A stretch of 64,000 nucleotides of DNA from positions 1 to 64,000 of the forward strand of contig NZ_JABWGN010000010.1 in NCBI RefSeq assembly GCF_013363975.1, given 5' to 3'. The stretch is from Nonomuraea montanisoli (lineage in GTDB: Bacteria > Actinomycetota > Actinomycetes > Streptosporangiales > Streptosporangiaceae). Below the pieces are notes generated by a model. The model did no database searches, was not told where the DNA came from, and saw only the letters and a list, made by a program, of their open reading frames with translations. Below, piece by piece: positions 1 through 64,000 of the stretch (the first letter of the stretch is position 1; each line of letters starts with the position of its first letter). A program made the translations under genes and the position numbers.

Positions 1-13088
<13,088 letters not shown>

Positions 13089-13362
13089 CAATGCGCCACC
13101 TCAAGCCTCGGGCGCCATTCGCAATGGCGCCGCCGGTTTATTCGGACGGCCCGGAGAAATGCTCCGCGGCATTTGGTTCAGCGGCTCCCGCATAGTTGTC
13201 GATAAGACACTAAGGCGGCGCTCCATTTCGGGGACACGGTCGCCGACTGGCACCTTGTGGCCGCCATTAGTGGCCAGCGCCGGCCACCGCCCGCGGCCTT
13301 GACCCCGGGCGTTCGCGCACGCAATGAATTACGGACGGAGAAAACCGCCGGGAGGAGACCAC
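13089..13362. promoter_or_regulatory. Divergent promoter region, PKS / NRPS-part genes, with 9-bp dyad
   Basis: This 274-base gap separates the minus-strand PKS operon from the plus-strand condensation gene and must hold both promoters. It contains a perfect palindrome at 13111-13131 (ggcgccatt, three bases, then its complement), 22 bases upstream of the PKS start. That position would suit an operator or a 5' UTR hairpin. A smaller gtggcc/ggccac dyad lies near 13273-13290. I could not pick out convincing -35/-10 elements by eye. Confidence 0.5.
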
Positions 13363-14727
13363 ATGTCCGTCGAGGCACCTCTCAGCAACGGCCAGCTCTT
13401 CAGCTGGCGGGAGATCGAGCGGTATCCGGAGGACTGGCTGCACGAGGCCAACCTGGCCACGACGTGGGACCTGCGCGGCCTGACGAACGAGCAGGTCGCG
13501 ACGGCTCTCGGGCGGCTGGTGGACCGGCACGAGGCGCTGCGGACCACCTACCACCCGCGCGGGGACCGGCCGGTTCAGGTGATCCACGACGCGGTGAGCC
13601 TGCCGGTCGAGCTGGTGGACCGGGTCGTCACCGACCCGGGCGAGCACGAGCAGACGAAGGCGGAGCTGGTGGCCGAGCCGTTCGCGATGAGCGGCGACCT
13701 GAACTGGCGGGCCCGGCTGGTGAGCTCCGGCGGCGCCCCGCTGTACATCAGTCTGGCCTTCTCCCACCTCATCCTCGACCTGTGGTCGATCCACCACCTC
13801 CAGGACCAGTTCAAGGCGCTGGTGGCCGACCCCGGCGCCACCGCCGCGACGGGTCTGACGCCGCGCGAGCTGGCGCGGCGCCAGCGCGAGGAGTCCTGGC
13901 GGCCCCGGCAGGAGAGCTCCGAGCGCTACTGGCGGGACGTGCTGGCCCAGGGCCTGATGGACGGGCTGCCCACGCTGCCGTCCCGGGTGAAGCGCAACCG
14001 GCTGGAGCTGACGCTGCACTCGCGGCGCCTCGGCGGGCTGGCGGCCGAGGCGGGGCGCCGGCACGGGGTCACCGCGCCGGCCGTGGTGATGGCGTTCGTG
14101 GCCGCCGGGCTGGCCCGCCACCTGGGCACCGACCGGGTGACGATGAGCCTGATGTCCTCCAACCGGTTCGCCCAGGAGGACCAGCACAACGTGGGCACGA
14201 TGAACCAGCTCATCCCGTTCGTCACCGCCGTCGATCCCGGCGCCACGCTGGCCGAGCACATCAGGCGGCTGCACTGGGCGGGCGCGCGGGCGTACCGGTA
14301 CTCCTGCTACGACTTCGACCGGATCGCCGAGATCGCCTCGGCGGAGGCAGAGGCCGACCCCGGGCACGACTGCTGGGTCAACCACCTGTTCCGGGCCTGG
14401 TTCAACTACATCCAGGTGGACCGCCGGCCCTCGGACCCGGCCGACCAGACCCCGGCGGAGCTGGCCTGGACGCCGCTGGCGCAGCAGTACGGGCAGGCGT
14501 TCCGGGTGCGGGTGGCGGTGCAGGGCGGCCGTACCAGCGTGCTCATGCTGGCGGACCCCGAGGTGCTGCCCGCCGAGGCGATGACGGACATCATGCGGAC
14601 GCTCGCGCTGGGCGCGCAGCTCGCGGTCACCGACCCGGACCGCCGCCTGGCCGACCTCTGGGAGGGGTCCGGCCGCGACCTGCCGCCGTCGCTCTTCCCC
14701 CGCGACCTCCCCGACCCGCCCTCGTGA
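13363..14727 (+). CDS. Free-standing NRPS condensation-domain protein
   Basis: This 454-residue protein is a single condensation (C) domain without A or carrier domains. The N-terminus has the usual core beginning with PLSNGQ, followed by RHEALRT. The catalytic HHxxxD motif reads S134-H135-L-I-L-D139, so the second, catalytic His and the Asp are kept and the first His is Ser. The ATG at 13363 is chosen over an upstream in-frame ATG because GGGAGGAG precedes it by a few bases. Free-standing C proteins condense carrier-bound aminoacyl groups with amines or alcohols on separate acceptors; SgcC5 of C-1027 biosynthesis is the best-known analogue. The neighbouring adenylation and carrier genes suggest that kind of attachment here. 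The substrate is unknown. Confidence 0.88.
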   Translation: MSVEAPLSNGQLFSWREIERYPEDWLHEANLATTWDLRGLTNEQVATALGRLVDRHEALRTTYHPRGDRPVQVIHDAVSLPVELVDRVVTDPGEHEQTKAELVAEPFAMSGDLNWRARLVSSGGAPLYISLAFSHLILDLWSIHHLQDQFKALVADPGATAATGLTPRELARRQREESWRPRQESSERYWRDVLAQGLMDGLPTLPSRVKRNRLELTLHSRRLGGLAAEAGRRHGVTAPAVVMAFVAAGLARHLGTDRVTMSLMSSNRFAQEDQHNVGTMNQLIPFVTAVDPGATLAEHIRRLHWAGARAYRYSCYDFDRIAEIASAEAEADPGHDCWVNHLFRAWFNYIQVDRRPSDPADQTPAELAWTPLAQQYGQAFRVRVAVQGGRTSVLMLADPEVLPAEAMTDIMRTLALGAQLAVTDPDRRLADLWEGSGRDLPPSLFPRDLPDPPS

Positions 14728-14798
14728 CCGCCACGGCCCCGGCCCGTCCTCGTGACCGCCACGGCCACCTGGAGACACGGCCAAGCTTGGAGACACCT

Positions 14799-16325
14799 GT
14801 GGAACGCACCCTTCACCAGTGGTTCGCCGGCTCCGTGGCGCGCTTCGGCGACCGGGTGGCGCTGGAGGCGGGCGGCGCCCGCCACACCTACGCCGAGCTG
14901 GACGACCTGGCCGCCCGCCTGGCCGCGCGGATCCTCGGGGCCTGCCCCGGCCGGCGGCCTGCGCGGGTCGGCCTGTACGCGGCGCGCGACACCCTGGCCT
15001 ACGCCGGCTACCTGGCCGTCCAGCGGATCGGCGCCACGGCGGTCCCCCTCAACCCCGCCATGCCGCAGGCGCGCAACCTGGCCGTCGCCGGGGCCGCCGG
15101 CCTGGACGTCGTCCTGGCCGACGCCGCCCGCGCGCCGCTGCCGCCCTTCCCCTCGCCGGTGCTCGCCGTCGCTCTGGACGACCTCGGCGGCGACCGGGCG
15201 GAGCCGCTGACGCCGCCGGACGGGGTGGACGGCCTGGCCTACGTGCTGTTCACCTCGGGCTCGACGGGCACGCCCAAGGGCGTCCCGCTGCGTCACCGCT
15301 CGGTCAGCGCGTATCTGTCGCACGTCGTCCCCCGCTACGGGCTGGGCCCGGGCGACCGGACGTCACAGACGTTCGACCTGACCTTCGACCTGTCGGTGTT
15401 CGACATGTTCGCCACCTGGGGCGGCGGGGCCACGCTGGTCGTGCCGAGCCGGTACGACCTGCTCAAACCGGTGGCGTTCGTGGCCAGGGAGCGGCTGACG
15501 CACTGGTTCTCGGTGCCGTCGGTGGTCTCGCTCGCCCTGCGCCTGCGCCGGCTGGCCCCCGGCTCGATGCCGTCGCTGCGCTGGAGCCTGTTCTGCGGCG
15601 AGCCGCTGACGCTGCGGCAGGCCGACGCGTGGCGGGCGGCCGCTCCGGGCAGCGTGCTGGAGAACCTGTACGGGCCGACCGAGCTGACCATCTCCTGCAC
15701 CGAGTACCGCCTGCCCGCGGACCGGGCCCGCTGGCCGCGGACGCCCAACGGCACCGTGCCGATCGGCCTGCCGTACCCGGGGGTGCGGCACGCCGTGCTG
15801 GACGCGGACGGGCGGCCGGCGGCGGAGGGCGAGCTGTGCCTGCGCGGCGTCCAGCGCTTCCCCGGGTACGCGGACCCGGCGGTCAACGAGGGGCGTTTCG
15901 TCGCCTTCGACGGCGAGCGGGCCGTGCCCGCAGAGGCGGCCGGGGTCATGCCGGACGACCTGTGGTACCGCACCGGCGACCGGGTCGCGTGGCGCGACGG
16001 CGTCCTCGTCCACCTGGGACGGCTGGACCAGCAGGTCAAGGTGTCGGGGCACCGGGTGGAGCTGGGCGAGGTGGAGGCGGCCCTGCGCGCCAGGCCGGGC
16101 GTGGTCGAGGCGGTCGTGCTGGCGCTGCCCGGGGCGGACGGCGAGCTGGAGCTGGAGGCGGCCTGCACGGGCACGGACCTCGACCCGGTGGCGCTGGTCA
16201 AGGGCGTGGCGGAGGTCCTGCCGGGCTACATGGTGCCGCGCTCGGTGAGCGTGCTGGGCGAGCTGCCGCTGAACGCCAACGGCAAGGTGGACCGCCGCGC
16301 GCTGGCCACGACGCTGCGTACCTGA
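14799..16325 (+). CDS. Free-standing amino acid adenylation enzyme
   Basis: This 508-residue A-domain activates an amino acid as its adenylate and loads it on a carrier protein in trans, probably the one at 16488-16745. Core motifs are clear: the Ser/Thr/Gly P-loop (FTSGSTGTPKG, about 150-160), NLYGPTE (about 288), YRTGD, the hinge around GRLDQQVK (about 406) and a C-terminal GKVDRR with the catalytic Lys near 493. The GTG start at 14799 has GGAGA just upstream. A hand alignment to the GrsA Phe domain gives the code D-L-F-S-L-C-L-I-S-K. The Asp at position 235 indicates an alpha-amino acid. The code is nearest, among those I remember, to cysteine and other small-residue codes, but this is tentative. 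The gene follows the condensation gene in the same direction after 71 bases. Confidence 0.93.
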   Translation: MERTLHQWFAGSVARFGDRVALEAGGARHTYAELDDLAARLAARILGACPGRRPARVGLYAARDTLAYAGYLAVQRIGATAVPLNPAMPQARNLAVAGAAGLDVVLADAARAPLPPFPSPVLAVALDDLGGDRAEPLTPPDGVDGLAYVLFTSGSTGTPKGVPLRHRSVSAYLSHVVPRYGLGPGDRTSQTFDLTFDLSVFDMFATWGGGATLVVPSRYDLLKPVAFVARERLTHWFSVPSVVSLALRLRRLAPGSMPSLRWSLFCGEPLTLRQADAWRAAAPGSVLENLYGPTELTISCTEYRLPADRARWPRTPNGTVPIGLPYPGVRHAVLDADGRPAAEGELCLRGVQRFPGYADPAVNEGRFVAFDGERAVPAEAAGVMPDDLWYRTGDRVAWRDGVLVHLGRLDQQVKVSGHRVELGEVEAALRARPGVVEAVVLALPGADGELELEAACTGTDLDPVALVKGVAEVLPGYMVPRSVSVLGELPLNANGKVDRRALATTLRT

Positions 16326-16346
16326 CCCACCCGCCGCGGGCCGGGC

Positions 16347-16453
16347 GGGCCCCCGATCACACGCGAAGAGCGCGGCCCCCGATCACACGCGAAGGGCGCG
16401 GGCCCCCGATCTCACGCGAAGGGTGCGGGCCCCTGATGACACGCGAAGGGCGG
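16347..16453 (+). repeat. About four copies of a 27-bp intergenic repeat
   Basis: A unit beginning gggccccc, followed by gatcacacgcgaagggcgc, recurs at 16347, 16373, 16400 and 16427 (periods of 26 to 27 bases) in the gap after the adenylation gene. The last copy runs into the terminator hairpin at 16444, sharing its cgaaggg. It is too few and too tightly packed for CRISPR and there are no distinct spacers. Confidence 0.88.
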
Positions 16454-16480
16454 GGGCCGGTGACCGGCCCCCGCCCTTCG
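16444..16480. terminator. Bidirectional hairpin terminator (17-bp perfect stem)
   Basis: cgaagggcgggggccgg is followed by the three-base loop tga and an exact reverse complement. It lies between the convergent adenylation gene (ends 16325) and carrier gene (ends 16488), so it can stop transcription from both sides. There is no U-tract, as is common in high-GC actinomycetes. Confidence 0.88.
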
Positions 16481-16487
16481 AGCGGCC

Positions 16488-16745
16488 TCATCGGACCGGC
16501 GGGAACGCCGGAAGCGTGACGAGCGCCTGCCAGAGCGAGCCGACCGTCGCGAACGTCGACTCGTCGAGGAGGTCGTCGGGCAGCTCGACCGCGTAGCCGT
16601 TCTCGATGTCGACCAGCAGCCGCACGACGCCCATCGAGTCGAGGCCGAGACCGGCGAGCTCGTCCCGCGCGGACAGCTCCGCCGAGTCCGCGTACGGCAG
16701 GTGCGCGCGCAGAAGGCTCTGGAACTGGCTCGGAATTTCAGACAT
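16488..16745 (-). CDS. Free-standing acyl/peptidyl carrier protein
   Basis: This 85-residue carrier protein has the phosphopantetheine site LGLDSMG, with the modified Ser at residue 37. Helix I and helix III segments are of normal length for a PCP/ACP. An in-frame start would be possible at 16814, but the ATG at 16745 gives the standard carrier length and has GGCGG six bases upstream. It is the likely partner of the adenylation protein at 14799-16325 and the two single C-domain proteins, since no other free-standing carrier lies in this block. It is transcribed alone, convergent to the adenylation gene across a hairpin terminator. Confidence 0.92.
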   Translation of the reverse strand: MSEIPSQFQSLLRAHLPYADSAELSARDELAGLGLDSMGVVRLLVDIENGYAVELPDDLLDESTFATVGSLWQALVTLPAFPPVR

Positions 16746-16948
16746 CGTCATCCGCCAATCTGCCAGAAAAATCCATTCGTACAAAGACTCCGGGAATGGC
16801 GCGGCCCCGGTCAAGGCGGCCGGGAAAGAGCACGCTGGCAGGTTGTCGCACGTCCAAGCTGCCAGCGCGGCCCGCTTGTCACGGTCCCGGGAAAAGCCAA
16901 TCCTCGATTTATTCGGTAGTCCGACAATCGCCGGCGGTGGAGGCCGAG
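16746..16948. promoter_or_regulatory. Divergent intergenic region, carrier gene / condensation operon
   Basis: These 203 bases should carry the promoters of the carrier gene (minus) and the condensation-unknown-desulfurase operon (plus). A loose ctggcag / ctgccag inverted repeat is present around 16838-16868. I see no clear sigma-factor boxes. Confidence 0.35.
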
Positions 16949-18694
16949 TTGTCCGCTGTGAAAACCGCGAACCTGTGCTGGGGGCAGCGCTACATCTGGT
17001 TGCGCGTCCACCAGCTCCCGCCCGGACACCAGCACGAGACGCACATCGTCCTCACCCTCGATGTGCCGGCCGGTGTCACGCCCGCCCACTGCCAGGCGAT
17101 GCTCACCCACCTGGTACGGCGGCACGAGACGCTGCGCACCACGTACCACCTGGACGCCGGCGAGCCCGGCACCGGGCCTGTGCAGCGGATCCACCCGCCG
17201 GGCGCCCTGAAGCTGCGTGAGGTCACCGTGGAGCGGGACGGCACGCCCGCGCCCGCCGAGGTGGTCGAGGACCTGAGCACCCGGCCGTTCGATCTGGCCG
17301 GCGAGTGGCCGATCCGCGCGGCCGTCATCACCTCCGGTGGCGTGGCCAAGCGGGTCGTGCTGGTGCTCAACCACCTGGCCGTGGACGTGTGGACGCTCGG
17401 GGAGCTGAAGCGGGAGCTGCGCACGCAGGGCGCCGCCCTGGCCGCCCGCCGCCCCGCCACGGTCATGCCGGTGCGCCACCAGCCGTCCGACCTGGCCCGC
17501 CACGAGACGTCGGCCGACGCGACGGTGGTCGCCGCCCGGTCGATCGCGTACTGGCAGGAGGAGGTCGCCGCGCTGCCCACGGACCCCTACGCCGCCCGCC
17601 GCCGAGAAAACGGGCCGGACGGGCCAGACGGGCTGGGCGGCCCCGGCGGACCGGGCGGGCCGCCGGCCCGGCACGCGTCGCTGACCTCCCCCGCCCTGCT
17701 GGACGCGACCCGCCGGATCGCCGCCCGGCACGGCGTGTGGCCGTCGCTGGTCCACCTGGCCGCCCACACCGCGCTGACCGCCGCCTACACCGGCCTGGAG
17801 TCGGTGAGCCACCTGTCCTTCGTCAGCAACCGCGAGTCGCACCCGTACCCGGACGTCCTGACCTGCATGTTCTCGCCGACGCTGGCGCGCGTGGACTGCT
17901 CCGGCGACCCCACGTTCGGCGACCTGCTCGGCCGGGTGGCCGCCGCCTTCGCGCGCGCCAAGGAGCACTCCTACCTGCCGTACGACGAGGTGGTCGAGCT
18001 GGTGTCCCGCGAGGGGTCGCGGCGCGGCCGTGAGGTGCGGCTCGGGCCGGAGGTCAACTTCATCAAGCAGCGCTCCAAGGACTACGGGGGCCGGCGGACC
18101 GCCTTCACCTGGCATCCGGTCCCGGAGGCGTGGGCGCACGCCGGGTCCGAGGCGTACCTGCGGGTGGACGAGTGGCGCGACGCGGTCGCCGTGTCCCTCC
18201 AGGCGGCCTCGGCGGTGATGGACGCGGCGGCCGTGGAGGCGTTCCTGCGCGGCCACGAGGCCCTGATCCTCGCCTGCGACGCCGACCCGGAGGGCGGCGG
18301 CCCGCGCCTCGGCGACGTGGCCCGGCTGGCCGCCCTGCCCGACCCGCCCGCGCGCCCCGCACGCACCGGCCGCCCCATGACCGGTCCGCTGCCCGCGTGG
18401 GACGGCGGCGTCGGTGAGGAGGCCGCCCGGACCCTCTCCGCCGCCGTCCGGCTCGTCAACGGGCTGCCCCGTCTCGACCTCTCCGACAGCTACACCATCG
18501 CCGGAGGCCGCGCCCTGCGCATCCCCCGGGTGCTGGCCGAGCTCCGCGAGCGCGGCTGGGAGGGCCTGACCCTCCGGCAGCTCGCCGGGCCGGTCCCGCT
18601 GGGCGTCCTCGCCGGCCGGCTCGTCCCGACCCGGCCGCTCGCGGACCACCACCGTCCATCAGATCTCATGCGACTCGGAGTGAAGCCATCATGA
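16949..18694 (+). CDS. Second free-standing condensation-domain protein
   Basis: This is a 581-residue single C-domain protein. It shows RHETLRT near the N-terminus and a catalytic motif N141-H142-L-A-V-D146, again keeping the second His and Asp. A Gly/Pro-rich insertion (about 17615-17670) interrupts the core, and about 120 residues follow the usual C-domain end, with no recognisable A or carrier domain there. The start is uncertain: the TTG at 16949 has GGTGGAGG at good spacing; the GTGs at 16934 and 16958 are alternatives. The stop overlaps the next ATG (ATGA, 18691), so it is co-translated with the unknown protein and probably with the cysteine desulfurase. It may form or acylate an amide, ester or thioester on the carrier protein. 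The acceptor is unknown. Confidence 0.85.
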   Translation: MSAVKTANLCWGQRYIWLRVHQLPPGHQHETHIVLTLDVPAGVTPAHCQAMLTHLVRRHETLRTTYHLDAGEPGTGPVQRIHPPGALKLREVTVERDGTPAPAEVVEDLSTRPFDLAGEWPIRAAVITSGGVAKRVVLVLNHLAVDVWTLGELKRELRTQGAALAARRPATVMPVRHQPSDLARHETSADATVVAARSIAYWQEEVAALPTDPYAARRRENGPDGPDGLGGPGGPGGPPARHASLTSPALLDATRRIAARHGVWPSLVHLAAHTALTAAYTGLESVSHLSFVSNRESHPYPDVLTCMFSPTLARVDCSGDPTFGDLLGRVAAAFARAKEHSYLPYDEVVELVSREGSRRGREVRLGPEVNFIKQRSKDYGGRRTAFTWHPVPEAWAHAGSEAYLRVDEWRDAVAVSLQAASAVMDAAAVEAFLRGHEALILACDADPEGGGPRLGDVARLAALPDPPARPARTGRPMTGPLPAWDGGVGEEAARTLSAAVRLVNGLPRLDLSDSYTIAGGRALRIPRVLAELRERGWEGLTLRQLAGPVPLGVLAGRLVPTRPLADHHRPSDLMRLGVKPS

Positions 18695-19593
18695 ACCACG
18701 CCGTCACCGACCGAGTGACCAAGACCCACCGGCTGGTCGCCTCGGAGCAGGAGCTCCGCGACGCGATCGCCCGCGAGCTGCCCGCCTCCGGCCTCGGCGA
18801 CCTGGTCGTCATGGGCGGCCACTTCATGCTGTTCGAGGACGAGGCGACCGGCCGGCTCGTGCCGGGCGTCGTCGAGGAGCAGAAGGACGAGACCATGCGC
18901 CGCCGCGTCGCCGGCCGCGTCGGCATCTTCCCCGGCTACACGTGGGAGCTGTCGCTCGACCTGCTCGGTGAGTACGCCGAGGCGGGCGTCTCCGGCCGGC
19001 TGCTCCTGCTGATCAACGACTGGCAGTACGTGCCGGCCCACGACCGCCCGGCCGGCGAGCTGCGGGCCGAGTTCTTCGAGGGCTTCACCACGCTGCCCAC
19101 CTCGTACGAGAAGGCGCTGTGCGACTACGGCCTGCCGGCCGAGCTGGTGCTGCCGAGCCGCAAGCACCAGCTCGCGTTCCCCGAGACGTGGCTGAAGTAC
19201 CGCTTCCAGAAGGCCGCCGACCGCTTCGTCAAGCAGGGCCTGCTGGAGAAGCGCTACCTCGACTCCGGCGATGACACGGGGCGGCGCGACGCCGAGGTGG
19301 CGTTCGTGGACGCCGACGGCAACTACCGCACGCTGATCAGTTGCGGCATCACCGGCTGCGCGGGCGAGATCACCGAGATGGTGTCGGAGGTGCACAAGGC
19401 CGGCTACCGCAACCTGCTGATCTTCGCGCCGGGCGAGTGCCTGATGCCGGTCCAGACCGGCGTGGACATCGCGCTCAACCTGTACGGCCTGCCGGACATG
19501 CGCGTGGTGATCGCCGACCCGGGCGGCAGCGGCGAGATGTCCACCGACGACATCTACGCCAAGCTCGTCACCGTCAGCACCCTCAGGAGCTGA
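18691..19593 (+). CDS. Unrecognised 300-residue cysteine-containing protein
   Basis: I do not recognise this family. The protein is soluble, without a signal peptide or membrane segment. It has two parts: an N-terminal half with a Gly/His patch (VVMGGHF) and a charged C-terminal half with the pattern C218-G-I-T-G-C223, then a hydrophobic strand ending in G-E-C250, plus an isolated C144. The closely spaced cysteines could form a redox pair, hold a metal or carry a persulfide. Its ATG overlaps the stop of the condensation gene and it ends four bases before the start of a cysteine desulfurase, so the three proteins should be made together. From context alone I infer a role as sulfur acceptor, or as an enzyme working on a carrier-bound substrate. 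No function can be assigned. Confidence 0.85.
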   Translation: MNHAVTDRVTKTHRLVASEQELRDAIARELPASGLGDLVVMGGHFMLFEDEATGRLVPGVVEEQKDETMRRRVAGRVGIFPGYTWELSLDLLGEYAEAGVSGRLLLLINDWQYVPAHDRPAGELRAEFFEGFTTLPTSYEKALCDYGLPAELVLPSRKHQLAFPETWLKYRFQKAADRFVKQGLLEKRYLDSGDDTGRRDAEVAFVDADGNYRTLISCGITGCAGEITEMVSEVHKAGYRNLLIFAPGECLMPVQTGVDIALNLYGLPDMRVVIADPGGSGEMSTDDIYAKLVTVSTLRS

Positions 19594-19597
19594 CGCC

Positions 19598-20767
19598 ATG
19601 AAGGTCATCTACCTGGACGCCTGCGCCACCACCCGCGTCGACGACGAGGTGCTGGACGCGATGCTGCCGTACCTGCGCGAGGAGTTCGGCAACCCGTCGT
19701 CGCCGCACGTGCTGGGCAAGCGGGCCCGCCGGGCCGTGGACGCGGCGGCCGAGTCGGTGGCTCGGCTGATCGGGGCCGACCCGGACGCGGTGCTGTTCAC
19801 CTCCGGCGCGACCGAGAGCAACAACATCGCGCTGCTCGGCGCGTTCGGCCACGAGGACAGGGCGCCGGTCAACGGGGTGTTCTGCCCGACCGACCACAAG
19901 TCGTCGCTGGCGGTCGGCCGCGCCCTCGCGGCGCGCGGCGTGGACGCGCGGACGGTGCGGGTGGGCCGGGACGGCCAGGTGGACCTGGTCCACCTCGACG
20001 GGCTGCTCGACCTGCACACGCGGGTGGCCACGGCCGCCTGGGTGAACAGCGAGATCGGCACCGTGCAGCCGGTCCACGCGATGGCCGCGCTCTGCCACGA
20101 CGTGGGCGCGCTGCTGCACGTGGACGCGGCGCAGGCGGCCGGGCGGGTGCCGATCGACGTGCGGGGGGCGGAGATCGACCTGCTGTCGCTGTCGGCGCAC
20201 AAGCTGCGCGGCCCGAAGGGCGTCGGCGCCCTGTACGTGCGGCCGGAGATCCGGCACCGGCTGCGGCCGGTCATGTTCGGCGGCGGGCAGTACGAGCTGC
20301 GCAGCGGCACCGTCCCGACGCACCTGGTGGTGGGCTTGGGCAAGGCGGCGGAGCTGGCGCTGGCGCGGGCCGAGGCGGACCTGCGGCGGGTGCGCGAGCT
20401 GCGCGCGACGGCGCTGGACATCCTCGCCGCCGGCATCCCGGGCGTGCGCCTGAACGGCGACCCGCGGGGCGGCGTGCCGCACGTGCTCAACGTCGTCCTG
20501 CCGGGGGTACGCGGCGAGAGCCTGGTCTCCAGCCTGACCACGGTGGCGCTGTCCACCGGGTCGGCCTGCAACTCCGGCTCGCAGGAGCCCTCGTACGTGC
20601 TGACCGCCATCGGGGTGGACGCGGAGGACGCCAACAGCTCCGTGCGGATCTGCCTGGACCCGCGGATGTCGTTCGAGGACCTGGTGACCGGCGTGGAGAC
20701 GGTCGTCGAGCGCGCCCGGGGGCTGGCCGGGGTGGCCGTCGCGATGCGCGGCCACCAGGTCGTCTGA
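19598..20767 (+). CDS. Cysteine desulfurase (NifS/IscS-like, PLP-dependent)
   Basis: This 389-residue class V aminotransferase-fold enzyme takes sulfur from L-cysteine to give alanine and a protein persulfide. The N-terminus YLDACATT, the SGATESNN cofactor loop, the PLP lysine K202 in LSAHKLRGPKG and the loop cysteine C324 in TGSACNSGS are all present, so it looks catalytically complete. The ATG at 19598 is preceded by AGGAGCTGA, which also contains the stop of the unknown protein. No Isc/Suf scaffold, ThiI or ThiS-like partner is in the window, and its place in a condensation-protein operon argues for a biosynthetic rather than a housekeeping role. It ends 23 bases from the convergent regulator gene. 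Confidence 0.93.
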   Translation: MKVIYLDACATTRVDDEVLDAMLPYLREEFGNPSSPHVLGKRARRAVDAAAESVARLIGADPDAVLFTSGATESNNIALLGAFGHEDRAPVNGVFCPTDHKSSLAVGRALAARGVDARTVRVGRDGQVDLVHLDGLLDLHTRVATAAWVNSEIGTVQPVHAMAALCHDVGALLHVDAAQAAGRVPIDVRGAEIDLLSLSAHKLRGPKGVGALYVRPEIRHRLRPVMFGGGQYELRSGTVPTHLVVGLGKAAELALARAEADLRRVRELRATALDILAAGIPGVRLNGDPRGGVPHVLNVVLPGVRGESLVSSLTTVALSTGSACNSGSQEPSYVLTAIGVDAEDANSSVRICLDPRMSFEDLVTGVETVVERARGLAGVAVAMRGHQVV

Positions 20768-20790
20768 CGTCGTGGGGGCGGGGGTGGCGG

Positions 20791-21792
20791 TCAGCCGGCG
20801 TTGCGCAGGAAGCTCCTGGCCGCCGCCACCCCCGCCTGGAACCTGCTGGTGGCGTCCAGGTCGCGCATCAGCGTGGCGATGTGCCGGCGGCAGCTCCGCA
20901 CCGACATGCCGAGCTTCCTGGCCACGACCTCGTCGGTGTAGCCCTTGGCCATCAGCGCGGCGATGGACTGCTGGAGGTCGTCGGCCACGTCGGCGTAGCC
21001 GAACTCGATGCCCTCCAGGGGCGTGGCCATCTCCCACAGGTGGTTGAACAGGTCGAGGAAGAACTGCGCGATGCCGTGGTCGCGGACCCGCGCGACGTTC
21101 GCCTCCTCGCCGCCCGAGCCGAACATGACGACCAGCGAGCGGTCGAACACCACCGCCGAGCGCGGGATGTGGCTCAGCGTGTAGACGACCGCGCCGGCGT
21201 CGGTGAGCCGCTTCATCCGCATGCGGGTGGACACGTCGCCGCGGTTGCGGTGCTGGCAGATGATGCGCACCACCACTCCCCTGGCCAGCAGGGCGAGGAA
21301 CGTCTCCGACAGGTCGCCGGTCACGCCGCCGCTCGCCTGCAGCACCAGCACCTCGTCGCGGCAGGCGTCGCTGGCGGTCTTCAGGAAGCCGCGCACCTCC
21401 ATGGAGCCCACCAGGTAGTCCACGGCGCGCGGGCCCGTGGACGCCTCCGCCGCGATGTAGTCGGGCTGGAAGGTGCCGATCCGCTCCCGGATCTGGTCGA
21501 TCAGCTCGCGCCGGTGGTAGATCTCCCGCTCGACGGACGACACCAGCGAGGCGGCGGCCAGCTCCGGGTCCACGGGTACGAACCGCAGGCCCGCGCTGTC
21601 GTCCACCCGCAGCAGCCGGCTCTCCACCAGGTGCTCCACCGCCGCGCTCACCTCGCGCACGGCCAGGCCGAGGTCCTCGGCGGCCGCCTCGACCGACTCG
21701 ATCGCGCCCTTGCGGGAGGCGTAGCGGTACACGTCTGTCACATGGTCGCCGCCGGCCGGCGTACGTCCTGGGAACAGTGCCGTCATGGTCAT
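20791..21792 (-). CDS. LuxR-type regulator with TrmB-like N-terminus
   Basis: This 333-residue regulator has a winged-helix-like N-terminal segment (about 20-75), a central domain (about 110-260) resembling the PLD-like sensor part of TrmB-type proteins, and a C-terminal LuxR-type HTH (about 275-325) with KGYTDEVVARKLGMS. The ATG at 21792 is preceded by GGAGG at seven bases, which favours it over the ATG two codons downstream. It is the last gene of the large minus-strand array, 23 bases after rmlA, and may act on the cluster in response to a small ligand. It lacks a receiver domain. Confidence 0.85.
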   Translation of the reverse strand: MTMTALFPGRTPAGGDHVTDVYRYASRKGAIESVEAAAEDLGLAVREVSAAVEHLVESRLLRVDDSAGLRFVPVDPELAAASLVSSVEREIYHRRELIDQIRERIGTFQPDYIAAEASTGPRAVDYLVGSMEVRGFLKTASDACRDEVLVLQASGGVTGDLSETFLALLARGVVVRIICQHRNRGDVSTRMRMKRLTDAGAVVYTLSHIPRSAVVFDRSLVVMFGSGGEEANVARVRDHGIAQFFLDLFNHLWEMATPLEGIEFGYADVADDLQQSIAALMAKGYTDEVVARKLGMSVRSCRRHIATLMRDLDATSRFQAGVAAARSFLRNAG

Positions 21793-21815
21793 GGACTTGC
21801 CTCCTTGCTCACGAG

Positions 21816-22694
21816 TCACCGGGCGGCGAACTGCTCCGCCACGGAGATCACGTACTGGCCGTAGGCCGATTTCTCCAGTTCGACGCCGAGCCGGTGGCAG
21901 GTCTCGGCGTCGATGTAGCCCATCCGGAGGGCGATCTCCTCCAGGCACGCGATCCGCACGCCCTGCCGCTGCTCCAGGAGCTGGACGTACTGCCCGGCCT
22001 GGAGAAGCGCCTCCGGGGTGCCCGCGTCGAGCCAGGCGAAGCCGCGGCCGAGGTCGACCAGCTTGGCCTTGCCCCGCTCCAGATAGGCGCGGTTGACGTC
22101 GGTGATCTCCAGCTCGCCCCGCGCCGACGGCGAGAGGTTCTTGGCGATGTCGACGACGTCGTTGTCGTAGAGGTAGAACCCGACGACCGCCCGGTTGGAG
22201 CGGGGCGCCGCGGGCTTCTCCTCGACGGACAGCAGCCGGCCGCGCGCGTCGGTCTCGGCGATGCCGTACCTCTCGGGGTCGCGCACCGGGTAGCCGAACA
22301 GGACGCAGCCGTCGATGTCACGGCATTCCTGCCGCAGGATCTCCTGGAAGGAGTAGCCGTGGAAGACGTTGTCGCCGAGGATGAGCGCCACCGGGTCGTC
22401 GCCGATGTGGTCGGCGCCGAGCACGAGCGCCTCGGCGATGCCGTTCGGCTCCGGCTGCTCGGTGTAGGTGATGCGCAGGCCGAGCCGGGAGCCGTCGCCC
22501 AGCAGGCGGCGGATCTGCGGCACGTCCTCCGGCGTGGTGACGACCAGGATGTCGCGGATCTCGGCCAGCATCAGCACCGAGAGCGGGAAGTAGATGAGCG
22601 GCTTGTCGTTGACCGGCAGCAGTTGCTTGGAGACCGCCAGCGTCGTGGGCAGCAGGCGCGTGCCCCGGCCGCCGGCCAGCAGGATGCCCTTCAT
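21816..22694 (-). CDS. rmlA: Glucose-1-phosphate thymidylyltransferase
   Basis: This 292-residue nucleotidyltransferase converts glucose 1-phosphate and dTTP to dTDP-glucose, the first step of deoxysugar formation. The N-terminal MKGILLAGGRGTRL signature, the LGDNVFHG segment and the YLERGKAKL region are typical of short RmlA. Its ATG overlaps the stop of rmlB (ATGA). RmlA and RmlB sit at the end of the PKS array, while the later sugar genes lie 22-30 kb away at 43-52 kb. Confidence 0.96.
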   Translation of the reverse strand: MKGILLAGGRGTRLLPTTLAVSKQLLPVNDKPLIYFPLSVLMLAEIRDILVVTTPEDVPQIRRLLGDGSRLGLRITYTEQPEPNGIAEALVLGADHIGDDPVALILGDNVFHGYSFQEILRQECRDIDGCVLFGYPVRDPERYGIAETDARGRLLSVEEKPAAPRSNRAVVGFYLYDNDVVDIAKNLSPSARGELEITDVNRAYLERGKAKLVDLGRGFAWLDAGTPEALLQAGQYVQLLEQRQGVRIACLEEIALRMGYIDAETCHRLGVELEKSAYGQYVISVAEQFAAR

Positions 22695-23647
22695 GTGTCC
22701 CCCTCGTGTCTGGTGCGGTACCACGCGACGGTCTCGGCCAGCCCCTCCTCGAAGGGCACCAGCGGGCGGTAGCCGAGGCCGCGCAGCTTGGAGTCGTCCA
22801 GGGAGTAGCGGCGGTCGTGCCCGGGCCGGTCGGCGACGTGCCGGACGAGGTCGGGGCCGGCGCCGCAGGCGCGCAGCAGCATCGCGGTCAGCTCGCGGTT
22901 GGTCAGCTCCGTGCCGCCGCCGATGTGGTACACCTCGCCGGCCACGCCCTTCTCGACGACCTGGTGGACGCCGCGGCAGTGGTCGTCCACGTGGATCCAC
23001 TCGCGTGCGTTGCCGCCGTCGCCGTACAGGGGGACGGGCCGGCCGGCCAGCAGGTTCGTGACGAACAGCGGGATGATCTTCTCGGGGTACTGGCGGGGCC
23101 CGTAGGTGTTGCCGCAGCGGGTGACGCGCACGTCCATGCCGTGGGTGCGGGCGTGGGCGAGGGCCATGAGGTCGCCGGCGGCCTTCGAGGCGGCGTACGG
23201 GGAGTTCGGCCGGAGCGGGCTGTCCTCGGCCCAGGAGCCGGCGTCGATCGAGCCGTACACCTCGTCGGTGGAGACCTGGACGAACGTGGGCACGCCCGCG
23301 TCGAGCGCGGCCCGCAGCAGCGTCTCGACGCCCGCCACGTTGGTGCGCACGAACCGGTCGGCGGCGGCGATCGAACGGTCCACGTGGCTCTCGGCCGCGA
23401 AGTTGACGACGAGGTCGTGGCCGGGCATGAGCCGCGACACCAGGCCGGGGTCGGCGATGTCCCCCCGGACGAACGTCAGCCGCCGGTGGAGCAGCACCGG
23501 CTCCAGGTTGGCGACGTCGCCGGCGTAGGTGAGGGCGTCGAGCACGGTCACCTCGGCGTCGTCCCAGCCGGGGTAGGCGCCGCCGAGCAGGTTCCGGACG
23601 TACGCCGAGCCGATGAACCCGGCGGCGCCGGTGACGAGGATCCGCAT
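22691..23647 (-). CDS. rmlB: dTDP-glucose 4,6-dehydratase
   Basis: This 318-residue short-chain dehydrogenase/reductase makes dTDP-4-keto-6-deoxyglucose. It has the NAD-binding TGAAGFIGS, the STDEVYG catalytic segment and a YxxxK pair in SPYAASK. Two starts are possible: the ATG at 23647 and an in-frame GTG at 23656 whose GTGA overlaps the stop of the ABC permease gene. The ATG puts the Rossmann motif at the usual distance. The product feeds the dehydratase, aminotransferase, methyltransferase and epimerase encoded at 44.6-49.7 kb. Confidence 0.96.
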   Translation of the reverse strand: MRILVTGAAGFIGSAYVRNLLGGAYPGWDDAEVTVLDALTYAGDVANLEPVLLHRRLTFVRGDIADPGLVSRLMPGHDLVVNFAAESHVDRSIAAADRFVRTNVAGVETLLRAALDAGVPTFVQVSTDEVYGSIDAGSWAEDSPLRPNSPYAASKAAGDLMALAHARTHGMDVRVTRCGNTYGPRQYPEKIIPLFVTNLLAGRPVPLYGDGGNAREWIHVDDHCRGVHQVVEKGVAGEVYHIGGGTELTNRELTAMLLRACGAGPDLVRHVADRPGHDRRYSLDDSKLRGLGYRPLVPFEEGLAETVAWYRTRHEGDT

Positions 23648-23652
23648 GGCGC

Positions 23653-24816
23653 TCACCCCAGGGCCCGGGTGCGGCGGCCGAACAGGACCAGGGAGGCGCC
23701 CAGCAGCAGGGCGGCCATCGCGGCGAGCACCCCGAGCTGCGGCAGCACCGCGCCGATGCCCGTGCCGGGCACGGCCAGCTTCAGCAGCGCGTCCATGCCC
23801 CAGGCGTGCGGGAACAGGTGGCCGACGGCGTTGAGCACGTCGCCGGACGACTCGCGCGGCCACAGGCAGCCGCCCAGCATGCCGAGCACGACGCCGAGCG
23901 GCGGCCCGATGGCCGGGGCCTGGTCGGGGGTGCGCAGCAGCGTGCCGACGAGGATCGCCGCCCCGGTGGAGACCAGCGCGAACGTCCCGACGACGGCCGC
24001 CACCCCGAGCGGGTCGCCCCAGTGGACGCCGAAAGCGAGCGCGCTGACCGCCATGATGAGCGCGGCCTGGGCGAGGGCGACGAGGAGGCGGCTCAGCGCC
24101 TCGCCGAGCAGCACCGACCGGTGCCGGACGGGGGCGGTCAGCGCCCGCTGGAGCATGCCGAGCCGGCGGCTCTCGACCAGCGCGGCGGCCACGGCCATGG
24201 AGTTGATGAAGGTGAACAGCAGCAGGTTCGCGGGGGCGGTGTAGGCGAAGCCGCGCGGGTCGCCGGCCGAGGTGGAGGTGTCCTTCACGGCGACGCGGCC
24301 GGACTCGGCCTGCGCCTGCCGTACGTACAGGGCGGCCTGCTCGGGGGTGACGCCCGCGGTGCGGGCGGCGCGCGTGGCCTCCTCGACGGCCGCGACCTTG
24401 CTCACGGCGACGTCGATGGCGCTGCGCGCGGCCATGCCGCTGCCGTTGGTCTCGGTGACGACGAGGTCGAGCCGGGTGGAGCCGGACGGGATGACCAGGC
24501 CCGCAGCGAGCGAGCCCTCCCGCACGCCGGAGCGCAGCTCGGCGGCCGAGGTCATCGTCGTGACCTCCAGGTCGGGGTGGCGGCGCAGCTCGGCCAGCAG
24601 GGCGGTGGTCACAGGGCCGGATCCCTCGGCGACCACGCCGACCGGCAGCCGGGAGGAGCCCGTCGTGCCGCCGCCGAGCGCCATGCCGACGAAGACGATG
24701 GAGACGAACGGCATGACGACCATGAAGAACAGGCCGACGCGGTCGCGGGTGTGGCGGCGCAGGTTCGCGGCCACGAGCGCGAGCACGGGGCGCGGGCGCA
24801 GCCCGGTGGTCGTCAT
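23653..24816 (-). CDS. ABC-2 type transporter permease
   Basis: This 387-residue membrane protein has one N-terminal transmembrane helix (about 28-48), a large extracytoplasmic domain with the VKDTSTSAG stretch, and five C-terminal helices, the layout of long ABC-2/YhgE-like permeases. It overlaps the preceding permease gene by ATGA. Together with that permease and the ATPase at 25994-26971 it forms a heteromeric exporter, most likely for the glycosylated product or for self-resistance. Confidence 0.92.
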   Translation of the reverse strand: MTTTGLRPRPVLALVAANLRRHTRDRVGLFFMVVMPFVSIVFVGMALGGGTTGSSRLPVGVVAEGSGPVTTALLAELRRHPDLEVTTMTSAAELRSGVREGSLAAGLVIPSGSTRLDLVVTETNGSGMAARSAIDVAVSKVAAVEEATRAARTAGVTPEQAALYVRQAQAESGRVAVKDTSTSAGDPRGFAYTAPANLLLFTFINSMAVAAALVESRRLGMLQRALTAPVRHRSVLLGEALSRLLVALAQAALIMAVSALAFGVHWGDPLGVAAVVGTFALVSTGAAILVGTLLRTPDQAPAIGPPLGVVLGMLGGCLWPRESSGDVLNAVGHLFPHAWGMDALLKLAVPGTGIGAVLPQLGVLAAMAALLLGASLVLFGRRTRALG

Positions 24817-25991
24817 AGCAGCAGTCCCTTCCGGAAGCCGAGGACGGCGAGGCCGCCCGCCGTCAGCGCGATGGCGCACAGGACGCCCACCGGCAGCGCC
24901 ACCGCCGCGAGCCCGGCGCCCGAGCCGGCCAGCTCGGTCAGCGCCTTGGACGTCCAGCCGTTCGGGGTGAGCAGTGCGACCGTCTGGAGCGGGCCGGGCA
25001 GGTTGTAGACCGGCACCAGGCTGCCGCCGAAGAACGCCGCCACGAACGACACGACCATGATCACGCCGTCGGCCTGGGCGTCGGTCCTGACCCGGCTGGT
25101 GACCAGCATGGTGATCGCGGCGGCGGCCAGCACGTGCGCGACCAGCACCACGGTCACGGCCGCCGGGTCGCCCCAGGTGGAGCCGAAGATGAGCACCGAG
25201 GCGCCCCAGTTGAGCAGGGCCCCGGCGACGGCCAGCGCGAACCCGACGGCGGCCTTGCCCGCGACGGGCACCCAGGCCGCGACCGGGGCGGCGCGGATCC
25301 GGTCGAGCGTGCCGAGCTTCCGCTCGGTCAGCAGCCCCCGGAACGAGGCGCCCACCACGAAGAACGCGAACAGCGCCGCCATGCCGGAGCCGTAGTAGAC
25401 CGACAGGTCGATCTTGCCGCCGGCCAGCGGGTCGTCGGCCAGGCCGATCGCCGGGCCGGCCGCGCCGTTGCGCTCCACCAGCTCCTTGACCTGGTCGCCG
25501 GGCACGCCCGCGCGCAGCACGGCCCGTACGGCCAGGGTGCGGGCGTCGACCACGGCGGAGATGCGGTCCACGATGGCGCTCGCCACCACGCCCGCGAGCG
25601 GCGACTCGGGCGTCTTCAGGACCGCCACGTCGCCGCCCTTGCCGGCGCCGACGCTCGCGCTGAACCCGGCCGGGAAGACGATCGCCGAGCCGATGGCGCC
25701 CGACTCCAGCTCCCGGCCCGCCTGCTCCCTGCTCGGCAGGTCGCGCAGCGTCACGGAGCCCTTCAGCTCCTTGGCGGCCATCACCTCGCGCCGGACGCTG
25801 GCCGGGAACTCGCCGCCGTCGAGGTCCACGAAGCCGACCGTCGCCTTCAGCGGCGGGTCGTCGCCGCCCAGGGCGAGGCCGAACAGGGTCGCCAGCGTCA
25901 CCGGGACGATCAGGGCGATGACGATCGCCGTGCCGTCGCGCAGCCGCGCGCGCAGTTCCAGCGCGCTCACCGTCCACAGGGCCCGCCACAT
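24813..25991 (-). CDS. ABC-2 type transporter permease
   Basis: This 392-residue permease has the same architecture as the next gene: an N-terminal helix after LELRARLRDG, an external domain of about 150 residues and five to six C-terminal helices ending in a short cytoplasmic tail. The ATG at 25991 lies two bases after the ATPase stop, so the exporter subunits are co-translated. Confidence 0.92.
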   Translation of the reverse strand: MWRALWTVSALELRARLRDGTAIVIALIVPVTLATLFGLALGGDDPPLKATVGFVDLDGGEFPASVRREVMAAKELKGSVTLRDLPSREQAGRELESGAIGSAIVFPAGFSASVGAGKGGDVAVLKTPESPLAGVVASAIVDRISAVVDARTLAVRAVLRAGVPGDQVKELVERNGAAGPAIGLADDPLAGGKIDLSVYYGSGMAALFAFFVVGASFRGLLTERKLGTLDRIRAAPVAAWVPVAGKAAVGFALAVAGALLNWGASVLIFGSTWGDPAAVTVVLVAHVLAAAAITMLVTSRVRTDAQADGVIMVVSFVAAFFGGSLVPVYNLPGPLQTVALLTPNGWTSKALTELAGSGAGLAAVALPVGVLCAIALTAGGLAVLGFRKGLLL

Positions 25992-25993
25992 GG

Positions 25994-26967
<974 letters not shown>

Positions 26968-26971
<4 letters not shown>

Positions 26972-28005
26972 CGGCGCCACCCCCCGGAGGCGTCGTCCCG
27001 GTCCAGCAGCTCGGCCGGGTCGCCCTTGCCGGCCACGTTCCCGGCGCAGGTCTGCCGGGTCAGGTCGGCGCCGAGCTGGAAGTCCAGCGGGGTGTTGCCG
27101 GTGATCCGGTTCCACAGGACGTGGTTGTCCAGGGCGTCGTCGCCGCCCCAGTCCTTGGAGGAGCCGATGACGAAGCCGGCGCCCATGACCGACTCGCCGC
27201 TCGGGTGGTTGTCGTGGATGTGGTTGTCCACGACGGCGACCCGGTGCGTCCCGATGAGCGCGAGGCCGACGCCGGAGATGGGCGGCCCGGCCGCGCCCAG
27301 CCCGTCGGGCTCGGCCCCGGCGGCCAGGCCGTTGCCGTGCAGGTCGTTGCCCGCCACCAGGCAGTCCCGGACGCCGCCCGCGGGCTCGCCCTCGTACACC
27401 TGGTTGAGCAGGAGCATGCCGATCGCGTTGCCGTGGCAGGCGTTGCGCACCACCCGGGCGCCGGAGGAGTTGTCGACGAAGACGCCGAAGGCGTTGGCGG
27501 ACGTCTCGTTGCCGGCGATCAGGCCGTCCGAGTCGGGGCAGAAGCTGAGCGCGACGCCGCCGTACTGGCTGCCGGAGGCGCGGCAGCCGCTCACCTCGCA
27601 GCCGCTGGACTCGCGCAGGTAGACGCCCCAGACGGCGTTGCCGCGGGCCTCCACGTCGCGCACGCTCACCCCGGCGACGGAGTGGGCGTAGATCCCGGCG
27701 CCGGAGAAGCCGGTCACGGTCAGCGCCTCGATCCTGACGTTCGCGACGGCGTCGCCGTGGACGGTGATGCCGCTGACGACGCCCTCGGAGGCGTCGTGCA
27801 GCCGGGGCACGTCGGCCGCGGCTCCGTCGCCGGGGGTCAGCACGGTCCGGCCGGGGCCGGCGCCGGTCAGCGACACGCCGCCGTGCCGGATCCAGACGCT
27901 CTCGGTGTACGTGCCCTCCGTCAGCACGATGCTCGCTCCGGGACCGGCCTCGTCCAGCGCCCGCTGGATCGACTCCCCCGGTCGTACCGTCTTCACCTGG
28001 GACAT
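26968..28005 (-). CDS. Right-handed parallel beta-helix protein (NosD/pectate-lyase-like fold)
   Basis: This 345-residue protein consists of repeated short-strand rungs with recurring Gly-Asn and Asn-Xaa-Ile patterns (for example VSGCRASGS and VAGNDLHGNG), typical of a right-handed beta-helix. There is no signal peptide, so it is probably cytoplasmic, unlike most pectinase-type members. The ATG at 28005 has AAGGAAAG in front and overlaps the end of the AcpS gene by 13 bases. Its stop overlaps the exporter ATPase. The family includes lyases, epimerases and carbohydrate-binding proteins. In a polyketide array it might shape or cyclise an intermediate or bind a sugar. That is inference only. Confidence 0.88.
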
Positions 28006-28523
28006 CGGGCACTTTCCTTCCTGTCGACGTACACGATCGCCAGCGCCACGAACAGCCCGCCGTCGCTCCCCCATCGGGCCGCCCCGGCGACGGCCGCGTC
28101 TCCCGGGGGGCGTAGCCGCTTCAGGGCGGCGTCGTGGGAGGCGCCGTGGAGCGCGTACGCGGCGCTCCCGTCCAGCACCGCCCCGGTGGAGGCGGCCAGC
28201 TCGGCGGCGGCCTCGTCCAGCAGGCGGCCCGCCCACGCGGGCGGAGCCGCGGTCACCGCCTCGAAGTCGTGCCAGCCGAACCCCGGCGCCCGGCCGCCGA
28301 CCGCCTTGATCAGGCACTCCTTGACGGAGAACGCCGTCGCCTCGGAGGTGAGCCCGCGCTCGGCCTCGGTCGTGACGTGCCGGGCGAACGCCGCACCGCC
28401 CCGCTCGACGGCCCGTGCCAGCCGCGCCGCCTCGACGACGTCCACGCCGAGGAGGACGGCGGGCCCGCCGGCGTCGTCCGGCGTGACAGGGAAGGCCGCC
28501 ACGGCGGCGGTGCCGGTGCTCAT
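27993..28523 (-). CDS. acpS: AcpS-type holo-ACP synthase, apparently intact
   Basis: This 176-residue 4'-phosphopantetheinyl transferase has the metal-binding GVDVVE motif near its N-terminus and the FSVKE motif that supplies the second acidic ligand, followed by a hydrophobic C-terminal strand. It is longer than housekeeping AcpS (about 120-130 residues) because of an N-terminal extension and an insertion rich in Ala. The ATG at 28523 overlaps the stop of the hydrolase gene. It probably activates the free-standing ACP at 38497 and perhaps the carrier at 16488. A degenerate relative is encoded 1.7 kb upstream. Confidence 0.85.
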   Translation of the reverse strand: MSTGTAAVAAFPVTPDDAGGPAVLLGVDVVEAARLARAVERGGAAFARHVTTEAERGLTSEATAFSVKECLIKAVGGRAPGFGWHDFEAVTAAPPAWAGRLLDEAAAELAASTGAVLDGSAAYALHGASHDAALKRLRPPGDAAVAGAARWGSDGGLFVALAIVYVDRKESARCPR

Positions 28524-29338
28524 GCCAGGGCGCCCGCGCAGCGCGTCACGAAGGACTCCAGGACGCCGGTGTACTCCTCGGCCCGTTCGACCATCGGGAT
28601 GTGCCCGCTCTGCTCGACCACCAGCACCTCGTTGTCCGGGTAGTCGGCCAGGAGCTCCAGCCACGGGTCCACGGGGGTCATCCGGTCGTGCCGCCCCCAG
28701 ACGTACAGGGACGGGCAGCGCACCTTGTCCAGGGCGGGCCGGACCGCGTAGCGGCGGGTGGCCTTGATGCTGCGCGCCATGCTCACCATGGACTCGGGCC
28801 GGCGCAGCATCTCGCCGACCTCGCTCATCCGCTCGTCCGAGAAGAAGCTGCGGCCGCTGTGGAACAGCGCGGCCACCATCCGCTCCCCGAACTCGTCGCC
28901 GAACGGGCGGACGCTGCCCCGCCGGTCGAAGCTGAGCCCGACGTCGGGGTCGGCGGTGAGGCCCGGCGCGCCGCTGACCGCGATCCCGCGCACCCGGTCG
29001 GGGTGGCGGCCGGCGAGGTCGATGGCGACCAGGCCGCCGAGGGAGTTGGCGCAGACGATGACGTCCTGCACGCCGGCGGCGTCGCAGGCGCGCAGCAGCG
29101 CGTCGCCGAGCTGCTCGATCGACCCGGCCACCTGCCGGTCCAGGGCGCAGATCGCCTCATGGGTACGCAGCACCGGCCATCCGGCCACCTCCAGGCGCCG
29201 GTACGGGTGCTCCCAGATCCACCCACCGGCGAACAGGGCGGACATGAACGCCACAGCCGGCCGTCCGCCTCCGGAGGCGTCCCCGCCGGGTCCGCCGGTC
29301 CTGTCGCCGAGGTTGTGCTCGGCGGTGAAGTCGATCAT
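28520..29338 (-). CDS. Alpha/beta-hydrolase
   Basis: This 272-residue alpha/beta-hydrolase has its nucleophile S99 in CANSLGG, an Asp in GRHDRMTP and a C-terminal His in SGHIPM, so the triad is complete. GGGAG lies eight bases before the ATG at 29338. Possible roles are a discrete thioesterase, an esterase or a cyclase for the neighbouring KS-CLF product. The oxyanion region (FAGGWIWEH) is unusual, with a His-Pro pair. It overlaps the acpS start. Confidence 0.88.
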   Translation of the reverse strand: MIDFTAEHNLGDRTGGPGGDASGGGRPAVAFMSALFAGGWIWEHPYRRLEVAGWPVLRTHEAICALDRQVAGSIEQLGDALLRACDAAGVQDVIVCANSLGGLVAIDLAGRHPDRVRGIAVSGAPGLTADPDVGLSFDRRGSVRPFGDEFGERMVAALFHSGRSFFSDERMSEVGEMLRRPESMVSMARSIKATRRYAVRPALDKVRCPSLYVWGRHDRMTPVDPWLELLADYPDNEVLVVEQSGHIPMVERAEEYTGVLESFVTRCAGALA

Positions 29339-29370
29339 CTTTCAGGCTCCCGTGTTCTCGCGAGGAGGGA

Positions 29371-30255
29371 TCACAGCGTGGACGCGTCCTCCGGCGTCCA
29401 CCCGCACGCGCAGGCCGCGTCCTTGCCCGCCGCCACGACCGTCCCGCAGTCCGGGCAGCGGGCGTAGTCGCGGATCGTGGCGGGGTACCAGACGCTGGTG
29501 TGCACCCGTGTGCACAGTCCGCCCTTGAAGAAGCGGCGCATGGCCCGCTGGTGCGGCCGGGCGTGGACCGCCCGCAGCGACTCGGGCCGGTCGAAGGCGC
29601 TCAGCGTGAACTTGCGGGCGCCGATGTCGAACGTGGTCACGCCCAGGAACCCCTTCGAGGACCGCAGCGACTTGACGATCTCCACGCTGAGCAGGTCCAC
29701 GTCGGCGGCCTCCGCGTCGTCGCGGATCTCCAGCCAGGTCAGCACGAGCGCGCCCGGCCGGTCGGTGCGGCCGGTCGCGGCGCGGGCGCTGACGCCGAAC
29801 TCGCGGGCCTCGTCAGCGCCGGGCACGAACCGGGCGGTGTACCCGAGCGCCTCGGCCAGCGCCAGCCGGTCGAAGCCACGGCGCACGTGGACGCCGCGCG
29901 CGTCGCGGGTGACCAGGTCGGTGCCGTGCACGGTGGCCGTGCCTCCGGTGGCGGGCATGCCGAGGTAGGACTCGCGGTGGTCGGCCACCAGGGCCCAGGA
30001 GACGGTGGCGGCGTCGGCGTCGCCGGTCACGCGGTCCACGGTGAAGCGCGCGTTGCGGAAGCGGGCCATCGTGCGGGCGGCGTGCTCGGCCAGCGCCGCG
30101 CCGGCCAGCGCCCCGCCGGAGTCGGGGTCCTCGAAGGTGTCCACCGACGCGGCCACGGCCTGGGCGTCCCCGGCCCGCCACGCTTCGAGCAGCTCCTCGG
30201 CCGCCTTCCGCACGTCCTCGTGCGCCGTCTTCGTGTCCTGCCGGGTCTCGGGCAT
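29371..30255 (-). CDS. Three-part protein: SnoaL-like, alpha/beta-barrel-like, Zn ribbon
   Basis: Residues about 12-125 of this 294-residue protein resemble a SnoaL-like/NTF2 fold (AEELLEAWRAGDA, later HGTDLVTRD). Residues about 150-255 resemble a dimeric alpha/beta-barrel of the antibiotic-biosynthesis monooxygenase kind. The C-terminus is a short zinc ribbon, CPDCG followed by CACG, with four cysteines. I know of no standard family with this order, so the division is tentative. SnoaL and barrel proteins act as polyketide cyclases or cofactor-free oxygenases. GGAG lies seven bases before the ATG at 30255, one base after the preceding stop. Confidence 0.75.
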   Translation of the reverse strand: MPETRQDTKTAHEDVRKAAEELLEAWRAGDAQAVAASVDTFEDPDSGGALAGAALAEHAARTMARFRNARFTVDRVTGDADAATVSWALVADHRESYLGMPATGGTATVHGTDLVTRDARGVHVRRGFDRLALAEALGYTARFVPGADEAREFGVSARAATGRTDRPGALVLTWLEIRDDAEAADVDLLSVEIVKSLRSSKGFLGVTTFDIGARKFTLSAFDRPESLRAVHARPHQRAMRRFFKGGLCTRVHTSVWYPATIRDYARCPDCGTVVAAGKDAACACGWTPEDASTL

Positions 30256-30256
30256 G

Positions 30257-30679
30257 TCAGGTCTCCTCGTCCTCGGGGAGGCGGGTGGAGCAGACGGCCA
30301 CGGCCAGCGCGCGTCCGTCCGTGTGGCTGACGGAGACGCGGACGCGGCTGCCGGGCCGTACCAGCTCGGCCAGCGGCGGCGCCAGGCGTACGGCGGGAGG
30401 GTGGCCGTCGCGGCAGGCGGCCGTGGCGCGGCAGGACGCGGTGGGCCGGGGCAGCACCTCCACCTGGCCGAGGCGTTCGGCCGTGGGCGGCAGCCCGAGC
30501 AGGCGCAGGACCGCGCGCTTGCCCGCCAGCCGGCCCGCCCAGTGCTGCACGCTCGCACCCGCCGCGGAGCGGACGCGTTCGGCGGCCGTGTAGACCTCCT
30601 CCAGCCGCATCCCGCCGACGAGTTGCTGCGGCCGCGTGAGTCCCGCGAAGCAGACCAGCGCACTCCCCCACCGGTTCAC
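30257..30679 (-). CDS. Degenerate AcpS-like protein (probable pseudoenzyme)
   Basis: This 140-residue protein aligns with holo-ACP synthase over WAGRLAGKRAVLRLLG and the C-terminal VSVSHT strand. Both metal ligands of AcpS appear lost: the N-terminal GxDxVE motif reads GSALVC, and the Lys-Glu of the second motif is Lys-Arg (GKRAV). It is therefore unlikely to be an active transferase and might bind carrier proteins as a scaffold or cyclase-like partner. The GTG start at 30679 has GGGGAGG seven bases upstream. It sits between the discrete AT and the SnoaL fusion in the operon. Confidence 0.8.
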   Translation of the reverse strand: MNRWGSALVCFAGLTRPQQLVGGMRLEEVYTAAERVRSAAGASVQHWAGRLAGKRAVLRLLGLPPTAERLGQVEVLPRPTASCRATAACRDGHPPAVRLAPPLAELVRPGSRVRVSVSHTDGRALAVAVCSTRLPEDEET

Positions 30680-30707
30680 TCGCCGGCCTCCCCGCTCGCG
30701 TCGCGCG

Positions 30708-31613
30708 TCACGCCGCCACCGCCTTGGCCAGGCGGCGCAGGGTGGCGGGGTCGGCCATGCTGAGGCAGCGCGCCTCGGCCCGCCGCGACAGCCCGGTGAG
30801 CACCTTGCTGTCCCCGACCTCCACGCCCGAGGCCACCGCGTCCACCGCCGCGACCGTGCGCGTCCACCGGACCCGCCCCGTGAGCTGCGCGACCAGCGCC
30901 TCCCGCAGCGTGGCGACGTCCATGGTGGGCTCGCCCGTGACGTTCGGGACGACGGGCACCAGGGGCTCCAGCATGGGCACGGCCGCCACCGCCGCCGCCC
31001 ACCCCGCCACCGCGGGCTCCATGAGCGGTGAGTGGAAGGCGTTGCCCACCGACAGCGGCACGATCTTGCTGGCAGCGATGGCCATCGCCGTGAGCCGGTC
31101 GAGCGCCGGGAGGGCGCCCGAGACCACGACGTGCCCCGGCGCGTTCTCCAGCCCGACGACCAGCGGCTCGCCGGGCGCCGAGGCGGCCTCCGCCAGGGCC
31201 TCGACGTCCTCCACCGGGAGTCCCATCACGGCCCGCATCCCGCCGATGACGCCCACCGAGGCCATGAGCCGCGACCGGGTCTCGACGAGGCGCACCGTGT
31301 CGGCCAGCCCCAGGACGCCCGCCGCGTGCAGCGCCGTCAGCTCGCCGACGCTGTGCCCGGCGACGATCTCGGGCTCGTACCCCTCCTCCTCCAGGACGGC
31401 CAGCGCCGCGAGGTTGCAGGCCGTGACGGCGATCTGCGCGTGCTCGGTGGCGACCAGCCGGTCCAGCGGCCCGCGCGCGCACAGCGGCGAGATGGGCCGC
31501 GACAGCAGCGCGTCCACCTCCTCCAGCCGCTCGCGCGCGGCCGGGCGGCGGCGCAGCCAGGCGCCCATGCCGACCCGGACCGTCCCCTGGCCGGGGAAGA
31601 GATAGCCCAGCAT
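30708..31613 (-). CDS. Discrete malonyl-CoA:ACP transacylase
   Basis: This 301-residue FabD-like acyltransferase has FPGQG at the N-terminus, active-site S88 in GHSVGE and the HSPLM/NAFH region typical of malonyl-CoA selectivity. It should load the free-standing ACP (38497-38781) for the KS-CLF system. The ATG at 31613 puts the FPGQG motif right at the N-terminus and has GAAGGG nine bases upstream; an ATG at 31622 is also possible. Confidence 0.9.
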   Translation of the reverse strand: MLGYLFPGQGTVRVGMGAWLRRRPAARERLEEVDALLSRPISPLCARGPLDRLVATEHAQIAVTACNLAALAVLEEEGYEPEIVAGHSVGELTALHAAGVLGLADTVRLVETRSRLMASVGVIGGMRAVMGLPVEDVEALAEAASAPGEPLVVGLENAPGHVVVSGALPALDRLTAMAIAASKIVPLSVGNAFHSPLMEPAVAGWAAAVAAVPMLEPLVPVVPNVTGEPTMDVATLREALVAQLTGRVRWTRTVAAVDAVASGVEVGDSKVLTGLSRRAEARCLSMADPATLRRLAKAVAA

Positions 31614-31630
31614 GACGTCCATCCCTTCAG

Positions 31631-32500
31631 CTACAACCGGCGCCGGGGGCGCCGCTCCTCGTGGGCGGGGCGCTCCGTGCCGAGGAAGCCGAGCAGCAGC
31701 TTGTTGACCTCGTCGGGCGCGTCGAGCGGGAGCCAGTGGCCGGCGTCCTCGACCCGCTCGTAACGCCAGGGCCCCTTGACGAACTTGCCGGAGCCGGACA
31801 TGCCCTCCTCCAGCAGCGCCTTGTCGCCGGCGCCCCAGATGCCGAGCGTCGGCGCGAGCACCGGCGGGAACGGGCGGGCGGGGCGCAGCTCGGAGGCGGG
31901 CGAGCGGTTGGCGCGGTACCAGTTGAGGCCGGCGGTCAGCGCGCCGGGCCGGGCCAGGTCGCGCAGGTACCGGTCGTAGTCGCCGTCGCGGCCCATGATC
32001 TCCTTGAACAGCCGCCAGCCGTTGCGGCGCAGCAGCTCCTCGCTGACCCCGGGGAACTGGTAGAAGAGCATGTACCAGGACGCCGCCCGCTGCTCGATCG
32101 AGGGGGTGGCGAAGACGCCGGGGTGCCCGACCGACAGCACGACCAGGTGGTCCAGCCGGCGCGGCATGAGGAAGGCGTACATCCAGGCGATGGCCGCGCC
32201 CCAGTCGTGGCCGACGATGTGCGGGCGCTTGATCCCGAGCTGCATGGTGAGGGCGACGACGTCGTTGACGATCGTCTGCATGCCGTACGCCTCGATCTCC
32301 TGCGGCTTGCCGGAGTCGCCGAACCCGCGCATGTCGGGCGCGATGACCCGGAACCCGCCCTCGACGAGCGCCGGGATCTGGTGGCGCCACAGGTAGGAGG
32401 AGTCGGGGAAGCCGTGCAGCAGGATGACGGGGTCGCCCTCGCCCTCGTCGACGTAGGCGATGTCGACGCCGTTGACGTGAACCGTTCTCTTCTGGGTCAT
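31631..32500 (-). CDS. Epoxide hydrolase / haloalkane dehalogenase-type alpha/beta-hydrolase
   Basis: This 289-residue hydrolase has HGFP in the oxyanion loop, the nucleophile D99 in GHDWG and a C-terminal His in AGHWLP. An Asp nucleophile points to an epoxide hydrolase or dehalogenase rather than an esterase. The ATG at 32500 overlaps the stop of the flavoprotein gene, so an epoxide formed by that flavoprotein or by the monooxygenase at 39697 may be its substrate. This is inference from context. Confidence 0.9.
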   Translation of the reverse strand: MTQKRTVHVNGVDIAYVDEGEGDPVILLHGFPDSSYLWRHQIPALVEGGFRVIAPDMRGFGDSGKPQEIEAYGMQTIVNDVVALTMQLGIKRPHIVGHDWGAAIAWMYAFLMPRRLDHLVVLSVGHPGVFATPSIEQRAASWYMLFYQFPGVSEELLRRNGWRLFKEIMGRDGDYDRYLRDLARPGALTAGLNWYRANRSPASELRPARPFPPVLAPTLGIWGAGDKALLEEGMSGSGKFVKGPWRYERVEDAGHWLPLDAPDEVNKLLLGFLGTERPAHEERRPRRRL

Positions 32501-33744
32501 GCCGTCTCCCTGAACAACCGCTCAGCGAAGAACTCGCTGAAGCCGAACTCGGGTACGTCCTCCGGGGCCACCATGTTGAGCAGCCCCGTCACCTGGGCGG
32601 CGAAGTTCTTGGCCATCAGCCTGCGCACGCGGCGGCGCCGCTCGACGGCCGCGGGCCCGAACTCGACGTGCAGCCTGCTGATGATGGAGGCGCCGAAGTC
32701 GAGGCGTTCCAGGCGGAAGTCGCGCTCCTTGACGTACGGGGCGAACGCCTCGGGCGACCAGTCGTCGGAGGCGAGCAGGATCTCGCAGACGGTCCGCGAG
32801 TCGCGCATCGCGCACGACAGGCCGGTGCCGAGGACGGTGTCGGCGTTGCCGGCCTCGTCGCCGATGAGGACGACACCCTCGACCAGCGGCGGCCCCTCGG
32901 GAACGCTCGACACGGACGGCCACACCGACAGCGGTCCGGCGGGCGTGGCCTCGGTGACGGCCTTGCCGCGGTCGGGCAGGCAGTTCAGCTCGAACGCGGC
33001 GAGGAACCGCTCGACGCCGCCCGGCCCCCGGTAGCGGTGCTTGTTGACCGTGGGGAAGTTCAGGTAGAGGCGGGCCCGGCCGTAGCCCTGGGGGAACACC
33101 ATGAACATGACGTCGCCCTCGGTGCCCATGGCCTGCACGTCGGGCGGCCAGCCCTCCATGCCCTCGACCATCATGCCGCCGCCCCAGTGGTGCATGGAGT
33201 TGCGCATGGTGACGCCGATCTGGCGGCCGACGGTGTTGCCGCGGCCGGTGGCGCCGAGCACGATGCGCGGCCGCAGCTCGTGGGCGCCCTCGGGGGTCTG
33301 GTAGGTGACGACGGGCCGCGTCCCGGCGGTGACGCCGATGCGGGAGGCGTCCATCACCAGCCGCGCGCCGCTCGCCACGGCCTGCTCGGCCATCAGCTCG
33401 CACACCTGGTGGTGCGGAAACGACATCGGCCCGCCGATGCCGGGGATGAACCTGGTCATGTCCACGGCCTCGACCTCGTCGTCGGTCACGGCCTCGTCCC
33501 AGGTCATCCACTCGCGGATCTCCCAGGCGCCGCCGGCCGAGAAGCAGTCGTAGACGCCCAGGCGCTGGGCCTCCCTGATGCCCCAGGGCGCGAGCCACTC
33601 GCCGCGCACGAGGTCCTTGTAGGCGTCCTGCTTCTCCAGCAGCACCACCGAGAGCCCGCCGGCGGCCAGCATGCACGCCGCGGACGCCCCGGAGATGCCG
33701 CCTCCGACGATGACGACGTCGGGCTGCTCGGGTCGTACGGTCAC
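32497..33744 (-). CDS. FAD-dependent oxidoreductase (PHBH-fold)
   Basis: This 415-residue flavoprotein has the N-terminal dinucleotide fold GGGISGAS and a second FAD motif, GDEAGNADTVLGTG. The GTG start at 33744 overlaps the nitroreductase stop and follows a strong GGGAGAGGTGGGG. It resembles aromatic or polyene hydroxylases and geranylgeranyl-reductase-like proteins. The WxWxIP motif of flavin-dependent halogenases was not found, so halogenation is unlikely. Its co-translation with the nitroreductase gene suggests that the nitroreductase could supply reduced flavin or act on the same intermediate. Confidence 0.88.
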   Translation of the reverse strand: MTVRPEQPDVVIVGGGISGASAACMLAAGGLSVVLLEKQDAYKDLVRGEWLAPWGIREAQRLGVYDCFSAGGAWEIREWMTWDEAVTDDEVEAVDMTRFIPGIGGPMSFPHHQVCELMAEQAVASGARLVMDASRIGVTAGTRPVVTYQTPEGAHELRPRIVLGATGRGNTVGRQIGVTMRNSMHHWGGGMMVEGMEGWPPDVQAMGTEGDVMFMVFPQGYGRARLYLNFPTVNKHRYRGPGGVERFLAAFELNCLPDRGKAVTEATPAGPLSVWPSVSSVPEGPPLVEGVVLIGDEAGNADTVLGTGLSCAMRDSRTVCEILLASDDWSPEAFAPYVKERDFRLERLDFGASIISRLHVEFGPAAVERRRRVRRLMAKNFAAQVTGLLNMVAPEDVPEFGFSEFFAERLFRETA

Positions 33745-34574
33745 GTCCCCCACCTCTCCCAGTAGGTGCGTTCCTTGGCGCTGTAGCGCTCTGCGGGGCG
33801 GAAGTCGGTGCCCACGGTGTACGCGACGGGGATCATGCACACCTGGGTCACCCCGGTGGGGATGCCGAGCATCCGCGCGACCTGCCGCTCGTGCGGTACG
33901 TGCAGGCAGGTGATCGTGCTGCCGAGCCCGCGGCTGCGCAGCGCGAGCTGGAAGGACCAGATGGCCGGGAAGATCGAGCCGTAGAAGATGCTGGCGCGGG
34001 TCTCGCCGTGCCGCACCAGGTGGCCCGGATCCTCGGGCACCTTGTCGGCCATGCGCCTGCTCCACGCCTCGTTGATGGCCGTGATGTCCGGCGGGCGGCC
34101 GAGGACGCACGGGATGACGAGGATCGGGACCCGCGCGATCGTCTCGGTGAGCGCCAGCGCGGAGGCGTAGTTGCGGCGCGCCCCGGCGTCGTTGCGGCGA
34201 CGGCCGGCGTTGGTCCACATGTCGTTGCGGTGGAACGTCCAGGAGGACTGGATCATCTCGGCCAGCTCCTGCTTGACGGCGGCGTCGCTGATGACGAGCC
34301 ACCGCCAGTTCTGGTGGTTGTTGGCCGTGGGCGCCTGGACGGCCACCTCCAGCGCCTCCTCCACCACCTCGCGGGGCACGGGCCGCTCGACGTCGAGGCG
34401 GCGGCGCACGGAGCGTGTGGTGGTCAGCAGCCGGTCGGTCTCGGCGACGTCGAACGGCGTGGCGCCCGACGCCGCCGGCACGGTGCCCGGCGCTCCCGGC
34501 GTGGCGCCCGGCGCTCTCGGCGTGGCGCCCGGCGCTCTCGGCGTGGTGCTCGCCGCACGCGCCCGGGTGCTCAC
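33741..34574 (-). CDS. Nitroreductase-family FMN oxidoreductase with repeat N-terminus
   Basis: The fold is clear from RSVRR (about 55), APTANNHQNWRW (about 82) and the C-terminal GIPTGVTQ segment. The family uses FMN for nitro, quinone or enone reduction, flavin reduction, or dehydrogenation. The first 40 residues are a seven-residue Ala-Pro-Gly repeat, encoded by a 21-bp period at 34501, 34522 and 34543, and are not part of the enzyme core. The GTG at 34574 overlaps the KS-CLF stop. An internal start after the repeat cannot be excluded. Confidence 0.88.
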   Translation of the reverse strand: MSTRARAASTTPRAPGATPRAPGATPGAPGTVPAASGATPFDVAETDRLLTTTRSVRRRLDVERPVPREVVEEALEVAVQAPTANNHQNWRWLVISDAAVKQELAEMIQSSWTFHRNDMWTNAGRRRNDAGARRNYASALALTETIARVPILVIPCVLGRPPDITAINEAWSRRMADKVPEDPGHLVRHGETRASIFYGSIFPAIWSFQLALRSRGLGSTITCLHVPHERQVARMLGIPTGVTQVCMIPVAYTVGTDFRPAERYSAKERTYWERWGT

Positions 34575-36880
34575 AGCGCCCCCAGGAGGACGGCGCCGCG
34601 CACCGAGCCGGGCGCGGCGGTGAGCGCGAGCGCCCGCTCCACGGGCCCGTCGAGGCCGGGTTTGGTCACGTACGCGGCGAGGTCGCCGGCGCGCGGGGCG
34701 GCGAGGCCGGTCAGCGCGGGCGCGACGCCGTCGCGGACGGCGAGCGCGGCGAGGGCGATGTTGAGCGCGCCGGAGGCGGCCTGGCAGTCACCGGCCAGCG
34801 CGGTGGAGGCGGTCAGCCGCGCGCCGGGCGCGCCGGCGAGCACCGCCGCTGCCTCAGCGCCGTCCCCGGCCGTCCCGTCCGCCGCGCCGACCACCAGCCC
34901 GGCGACCGGACCGGACGCGCCGCCGGAGACGCGGGCGATGCTGCGTGCCACGGCGTCGGCGTCGGCGTCGGCGTCAGAGCCGGCGTGGCCGCTCGCGTGG
35001 CCCGTGTCCAGCACCACGGCGTACGGCCTGCCGTCGCGGGCGGCGCAGTGCTCGGCCGACTCGACGACGAACGCCACCGCCGCCGACCCGCGCACCGCCC
35101 CTCCGGCCCCGGAGTCGTACGGCGACGGCACCGGAAGGTCGTCGGTGTCCAGGGCGGCCGTGCCGGTCGTCTCGTCGGCGGCCACCACGAGCACCACCTC
35201 CGCCTTGCCCGACCGGATGAGCTCCAGGGCGCAGTCCAGCGCGATGGAGGCCGAGGCGCCGCCGTTGCAGATGGTGGTGGTCGGCCCGCGCAGTCCCAGC
35301 GTCTGGCAGACGGCGCCGCCGGTGGCGTTGAGCACGACGTTGGAGAAGCTGAGCACGGCCGGCTTGTTCGGGTTGACCGCGATGCTCTCGTCGAAGCCGC
35401 CGGTGCTCTCGGCCGATCCGGCGCCGGTGGCGAAGATCAGCGCGACGTCGTCGAGGTCCTTGCGCGGCAGCTTCAGCCCCGCGTCCTCCCAGGCCAGCCG
35501 GGAGGCGGCGATGGCCAGGCGCGACAGGTGGTTCATGTGCCGCCACAGCGAGCGCGGCGCGAACGTCCGTCCCTCCAGCGACGGGGCCCACCCGGCGCCG
35601 TGCCGCCCGGCCAGGACGGCCTCGGTGAGCTCGGCGACGCCGGTGCCGGCCCCGGTGACGGGCCCGAGCCCGGTGATCACCGCTTCGCGGCGGGGCAGCT
35701 CCTCGTACGGCCGGGGCTCGCCGGGCGTGGTCAGCACCAGGGAGACGTTGTTGCCGCCGAAGGCGTAGTTGTTGGACACGACGGTGCCGATGGGCATCGG
35801 CCTGGCCACGTTGGGCACGAAGTCCAGGTCGCCGGCCCGGCCCTGGCCGTCCTCGTCGAAGCCGATGGTGGGCGGGGCCGTCGCGTGCCGCAGCGCCAGC
35901 ACGCTCGCCACCGCCTCGACGGCTCCGGCGGCGCCCAGCGTGTGGCCGACGAACGACTTGATGCTGCTGGTCGGCACCTGGCCGGCCCGCTCGCCGAAGA
36001 CCAGGCGCATGACCTTGGCCTCCATGGCGTCGTTGGCGGGGGTGCCGGTGCCGTGCCCGCTGACGTACTGGACGTCGCCGGGCGTGAGACCGGCGTCGGC
36101 GAGCGCCCGCCGCACGGCGCTGGCGCCGCCGCGTCCGGTGGGGTCGGGGGCGGTCGCGTGGTAGGCGTCGGCCGACAGGCCGTAGCCCGCGACCTCGGCC
36201 AGCGGGACCGCGCCCCGGGCCAGCGCCAGTTCCAGCGGTTCCAGCAGCAGGAACGCGGCGCCCTCGCCGAGGTTCAGGCCGTCGGAGTGGCTGTAGGGGC
36301 GGCACGGGCCGGTGCTGAGCGCCTGGAGTCCGGCGAAGCCCGCGTACGTGCCGAACAGCAGCGGGTCCACCCCGCCGGCGAGGACGGCGTCGGCCTCACC
36401 GGTGAGGATCTTGTCCTTGGCCAGGCCGACGGCGTTGCCCCCGGCGGCGCAGGCGGTGGACACCAGGATGCGCGGCCCGCGCAGGCCGAGCCGCTCGGCG
36501 ACCACGTCCTGGGTGCGGTGCATCGGCTGGTACCGGCCGGCCGCGTCGGGTGTGGCCTGGCACTTGCCGAGGATGATCCCGAACCGCTCGGCCCCCACCC
36601 CGGAGGCCGTCAGACCGGCCATCTCGACCGCCTGGCGGGCCGCGACGAGCGCGAGCCGGGCCGTGCGGTCGAGGGCGGCGTCGGAGCCGGGGAGCTGACC
36701 GGTGATCCACTCGTCGGGCACCTGGCCCGCGTGCCGGGCCGTGAACACGGCGAACGCCTCGTCCTCGACCGGCGTGAGTCCGCCCTGACCTGTGGTGAGC
36801 CGCTGCCAGAACTCGGCTGGGTCGCGGCCGGCCGCGCAGATGATGCCCAGGCCGGTGACGACGACGGGCCGCAGCGCCAT
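34571..36880 (-). CDS. Fused ketosynthase and chain-length-factor-like protein
   Basis: Residues about 1-405 are a beta-ketoacyl synthase with C144 in STACAAGG and the two histidine motifs GHGTGT and GHTLGAAG, so it should be active. Residues about 415-769 are a second KS fold with the nucleophile lost: by alignment the active Cys position is Gly (near residue 541, next to ICNGG), and the His motifs read GAADGT and a degenerate TALAGD. That is the pattern of a chain-length factor. Type II KS and CLF are normally separate chains; here they are one 769-residue protein. GAAGGAGA precedes the ATG at 36880. The DADADA run near 34965 is low-complexity sequence. With FabG, FabZ, ACP and AT it could build a reduced or polyene chain. 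Confidence 0.9.
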   Translation of the reverse strand: MALRPVVVTGLGIICAAGRDPAEFWQRLTTGQGGLTPVEDEAFAVFTARHAGQVPDEWITGQLPGSDAALDRTARLALVAARQAVEMAGLTASGVGAERFGIILGKCQATPDAAGRYQPMHRTQDVVAERLGLRGPRILVSTACAAGGNAVGLAKDKILTGEADAVLAGGVDPLLFGTYAGFAGLQALSTGPCRPYSHSDGLNLGEGAAFLLLEPLELALARGAVPLAEVAGYGLSADAYHATAPDPTGRGGASAVRRALADAGLTPGDVQYVSGHGTGTPANDAMEAKVMRLVFGERAGQVPTSSIKSFVGHTLGAAGAVEAVASVLALRHATAPPTIGFDEDGQGRAGDLDFVPNVARPMPIGTVVSNNYAFGGNNVSLVLTTPGEPRPYEELPRREAVITGLGPVTGAGTGVAELTEAVLAGRHGAGWAPSLEGRTFAPRSLWRHMNHLSRLAIAASRLAWEDAGLKLPRKDLDDVALIFATGAGSAESTGGFDESIAVNPNKPAVLSFSNVVLNATGGAVCQTLGLRGPTTTICNGGASASIALDCALELIRSGKAEVVLVVAADETTGTAALDTDDLPVPSPYDSGAGGAVRGSAAVAFVVESAEHCAARDGRPYAVVLDTGHASGHAGSDADADADAVARSIARVSGGASGPVAGLVVGAADGTAGDGAEAAAVLAGAPGARLTASTALAGDCQAASGALNIALAALAVRDGVAPALTGLAAPRAGDLAAYVTKPGLDGPVERALALTAAPGSVRGAVLLGAL

Positions 36881-36911
36881 GCTTTGTCTCCTTCTCAGCG
36901 CAGCATCCCGA

Positions 36912-37976
36912 TCAGATGATCGGGATGCTCCAGCTCTTGGGCACGATGTACGGGCTGGTCAGCGTGGTCACCTCGGTCCCGCCGACGGTGAGCTCCAGAC
37001 CGGCGGCGGCCAGGTCGTGGTCCACCCGGGCGAGGCCGAGCGTGGCCCCGAGGCCGACGCTGTGCACGGCGTGGACGACCTCGCCGATGTCCTGGCCGTT
37101 CACCCAGACGCGGGTGCCGGGCGCGGGCACGCCGTCGCCGCCGGAGAAGCCGACCGTGCGCCGCCCGCCGCCGGCCTCGAACGCCGCCAGCACCGCCTCG
37201 CGGCCGACGAACTCGTCCTTGGTGACGTCGACCAGCCAGTTGGCGCCGATCTCGACGACCGTGGCGCCCTCGGTGACCTCGTGGCGGGGGATCGGCTGGC
37301 GCACCTCCAGCATGGCCAGCTCCAGCGCCTCCTGCCCGGCGGCCTGGGCGTGCTCCAGCGACTGACGCCAGAGGTCGGCGGCGTGCTCGATGGGCACGAT
37401 CATCTGGTAGCCGTACTCGCCGGTGAAGCCGGTCCTGGCGAAGACGATGTCGGCGCCGTTCCAGGTGGTGTCCACGACCGACTCGAAGGGCAGCGACGCC
37501 AGCTCGCCGTCGATGAGCCGGCCGACGACGCCCCAGGCGTACGGGCCCTCCAGGCCGAGGACGGTGAGGTCGCCCGAGCGGTCGGCGATCTCGACGCCCT
37601 CGTCGTTGTTGGCCCGGAGGTGCGCGAGCAGGCGCGCGCCGGCGCCGCAGGAGCTCTCCAGCAGGATGCCGTCCTCGCGGCCGAAAGCGAGGACCTGGTC
37701 CACGACCTGGCCGTCGGCGTCGAGGAGGAGGGTCATCATGCAGCGGTCGGACGTCAGGTACTCGACGTCGCGGGCGAGGACGCGCTGGGCGAAGGCCACG
37801 GCGTCCGGGCCGGTGATCTCGATGAGGCCGTGGCCGCCGAGGTCGAGGACCGCGGCGCGCTCCCGGAGGACCTTGTACTCCTCGTCGAGGGAGGAGAAGC
37901 GCAGCGGGACGGTGGCGTCGCCGACCTGACCGTAGACGGTCTCCTGGGGATGCGCGGACGCGAGGACGCTTGCCAT
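36912..37976 (-). CDS. GcvT-like (aminomethyltransferase-fold) protein
   Basis: This 354-residue protein has the folate-binding GcvT fold: an N-terminal LDLGGHGLIEITGPDA stretch, a central GFTGEYGYQMIVP matching the GYTGEDGF signature, and a C-terminal barrel with VGLGATLGLARV. Classical T-protein removes an aminomethyl group from lipoyl-GcvH to tetrahydrofolate. No GcvH or GcvP is present here, so a one-carbon transfer or a demethylation in the PKS pathway is more plausible. The ATG at 37976 lies two bases after the FabZ stop, and the gene precedes the KS-CLF gene. Such a protein is not standard in reducing type II PKS operons. Confidence 0.85.
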   Translation of the reverse strand: MASVLASAHPQETVYGQVGDATVPLRFSSLDEEYKVLRERAAVLDLGGHGLIEITGPDAVAFAQRVLARDVEYLTSDRCMMTLLLDADGQVVDQVLAFGREDGILLESSCGAGARLLAHLRANNDEGVEIADRSGDLTVLGLEGPYAWGVVGRLIDGELASLPFESVVDTTWNGADIVFARTGFTGEYGYQMIVPIEHAADLWRQSLEHAQAAGQEALELAMLEVRQPIPRHEVTEGATVVEIGANWLVDVTKDEFVGREAVLAAFEAGGGRRTVGFSGGDGVPAPGTRVWVNGQDIGEVVHAVHSVGLGATLGLARVDHDLAAAGLELTVGGTEVTTLTSPYIVPKSWSIPII

Positions 37977-37978
37977 GT

Positions 37979-38500
37979 TCACACCTTTCGCACGGGACGT
38001 TGACGGGCCGGGTCGGCGATCGTCAGGTTTCCTTCGGCGGCGACCTGGCCGTCCACCCGGGCCGACACCCGGTACTCGGCGAAGCCGGCCCCGCCGCCGG
38101 TCCGCTCGGCCGTCAGCGTGAGCTGGTCGCCGGGGACGACGGGGCGGCGGAACCGCATCGACCTGACACCCGCCAGGTAGCTGATCTCGCTGGCCCCGGC
38201 CAGGGCGAAGACCACGCCCGCGAGCTGGGCCAGCGCCTCGGTGATCACGATGCCGGGCAGGACGGCCTCGCCCGGGAAGTGGCCCTGGAACCACAGCTCG
38301 GTGCCGGAGACGTTCTTGACGGCCGTTCCCTTGACGCCGGGCTCGACCTTGCCGACCCGGTCGAGCAGCAGCATCGGCCAGCGGTGCGGCAGGACGGCGC
38401 GGACCTGGTCGTGGGTCAGTCCGCTGACCGGCCCGCTGACCGCCTCGCTCGTGGGCCCGCTGACCTGCCCGCCCGCGGGCGGTGCCTCGGCGAGGGTCAT
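37979..38500 (-). CDS. FabZ-like 3-hydroxyacyl-ACP dehydratase
   Basis: This 173-residue hotdog-fold dehydratase has the catalytic H74 in GHFPGE and E88 in LPGIVITE, the standard FabZ pair. About 25 residues of repeated Ser-Gly-Pro precede the fold. Its ATG overlaps the ACP stop (ATGA). It should remove water after FabG reduction, producing enoyl units; with no enoyl reductase gene in the array the product chain would be a polyene. Confidence 0.93.
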   Translation of the reverse strand: MTLAEAPPAGGQVSGPTSEAVSGPVSGLTHDQVRAVLPHRWPMLLLDRVGKVEPGVKGTAVKNVSGTELWFQGHFPGEAVLPGIVITEALAQLAGVVFALAGASEISYLAGVRSMRFRRPVVPGDQLTLTAERTGGGAGFAEYRVSARVDGQVAAEGNLTIADPARQRPVRKV

Positions 38501-38781
38501 GCCCGCAGCGCCGGGTTGACCTCTTCGGCCAGCCGCGACACCGACCCGAAGACCGCCATCTCGCTGTCGTAGAGCGCGACGCCGAACTCCGCCTCGATCG
38601 CGACGTACAGCTCCAGCACGTCGAGGCTGTCGAGTTCGAGGCCGCGGCCGAACAGCGGCTGGTCGTCGGTGATCCAGTCGGGGTCGATCTCCAGGTCCAG
38701 CCGCGACACGATCATCTTCTTGATCTGGCTGCAGGTCTGCTGCCGCTCGGCGGCCCGCGCGCGCAGCTCGTCGATCGTCAT
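38497..38781 (-). CDS. Acyl carrier protein of the discrete PKS
   Basis: This 94-residue carrier protein has the phosphopantetheine Ser at residue 52 in LELDSLDVLE. The acidic helix after it and the length fit FabD/KS-CLF-type ACPs. GGAGG lies five bases before the ATG at 38781. It is encoded between FabG and FabZ and is the likely substrate of the discrete AT (30708-31613) and of AcpS. Confidence 0.94.
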   Translation of the reverse strand: MTIDELRARAAERQQTCSQIKKMIVSRLDLEIDPDWITDDQPLFGRGLELDSLDVLELYVAIEAEFGVALYDSEMAVFGSVSRLAEEVNPALRA

Positions 38782-38817
38782 CTGGTCCTCCTTGAACCGG
38801 GGGGAAGGGGGGACGGC

Positions 38818-39567
38818 TCAGCCGAGGCCGCCGCCGTGGGCGACCACCACGGAGCCGGACATGTACGACGCCTTGTCGGAGGCGAGGAAGCTCACGATCG
38901 ACGCGATCTCCTCGGGGCGGCCCATCCGGCCGAGCATGATGCGCGACTCGTACTGCTTCTTGATGTCCGAGGGCACCTTGCGGGTCATGTCGGTGGCGAC
39001 GAACCCGGGCGCCACGACGTTGGCCCGCACACCGTGCGGCGCCGCCTCGTTGGACAGCGCGTGGGTGAAGGCGATGATCGCGCCCTTGGACGCCACGTAG
39101 TTGGTCTGGCCGGGGAATCCCCCGTCGAGCCCGCTGGAGGACGACAGGGTCACGATCGCGCCGCGGCGCTGGTGCTGCATGAGCTTGAGCCCCTCGCGGC
39201 AGGCGAGGAACGTGCCGATGAGGTTGGTGTCGACCGGGGCGCGGAACTGGTCGAGGCTCATCGTGAGGAGGTAGCGGTCCAGGGTGATGCCGGCGCTCGT
39301 CACGAGGACGTCGAGCCGGCCGTGGTCGGACCGCACGCCGCGGAAGAGCCGCCGTACGGACTCCTCGTCGGTCACGTCGGCCTGCACGGCGCTCGCGCTG
39401 CCGCCCTCCTCCTCGATCCGGGACACGACGTCCTTGGCGTCGCTCTCGGAGCGGGAGTAGTTGACCACCACGTGGGCGCCCTCGCGGGCCAGGTCCAGCG
39501 CGCAGGCCCGGCCGATGCCGCGCGAGCCGCCCGTCACCACGGCCACGGAGCCCTCTGCGAAAAGCAT
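38818..39567 (-). CDS. FabG-like 3-oxoacyl-ACP reductase
   Basis: This 249-residue short-chain dehydrogenase has the NADPH motif TGGSRGIG, the catalytic SSSSG and YVASK. It is the first gene of the roughly 19-kb minus-strand array and reduces the beta-keto group of KS-CLF products. Two adjacent ATGs exist (39570, 39567); the second is preferred because GGAG lies seven bases upstream. The 129-base gap to the divergent flavin monooxygenase gene must hold the promoter. Confidence 0.93.
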   Translation of the reverse strand: MLFAEGSVAVVTGGSRGIGRACALDLAREGAHVVVNYSRSESDAKDVVSRIEEEGGSASAVQADVTDEESVRRLFRGVRSDHGRLDVLVTSAGITLDRYLLTMSLDQFRAPVDTNLIGTFLACREGLKLMQHQRRGAIVTLSSSSGLDGGFPGQTNYVASKGAIIAFTHALSNEAAPHGVRANVVAPGFVATDMTRKVPSDIKKQYESRIMLGRMGRPEEIASIVSFLASDKASYMSGSVVVAHGGGLG

Positions 39568-39696
39568 CATCCGTCTCCAGGAATTGAGACAATCGCGGAT
39601 CGGCTTATCCGGATCTTCAGTCAGTAAGCTACTAAGCCCCGACATCACGCCTGTATCACCCGGTTATCCGCGCATTGACCAGAACAATGGCGATGA
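39568..39696. promoter_or_regulatory. Divergent promoter region, FabG array / flavin monooxygenase
   Basis: This 129-base region is distinctly less GC-rich than its surroundings and separates the large minus-strand array from the plus-strand monooxygenase. The related words caatcgcggat and atccgcgcattg form an imperfect inverted pair near its ends. No CCCCTA motif is present here. Confidence 0.4.
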
Positions 39697-41385
39697 ATGA
39701 CGCTGACAACCATGAAAATGATGGACGTGGACGTGTTGATTGTCGGGGGCGGCCCGGTCGGCCTCTCCACGGCCATCGAGCTGTCCCGGCACGGAATATC
39801 GACGCTGCTCGTCGAAAAACATGAGGGCACGTCAATTTTTCCGAAGGCCCGCCTCGTCACCACGAGGACGATGGAGATCTTCCGCGCCTGGGGGATCCAG
39901 GAGGAGGTGGAGCGCGCCGGCATGCCGCGCGAGGAGTTCCTCGCGGTGGGCGTCGGCAGCTCGCTGAGCGCGGACGACTTCGTCAGGTCGGCCGCCGCGC
40001 TGCGCCGGGACGCTCCCCAGAGTCCCACCTACATGTTCCTGTGCTCGCAGGACCTTTTGGAGGTCATCCTGCGCCGCCGGGCGGAGTCGCGGCCGGGCGT
40101 CGAGGTCAGGTACGGCGCCGCCATGACCGGGTTCCGGCAGACGCCGGACGGCGTCGAGGCGGTCGTGTCGGAGGCGTCCGGCGAGACGCTGGTGCGCTGC
40201 GCGTACCTGGTGGCGGCGGACGGCAGCCGCAGCGGCATCCGGGAGGAGCTGGGCATCGCCACCGAGGGCCCGCCGCCGCTCGGCCACATGATCAGCATCA
40301 TGTTCGAGGCCGACCTGGGCTTCCTGCCCCCGGACCGGCGGGCCGCGCTGTCCTTCCTCACCGACCCGCCGTGCGCGGTGGAGGCCGTCGACCACCGGCG
40401 GCGCTGGATGGTGCAGACCGGCTACGAGCCCGAGGAGGGCGGCAGCCCGGCCGACTTCACCGAGGAGGTCTGCCTGGCCGCCGTGCGCGGGGCCGTCGGC
40501 GTCCCGGACCTGCCGGTCACCATCCTCGGCGTGATGCCGTGGCTGCAGCAGGCCATGGTGGCGGCCTCGTTCCGCTCGGGGCGGGTGTTCCTGGCCGGGG
40601 ACGCCGCGCACGTGGCGACCCCGCAGGGCGGTTTCGGCATGAACTGCGGCATCCAGGACGCCCACAACCTGGCCTGGAAGCTCGCCGCCGTGCTGCGCGG
40701 CACCGCCCTGCCCGCCCTGCTCGACACGTACGAGCCCGAGCGCCGCCCGGTCGGGGCCCGCACCGTGGACGAGAGCCTGCACAACGCGTTCATCACCTTC
40801 CAGATGATGGAAGGGCGGCTGTCGATGCGGGAGGCCATCGAGCAGCAGGCGGGGCGGCGCAGCTCGGAGGGGCTGGTGCTGGGCTTCCACTACGACTCGG
40901 CGGCCGTGGTGCCGGACGGCACGCCCGCCCCGGCGCCCGAGGACCCCTACCGCACGTACGTGCCGACGGCCCGGCCGGGACACCGGGCGCCGCACGTCTG
41001 GCTGTCGGGTCCGTCCGGGCCCGTCTCGACGCTCGACCTGCTGGGGCCGGGCTTCACGCTGCTGGCCGCGTCCGGCGCCGGCTGGCCGGCCGCGGCGGAG
41101 GAGGCGTCCGCGCGCGCGGGCGTCCCGGTGGCGGCGGTGGAGATCGTCGCCACGGACGCCTCCGGCGGGGATGACTGTGCGTTCGCCTCTCCGACGTGGG
41201 CCAAGGAGTACGGCCTGGAGAGCGGCGGGGCGGTGCTGGTGCGGCCGGACGGGCACGTCGGCTGGCGTCACGCCGTCGGCCCCGCCTCCGCCGACGCCCT
41301 GTCGGCCGCCCTCACCGCCGTCCTGTCCCGCACCCCCGCCATCTCGTCCCCACTCGCACCCCCGCCGCCCCGTCCCTCGGCCTGA
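39697..41385 (+). CDS. FAD-dependent aromatic/polyketide monooxygenase (PHBH family)
   Basis: This 562-residue class A flavin monooxygenase has GGGPVGLS at the N-terminus, a DG motif in VAADGSRSG and the second FAD motif GDAAHVATPQGGFG, plus the C-terminal thioredoxin-like domain seen in PgaE- and RdmE-type hydroxylases. The start is uncertain: the ATG at 39697 or the ATG at 39712, both weakly supported by ribosome-binding sequence. It probably hydroxylates or epoxidises the polyketide. A low-complexity Pro/Ala tail ends the protein. Confidence 0.93.
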   Translation: MTLTTMKMMDVDVLIVGGGPVGLSTAIELSRHGISTLLVEKHEGTSIFPKARLVTTRTMEIFRAWGIQEEVERAGMPREEFLAVGVGSSLSADDFVRSAAALRRDAPQSPTYMFLCSQDLLEVILRRRAESRPGVEVRYGAAMTGFRQTPDGVEAVVSEASGETLVRCAYLVAADGSRSGIREELGIATEGPPPLGHMISIMFEADLGFLPPDRRAALSFLTDPPCAVEAVDHRRRWMVQTGYEPEEGGSPADFTEEVCLAAVRGAVGVPDLPVTILGVMPWLQQAMVAASFRSGRVFLAGDAAHVATPQGGFGMNCGIQDAHNLAWKLAAVLRGTALPALLDTYEPERRPVGARTVDESLHNAFITFQMMEGRLSMREAIEQQAGRRSSEGLVLGFHYDSAAVVPDGTPAPAPEDPYRTYVPTARPGHRAPHVWLSGPSGPVSTLDLLGPGFTLLAASGAGWPAAAEEASARAGVPVAAVEIVATDASGGDDCAFASPTWAKEYGLESGGAVLVRPDGHVGWRHAVGPASADALSAALTAVLSRTPAISSPLAPPPPRPSA

Positions 41386-41710
41386 CACCCCGGCCGCCAC
41401 CTCGCGATGCCCTGCTGCGGGCGCCGCACCCGCCGCCCCCTGACCGCGCCGCGCGGCCGAGCAGGCAGGTGGGCGAGCAGGCGTCGCGTGTGGCGGGCCG
41501 AGGTGGGGATATGGGGGACGTGGTGGGGCGCGAAGTGGGCGGGCCCCGTGAGGCGTGGCGGAGGATGAGACGCCGCGTGGCGGGACGTGAGCCGACCCGG
41601 GGGCACGTGGACGTGCGACGTGGCGAGACGTGACGCCCGGTGGGACGTGACGCGTGGCAGGGGCGCGCCCCGTCACGAGACGGCGGCGCACCCCTCTGCC
41701 TCGTGCGATC
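41386..41710. other. Convergent intergenic region, no gene seen
   Basis: The 325 bases between two convergent genes carry no convincing coding sequence. The second half contains many near-copies of gacgtg or ggacgtg (from about 41515 to 41655), giving a degenerate short repeat. I found no strong hairpin terminator. Confidence 0.55.
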
Positions 41711-43213
41711 TCAGCCGTACCCGCTGCGGGCAGGGCGGCGGGACTGGAGACGGGCCGCGCCGAGCCGCAGCGACAGGGGGCTCCCGCAGGAGGTCGCCAC
41801 CAGGTCGGACACCGCCTGCGCCCCGACCGCCGTGTCCACCAGCAGGTCGGCCAGCTCCCGCGCCTCGGCCTCCGGCAGGGGCCGCAGGAACTCCCGGTGC
41901 GCACCCTGCCGGGCGACCAGGTCGTCGAGCGGGTCCGTGCTGGTGATGACCACCCGGCAGCCGGCGCCTCCGGGCAGCAGCGCCCGCGCCTGGTCGCCGT
42001 CGCGGACGCCGTCCAGGACCACGAGCAGCCGCCGCCGGGCCGTGCAGCTCCGGTAGAGCGCGAGCTTCTCGGCGCGCCCGGCCGGGATGTCGGCCGCGGC
42101 CACGCCGAGCGCGCGCAGGAAGCGGTCCAGCACCGCGTCCAGCCCGCCGCCGTCGCCTCGGTCGCCGCCCGCCCCGGCGGCCCCTCGGCCACCGCCGTCC
42201 GCCGCGGTCAGCTCGGCCATGTCGGCGTAGAGCTGCCCGTCGGGGAACCAGTCGATCCGGCTGTGCGCCCAGCGCAGCGCCAGCGTGCTCTTGCCCACGC
42301 CGGCCGGCCCGCTCAGGACCGTCACCCCCGGGACGGCGACCTCCGGGTCGGGCCGCAGGGCGGCGTTCATCGCCTCCAGCTCCTCCTCGCGCCCCACGAA
42401 CGGCAGCACCTGCGGCGGGAGCTGGCACGGCACGACCTGCCCGGGCACGGTCCGGTGCGCGGGGGGCCGCATCAGCGCGGACTCGTCCCGCAGGATCTGC
42501 TCGTGCAGCCGCCGCAGCGCCGGGCCCGGCTCCAGGCCGATCTGGTCCAGCAGGTAGCGGCGGGTCTCCTGGTAGGTGCGCAGCGCCTCGGCGCGGCGGC
42601 CGGCCCGGTACTGGGCCAGCATGAGCTGGGCGCGCACGCGTTCGCGGAACGGCGACTCGGCGACCAGGGCCAGCAGCTCGGGGATCACCTGGTGGTGCCG
42701 GCCGAGCTCGATCTCCAGCTCCAGGCACGTCTCCAGGGCCTCCAGCCGCGACTCGGCCATCCTGGCCACGTCGTAGCGCAGCCCCCGGATGTCCTCGAAC
42801 GGGTTGCCCTGCCACAGCGCGAGCGCCTCGCGCAGCACCTGGACGGCCTGCTCGCGCAGCCCGGAGGCGGCGTGGCCGCGCGCCTGCGCCACCAGCGCCT
42901 TGAACCTGACCCAGTCGATGCTGTCCGGGGCGGCCCGCAGCAGGTAGCCGGGGCTGGAGGTCTCGATCACCCCGGCGCCGAGGGTGCGACGCAGCCGGGA
43001 GACGCAGATGGCGACCTGCCGCCAGGCGCTGCGCGGCGCCGACCCGGCCCAGACCGCCTCGATCAGGCGCTCGACGCTCATCACCCGGTTGGCGTTGAGC
43101 AGCAGGCAGGCCAGGATGGCCAGCTCCCGGTGGGCGCTCATGGGCAGCTCGGCGCCCTCCTTGAGCACCGTGAGCGGCCCCAGCACCCGGAACTCGAACG
43201 ACGGCGCGCCCAT
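41711..43213 (-). CDS. SARP-family regulator with NB-ARC ATPase, no TPR part
   Basis: This 500-residue protein starts with an OmpR-like winged helix (FRVLGPLTVL through RLIEAVW), followed by a BTAD domain (about 100-240) and an ATPase with Walker A GPAGVGKST and Walker B VVLDGV. AfsR/AfsS-type large SARPs continue with a TPR sensor of several hundred residues; here the protein ends in an Arg-rich tail soon after the ATPase. A Gly/Asp/Ala-rich insertion sits inside the ATPase. The ATG at 43213 overlaps the stop of the glycosyltransferase gene by one base. It is likely a pathway-specific activator. Confidence 0.92.
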   Translation of the reverse strand: MGAPSFEFRVLGPLTVLKEGAELPMSAHRELAILACLLLNANRVMSVERLIEAVWAGSAPRSAWRQVAICVSRLRRTLGAGVIETSSPGYLLRAAPDSIDWVRFKALVAQARGHAASGLREQAVQVLREALALWQGNPFEDIRGLRYDVARMAESRLEALETCLELEIELGRHHQVIPELLALVAESPFRERVRAQLMLAQYRAGRRAEALRTYQETRRYLLDQIGLEPGPALRRLHEQILRDESALMRPPAHRTVPGQVVPCQLPPQVLPFVGREEELEAMNAALRPDPEVAVPGVTVLSGPAGVGKSTLALRWAHSRIDWFPDGQLYADMAELTAADGGGRGAAGAGGDRGDGGGLDAVLDRFLRALGVAAADIPAGRAEKLALYRSCTARRRLLVVLDGVRDGDQARALLPGGAGCRVVITSTDPLDDLVARQGAHREFLRPLPEAEARELADLLVDTAVGAQAVSDLVATSCGSPLSLRLGAARLQSRRPARSGYG

Positions 43214-44418
43214 CAGGCCATCACCTCCGTCAGGCGGCCTTCGAGCAGGTCGGCGGCCCGCGTGGTGCCGCCCGCCCGCCGGATGTCGCCGCGTATGGCC
43301 TGGGCCCGGCGCCGTACGCGTTCGTCGCCCGCGACGGCGAGGACCGCCTCGACGAGCCGCTCGGGAGTGAGCGCCTCGGGGTCGAGGGCCCGGCCGACGC
43401 CCAGCTCCTCGACGCGGCGCGCGGCCACCCGGTCGATCGGGGTGGCCGGGACGACCACCATGGGGCAGCCCCAGTACAGGGCCTCCATGGCGGTGCCCAG
43501 GCCGCCGTGGGTGACCGCGACCGTGGCGTGCCGCAGCACGCTCACGTGCGACACCCAGCGGCGCACCTCCATCGTGGGCGGCAGCGGCCCCAGGTAGCCG
43601 GGGTCCATGCCCGGGGGCAGGGTGACGACGCCGCGCCAGGGCAGCTCGGCGAACGCCCGCACGCAGGTGCGGAACAGCTCGGGCCGGCCCGCCGCGACCG
43701 TGCCGAAGGTCAGCAGCGCGATCGGCAGCCCGTCGTCCGGCGGCTCCCAGCCGGACAGGAAGCCCCGCTCCCCCAGACAGGGCCCGACGAACGCGAACCG
43801 CTCGTCGAAGGTGTCGCCGGCCGGCTGGAACGAGCGCGGCAGACTGACCAGGTTGGAGTCCTGGACCTCCCACCACAGCTCGGCGGGGTCGGCCTCGACG
43901 CCGTGGCCGGCGGCCAGGGCGCGGGTCCTGGCCAGCATGTCGTCCACCCAGGCGGGCATGCCGGGGTCGGCGTCGCGACCGGCGTAGACGGACCCGAGGA
44001 AGGAGTACTGCTCGTTGGAGGCGAAGATCGGGATGAGCTGCGTGGCCGGCACCCCGAGCTTGCGGGCCAGCACGCGCCCGGCGTGCAGCACCGTCAGGTC
44101 GTAGACGACCAGGTCGGGGCGCAGGTCCGGGTGGTCGGCGAGGTACTGGTCGGCCGCGTCGAGCATCGCGCGGCTCTCGTCGAGGAACAGGGAGACGAGG
44201 GCCAGCGGGTCGCTCTCCAGCGCCCGCAGGTCGGCCCCCGCGTAGAGCGAGTCATAGCAGAGCAGGCCGGCGCCCGTCTCCTCCACCAGCGGCGCCATGC
44301 CGCCCCCCGTGAGGTACGTGACCCTGTGCCCTCTGCGAACCAATTCGGCGACCACGGCGAGGCTCGGAATGACATGACCGTGGTCGGGCTGACACATGAA
44401 GAGATAATGCCGTGTCAT
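43213..44418 (-). CDS. MGT-family glycosyltransferase
   Basis: This 401-residue GT-B enzyme of family GT1 transfers an activated deoxysugar to an aglycone. The N-terminal acceptor domain starts with PDHGHVIPSL and the C-terminal donor domain has the GT1 signature THGGLGTAMEALYWGCPMVVVP. It resembles macrolide-type transferases. It is the only glycosyltransferase in the window, so it is the likely user of the sugar made by the genes at 44.6-52.5 kb. It is translated with the SARP gene and transcribed divergently from the aminotransferase gene. Confidence 0.94.
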   Translation of the reverse strand: MTRHYLFMCQPDHGHVIPSLAVVAELVRRGHRVTYLTGGGMAPLVEETGAGLLCYDSLYAGADLRALESDPLALVSLFLDESRAMLDAADQYLADHPDLRPDLVVYDLTVLHAGRVLARKLGVPATQLIPIFASNEQYSFLGSVYAGRDADPGMPAWVDDMLARTRALAAGHGVEADPAELWWEVQDSNLVSLPRSFQPAGDTFDERFAFVGPCLGERGFLSGWEPPDDGLPIALLTFGTVAAGRPELFRTCVRAFAELPWRGVVTLPPGMDPGYLGPLPPTMEVRRWVSHVSVLRHATVAVTHGGLGTAMEALYWGCPMVVVPATPIDRVAARRVEELGVGRALDPEALTPERLVEAVLAVAGDERVRRRAQAIRGDIRRAGGTTRAADLLEGRLTEVMA

Positions 44419-44492
44419 GTGAATTCTCTCGGCTTGGTGCGCGTGAGGTCTTTCTCCTTCGCAAAACTAAATGACCCCCGGCGAGCCGCGTC

Positions 44493-44533
44493 ACCCCTAG
44501 CCGCCCCCTCATCCGCACCCCTTTTCTAGGGGT
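44493..44533. promoter_or_regulatory. Inverted CCCCTAG / CTAGGGG pair in a divergent promoter
   Basis: acccctag at 44493-44500 is matched by its exact complement ctaggggt at 44526-44533, in the 173-base gap between the glycosyltransferase and aminotransferase genes. The arms are 25 bases apart. Related CCCCTA words recur in other intergenic regions, so this is a candidate regulator site. Confidence 0.55.
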
Positions 44534-44591
44534 TCCTCCGCCCCGGAGGGCGCTGTTTATCCTGGGCCCGACCCCGGGAGAAGGAGAGTCG

Positions 44592-45698
44592 ATGCCCACG
44601 CGCGTCTGGGATTATCTGCCGGAATACGCCGCCGAACGTGACGACATCATGGACGCGGTCGAGACCGTGTTCCGCTCGGGCCGGCTCGTCCTCGGCGAGA
44701 GCGTGCGCCGCTTCGAGGAGGAGTTCGCCGCCCGCCACGGCGTGCGCCACTGCGTCGGGGTGGACAACGGCACCAACGCCGTCAAGCTGGGCCTGCAGGC
44801 GCTCGGGGTGGGGCCCGGCGACGAGGTGGTGACGGTGTCCAACACGGCGGCGCCGACCGTGGTCGCCATCGACGCCGTGGGCGCGACGCCGGTGTTCGTG
44901 GACGTCGATCCGGCCACGTACCTGATGGACGTGGCGGCCGTGGAGGCCGCCGTCACGCCGCGCACCCGCTGCCTGCTGCCGGTCCACCTGTACGGCCAGT
45001 GCGTGGACATGGCCCCGCTGGAACGGCTGGCGCAGGAGCGCGGCCTGGCGATCCTGGAGGACTGCGCGCAGGCGCACGGCGCGCTGCACCACGGCCGGCC
45101 CGCCGGGTCGATGGGCCGGGCGGCGGCCTTCTCCTTCTACCCGACGAAGGTGCTCGGCGCGTACGGCGACGGCGGCGCGACGATCACCTCGGACGACGAG
45201 GTGGAGGCGAACCTGCGGCGGCTGCGCTACTACGGCATGGAGCGCACCTACTACGTCGTGGAGACCCCCGGCCACAACGCGCGGCTGGACGAGGTGCAGG
45301 CGGAGATCCTGCGCCGCAAGTTGACCCGCCTCGACCGCTACGTCGAGGACCGCCGGGCCGTGGCCGCCCGCTACGCGGAGGGCCTGGCCGGCACCGGGCT
45401 CGTGCTCCCGGCCACCGCCGCGGGCAACACGCACGTCTACTACGTGTACGTGGTCCGCCACCCGCGCCGCGACGAGATCATCGAGGCGCTCCAGGCGTAT
45501 GACATCCACCTCAACATCAGCTATCCGTGGCCGGTGCACACCATGTCGGGCTTCGCCCACCTCGGCTACGGCCGGGGCAGCCTGCCGGTGACCGAGGAGC
45601 TGGCCGGGCAGATCTTCTCGCTGCCGATGTACCCGTCGCTGCCGCGGGGCGTCCAGGACAAGGTCATCGACGCCCTGCGCGAGGTCCTGCGCCACTGA
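44592..45698 (+). CDS. DegT/DnrJ/EryC1-family NDP-sugar aminotransferase
   Basis: This 368-residue PLP enzyme converts a keto-sugar nucleotide to an aminosugar. It has the DegT pattern of [13 protein letters not shown], the EDCAQAHG segment and the PLP Lys K186 in [15 protein letters not shown]. EvaB-like members aminate C-3 of dTDP-sugars after a 2,3-dehydratase and before C-methylation. The co-occurring dehydratase and methyltransferase support C-3 here. GAAGGAGAG precedes the ATG at 44592. Confidence 0.94.
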
Positions 45699-45713
45699 CG
45701 CCACCCGGCCCGC

Positions 45714-46313
45714 TCAGCGGGTGTATTCCGGCAGCAGCCCCCGCGCCGCCGCCTCGGCGAGCGTGGGGGCCTGCCTGTCCCGCTCCGACAGCACCGGCGG
45801 CCCGAACCCGGCCGGCAGCCGCAGCCCGAGCTCCTCGTCGAACACCGACAGGGTCAGCTCGTGCTCCTTGCGGTACTCGCGCGACAGCAGGTAGCAGACC
45901 ACCGAGCCGTCCTCCAGGGCCGCGAACGCGTGGCCCACCCCGGGCGGGACGTAGACGGCGCGGGCGGTGTCGGCGGCCAGCTCGACCGCCTCCCACCGGG
46001 CGAACGTGGGCGAGCCGACGCGCAGGTCCACGACCATGTCGAGGACCCGGCCCGCCGGGCAGTGGACGTACTTGGCGGTGCCGGGCGGCACCAGCGTGTA
46101 GTGCACGCCCCGCACGACGCCGCGCCGCGACACGTTGCGGCTGACCTGCGCGACGGGGAAGAGCGGGCGGCCGACGGCGGCGGCGAAGACGTGCTCCTGG
46201 TACGGCGAGGCGAAGTCGCCCCGCTCGTCGTGGAACACCTCGGGGGCGAACTCGACCGCCCCCTCCACCGCCAGCCGCCGATGCCTCATGGCCGGGCTCG
46301 TCAGGTTCCTCAT
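45714..46313 (-). CDS. dTDP-4-keto-6-deoxyhexose 3,5- or 5-epimerase
   Basis: This 199-residue cupin of the RmlC family has the catalytic His H71 in RGVHYT and the VPPGVGHAF segment. Epimerisation at C-5 would give an L-sugar. The ATG at 46313 overlaps the methyltransferase stop; a downstream ATG at 46289 is possible. In vancosamine pathways this step (EvaD) follows amination and C-methylation. Confidence 0.93.
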   Translation of the reverse strand: MRNLTSPAMRHRRLAVEGAVEFAPEVFHDERGDFASPYQEHVFAAAVGRPLFPVAQVSRNVSRRGVVRGVHYTLVPPGTAKYVHCPAGRVLDMVVDLRVGSPTFARWEAVELAADTARAVYVPPGVGHAFAALEDGSVVCYLLSREYRKEHELTLSVFDEELGLRLPAGFGPPVLSERDRQAPTLAEAAARGLLPEYTR

Positions 46314-47533
46314 CGGTCCCGGACCAGCCGGACCTCGGGCACGTAGAGGATCCAGGCGCCGCCCGCCTCACGGAACGCCTCCTCCTTGGCCATGATCTCG
46401 TCGGCGTGGTTCCAGGCGAACAGCAGCGCGTAGTCGGGGTAGGGATCGGCGAACGCCTCGGGGCCGCGCACGGGGATGTGCGAGCCGGGCGTGAGCCGGC
46501 CCTGCTTGGCGGGGGTGGTGTCGGACACGAACGAGACGAGGTCGGGGCCGATGCCGCAGTAGTTGAGCACGGTGGCGCTCTTGGCCGTGGCGCCGTAGCC
46601 GTACACGCGGGCGCCTTCGTCGCGCAGGCGGGTGAGCAGCGCCACCAGCTCGTCGCGGCCGCGCGCCACGCGCTCGGCGAAGGCCCGCAGCGTGGCCAGG
46701 TCGCTGATCCCGGCGGCGTCCTCGGCGGCGAGCAGTTCGGCCACGGCGGGGGCGGGCGTCCGCTCCCCCTGCCGGGCGAGGGTGTAGCGGACCTCGCCGC
46801 CGTGGACGGGCAGCCGCTCGACGTCGACCAGCTCGAACCCGTGCCGCCGGGCCATGCCGCGCACCGAGCGGGCGGAGAAGAAGTAGAAGTGCTCGTCGTA
46901 GATCTGGTCGTAGGAGGCGCGCTCGACGATGTCGCCGAGGTAGGGGTCCTCGAAGACGAACACGCCGCCGGGACGCAGCAGCGCGGCGACCCCGCTGAGG
47001 ATGGAGTCCATGTACGGGATGTGACAGAGGGTGTTGGCCGCGTAGACGACGTCGGCGGGCCCGTCCTCGTCCCGGATGGCGGCGGCCGTGGTGGCCTCGA
47101 AGAAGTCCTTGCGCACCCGCACGCCCTTGGCGGCGGCGAGGTCGGCGACGCCGCCCGACGGCTCGACGCCGAGGTGCCGCACCCCGGCCTCGGCCACGCG
47201 CTGGAGCATGGTGCCGTCGTTGCAGCCGAGTTCGACGACGAACGGGTCGTCGCCGGCCAGCTCGGTGGCGAGGAAGCGCTCGGCGAGGCTCCAGAAGTGC
47301 TCGCGCATCACGGCCGAGCCGGACGACAGGTAGGGGTAGCCCTCGTGGAACATGCGCTCGCGGGGCACCTCTTCGAGGAGCTGCACCATGGAGCAGCTCT
47401 CGCAGACGCCCACGGCCAGGCGGAAGAAGTACTCCTCCGCCGGGTCACCGGGGGTGACGAAGGCGTCCGAGACCGGCTGGCTCCCGAAGTCGGCGAACTG
47501 GTGGAGACGGCCCGAACAGATCCGGCACGCCAT
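46310..47533 (-). CDS. NDP-hexose C-3 methyltransferase
   Basis: This 407-residue SAM-dependent methyltransferase belongs to the EvaC/TylC3 sugar C-methyltransferase family. It has the N-terminal zinc site (CRICSG, later CESCSM), the SAM loop ELGCNDGTML and the C-terminal GYGATAKSATVLN domain. GAGGAGG precedes the ATG at 47533. Together with the aminotransferase it implies a 3-amino-3-C-methyl sugar, or a 3-C-methyl sugar if the substrates differ. Confidence 0.94.
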   Translation of the reverse strand: MACRICSGRLHQFADFGSQPVSDAFVTPGDPAEEYFFRLAVGVCESCSMVQLLEEVPRERMFHEGYPYLSSGSAVMREHFWSLAERFLATELAGDDPFVVELGCNDGTMLQRVAEAGVRHLGVEPSGGVADLAAAKGVRVRKDFFEATTAAAIRDEDGPADVVYAANTLCHIPYMDSILSGVAALLRPGGVFVFEDPYLGDIVERASYDQIYDEHFYFFSARSVRGMARRHGFELVDVERLPVHGGEVRYTLARQGERTPAPAVAELLAAEDAAGISDLATLRAFAERVARGRDELVALLTRLRDEGARVYGYGATAKSATVLNYCGIGPDLVSFVSDTTPAKQGRLTPGSHIPVRGPEAFADPYPDYALLFAWNHADEIMAKEEAFREAGGAWILYVPEVRLVRDR

Positions 47534-47559
47534 GCGTTCCTCCTCAGCTTGCGGCCGGC

Positions 47560-48156
47560 TCAGGTGACCGGCCGGCGGTACCTCACCCAGACGTCTCCGG
47601 TCTGCACGTAGCCCGTGAGCCGTACGGTGACGCCGTCCGGCGCGAGCGGCGCCGGGGGACGGTTGTGGACGGCGCCCATCCACCGGCGGACGACCTGCTC
47701 GTCACGGACCTGCCAGCCCCGCGGGACCGCGACCACGATGTCGCCGAACCAGGAGGTGATCTCCACGTCGAGATGGACCTCGCGGTGCGGGCAGTCGGCG
47801 AGGGTGAAGTCGATCCGCACCGTGCCCCACCTGCCCGCCTTCGCGCTGATGTGCCGGGGCACCGCCCAGCGGCCCACCTGCGCGACCTTGCCGCTGCCCG
47901 TGTGGAGCTGGAGCTCGGCGGGCCCGGGTAAGCCCTGGACGGGGGCCGCGGTGAGGACCGCGGGCAGCGATCCGTCCCTCGGCAGGTCGGCCACGACCTC
48001 GTCGAGCTCGCCGAGTGTGCGCGCCCGGTAGGTCAGGTCGATCCGCTCGTTCAGCTCGTCCAGCGTGATCCGTCCCTCGCTCACCGCCACCCGCAGCGCC
48101 TCCGCCACGCGTTCGCGGTCCTGGTCACTGGCTCGCACGTCCCGATGATCGGTCAT
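47560..48156 (-). CDS. DUF1707-domain protein
   Basis: The first 60 residues of this 198-residue protein match DUF1707 (VRASDQDRERVAEALR and EGRITLDELNERI), a short helical domain common in actinobacteria and often attached to membrane or HTH partners. The rest is a beta-rich domain (about 85-190) with a membrane-like hydrophobic strand but no clear transmembrane helix. GGGTGG lies five bases before the ATG at 48156. Its stop is 26 bases before the methyltransferase start, so it heads that small sugar operon. A function cannot be given. Confidence 0.85.
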   Translation of the reverse strand: MTDHRDVRASDQDRERVAEALRVAVSEGRITLDELNERIDLTYRARTLGELDEVVADLPRDGSLPAVLTAAPVQGLPGPAELQLHTGSGKVAQVGRWAVPRHISAKAGRWGTVRIDFTLADCPHREVHLDVEITSWFGDIVVAVPRGWQVRDEQVVRRWMGAVHNRPPAPLAPDGVTVRLTGYVQTGDVWVRYRRPVT

Positions 48157-48198
48157 GGCGTCCACCCTAGAAGGCTACGAAGGGCCCGCCCACCGCAG

Positions 48199-48210
48199 AA
48201 CCCCTATCCT
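48199..48210. promoter_or_regulatory. AACCCCTATC motif upstream of sugar dehydratase
   Basis: aacccctatcct lies in the divergent gap between the DUF1707 and dehydratase genes, and an accctag lies at 48164-48170. It resembles the CCCCTA sites found at other promoters in the window. Confidence 0.4.
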
Positions 48211-48272
48211 GCCGGGCTTCCCGGGCCCGGCGGGCGGCTGGGGTGGCGGGCGGGGCGGCCAGGGGTTGAGGG

Positions 48273-49721
48273 GTGCCGCGGGGCGTGACAGCTTCGGCCT
48301 CGGACGACAGGACCCGGGGTGAGGAGCCTGCCATCATCGACGTTCACGACTGGCTCCAGGAGGTCGCCGGGCACACCTCCATGGAGGTGACGCGGCTGCC
48401 GCTGGAGGAGCTGCCCGGCTGGCACACGGACCCGGCGACCGGCAACCTGCGGCACGACAGCGGCGGCTTCTTCACCGTCGAGGGGCTCGACGTCCGCCGG
48501 CCCGGCGAGCCGGTGCCGGCCTGGACGCAGCCCATCATCAACCAGCCCGAGACCGGCATCCTGGGCATCCTGCTCAAGCGGGTGGACGGAGTGCCGTACG
48601 TGCTCATGCAGGCCAAGAACGAGCCCGGCAATCCCGACGGCCCCCAGGTCTCGCCCACGGTGCAGGCCACGCGGAGCAACTACACGCGGGTCCACCAGGG
48701 GCGGGCGGTGCCGTACCTGGAGTTCTTCCGCGAGCCGCGCGGCCGGGTGCTCGCCGACACGCGCCAGTCGGAGCAGGGCGCGTGGTTCTACCGCAAGCGC
48801 AACCGCAACATGGTGGTGGAGGTCGCGGAGCGCGTGCCGGCCGCCGAGGGGTTCCGGTGGCTGCCGCTCGCGCGGGTGTACGGCCTGCTGGCGGTGCCGG
48901 ACCGGGTGAACATGGACGCGCGGACCGTGCTGTCCTGCCTGCCGTCCCAGCGTGGCGCGGAGCCCGCCGGCGCCTTCGCGGCGGCGGTGGCCCGCTCCCG
49001 CGACGCCTCGCGCGGGGCCCGCCACGAGCTGGGCGAGATCCTGAGCTGGCTCAGCGGGGTCCGCTCCACGGCCGACGTGCGCGCCACGCTGGTGCCCCTC
49101 GACCGGGTGCGCGGCTGGCGCCGCTCGGGCGGGCGCATCTCGCACGAGTCGGGCCGCTTCTTCGACGTGATCGGGGTGCGGGTCGAGGCGCGCGGGCGTG
49201 AGGTGTCCGGCTGGTCGCAGCCGATGCTCGCGCCGGTGGGCACGGGCCTGGTGGCGTTCCTGGTCCGCCGGATCGGCGGGGTCGTGCACGCGCTCGTGCG
49301 GGCGCGCGTGGATCCCGGCTACACCGACGTGGTGGAGCTGGCGCCGACCGTGCAGTGCACGCCGGGCAACTACGACCACCTGCCGCCGGCGGCCCGCCCG
49401 CCGCTCGTGGACCTCGTGCTGGACGCCCTGGCCGGCGCGGCGCCGGGGCGGGTGCGCTTCGACACCGTCCTGTCGGAGGAGGGCGGCCGGTTCCACCACG
49501 CCCGCAACCGCTACGTCGTGGTCGAGACGGACGACGACCCGCTGCCGGGCCACCCGGGGTTCCGCTGGCTCGCGCTGCACCAGATCGACGATCTGCTGCG
49601 GCACAGCTACTACCTCAACGTGGAGGCCCGCAGCCTGACGGCCTGCCTGCACGGCCTGGCCTGGGGCCCCGCGTACGGCGTGCCGTCGCGGCCGCGGATG
49701 CTCACCGCAGCAGTTCGATGA
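48273..49721 (+). CDS. NDP-hexose 2,3-dehydratase
   Basis: This 482-residue protein consists of two similar halves, each with a SPTVQ/APTVQCTPGNY motif and a hydrophobic FFTVEG/FFDVIG motif, as in EvaA, TylX3 and other NDP-4-keto-6-deoxyglucose 2,3-dehydratases. It removes the C-2 hydroxyl of dTDP-4-keto-6-deoxyglucose. The start is uncertain: the GTG at 48273 or the GTG at 48285. The 3' end overlaps the convergent luciferase-like gene by 20 bases. Confidence 0.92.
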   Translation: MPRGVTASASDDRTRGEEPAIIDVHDWLQEVAGHTSMEVTRLPLEELPGWHTDPATGNLRHDSGGFFTVEGLDVRRPGEPVPAWTQPIINQPETGILGILLKRVDGVPYVLMQAKNEPGNPDGPQVSPTVQATRSNYTRVHQGRAVPYLEFFREPRGRVLADTRQSEQGAWFYRKRNRNMVVEVAERVPAAEGFRWLPLARVYGLLAVPDRVNMDARTVLSCLPSQRGAEPAGAFAAAVARSRDASRGARHELGEILSWLSGVRSTADVRATLVPLDRVRGWRRSGGRISHESGRFFDVIGVRVEARGREVSGWSQPMLAPVGTGLVAFLVRRIGGVVHALVRARVDPGYTDVVELAPTVQCTPGNYDHLPPAARPPLVDLVLDALAGAAPGRVRFDTVLSEEGGRFHHARNRYVVVETDDDPLPGHPGFRWLALHQIDDLLRHSYYLNVEARSLTACLHGLAWGPAYGVPSRPRMLTAAVR

Positions 49722-50538
49722 CCTTGCCGAAGTCGTCCATGGCGGGCTCCATGACCGTGAAGTAGGTGAAGCCGAACGTCTTCTCGTGCCGGCGCACCTG
49801 CTCGGCGATGTCCTCGGGGGTGCCGGCGAACAGCATGGGGACGTCCAGGAGCTGCTCGGTGGTCAGGTCGGGGGCGTAGCGGCGCAGGCTCTCCACGCCG
49901 GCCCGCCGGTCGCGGGTGAGCACGGTCGCCTTGGACAGGACGTTCAGCTCCAGGTCGGCGGCGCGCGGCCCGGCCTCGCGCCGGGCGAAGGCCACCCGCC
50001 GGGTCAGCTCGCGCGCGTCCACGAGGGCCGTCCTGCCGTACTCGGGGCGGAACGGGGCGCCGGTGAAGCTGACGATCTCCGCGCGCCGGGCGGCCAGGCG
50101 CAGCACGCGGTCGCCGTGGCCGCCGACCATGAGCGGCGGCATCCGGCCGCCCAGGAGCCCGTCCAGCTCGCCGACCAGCCGCTCCAGGGCCCGTACGCGG
50201 TGGCCGGCGCCGAACGGCAGGCCGGCCGCCGCGAACTCCTCCCGCACGTACCCGGTGCCGAGCCCCAGCTCCAGCCGGCCGTCCATGAGCAGGTCCATGG
50301 TGGCCACCTCCCGGGCGAGCAGTGCGGGCCGGTGGAAGGAGGCGTTGAGCACGTACGTGCCGATGACCGGCCGCTCGGTGACCTCGGCGGCGAGCAGGGC
50401 GGTGGGGAACGGCGCCATCAGGTTGAGATGGTCGGGCACGGCGATGACGTCGTAGCCGAGGGCCTCGGCGCGGCGGCACGTGGCCGTCCACTGGGCGCGC
50501 GTGCCGCCCTCGCTGATGAGCACCACCCCGAACCTCAT
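49702..50538 (-). CDS. Luciferase-like (F420/FMN-dependent) oxidoreductase
   Basis: This 278-residue TIM-barrel protein of the luciferase-like superfamily has an N-terminal MRFGVVLISEG, a substrate loop with LELGLGTGY and a C-terminal DIAEQVRRH. Such enzymes use F420 or FMN for reductions, hydroxylations or oxidations of secondary metabolites. Cofactor and substrate cannot be told here. The ATG at 50538 overlaps the stop of the PPTase gene. It could tailor the sugar or the polyketide. Confidence 0.9.
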   Translation of the reverse strand: MRFGVVLISEGGTRAQWTATCRRAEALGYDVIAVPDHLNLMAPFPTALLAAEVTERPVIGTYVLNASFHRPALLAREVATMDLLMDGRLELGLGTGYVREEFAAAGLPFGAGHRVRALERLVGELDGLLGGRMPPLMVGGHGDRVLRLAARRAEIVSFTGAPFRPEYGRTALVDARELTRRVAFARREAGPRAADLELNVLSKATVLTRDRRAGVESLRRYAPDLTTEQLLDVPMLFAGTPEDIAEQVRRHEKTFGFTYFTVMEPAMDDFGKVIELLR

Positions 50539-51233
50539 GGCCGCGCCCCCGCCCGGTGGGCGCCGGCGGCCGCGGGCCGGGGCGTCCCGGCCACGGCGAT
50601 GGCGGTGAGCAGCAGGCCCCGGCCGGCCGTCCAGCGCCCGGTGAAGCCGGTCAGCCGCTCCCCCTGCCAGCGCGGCCCCGAGACCATGAGGTGCGCGGTG
50701 AACGTGCCGCGCAGCGGGTCCACGGTGACGGCGGCGTCCTGGAAGTCCAGCCATCGCCCGGCGAGGGGGAACCACGCCTTGTAGACGGCCTCCTTCGTGC
50801 TGAACAGCAGGCGGTCCCAGGACGTGCCCGGGTGCCGCTCGGCGAGGCGGCGGACCATGTCGCGCTCCTTGGGCACGGAGACGGCCTCCAGGACGCCGGG
50901 CGGCAGCGGGGCGTCCGGCTCGGCGTCGATGCCGATGAGCGCGGGGTAGACGCCGACGGCCGCGGCCCGGTAGCCGGCGCAGTGGGTGATGCTGCCGGTG
51001 GTGCCGTGCGGCCAGCAGGGCTCGCCGTACGGGCCGCTGAGCACCGGGACCGGGCGCACGCCGAGCCGCTCCATGGCCTTGCGGGCGCAGTGGCGGGCCG
51101 TGGTGAACTCGCGGCGGCGCTTGTCGGCGGCACGGCGCACCAGCTCGGCCTCCTCGGGGAAGAGGGCGGCCTCGGGCGGGTCGTTGAAGGCCTCGAATGC
51201 CTTGACGGTCGCCGGCAGGATCTTCTCGATCAC
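50535..51233 (-). CDS. Sfp/EntD-type 4'-phosphopantetheinyl transferase
   Basis: This 232-residue protein has the three PPTase motifs: GSITHCAGY, IGIDAEP (metal-binding Asp and Glu) and FSTKEAVYKAW. It resembles Sfp-type enzymes that activate PKS and NRPS carriers. The GTG at 51233 is chosen because AGGAGG lies four bases upstream, and a longer in-frame extension lacks such a site. The acceptors may be the two type I ACPs, the lone ACP and the carrier at 16488. It is the third PPTase-like gene in the window. Confidence 0.94.
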   Translation of the reverse strand: MIEKILPATVKAFEAFNDPPEAALFPEEAELVRRAADKRRREFTTARHCARKAMERLGVRPVPVLSGPYGEPCWPHGTTGSITHCAGYRAAAVGVYPALIGIDAEPDAPLPPGVLEAVSVPKERDMVRRLAERHPGTSWDRLLFSTKEAVYKAWFPLAGRWLDFQDAAVTVDPLRGTFTAHLMVSGPRWQGERLTGFTGRWTAGRGLLLTAIAVAGTPRPAAAGAHRAGARP

Positions 51234-51518
51234 ACGACCTCCTGACCACCGTCCGCACGGAACACTCGCACAGTAGCCAATGCGGCTAATAGCCCAAAAG
51301 ACCAACAAAACTCTTTATGGGTCCATGCTGGTTATTAAGGGGTTCAATAGGGGTATTGGGCGTTGCGCACGCCGGAGCTTCCCCTACTATTGGGTAACAC
51401 CTGAAGCTCGCTAATCGACAGCCGCGCCTGGTCTCCCGCGCAAGACCTGCATTCGTTCCCCGATTTCCCGGTTCCCGATCGGAGCCGGCGATCGGGAAAG
51501 GCGCACGGAGGGATTTCG
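51234..51518. promoter_or_regulatory. Divergent promoter, PPTase / aldo-keto reductase, with CCCCTA sites
   Basis: This 285-base region is the least GC-rich stretch of the right half. It contains taggggta at 51348-51355 and cccctac at 51381-51387, which face each other as an imperfect inverted pair (caatagggg / cccctactattg). aggggtt occurs nearby at 51338-51344. The sites probably belong to one or both of the divergent promoters. Confidence 0.5.
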
Positions 51519-52481
51519 GTGCGTTACACGAGGTTGGGCCGGACGGGGCCGGTCGTCTCCGCCATCGGGCTGGGCTCGCTCGCCCTGGCCGGCGCCTACG
51601 GCAGGGCGCACGAGGGCGATGCCGACCGGCTGGTCCGCCGGGCGCTCGACGCGGGGGTGACCCTGCTCGACACCTCCGCCTTCTACGCGCAGGGCCGGGT
51701 CGAGCGGCTGATCGGCCGGGCCCTGGCCGGCCGGTCGGACGAGGTGGTGGTGAGCACCCGCGGCGGCGTGCGCGCCCTGGGGCCCGACGGCCGGGTGCTC
51801 TACGACGACGACCCCGGCGCGCTGGAACGCGACTGCGACGCCTCGCTCGAACGGCTCGATGCCGAGTGCGTCGACCTGTACTACCTGCACTGCCGTGACG
51901 GCCGCGCGCCGGTCGAGGAGAGCATGGGCCGCCTGGCCGAGCTGGTACGGGCCGGGAAGATCCGGTACATCGGGCTGACCAACGCCACGCTGCGGCAGCT
52001 TCGCGAGGCCCACGCCGTCCACCCGGTGACCGCCCTGGGCGTCGAGTACTCGGTGTGGGGCCGCTACGCCGACCCCGGCCTGGTCGCCGCGGCGCGCGAG
52101 CTGGGCATCGCGCTGGTGGCCGCGCGCCCGCTCGGGCGGGGCTTCCTCACCGGCCGGGTCCGGGTGGACGCCCGGTTCGAGGCGGGCGACTGGCGCCGCG
52201 ACGACCCCCGCTTCGGGCCCGAGCAGGGCCGCCACTGCGCCGGGCTCCAGGCGCTGGAGGCCGCGGCCGCCCAGCTCGACCTCAGCGCCGGGCGGCTCGC
52301 GCTGGCCTGGCTGCTCGCCCAGGGCGAGCACACGGTGCCGGTGCCGAGCACGCGCAGCCAGGTCCACCTGGAGATGAACCTCGCCGCCGCGGCGGTCGAG
52401 CTGCCGCCCGAGGTGCGCGACAAGCTGGCCGGCGTCTTCCCGCTCGACGACTGGAATCAGTCGCCGTCGCCCCTGGTCTGA
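51519..52481 (+). CDS. Aldo-keto reductase, probable NDP-sugar ketoreductase
   Basis: This 320-residue AKR-fold protein has the catalytic Asp (LLDTS), Tyr in FYAQGR and His in LYYLHC. The catalytic Lys, usually in STK, is Arg (STR, R81), which is unusual and may weaken activity. Sugar-cluster AKRs of this type act as 3-ketoreductases or 2,3-enoyl reductases (EryBII, TylCII). Here it could reduce C-4 or C-3 to finish the deoxysugar; no separate SDR-type ketoreductase is in the window. The GTG at 51519 follows GGAGGG. The gene overlaps the convergent regulator by 25 bases. Confidence 0.85.
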   Translation: MRYTRLGRTGPVVSAIGLGSLALAGAYGRAHEGDADRLVRRALDAGVTLLDTSAFYAQGRVERLIGRALAGRSDEVVVSTRGGVRALGPDGRVLYDDDPGALERDCDASLERLDAECVDLYYLHCRDGRAPVEESMGRLAELVRAGKIRYIGLTNATLRQLREAHAVHPVTALGVEYSVWGRYADPGLVAAARELGIALVAARPLGRGFLTGRVRVDARFEAGDWRRDDPRFGPEQGRHCAGLQALEAAAAQLDLSAGRLALAWLLAQGEHTVPVPSTRSQVHLEMNLAAAAVELPPEVRDKLAGVFPLDDWNQSPSPLV

Positions 52482-53122
52482 GGCAGGATGAGCGAGCCGG
52501 CCAGGGCCTTGTTGACCGCGTCGATGCGCGAGACCGCGTTCAGCTTCAGGAAGATGTTGCGCATGTGCCGCTTCACGGTGGCCTCGGCCAGGCCCAGCCG
52601 GCGGGCGATCTGGCTGTTGCTGAGCGCCTGCGCGGCGAGCTGGAGCACCTCCAGCTCCTTCTCCGACAGCACCCCGTTGGCCGGCGCCTCCACGTGGGCC
52701 AGGCTGCTGCGCGAGACCGCGAGCACCAGCCTCGACTGGTCCTCGTACACGCTGCGCACGGCCGCGATCAGCTCGTCCCGGTGGACGCTCTTGTGCAGGT
52801 AGCCCCGGATGCCGGCGGCGAGCAGCCGGGTGAGGAGCTGCGGTCCGTCGTACATGCTGAGGATGATGATCCGGGTCTCGGGCGACAGCTTCCGGATCCG
52901 GGCCACGGTCTCGGTGACCTCGTCCCCGGGGATCTCCACGTCGAGCAGCACCACGTCCGGCTCGGTGTCCTCGACCAGGGCGATCGCCGAGCCGGAGTCG
53001 CCGGCCTCGCCCACGACGTCCATGCCGCCGAAGGACTCCAGGATCTCGCGCAGGCCCTCCCTGAACAGGGTGTGGTCGTCCACCAAGGCGACGGAGATGG
53101 GGTTAGGCGTCGTCCGGTCCAC
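52457..53122 (-). CDS. NarL/FixJ-type response regulator
   Basis: This 221-residue protein has a receiver domain with phospho-acceptor D61 in LLDVEIPG and a C-terminal LuxR HTH (about 150-210). It starts with GTG at 53122, 20 bases inside the histidine kinase gene, and is co-transcribed with it. It is a cognate pair with the kinase at 53103-54203. Confidence 0.95.
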   Translation of the reverse strand: MDRTTPNPISVALVDDHTLFREGLREILESFGGMDVVGEAGDSGSAIALVEDTEPDVVLLDVEIPGDEVTETVARIRKLSPETRIIILSMYDGPQLLTRLLAAGIRGYLHKSVHRDELIAAVRSVYEDQSRLVLAVSRSSLAHVEAPANGVLSEKELEVLQLAAQALSNSQIARRLGLAEATVKRHMRNIFLKLNAVSRIDAVNKALAGSLILPQTRGDGD

Positions 53123-54203
53123 CGGCCTGTCCTCTGAGTGGGATGTACAGCTCGACGAGGCATCCGCCGCCGGGCTCGCTGGAGACCGCCACCGTACCGC
53201 CGAGCAGCTCCGCGCGCTCGCGCATGGAGGTGAGGCCCACGCCGCCGCGTTCGCGGGCGTTCGCCGGGTCGAAGCCCCGCCCGTTGTCGCGGGCCGACGC
53301 GATGAGGGCGTGCGGGGCGATGTCCACCTTGAGCAGGATCATCGTCGGGTCGCCGTGGGTGAGCGCGTTGCGCACGGTCTCGCGCAGAATGAGGAACGCC
53401 TCGTCGAGCACGCGCGGCTCGACCCACGACTCGTCGCCGTTGACGTCGAACGCGATGGAGACCGAGTCGTCGCCGACCGCCTCCAGGAAGTCCAGCAGCG
53501 ACTTCTCCAGGTTCTTCACCGGGGTCTGCGGGTGCAGCTCGGAGGTCATCTGGCGCAGGTTGTCCATGGTCTCCTGGATGGCCTGCTGCACCACCACGAT
53601 CTTGGCGGAGGCCCTGGCGGGGTCGGTCGCCCGGTACGCCTCCGACAGGGCGAGCTGCTGGTGGGCGACGCTCGTGCCGTGGCCGATGCGGTCGTGCAAC
53701 TCGCGGGCGATCCGGCGGCGCTCGGCCTCCTGGGCCTCATGCACCTGGTTGAGCAGGAAGCCGTTGTAGGTGTCGGCGGCCTCACGGATGCGGCGCGACA
53801 GGCTCGCCTCCAGACCGGTCGCGGCCAGCAGGAAACTCTCGGCGCACACGCCGGTTTCGGCGAGGATATGTCGCGTCAGGTGCGAAAGCGCTATCCTGAA
53901 GAAAAGTGAGCCTGCCTCAAGTGAGGTTCTGGGATGGACGCCGGCCGCCGCCCGGGCGTTCCCGACCTCCCAGGCATGTAATTTGGAAAGACTACTTATC
54001 TGTATCTTTCCTGCGCGCAGCGTAGCGGCGACGTCGTCCAGAACGTAACGGGCCGTGGACAGAGCCTGACCGCGCGCGACGGAATCGGCGAAGAGCGCGT
54101 TTCCGCTGCTCCTGAGTGCGCTTTCGAATTCCGTCAGAACTTCTTCGCGACATGCTTCGACGAATCTCGCCGGATCCTCCGCCGCCCCGTGTGCCGCGTC
54201 CAA
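53103..54203 (-). CDS. Cytosolic NarL-type histidine kinase
   Basis: This 366-residue kinase has no transmembrane helices. An alpha-helical N-terminal sensor (about 15-145, somewhat like the N-terminal domains of RsbRD) is followed by a HisKA_3 domain with H170 in ERRRIARELHD, then an HATPase domain (NGRGFD, GVGLTSMRE). The start is TTG at 54203 with GGAGG seven bases upstream. The coding sequence of the N-terminal part is markedly lower in GC than that of the neighbouring genes. It may sense an intracellular signal. Confidence 0.92.
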   Translation of the reverse strand: MDAAHGAAEDPARFVEACREEVLTEFESALRSSGNALFADSVARGQALSTARYVLDDVAATLRAGKIQISSLSKLHAWEVGNARAAAGVHPRTSLEAGSLFFRIALSHLTRHILAETGVCAESFLLAATGLEASLSRRIREAADTYNGFLLNQVHEAQEAERRRIARELHDRIGHGTSVAHQQLALSEAYRATDPARASAKIVVVQQAIQETMDNLRQMTSELHPQTPVKNLEKSLLDFLEAVGDDSVSIAFDVNGDESWVEPRVLDEAFLILRETVRNALTHGDPTMILLKVDIAPHALIASARDNGRGFDPANARERGGVGLTSMRERAELLGGTVAVSSEPGGGCLVELYIPLRGQAGGPDDA

Positions 54204-54273
54204 GGTCCACCCTCCGCCATGGGGAGTGCACGAGTGAGCCTAGCATCGCGCAGCGGGCACACTAATGCAACAC

Positions 54274-55296
54274 TTATGGCCATATATTAGTCAGAAGAGG
54301 GGTAATGTGTAGTAGATGCTGCGTTAACATGAATGCCCGGTAAGGGCGGCGGCGGACGCCACGACCGGCACTACCTGTACGCTTTCCGGCAGCAAGTGTT
54401 CCGGCGTCAGTTCCGCCATCAGTTCCGGTCATCCTTCCGGCCAGCATCACGGCCACGACCCCGCCCGCCATGACCGCGACCACCGCCGTCAGCGGCACCC
54501 TCAGGAGCGCCACCGCGAGCCCGAACGCCCCCAGCACGCCGAGCGCCGCGGCCGCCATCACCTGACGCGAACGCCGCTCGCCGAGGAGCACCCCGAGCGT
54601 ACGCCGTCCCGCCGCCGTGTCACCCGGGATGTCCGACAGATCCTTGGCCGGCACCCCCACGAGCACCATCCAGCACGTGGCCGCCCCGGCGAACACGACC
54701 AGCCGAATCAAGGCCGGCCCCACCGCCGGCCCGACCCCAGCCGAGCCCGCCCCGAGTCCGATTGTGGCCGAGTCCGCCACCACGGCTCCCGCCAGGTACG
54801 ACAGCAGCCCCGACAGGCACAGCACCGCGACCGTGCCGCCGCAGCTGTCCTTCAGCGGCCACGGCGGCCCCGAGTACAGGAAGCCCAGCACGAGGTTCGC
54901 CACGATGATCCACGTCATGACGTGCGGCAGGCCCGCGGTCACCGCGAGCGACGCCGCCCCGGCCGTCGCGGCCACCACTCCGGCGGTCCGCGGGGCGAGC
55001 TCCCCGCGCGCGATCGGCCGGCCGGACCCGTTGATCCGGTCCTCGGCCACGTCCGTGACACCGTTGAACAGGTAGACGGCGAAGATGGACAGGACCCACG
55101 CGAGTCCGCCCTGCACCACCTTCAGCGGATCGGGGTCCGGCACGGCGGGCAGCATGAGCGCCACCCCCGCCAGGTAGCGCAGCGCCGACACGGCGAGCAC
55201 CCCCGGGCGGGCCTCGGCGACGCACAGCAGCGGCACGCGGACGGCGGCGAGAAAGAGGAGGGAACGAGGGGCCGAGGATGTCCAGGAAGCGGCCAT
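54274..55296 (-). CDS. UbiA-family prenyltransferase
   Basis: This 340-residue multi-pass membrane protein has the two Asp-rich motifs of UbiA enzymes, N78-x-x-x-D82-x-x-x-D86 in FNGVTDVAED and D219-x-x-D222 in AKDLSDIPGD. Seven to nine transmembrane helices are visible. It would transfer a prenyl group to an aromatic acceptor, and its place here raises the possibility of a prenylated product. A role in isoprenoid-quinone metabolism unrelated to the cluster is an alternative. The C-terminus has a Gly/Thr-rich insertion. Confidence 0.9.
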   Translation of the reverse strand: MAASWTSSAPRSLLFLAAVRVPLLCVAEARPGVLAVSALRYLAGVALMLPAVPDPDPLKVVQGGLAWVLSIFAVYLFNGVTDVAEDRINGSGRPIARGELAPRTAGVVAATAGAASLAVTAGLPHVMTWIIVANLVLGFLYSGPPWPLKDSCGGTVAVLCLSGLLSYLAGAVVADSATIGLGAGSAGVGPAVGPALIRLVVFAGAATCWMVLVGVPAKDLSDIPGDTAAGRRTLGVLLGERRSRQVMAAAALGVLGAFGLAVALLRVPLTAVVAVMAGGVVAVMLAGRMTGTDGGTDAGTLAAGKRTGSAGRGVRRRPYRAFMLTQHLLHITPLLTNIWP

Positions 55297-55639
55297 AGCC
55301 CGGATTGTGACCCCAGGAACGGGGCCCGGTTAAGGGAGTAACCCAAAAGGTGTAGCGGGGCTGCGCCTTTCGATACCCGGTCGTACTCCCCCTGGATATC
55401 CGCCCCTGAACTCCTGGTTCACCGTCTTGCCGGGCCCGGGCGACCCCTATAGCTTCAGGGCCATCGCACCGAGATTATGACCGGCCCTCCCCAGCGGAAC
55501 CGTTTGTTCACACCCTAGTATTGCGGAATTTGCACTCTAGCCCCGGGGCCGGCGAAAGCGGAAGACCCGCTGACCGCGCCGCGATTCCACCGTTGTGATC
55601 CTCCTGGCGAAGCCGTGTCCCCGGAAAGGAAATCCGACG
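55297..55639. promoter_or_regulatory. Divergent region, UbiA / isopropylmalate synthase, with CCCCTA motif
   Basis: No coding sequence is convincing in these 343 bases. The region has acccctatag at 55443-55452 and accctag at 55512-55518, like the motif seen at other promoters of the cluster. I looked for a leucine-rich leader peptide before the synthase and found none. Confidence 0.5.
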
Positions 55640-57460
55640 ATGCAGGGTGCCGAACGCTATACCGGATTCACCCCCCTCGACCTCACCGACCGCACCTGGC
55701 CGAGCCGGCGCATCACCTCGCCGCCGCGCTGGCTGTCCACCGACCTGCGCGACGGCAACCAGTCGCTGGCCCGGCCGATGAGCCCCGAGCGCAAGCTCGT
55801 GATGTTCGACCTCCTCGTGTCCATGGGCTACAAGGAGATCGAGGTCGGCTTCCCCGTGGCCAGCCAGGACGACCACGACTTCGTCCGGCAGCTCATCGAG
55901 CAGGACCGCATCCCGGACGACGTGCGGATCACCGTGCTCACCCAGGCCCGCGAGGAGCTGATCCGGGCCACCCTCGACTGCCTCAGGGGCGCGCCGCGCG
56001 CCACGATCCACATCTACAACGCGACGTCGCCGCTGTTCCGCGAGGTGGTCTTCGACCTCGACCGGACCGGCTGCAAGGAGCTCGCGGTACGGGCCACGCG
56101 GGTGATGATGGAGCACGCCGAGCGGACGCTGCCCGACTGCGACCTCGGCTACCAGTACTCCCCCGAGCTGTTCAACGAGACCGAGCTGGACTTCTCGCTG
56201 GAGGTCTGCGAGGCGGTCATGGACGTCTGGCGGCCCGGACCGGGGCGCGGCATCATCCTCAACTTCCCGACCACGGTCGAACGCTCCCTGCCGAACGTCT
56301 TCGCCGACCAGATCGAGTGGCTCGGCCGGCACCTGTCGCACCGCGAGCACGTGTGCCTGTCGATCCACCCGCACAACGACCGCGGCACCGGCGTCGCCTC
56401 CGCCGAGCTGGCCCTGCTCGCCGGCGCCGAGCGGATCGAGGGCTGCCTGTTCGGCAACGGCGAGCGGGCGGGCAACGTCTGCCTGGTCACGCTCGGCATG
56501 AACCTGTACTCCCACGGCGTCGACCCGGGCATCGACTTCTCCGACATCAACGCCGTCCGGCGCACCGTCGAGCTGTGCAACCAGCTCCCCGTCCACCCGC
56601 GCCACCCCTACGGCGGCGACCTCGTCTACACCGCCTTCTCCGGCTCGCACCAGGACGCCATCAACAAGGGCTTCGAGGACCTCGAACGCCGCGCCGCCGG
56701 TCAGGGCGTGGCCGCCGCCGACCTGCCCTGGCGGGTGCCGTACCTGCCGGTGGACCCGGCCGACGTGGGCCGCACGTACGAGGCGGTGGTACGGATCAAC
56801 AGCCAGTCCGGCAAGGGCGGCGTGGCGTACGTGATGAGCGCCTGGCACGGCCTGAACCTGCCCCGCGGCCTGCAGGCCGACCTGGCGGGGCGCGTCCAGG
56901 CGCGGACCGACGCGGAGGGCGGCGAGCTGTCGCCGAGCCGGATCGGCGCGCTGTTCGAGGAGGAGTACCTCCACCGCGGCGACCCGGCCGAGCCGCTGCC
57001 GGCCGGCGGCGCGCCCGTGACCGCGACGCTGTACGTCGACGGCGGGTTCGAGGTCAGCGGGGCGCGCGCGGACGCGGTCCGCACGATCGGGGCGGTGCTC
57101 GCGCCGTGGGGCATCGACGTCCGCGCGGTCCACCGCACCGCGCCGGCGCTGGACGACCGCCGGATGACGCCCGACCGGCCGGCGCTGGGCGGACGGTCGC
57201 CGGACGAGGTCGTGATCTACGCCGAGTGCGGGACGGGCCAGGCCGCGGCGTGGGGCGCCGGCATCGGCCGCGACGTGCCCGCCGCCGCGTACGCCGCGGT
57301 CCGCGCCGCGTGCGCCCGGCTGGTCGCCGCCGCGGAAGGCCACGCCGTCCCGGACGGCGCCTTCCATGATCACGCCTTCGCGGCGCAGCAGCACCCGGCG
57401 GCCTCCGGCCGTACGGGGTGCTCCGCCCGGCGGCGCCCCCTGGAGCACGCGGGCCACTGA
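55640..57460 (+). CDS. leuA: 2-isopropylmalate synthase paralogue
   Basis: This 606-residue protein carries the catalytic TIM barrel of LeuA (LRDGNQSLARPMS, EVGFP, HPHNDRGTG), a subdomain (GGDLVYTAFSGSHQDAI) and a C-terminal regulatory-type region. It condenses acetyl-CoA with 2-oxoisovalerate or a similar oxoacid. The C-terminal end is Arg-rich and unlike common LeuA tails. The ATG at 55640 is preceded by GGAAAGGA. LeuA genes in clusters often extend oxoacids for unusual amino acids or starters; whether this is such a paralogue or the housekeeping copy cannot be decided from this window. No leuB or leuCD are nearby. Confidence 0.93.
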   Translation: MQGAERYTGFTPLDLTDRTWPSRRITSPPRWLSTDLRDGNQSLARPMSPERKLVMFDLLVSMGYKEIEVGFPVASQDDHDFVRQLIEQDRIPDDVRITVLTQAREELIRATLDCLRGAPRATIHIYNATSPLFREVVFDLDRTGCKELAVRATRVMMEHAERTLPDCDLGYQYSPELFNETELDFSLEVCEAVMDVWRPGPGRGIILNFPTTVERSLPNVFADQIEWLGRHLSHREHVCLSIHPHNDRGTGVASAELALLAGAERIEGCLFGNGERAGNVCLVTLGMNLYSHGVDPGIDFSDINAVRRTVELCNQLPVHPRHPYGGDLVYTAFSGSHQDAINKGFEDLERRAAGQGVAAADLPWRVPYLPVDPADVGRTYEAVVRINSQSGKGGVAYVMSAWHGLNLPRGLQADLAGRVQARTDAEGGELSPSRIGALFEEEYLHRGDPAEPLPAGGAPVTATLYVDGGFEVSGARADAVRTIGAVLAPWGIDVRAVHRTAPALDDRRMTPDRPALGGRSPDEVVIYAECGTGQAAAWGAGIGRDVPAAAYAAVRAACARLVAAAEGHAVPDGAFHDHAFAAQQHPAASGRTGCSARRRPLEHAGH

Positions 57461-57505
57461 CCGGCACGGGCCACCCACCACCGACGACACCCGAGGAGGG
57501 CCATC

Positions 57506-60340
57506 ATGGCCGTGGACGACGAGCGGCGGGCGATGTCCCTGCTGCACGGTCTGCTGGAGGAGGCGGTGGCCGGCCGCGGGCGGATCGCCGTGGTCACGGG
57601 CGCCATCGCCACCGGCAAGAGCCGCCTGCTGTACGGCTTCGCCGACGAGGCGTTCGAGCACGGCGCGCTCCCGCTGAGCGCCATGGGCTCGCGCGCCGAG
57701 CGCGACCTGCCCCTCGGAGTGCTGGCGCAGCTCCTGCACAACGCGCCGATGACCGAGGAGCACCGGGCGACCATGCTGAGCCTGCTGCACGAGGGCGCGC
57801 GCACGCACCTCGCGAGCGACCCGCGCGCCGACGCGATCGAGCACGTGGACGTCCAGATCGTGGACGCGCTCTGCACGGTCCTGCTGGAGCTGGCGGAGCG
57901 CTGCCCGCTGGTCGTCGCGGTGGACGACATGCACCTCGCCGACCGCGCCTCGCAGCTCTGCCTGGCGTACCTGGCGCGCCGGGTGAAGTACGCGCGGATC
58001 ATGCTGCTCCTCGGCACGCCCGGCCACCAGGGGCACCCGCCGAACCTCCTGCACACCGAGGTGCTCGGCCAGCCGCACTGCCGGCAGGTGCGGCTCGGCC
58101 ACCTCTCGCAGCAGGGCGTGGCCGAGCGGGTGACGCTGCTGGCCGGGGAGGAGGCGGCGGCCCGGTACGCGGCGCGCTGCCACGAGGTGAGCGGCGGCAA
58201 CCGGCTCCTCGTGGACGCGGCGCTGGAGGACCTCCAGGAGAGCGGCGCCCCGGGCGAGCGGTACGGCGAGGCCGTGGTCGCCTGCCTGCACCGCGCCGGG
58301 CCGGAGGCGCTGCTCATGGCCCGCGCGCTGGCCGTCGCGGGCACCACGTCCGCGGCGGCCCGCCTGCTCGGCCGCACCGGCACGGACGACGGCGACCAGG
58401 ACCGGCCGCACGAGGGCCGGCCGGACCGGCCGCACGGAGGCCGGCTGCACGCGGGCGACCAGGACCGGCCCTGCGAGCGGGCCGACGCGGCGCGGGCCGA
58501 GCAGGCGCTGGCCGGGGCCGGGCTGCTCGACGGCGGCCGGTTCCGTCACGAGGCGGCGCGGACCGTGGTGCTGACCGGGCTGGACGGCGCCGAGCGCGCC
58601 CGGCTGCACCGCGGCGCCGCCGAGCTGGCCTACCACGACGGCGCCCCCGTGGCGGTCGTGGCCGAGCACCTCCTCCAGGCCGGCCACGCCGGCCAGCCGT
58701 GGGCGCTGCCCGTGCTGGAGGAGGCCGCCGAGCAGGCGCTGCGCGACGGTGACGTGGAGCCCGCCATCGAGTACCTCAAGCTGGCCTGGCAGGCGTGCGC
58801 CGACGAGCGGCGCCGCGCCCGGATCACCACCACGCTGGTGCGCGCCAAGTGGCGCATCAACCCGAGCACCCCCGCGGGTCACCTCGCCGAGCTGACCACC
58901 GCCCTGCGCAACGGCAACCTGGGCGGCGGCGACGCCGTGGTGCTGGCCAAGGCGCTGTTGTGGCACGGGCACGACGCCGACGCCAAGGACGTCCTCGCCC
59001 GCCTCGCCGAGCTCGGGGAGCCGGACCGCGAGACGGTGGCCGAGCTGGCGGCGGCGCGGGCCTGGTTCCGCAGCAGCTACCCGTCGTTCCTGTCGCACCT
59101 GCCCGTGCTCAGCGAGGAGCAGGCCAGCGGCGCGGCGCACTCGCTCACCGTGGGCCGCCGCCTGGAGTCGGCGGGGGCGCTGGCCCGCGCGCTGGCCGGC
59201 GAGTGCCCCGACGAGCCGGCGGCCACCGCCGAGCGGGTGCTGCGCGGCTGCCGCCTGGACGAGATGTCCATGGACACGGTCGAGAGCGCGCTGCTCACCC
59301 TCACCTACACGGGCCGGGCGGACCGGGCCGCGCCGTGGTGCGACGCGTTCATCGCCGAGGCCGCCTCCCGCCACGCCCCCAGCCGCCAGGCGCGGCTGTC
59401 GGCGATCCGCGCGGAGATCCACCTGCGGCGGGGCGACCTCGCGGGCGCGGTGGACGACGCGCGCCGCGCCCTGGAGATCATCCCGCCGGCGAGCTGGGGG
59501 GTGGCCGTCGGCGGGCCGCTCGGCAGCCTGCTGCTGGCCGGCGCGGCCATGGGCCGCTTCGAGGAGTTCCTGCCCCAGGCCGACCGGCCGGTTCCGGAGG
59601 CGATGCTGGAGACGCGCTTCGGCCTGCACTACCTGTACGGCCGGGGCCGCTTCCACCTGATGGCCGGCCAGCCCCGGCAGGCGCTGCGCGACCTGCGGCT
59701 GTGCGGCGAGCTCATGCGGGCGTGGGGGCTGGACACGCCGGGGTTCATCGCGTGGCGGCTGGACGTGGCCGAGGCGCTGGTCCGGCTGGAGGAGACGGAG
59801 GAGGCGCGGCTGCTGGTCGAGGACCAGCTCGCCCGCTGCGACCGCCGCTGCGCCCGGGTCCACGGGGCCGGGCTCCGGCTGCTGGCCGCCACCGGCGAGC
59901 CGCGCCACCGGGTCATGGTGCTGCGCCAGTCGGCCGAGCTGCTCCAGTCGAGCGGCGACCGGTACGAGCTGGCCAGGACGCTCGGTGACCTCACGGAGGC
60001 GTACCGGGCGATGGGCGAGTTCCGGCGCGCGTGGATGGTGGGACGGCGGGCGCGCGCCCTGGCCGACGAGTGCCAGATCACGGTCCTCGACCCGGACCTC
60101 GCGCCCGGCGAGGACGGCGAAGGGGGCGAGGCCGAGCCGGTCGGGCTGCGGCCCGTGCTCAGCGACGCCGAGCGGCGGGTCGCCGCGCTGGCGGCCGACG
60201 GCTACTCCAACCGGGAGATCTCCGGCAAGCTGTTCATCACGGTCAGCACGGTGGAGCAGCACCTGACGCGGATCTACCGCAAGCTCAACGTCACTCGCCG
60301 CACCGAGCTGCCGGCCGACCTGATGAGCCGCCAGGCCTGA
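57506..60340 (+). CDS. LAL-family (large ATP-binding LuxR) regulator
   Basis: This 944-residue protein has an N-terminal AAA-like ATPase (Walker A GAIATGKSR near residue 30, Walker B VVAVDD near 134), a long helical TPR-like central part and a C-terminal LuxR HTH (LSDAERRVAALAADGYSNREI, about 885-940). It is the classical activator of polyketide clusters. GAGGAGGG precedes the ATG at 57506. A 17-base direct repeat (58391 and 58454, 63 bases apart) produces a Asp-Arg-Pro-His-rich insertion between the ATPase and the TPR part. A hairpin terminator follows at 60346. Confidence 0.95.
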   Translation: MAVDDERRAMSLLHGLLEEAVAGRGRIAVVTGAIATGKSRLLYGFADEAFEHGALPLSAMGSRAERDLPLGVLAQLLHNAPMTEEHRATMLSLLHEGARTHLASDPRADAIEHVDVQIVDALCTVLLELAERCPLVVAVDDMHLADRASQLCLAYLARRVKYARIMLLLGTPGHQGHPPNLLHTEVLGQPHCRQVRLGHLSQQGVAERVTLLAGEEAAARYAARCHEVSGGNRLLVDAALEDLQESGAPGERYGEAVVACLHRAGPEALLMARALAVAGTTSAAARLLGRTGTDDGDQDRPHEGRPDRPHGGRLHAGDQDRPCERADAARAEQALAGAGLLDGGRFRHEAARTVVLTGLDGAERARLHRGAAELAYHDGAPVAVVAEHLLQAGHAGQPWALPVLEEAAEQALRDGDVEPAIEYLKLAWQACADERRRARITTTLVRAKWRINPSTPAGHLAELTTALRNGNLGGGDAVVLAKALLWHGHDADAKDVLARLAELGEPDRETVAELAAARAWFRSSYPSFLSHLPVLSEEQASGAAHSLTVGRRLESAGALARALAGECPDEPAATAERVLRGCRLDEMSMDTVESALLTLTYTGRADRAAPWCDAFIAEAASRHAPSRQARLSAIRAEIHLRRGDLAGAVDDARRALEIIPPASWGVAVGGPLGSLLLAGAAMGRFEEFLPQADRPVPEAMLETRFGLHYLYGRGRFHLMAGQPRQALRDLRLCGELMRAWGLDTPGFIAWRLDVAEALVRLEETEEARLLVEDQLARCDRRCARVHGAGLRLLAATGEPRHRVMVLRQSAELLQSSGDRYELARTLGDLTEAYRAMGEFRRAWMVGRRARALADECQITVLDPDLAPGEDGEGGEAEPVGLRPVLSDAERRVAALAADGYSNREISGKLFITVSTVEQHLTRIYRKLNVTRRTELPADLMSRQA

Positions 60341-60345
60341 ACACA

Positions 60346-60385
60346 CCGGGGCCCCGCCGGGAGAGGTCACCCGGCGGGGCCCCGG
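60346..60385. terminator. Bidirectional hairpin terminator (16-bp perfect stem)
   Basis: ccggggccccgccggg, an eight-base loop and an exact complement. It lies between the LAL gene (ends 60340) and the convergent small gene (ends 60394). Confidence 0.88.
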
Positions 60386-60393
60386 CGCGTGCG

Positions 60394-60618
60394 TCATTCG
60401 GCGATGGCGGTGTGCATGACCCACTGGAAGACCAGGGCGTCGGCGCCGTCGACCGTGGTGCTCTCGCCGTGGTGCCGGAAGTGCTCGTAGCCGGCGCCGT
60501 GCGGCAGCTTGAGCGTGTCTGTGCCGGCGCTGACCCGCTGGACGCGCCGGTCCACCGGCAGGTGCTCGGGCCCGCCGACGAGGACGGCGGTGATCTCTTG
60601 GGACACGGTGGGTGACAT
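60394..60618 (-). CDS. DUF5988-like small protein
   Basis: This 74-residue protein has the shape of the small DUF5988 family of actinomycete secondary-metabolite clusters: VLVGGPEHLPVDRRV, then LPHGAGYEHF and a C-terminal FQWVMHTAIAE. The function of that family is not known. It is 25 bases downstream of the carboxylase beta gene in the same direction, so it could instead act as a small accessory (epsilon-like) subunit of that carboxylase, but it shows no resemblance to AccE that I can see. Confidence 0.75.
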   Translation of the reverse strand: MSPTVSQEITAVLVGGPEHLPVDRRVQRVSAGTDTLKLPHGAGYEHFRHHGESTTVDGADALVFQWVMHTAIAE

Positions 60619-60643
60619 GGTGCCTCCTGGTGGACGGCAGGGT

Positions 60644-62086
60644 TCACAAGGGGATGTTGGAGTGGCGCCCCCGGGCCCGCGGCGCGCGCGCCAGCGCCTC
60701 GGCGAGCCGCAGGCGCGTGGTCTCCGGCGCGATGACCTCGTCGACCACGCCCAGCGCCGTCGCCCGCTCCACGCCGCCCGCGATCCGGCGGTGCTCCTCG
60801 GTGAGGACGGCGCGCAGCGCCTCGCGCTCGTGCTCCGGCGCCGCCGCGAGCCGCTTGCGGTGCAGCACGCCGACGGCCGACTCGGCGCCCATGACCGCCA
60901 CCTCGGCGTCCGGCCAGGCGAAGACCGCGGTCGCGCCGAGCGAGCGGGAGTTCATCGCGATGTAGGCGCCCCCGTACGCCTTGCGGGTGATCAGCGTGAC
61001 GCGGGGCACGACGGACTCGGCGAAGGCGTGCAGCAGCTTGGCGCCGCGCCGCACGACGCCGCCCCACTCCTGGTCGACGCCCGGCAGGTAGCCGGGGACG
61101 TCCACCAGCACGACGAGCGGGACGCCGTGGGAGTCGCACATGCGCACGAACCGGGCGCTCTTCTCGGCCGACAGCGAGTCGAGACAGCCGCCCTTGCGGA
61201 TGGGGTTGTTGGCCAGCACGCCGACGGTCCGGCCGGCGAGCCGGCCGAGCCCGGTCAGGACGTTGGCCGCCCAGCGCGGCTGGAGCTCCTCGAAGACGGG
61301 CCCGCCGGCGTCGCGGTCGAGCAGGGCGTGGACGAGCGGGCGCACGTCGTACGCGCGGCGCGGCGACTCCGGCAGCAGCCCCCGCGGATCGGGAAGGGGC
61401 GAGGCCGGGGCGGTCAGGTCGAACGTGCCCGGCCGGCTGAAGAACCCGGCCAGGCGGCGCGCCCGCGCGTACGCCTCCTCCTCGTCCGCGACCGTGACGT
61501 GCGCGACGCCCGACCTCGGGCCATGGGTGTCCGGGCCGCCGAGCCCGGCCATGTCGATCACCTCGCCGGTGACGCTGCGCACGATGTCCGGCCCGGTCAC
61601 GAAGACCCGGGCGTCCCTGGCCATGATGACGACGTCGGTGAGGGCGGGCCCGTAGGCGGCGGCTCCGGCCGCGGGGCCGAGCACGACCGAGATCTGCGGC
61701 ACCACGCCCGAGGCCAGCGTCATCGCGGCGAACATCCGGCCCACGCCGTCCATCGACTCGACCCCGTCGGCGAGCCGGGCACCGCCCGAGTGCCACAGGC
61801 CGATCACCGGGCAGCCGTGCAGGACGGCCGTGTCGATGGCCTCGACGACGCGCCGCGCCCCCGCCGCGCCGAGCGAGCCGCCCATCAGCCGGGCGTCCGT
61901 GCAGTAGGCCACGACCGGCAGCCCGTCGATCAGCCCGTGCACGGCCTGGACGCCGCTGCCGTCGTCGTCGTGGAGCGGCACGGCCGAGCCCGGGTCGAGC
62001 AGCCGTCCCAGCCGTACCTCGGGCGCCCGGCCGTCGAGCAGGGAGTCTGCGGAGTCGCCGATCGGGACCGGGGGCGAGACAGTCAT
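60644..62086 (-). CDS. Acyl-CoA carboxylase beta subunit (carboxyltransferase)
   Basis: This 480-residue crotonase-fold carboxyltransferase has both CoA-binding halves: WHSGGARLADGV and FGPAAGAAAYGP-type motifs in the N-half, and VDVPGYLPG and YGGAYIAMNS in the C-half, as in PccB/AccD5. It transfers carboxyl from biotin to acetyl- or propionyl-CoA, giving malonyl- or methylmalonyl-CoA for the two PKS systems. The biotin-carboxylase/BCCP subunit (AccA) is not in the window and must come from elsewhere. GAGGAG lies eight bases before the ATG at 62086. Confidence 0.93.
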   Translation of the reverse strand: MTVSPPVPIGDSADSLLDGRAPEVRLGRLLDPGSAVPLHDDDGSGVQAVHGLIDGLPVVAYCTDARLMGGSLGAAGARRVVEAIDTAVLHGCPVIGLWHSGGARLADGVESMDGVGRMFAAMTLASGVVPQISVVLGPAAGAAAYGPALTDVVIMARDARVFVTGPDIVRSVTGEVIDMAGLGGPDTHGPRSGVAHVTVADEEEAYARARRLAGFFSRPGTFDLTAPASPLPDPRGLLPESPRRAYDVRPLVHALLDRDAGGPVFEELQPRWAANVLTGLGRLAGRTVGVLANNPIRKGGCLDSLSAEKSARFVRMCDSHGVPLVVLVDVPGYLPGVDQEWGGVVRRGAKLLHAFAESVVPRVTLITRKAYGGAYIAMNSRSLGATAVFAWPDAEVAVMGAESAVGVLHRKRLAAAPEHEREALRAVLTEEHRRIAGGVERATALGVVDEVIAPETTRLRLAEALARAPRARGRHSNIPL

Positions 62087-62159
62087 CGCGGGAACTCCTC
62101 CGGCTGGTGTGCGGCACAGGGACCTTCTGCGAATGTGCCAACGGCCCCGGGGCCGCGCC

Positions 62160-62170
62160 AACCCCTATTC
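62160..62170. promoter_or_regulatory. AACCCCTATTC motif before the carboxylase
   Basis: aacccctattc sits in the 193-base divergent gap between the carboxylase and the GH92 gene, with the same core as the motifs at 48199 and 55443. It is about 75 bases upstream of the carboxylase start. Confidence 0.4.
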
Positions 62171-62279
62171 GGGCCTGCGGCGGCCCGCGCCACTGGCAGG
62201 CTCTGGCCGTCGTTTCTGCTCGTTGACCGCCTCCGACGACCGGCGTTTCGATGCAGCAAACCGCCTTTTGGAGGCCCGC

Positions 62280-64000
62280 ATGTCCCCGTGGTCCTTATCC
62301 GTATCCACTGTCACCGTCCTGCTCGCCGCCTTGGCGTTGCCGCCCGGCGCCCCGCCGCGCGCCGTCGCCACCGACGACACGGGCAGCGTGATCAGCCCGG
62401 TGGAGCTGGTCAACGTGTTCCACGGCACGAAGGAGGCGGCGCTCGATTTCGGTCACGGCGGAGGCGGCGGCATGACGTTCCCCGGCGCCGTCCTGCCGTT
62501 CGGCATGATGCAGTGGAGCCCCGACACCGTGGAGAGCGCCGGAGGCGGCTACCGGTACGAGGACAACCGGCTGCGCGGCTTCTCGATGACGCACATCTCC
62601 GGGCCCGGTTGCAACGGCGCGCAGGACTTCCCCGTCATGCCCTTCTCCGGGAAGATCGGCCGCTCCCCCGCCACGCACGGCATGGACTACGTCCAGACGT
62701 ACAAGCACGAGAACGAGAAGGCCGCGCCCGGCTTCTACAGCAGCACGCTCGACACCGGCATCTCCACCGAGCTGTCGGTCAGCGCCCGCGCCGGCGTCGC
62801 CCGCTTCGCCTTCCCGGCGGGCAAGCCCGCCACGCTGCTGCTCAACACCAGCGGCTCCATCAACGGCGTGGACGACGGCGAGACCCGCGTCGGCCAGAAC
62901 ACGGTCGAGGGCTGGATCAAGACCGGCGGCTTCTGCGGCCCGCCCCTGCGCTACAAGGTGTACTTCCACGCCACCTTCGACCAGCCGTTCACCGGCTACG
63001 GCACGTGGAAGAACGACGAGGTGCGGCCGGGCACGCAGACCACGGACGACGCCTCGAAGGCCCGCGCCCGGGCCGACCTGGTCACCGGTGAGGACGTCAC
63101 CGTCGACGGGCCCGGCTCCGGGGCGTACCTGGAGTTCGACCCGGCCAGGCCGGTGCAGATGCGCGTCGGCCTGTCGTACGTGAGCATCGACGGCGCGCGG
63201 GCCAACCTCGGCAAGGAGATCGGCGCCAAGACCCTCGACCAGGTGCGCCAGGACGCCACGGCCGTCTGGGACAAGCGGCTCGGCCAGGTGCGGATCGCCG
63301 GCGGCACCGAGGACCAGCGGCGCACGTTCTACAGCAACCTGTACCACGCGCTGCTCCAGCCGTACGTCTTCGAGGACGTGGACGGCACCTACACCGGCTT
63401 CGACGGCAAGCCGAGGACCGTGCGGGCCGGGCACCACCAGTACGCGACGTTCTCCGGCTGGGACATCTACCGTTCCGAGGCGCAGCTCCTCGCGCTGCTC
63501 GCGCCCGACGTGGCCGCCGACATCGCGCAGTCGATGTACGACAACGCCCAGGCGATCGGCAACGTCTGGGACCGCTGGTCGCACCAGACGGCCGTCACCG
63601 GCGTCATGGTCGGCGACCCGTACCACAGCATCCTGTCCACCATGTACGCCTTCGGCGCCCGCGACTTCGACGCGGGCCCGGCGCTGAAGGCGATGGCCGA
63701 GGCCGCCCGCCGCGTCGGCGCGAAGGACATCGGCCACCCCGAGGCGCAGTACGACGAGCGGCCCGGCAACGCCGACTACATGGCCAAGGGCTACGTGCCG
63801 TCCGACCCGTCGTCCACGCTGGAGTACGCCGTCGCCGACTTCGGGATCGCGCAGCTCGCCGGCCGGCTCGGCGACCAGACGACGGCCACGGAGTTCATGA
63901 AGCGCGCCCAGTCGTGGCAGAACCTGTACAACCCGGGCAACGGGTGGATCCAGCCGCGCACGGGCGACGGATCGTTCACCGCGCCCTTCGACCCGGCCGC
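62280..64000 (+). CDS. GH92-family alpha-mannosidase-like glycoside hydrolase, partial
   Basis: The window ends within this gene. The N-terminus is a secretion signal (about 30 residues ending in Ala-Val-Ala). The rest matches GH92: VNVFHGT, then DFGHGGGGGMTFPGA, PFGMMQWSPDT, GFSMTHISGPGC and later YSNLYHALLQP and FSGWDIYRSEAQLLALLAP. Members are calcium-dependent exo-alpha-mannosidases. GGAGG lies five bases before the ATG at 62280. Codon 6 is TTA, rare in such genomes and dependent on the bldA tRNA. It probably lies outside the cluster. Confidence 0.94.
   Translation, partial: MSPWSLSVSTVTVLLAALALPPGAPPRAVATDDTGSVISPVELVNVFHGTKEAALDFGHGGGGGMTFPGAVLPFGMMQWSPDTVESAGGGYRYEDNRLRGFSMTHISGPGCNGAQDFPVMPFSGKIGRSPATHGMDYVQTYKHENEKAAPGFYSSTLDTGISTELSVSARAGVARFAFPAGKPATLLLNTSGSINGVDDGETRVGQNTVEGWIKTGGFCGPPLRYKVYFHATFDQPFTGYGTWKNDEVRPGTQTTDDASKARARADLVTGEDVTVDGPGSGAYLEFDPARPVQMRVGLSYVSIDGARANLGKEIGAKTLDQVRQDATAVWDKRLGQVRIAGGTEDQRRTFYSNLYHALLQPYVFEDVDGTYTGFDGKPRTVRAGHHQYATFSGWDIYRSEAQLLALLAPDVAADIAQSMYDNAQAIGNVWDRWSHQTAVTGVMVGDPYHSILSTMYAFGARDFDAGPALKAMAEAARRVGAKDIGHPEAQYDERPGNADYMAKGYVPSDPSSTLEYAVADFGIAQLAGRLGDQTTATEFMKRAQSWQNLYNPGNGWIQPRTGDGSFTAPFDPA

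Follow-up and report, generated by a model that had tools for sequence, protein, structure and literature searches.

Few sulfur acceptors of desulfurases are known in natural product biosynthesis, and most of them have been borrowed from cofactor or tRNA thiolation. As described in the accessible part of the thiotetronate report, the sulfur of Tu 3010 and thiolactomycin is supplied by a cysteine desulfurase (StuS or TlmS) together with a thiouridylase-like protein (StuJ or TlmJ) (PMC5518548). StuJ resembles tRNA 2-thiouridylase; its gene lies at a locus of its own, and most sequenced Streptomyces carry a homologue (same part of PMC5518548). In paulomycin biosynthesis, the accessible part of PMC4425429 assigns isothiocyanate formation to the ThiF-like protein Pau30 and the desulfurase Pau31, with cysteine proposed as the sulfur source.

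The locus considered here pairs a cysteine desulfurase with a protein that we call UNK. The pair recalls the thiotetronate system, in which a cysteine desulfurase and an acceptor protein feed a PKS-NRPS product (PMC5518548, in the same part), but UNK, unlike StuJ, is predicted to adopt a class I synthetase-type fold, lacks the SGGxDS motif and is encoded inside the cluster. The paulomycin cluster likewise carries its desulfurase within an antibiotic cluster; however, its proposed acceptor is ThiF-like and the gene-table portion of PMC4425429 names no UNK-like product, and it was rejected as a match for this different acceptor. Forazoline, an Actinomadura thioketone, was set aside as a related case; the nearest named relatives are Nonomuraea. 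No published description of an UNK-desulfurase system was found in the open PubMed Central literature searched.

Results

The window (the whole 64,000-nucleotide stretch of Nonomuraea montanisoli DNA analyzed) contains a tight operon of three plus-strand genes, the coordinates of which were read from the sequence: C2 (16949..18694), UNK (18691..19593, 300 residues) and the desulfurase (19598..20767). The UNK ATG overlaps the C2 stop codon as ATGA (18691-18694) and four bases (CGCC) separate the UNK TGA from the desulfurase ATG at 19598, in exact agreement with the spacing given in the initial annotation. The C2 start is uncertain, being either the TTG at 16949 or a GTG at 16937. The gene order C-UNK-desulfurase exceeds chance, as it was found at 15 of 15 loci, the window included, among 54 genomes of the genus, although at one of these the end of the contig truncates the C gene.

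C2 is a condensation-like protein (PF00668, 2.8e-18) having the NHxxxD signature, seen as NHLA[VA]D in 26/26 rows. It had been described as a lone C-domain; it does stand alone but is not bare, as a carrier-like tail lacking the serine (GG[RQG][AV]L) is present in 23 of the 26 rows. Upstream on the plus strand lie C1 (13324..14727), another stand-alone condensation domain protein, which related clusters also conserve, and a stand-alone adenylation protein (14736..16325, start not resolved), the specificity motifs of which, read by eye, indicated no firm substrate. L023, the single variant cluster analyzed, has an AMP ligase and a PLP decarboxylase in place of the adenylation protein. The minus strand encodes a free-standing carrier protein (ACP/PCP, 16488..16814) and the modular type I polyketide synthase of the cluster (3858..13091), the first ketosynthase of which carries Gln where the nucleophile would be (DTGQ), as in KSQ-type loading.

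The desulfurase matches PF00266 (9e-68), and its best NCBIfam matches are IscS, NifS and DndA models, every one below its cut-off. Lys202, the PLP lysine, lies in SAHK and the catalytic Cys324 in STGSAC, a persulfide loop of the SSGSAC type, and both residues are present in every linked desulfurase displayed. The conserved catalytic residues thus mark it as a putative group I (IscS/NifS)-type enzyme, and the description of a complete NifS-type desulfurase holds.

UNK had been assigned to no family, which was nearly right: its single Pfam match is to LPD16 (PF18830) at 28.7 bits (cut-off 27 bits), a domain without known function. The Pseudomonas S31 homologue matches LPD16 at 39.7 bits and the Priestia homologue is annotated as LPD16 domain-containing, whereas no LPD16 match at E 0.01 came from L066 or L104, both distant homologues. 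In the accessible part of PMC5512222, LPD16 is a domain of the polyvalent proteins of conjugative elements and no function is given; unlike those proteins, UNK is a stand-alone, enzyme-like protein. Searches with UNK gave no NCBIfam match at E 0.1 and no PDB sequence match at E 1, and its profile returned only short, chance-like PDB matches (the best being malic enzyme, E 0.028 over 51 profile positions). Membership in a named functional family was rejected on these searches, which had given nothing firm.

The AlphaFold model of UNK (m6af606516b18, pLDDT 86, pTM 0.87) matched class I synthetases in the VIA comparison, the best match being ArgRS 4oby (Z 14.7, 200 residues, rmsd 3.2), with similar likeness to CysRS (Z 12.0) and MshC (Z 11.7); all of the 50 VIA matches listed were class I synthetases or MshC. 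ArgRS was also the best Foldseek match (E 1.5e-4), and the weaker Foldseek matches included unrelated folds (SPARDA, DegV and creatininase, the last over short segments of about 60 residues). No CDPS, PP-loop thiolase or PP-ATPase fold was among the matches listed. The model therefore predicts a class I aminoacyl-tRNA synthetase (HUP) catalytic-domain fold, and UNK belongs to no well-understood family. The likeness is one of predicted fold only, because hhalign of UNK against 11 ArgRS and 14 CysRS/MshC-like sequences gave probabilities below 1%, on which homology to ArgRS or CysRS by sequence profile was rejected. UNK also differs from ArgRS in having no anticodon-binding domain, as the synthetase match extends to about residue 292 of its 300 residues. 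MshC, to our knowledge, has no desulfurase partner.

The nucleotide-binding signatures of these enzymes are missing from UNK. The HIGH signature (H-x-G-H) occurs in none of the 26 sequences of alignment A3, and a KMSKS-type motif (K[MFIL][SA]K) occurs in one of the 26, near residue 180 rather than after the last strand, where UNK has GGSGE. ATP use by UNK is therefore doubtful. The SGGxDS motif, the N-terminal PP-loop pattern of the thiolases MnmA, TtuA, TtcA and ThiI, is likewise found in 0/26 sequences of A3.

Several residues are strongly conserved in the alignment. The four cysteines reported by the initial annotation (144, 218, 223 and 250) are exactly placed; Cys223 and Cys250 are invariant and Cys218 is nearly so, whereas Cys144 is not conserved. 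The C218-x4-C223 codons (19342..19359, plus strand) fall between predicted strand 212-217 and helix 223-236, and the Cys250 codon (19438..19440, plus strand) in the first turn of predicted helix 248-264, such that the three conserved cysteines adjoin strand ends of the predicted fold. Asn109-Asp110-Trp111-Gln112 (NDWQ, codons 19015..19026, plus strand) is invariant and lies at the end of predicted strand 101-109; the ArgRS catalytic domain also has a D-W pair, placed by eye after the same strand. Many invariant residues come after strands, where such folds place the active site. His44 (codon 18820..18822, plus strand) is the sole invariant histidine. When placed by the CysRS metal-ligand residue numbers, the conserved cysteines, perhaps with His44, may form a metal site roughly equivalent in position to that of CysRS, an idea weakened by the location of His44 within predicted strand 37-50 and not at a strand end.

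The conserved unit is UNK plus the desulfurase, not the trio. The desulfurase directly adjoins UNK in 36 of 37 named-genome loci (at the 37th, UNK is cut short by the end of the contig), and conservation of the pair spans four phyla. The gap between the two genes has a median of 10 bases and ranges from -4 to 121 over 37 loci (35 named-genome loci, the window and a Priestia plasmid); at two loci of the phylum Verrucomicrobia the desulfurase gene comes first and the two genes overlap by 4 bases. A tree of 40 rows places the chosen linked desulfurases, with the exception of L066, in a single clade (100/100) that excludes the remaining desulfurases of 11 genomes carrying the pair; the Verrucomicrobia desulfurase L066 falls outside it. 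UNK and desulfurase distances correlate (0.80 over 11 chosen loci, 0/2000 permutations as high), and in both trees Xenorhabdus groups with Bacillota and Actinomycetota with moderate support; the two genes seem to move between phyla as a unit. The neighborhood check thus bore out the association of UNK with a desulfurase, which by gene context is well supported. With this co-occurrence and the lack of a well-understood family for UNK, the proposal withstands two of the refutations set out in the initial annotation. The distant homologue L104 is a partial match (E 2e-4) with no desulfurase match within 20 kb.

The family is present in 29/341 genomes of the Streptosporangiaceae and is rare in wider samples (2/274, 2/387, 3/398 and 1/396 genomes, each count including its starting genome; the second match in the 274-genome sample is the weak L104, and two of the three in the 398-genome sample are weak partial matches in ORFs unlike UNK). 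C2 precedes UNK at all 26 Streptosporangiaceae loci and at 0/11 loci elsewhere, within the DNA examined around them. The neighbors of the pair vary between loci. Outside the Streptosporangiaceae they are usually D-Ala-D-Ala-ligase (Ddl)-like enzymes, EamA exporters or a methyltransferase, which suggest that the substrate or the product is a free amino acid, and at some loci quorum-sensing genes lie beside the pair. The smallest loci consist of UNK, the desulfurase and an exporter; at the Caldalkalibacillus locus, read by eye, neither a Ddl-like ligase nor an EamA-type exporter was recognized. A crude carrier motif scan found no carriers, but it also missed the annotated Priestia carrier and so does not imply absence.

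Discussion

The product of the UNK-desulfurase pair is probably an amino acid modified with sulfur that serves as a building block for natural products destined for secretion. We give an even chance to a mechanism in which UNK holds an amino acid, accepts sulfur released by the desulfurase dedicated to it and so yields a sulfur-modified amino acid for coupling by a ligase or C protein. Judging from its conserved residues, the desulfurase would take the sulfur of L-cysteine as a persulfide on Cys324 and pass it to UNK, where Cys218, Cys223 and Cys250, perhaps with His44, may form the receiving site, either as a persulfide relay or as a metal site like that which holds the thiolate in CysRS. The amino acid would be bound in a pocket containing the invariant NDWQ, and the sulfur would be added there. 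In Pseudomonas, Priestia, Pandoraea and Brucella a Ddl-like enzyme may couple the product and, in several of these, an EamA protein would export it, whereas in Nonomuraea and its relatives C2 may couple the sulfur amino acid to a polyketide/NRPS product. This sulfur transfer, substrate and product are what we infer for UNK, and it counts against the scheme that desulfurases also serve Fe-S assembly, such that the sulfur need not reach the product.

Indeed, UNK might be an iron-sulfur enzyme, although we consider this unlikely. Cys218, Cys223 and Cys250 would bind a [4Fe-4S] cluster that leaves an iron open, the desulfurase would be its private assembly enzyme, and the reaction might be dehydration, a radical step or thiolation, with a product that need not contain cysteine sulfur. 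The placement of the three cysteines at strand ends fits this proposal, three-cysteine clusters are known in HUP-fold thiolases such as TtuA and TtcA, and a dedicated NifS-type desulfurase recalls the NifS of nitrogenase. Fe-S enzymes, however, seldom need a private desulfurase, and no IscU, SufU, SufBCD or NifU scaffold was recognized among the neighbor genes scanned or read by eye.

The initial annotation had UNK deliver sulfur to an acyl or aminoacyl thioester attached to a carrier, with C2 as an integral partner joining the result to the polyketide. The constant presence of C2 ahead of UNK in the Streptosporangiaceae, the overlap of the two genes in the window and the free carrier and adenylation protein adjoining C2 would suit such a scheme, but we judge it distinctly improbable. 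C2 was found at none of the 11 outside loci, leaving its part in the mechanism unsupported, and beside the pair outside the Streptosporangiaceae no carrier gene was recognized among the longer ORFs that were listed, except in Priestia, so that carriers may still be present. Delivery to a carrier-bound group finds no support either, given that the ligase, exporter and methyltransferase neighbors point to a free amino acid. Very improbable, in our estimate, is that UNK handles no sulfur and is a dead synthetase serving as amino-acid-binding regulator or scaffold, with the desulfurase-like enzyme alone making the building block by C-S lyase chemistry. Non-catalytic synthetase paralogues also lack HIGH and KMSKS, as UNK does, but the many invariant residues at the usual active-site position of such folds and the retention of the persulfide cysteine loop in the desulfurase argue otherwise.

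Returning to sulfur transfer onto a free amino acid, we suggest tentatively, at somewhat less than even chances, that a synthetase-fold enzyme without ATP signatures and its own desulfurase form a general cross-phylum module for putting sulfur onto amino acids. The module would make a sulfur amino acid not yet described, such as a thiocarboxylate, a thioamide or a persulfide amino acid, for incorporation into dipeptides under quorum control in proteobacteria and bacilli and, in Streptosporangiaceae, into a family of polyketide antibiotics. The smallest loci make the system directly testable with three genes. If true, an acceptor of synthetase fold served by a desulfurase of its own would represent a new route by which small molecules acquire sulfur. 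It would also guide genome mining for sulfur-containing amino-acid antibiotics and would give the Pfam domain LPD16, which has none, a function.

Conservation of the UNK–desulfurase pair

The stand-alone condensation protein C2 (ambiguous start, GTG 16937 or TTG 16949, to 18694, +), the 300-residue UNK protein (18691..19593, +) and the desulfurase (19598..20767, +) are arranged as the initial annotation described, with C2 and UNK overlapping as ATGA, four bases separating UNK from the desulfurase and cysteines at positions 144, 218, 223 and 250 of the translated UNK sequence. Pfam and NCBIfam identified C2 as a condensation domain and the downstream gene as an IscS/NifS-like desulfurase and gave UNK only a marginal LPD16 match; sequence-based searches of the PDB gave no convincing UNK match. 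Directly downstream lies a regulator (20791-21780, -) that weakly matches PLD-like and LuxR-type HTH domains and is kept in all 12 related loci whose sequence extends that far.

UNK was found in 15 of 54 genus genomes, each time preceded by C2 and followed by the desulfurase (15/15, one C2 being truncated by a contig end). A wider scan of 84,980 species (one genome each), which detects only genomes having either of two short peptide patterns, gave 37 UNK loci, 26 in Streptosporangiaceae and 11 in Paenibacillus, Pseudomonas, Halalkalibacter, Xenorhabdus, Caldalkalibacillus, Pandoraea, Brucella and a Verrucomicrobia MAG; the family is rare outside Streptosporangiaceae. The desulfurase directly adjoins UNK in 36 of the 37 loci, which upholds the singling out of these two proteins in the initial annotation; in the remaining locus, L065, the contig stops after about the first 160 UNK residues. 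Inclusion of the C protein in the system was not supported: C2 is present in 26/26 Streptosporangiaceae loci but was found in 0/11 elsewhere, and it looks like a lineage-specific addition. UNK is also carried by two Priestia plasmids, and the pair was confirmed on the one inspected. L169, a second Verrucomicrobia-phylum locus, has the order desulfurase then UNK with a 4-base overlap, as does L066, and a sodium symporter lies slightly upstream in both (L066, Pfam; L169, by eye). A very distant homologue, L104, adjoins a symporter and has no desulfurase match within 20 kb.

Signs of co-inheritance of UNK and the desulfurase

The desulfurase tree had 40 rows. Half of these, 20 desulfurases, were taken from the top-scoring loci in 11 genomes; the others came from the window, the Priestia plasmid and 18 of the 36 loci. 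Nineteen linked desulfurases (all but that of L066, which falls outside) formed one clade with L142, set apart from the remaining rows at 100/100; the L142 desulfurase likewise adjoins a UNK. In both the UNK and desulfurase trees Xenorhabdus grouped with Bacillota/Actinomycetota, away from other Pseudomonadota, at moderately supported forks (90/75 and 91/89 in one tree, 93/97 in the other). UNK and desulfurase distances were correlated over 11 chosen loci (r 0.80, with 0/2000 permutations equally high) and over all 21 (r 0.90), part of which is expected from the shared ancestry of the loci alone.

Predicted fold and possible chemistry of UNK

AlphaFold models of UNK were obtained from 15 close sequences (pLDDT 77, pTM 0.81) and from 26 diverse sequences (pLDDT 86, pTM 0.87). 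All 50 VIA matches listed were class I synthetases or MshC, ArgRS being the best among them (Z 14.7, 200 residues, rmsd 3.2). Note that VIA compares only candidates supplied by Foldseek, whose list includes other folds with weaker scores. HIGH and KMSKS are absent from UNK, and profile comparisons gave no relation to ArgRS or CysRS. The most conserved residues include GGH44, which lies within strand 37-50; NDWQ and GGSGE, which follow strands 101-109 and 271-276, respectively; C218 and C223, which separate strand 212-217 from the helix that comes next; and C250, on the opening turn of helix 248-264. The Verrucomicrobia proteins have a shifted spacing in the first cysteine pair.

In E. coli CysRS, zinc held by C28, C209, H234 and E238 binds the cysteine thiol. 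Conserved UNK residues may occupy similar places, and H44, in mid-strand, is a poorer fit. This resemblance suggests that UNK may have a sulfur-binding metal site. We favor, at about even confidence, UNK and the desulfurase being a dedicated sulfur-transfer pair that yields a sulfur-modified amino acid. That the desulfurase is instead a private Fe-S assembly enzyme for UNK seems unlikely, and we are more doubtful of the original proposal that UNK passes sulfur to a carrier-bound group, with C2 joining the product to the polyketide. A non-catalytic UNK is the least probable of these readings.

The surrounding biosynthetic cluster

The operon sits within a biosynthetic cluster in the opening 64 kb of its contig. 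Nearby are a modular PKS, the first ketosynthase of which has DTGQ, and, by Pfam, a second condensation protein, C1 (13324..14727, +), an adenylation (A) protein (14736..16325, +) and a free carrier (16488..16814, -). Deoxyamino-sugar genes and ABC transporters (the latter by eye) surround the operon, and there is a type II-like set of a KS-KS protein and KR (Pfam) plus DH and ACP (by eye). The closest named relatives are Nonomuraea (98% identity in UNK); in the nearest relative, methoxymalonyl-ACP-type genes follow the PKS block (by eye). Cluster parts recur in 13 other genus loci, the comparison being of long stretches from 13 of the 14 others.

The 769-residue KS-KS protein (34571-36880, -) looks like a fused KS-CLF, its second ketoacyl-synthase half lacking the active-site Cys. 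Close to it lie a GcvT-like protein and the genes for DH, ACP and KR. Its NCBIfam matches include the cispentacin subunit AmcF, below cut-off. At 26968-28523 (-) the gene for an AcpS-like phosphopantetheinyl transferase (by eye) neighbors one for a NosD-like protein of the right-handed beta-helix type; in some related loci, such as L019 and L020, the two are called as a single frame. In locus L023 (5203-8012) an exosortase-A-associated AMP ligase (TIGR03098) and a PLP decarboxylase (TIGR03099) replace the A protein, on the opposite strand, and the minus strand of the Herbidospora and Acrocarpospora loci likewise gives weak matches to the A protein.

Neighboring genes outside Streptosporangiaceae

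In Pseudomonas TH31 the order is LuxR, LuxI, UNK, desulfurase, Ddl-like ligase, EamA. The last four also occur in Brucella and Pandoraea, together with radical SAM TIGR04434 and a cystathionine-lyase-like PLP enzyme (by Pfam in Brucella and by eye in Pandoraea). Pseudomonas S31 has two Ddl-like ligases, radical SAM and, by eye, PLP genes, with no EamA seen at the locus, and P. guariconensis, in which UNK is truncated, has a Ddl-like ligase, radical SAM and PLP (by eye). The pair is accompanied by EamA in Paenibacillus and Halalkalibacter and by a methyltransferase in Xenorhabdus; beside the Caldalkalibacillus pair, neither a ligase nor an exporter of the above types was recognized (by eye). 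On the Priestia plasmid UNK, desulfurase and Ddl-like ligase are followed by ComQXPA (ComQ, ComP and ComA identified from generic product names) and, further along, by genes for a carrier and an amino acid:ACP ligase.

TIGR04434 (rSAM_Pput_1520) occurs in UNK/desulfurase loci L061, L062, L063 and L065, apparently split in L063 (ORFs 7172-8308 and 8378-8794). Pseudomonas sp. S31 also has, besides L111, a second full-length cysteinyl-tRNA synthetase gene (L121), on a different contig from its UNK locus.

The setting of a constant pair among small-solute exporters and partners that form peptides (Ddl-like or C2) suggests that UNK and the desulfurase make an amino-acid-like building block.
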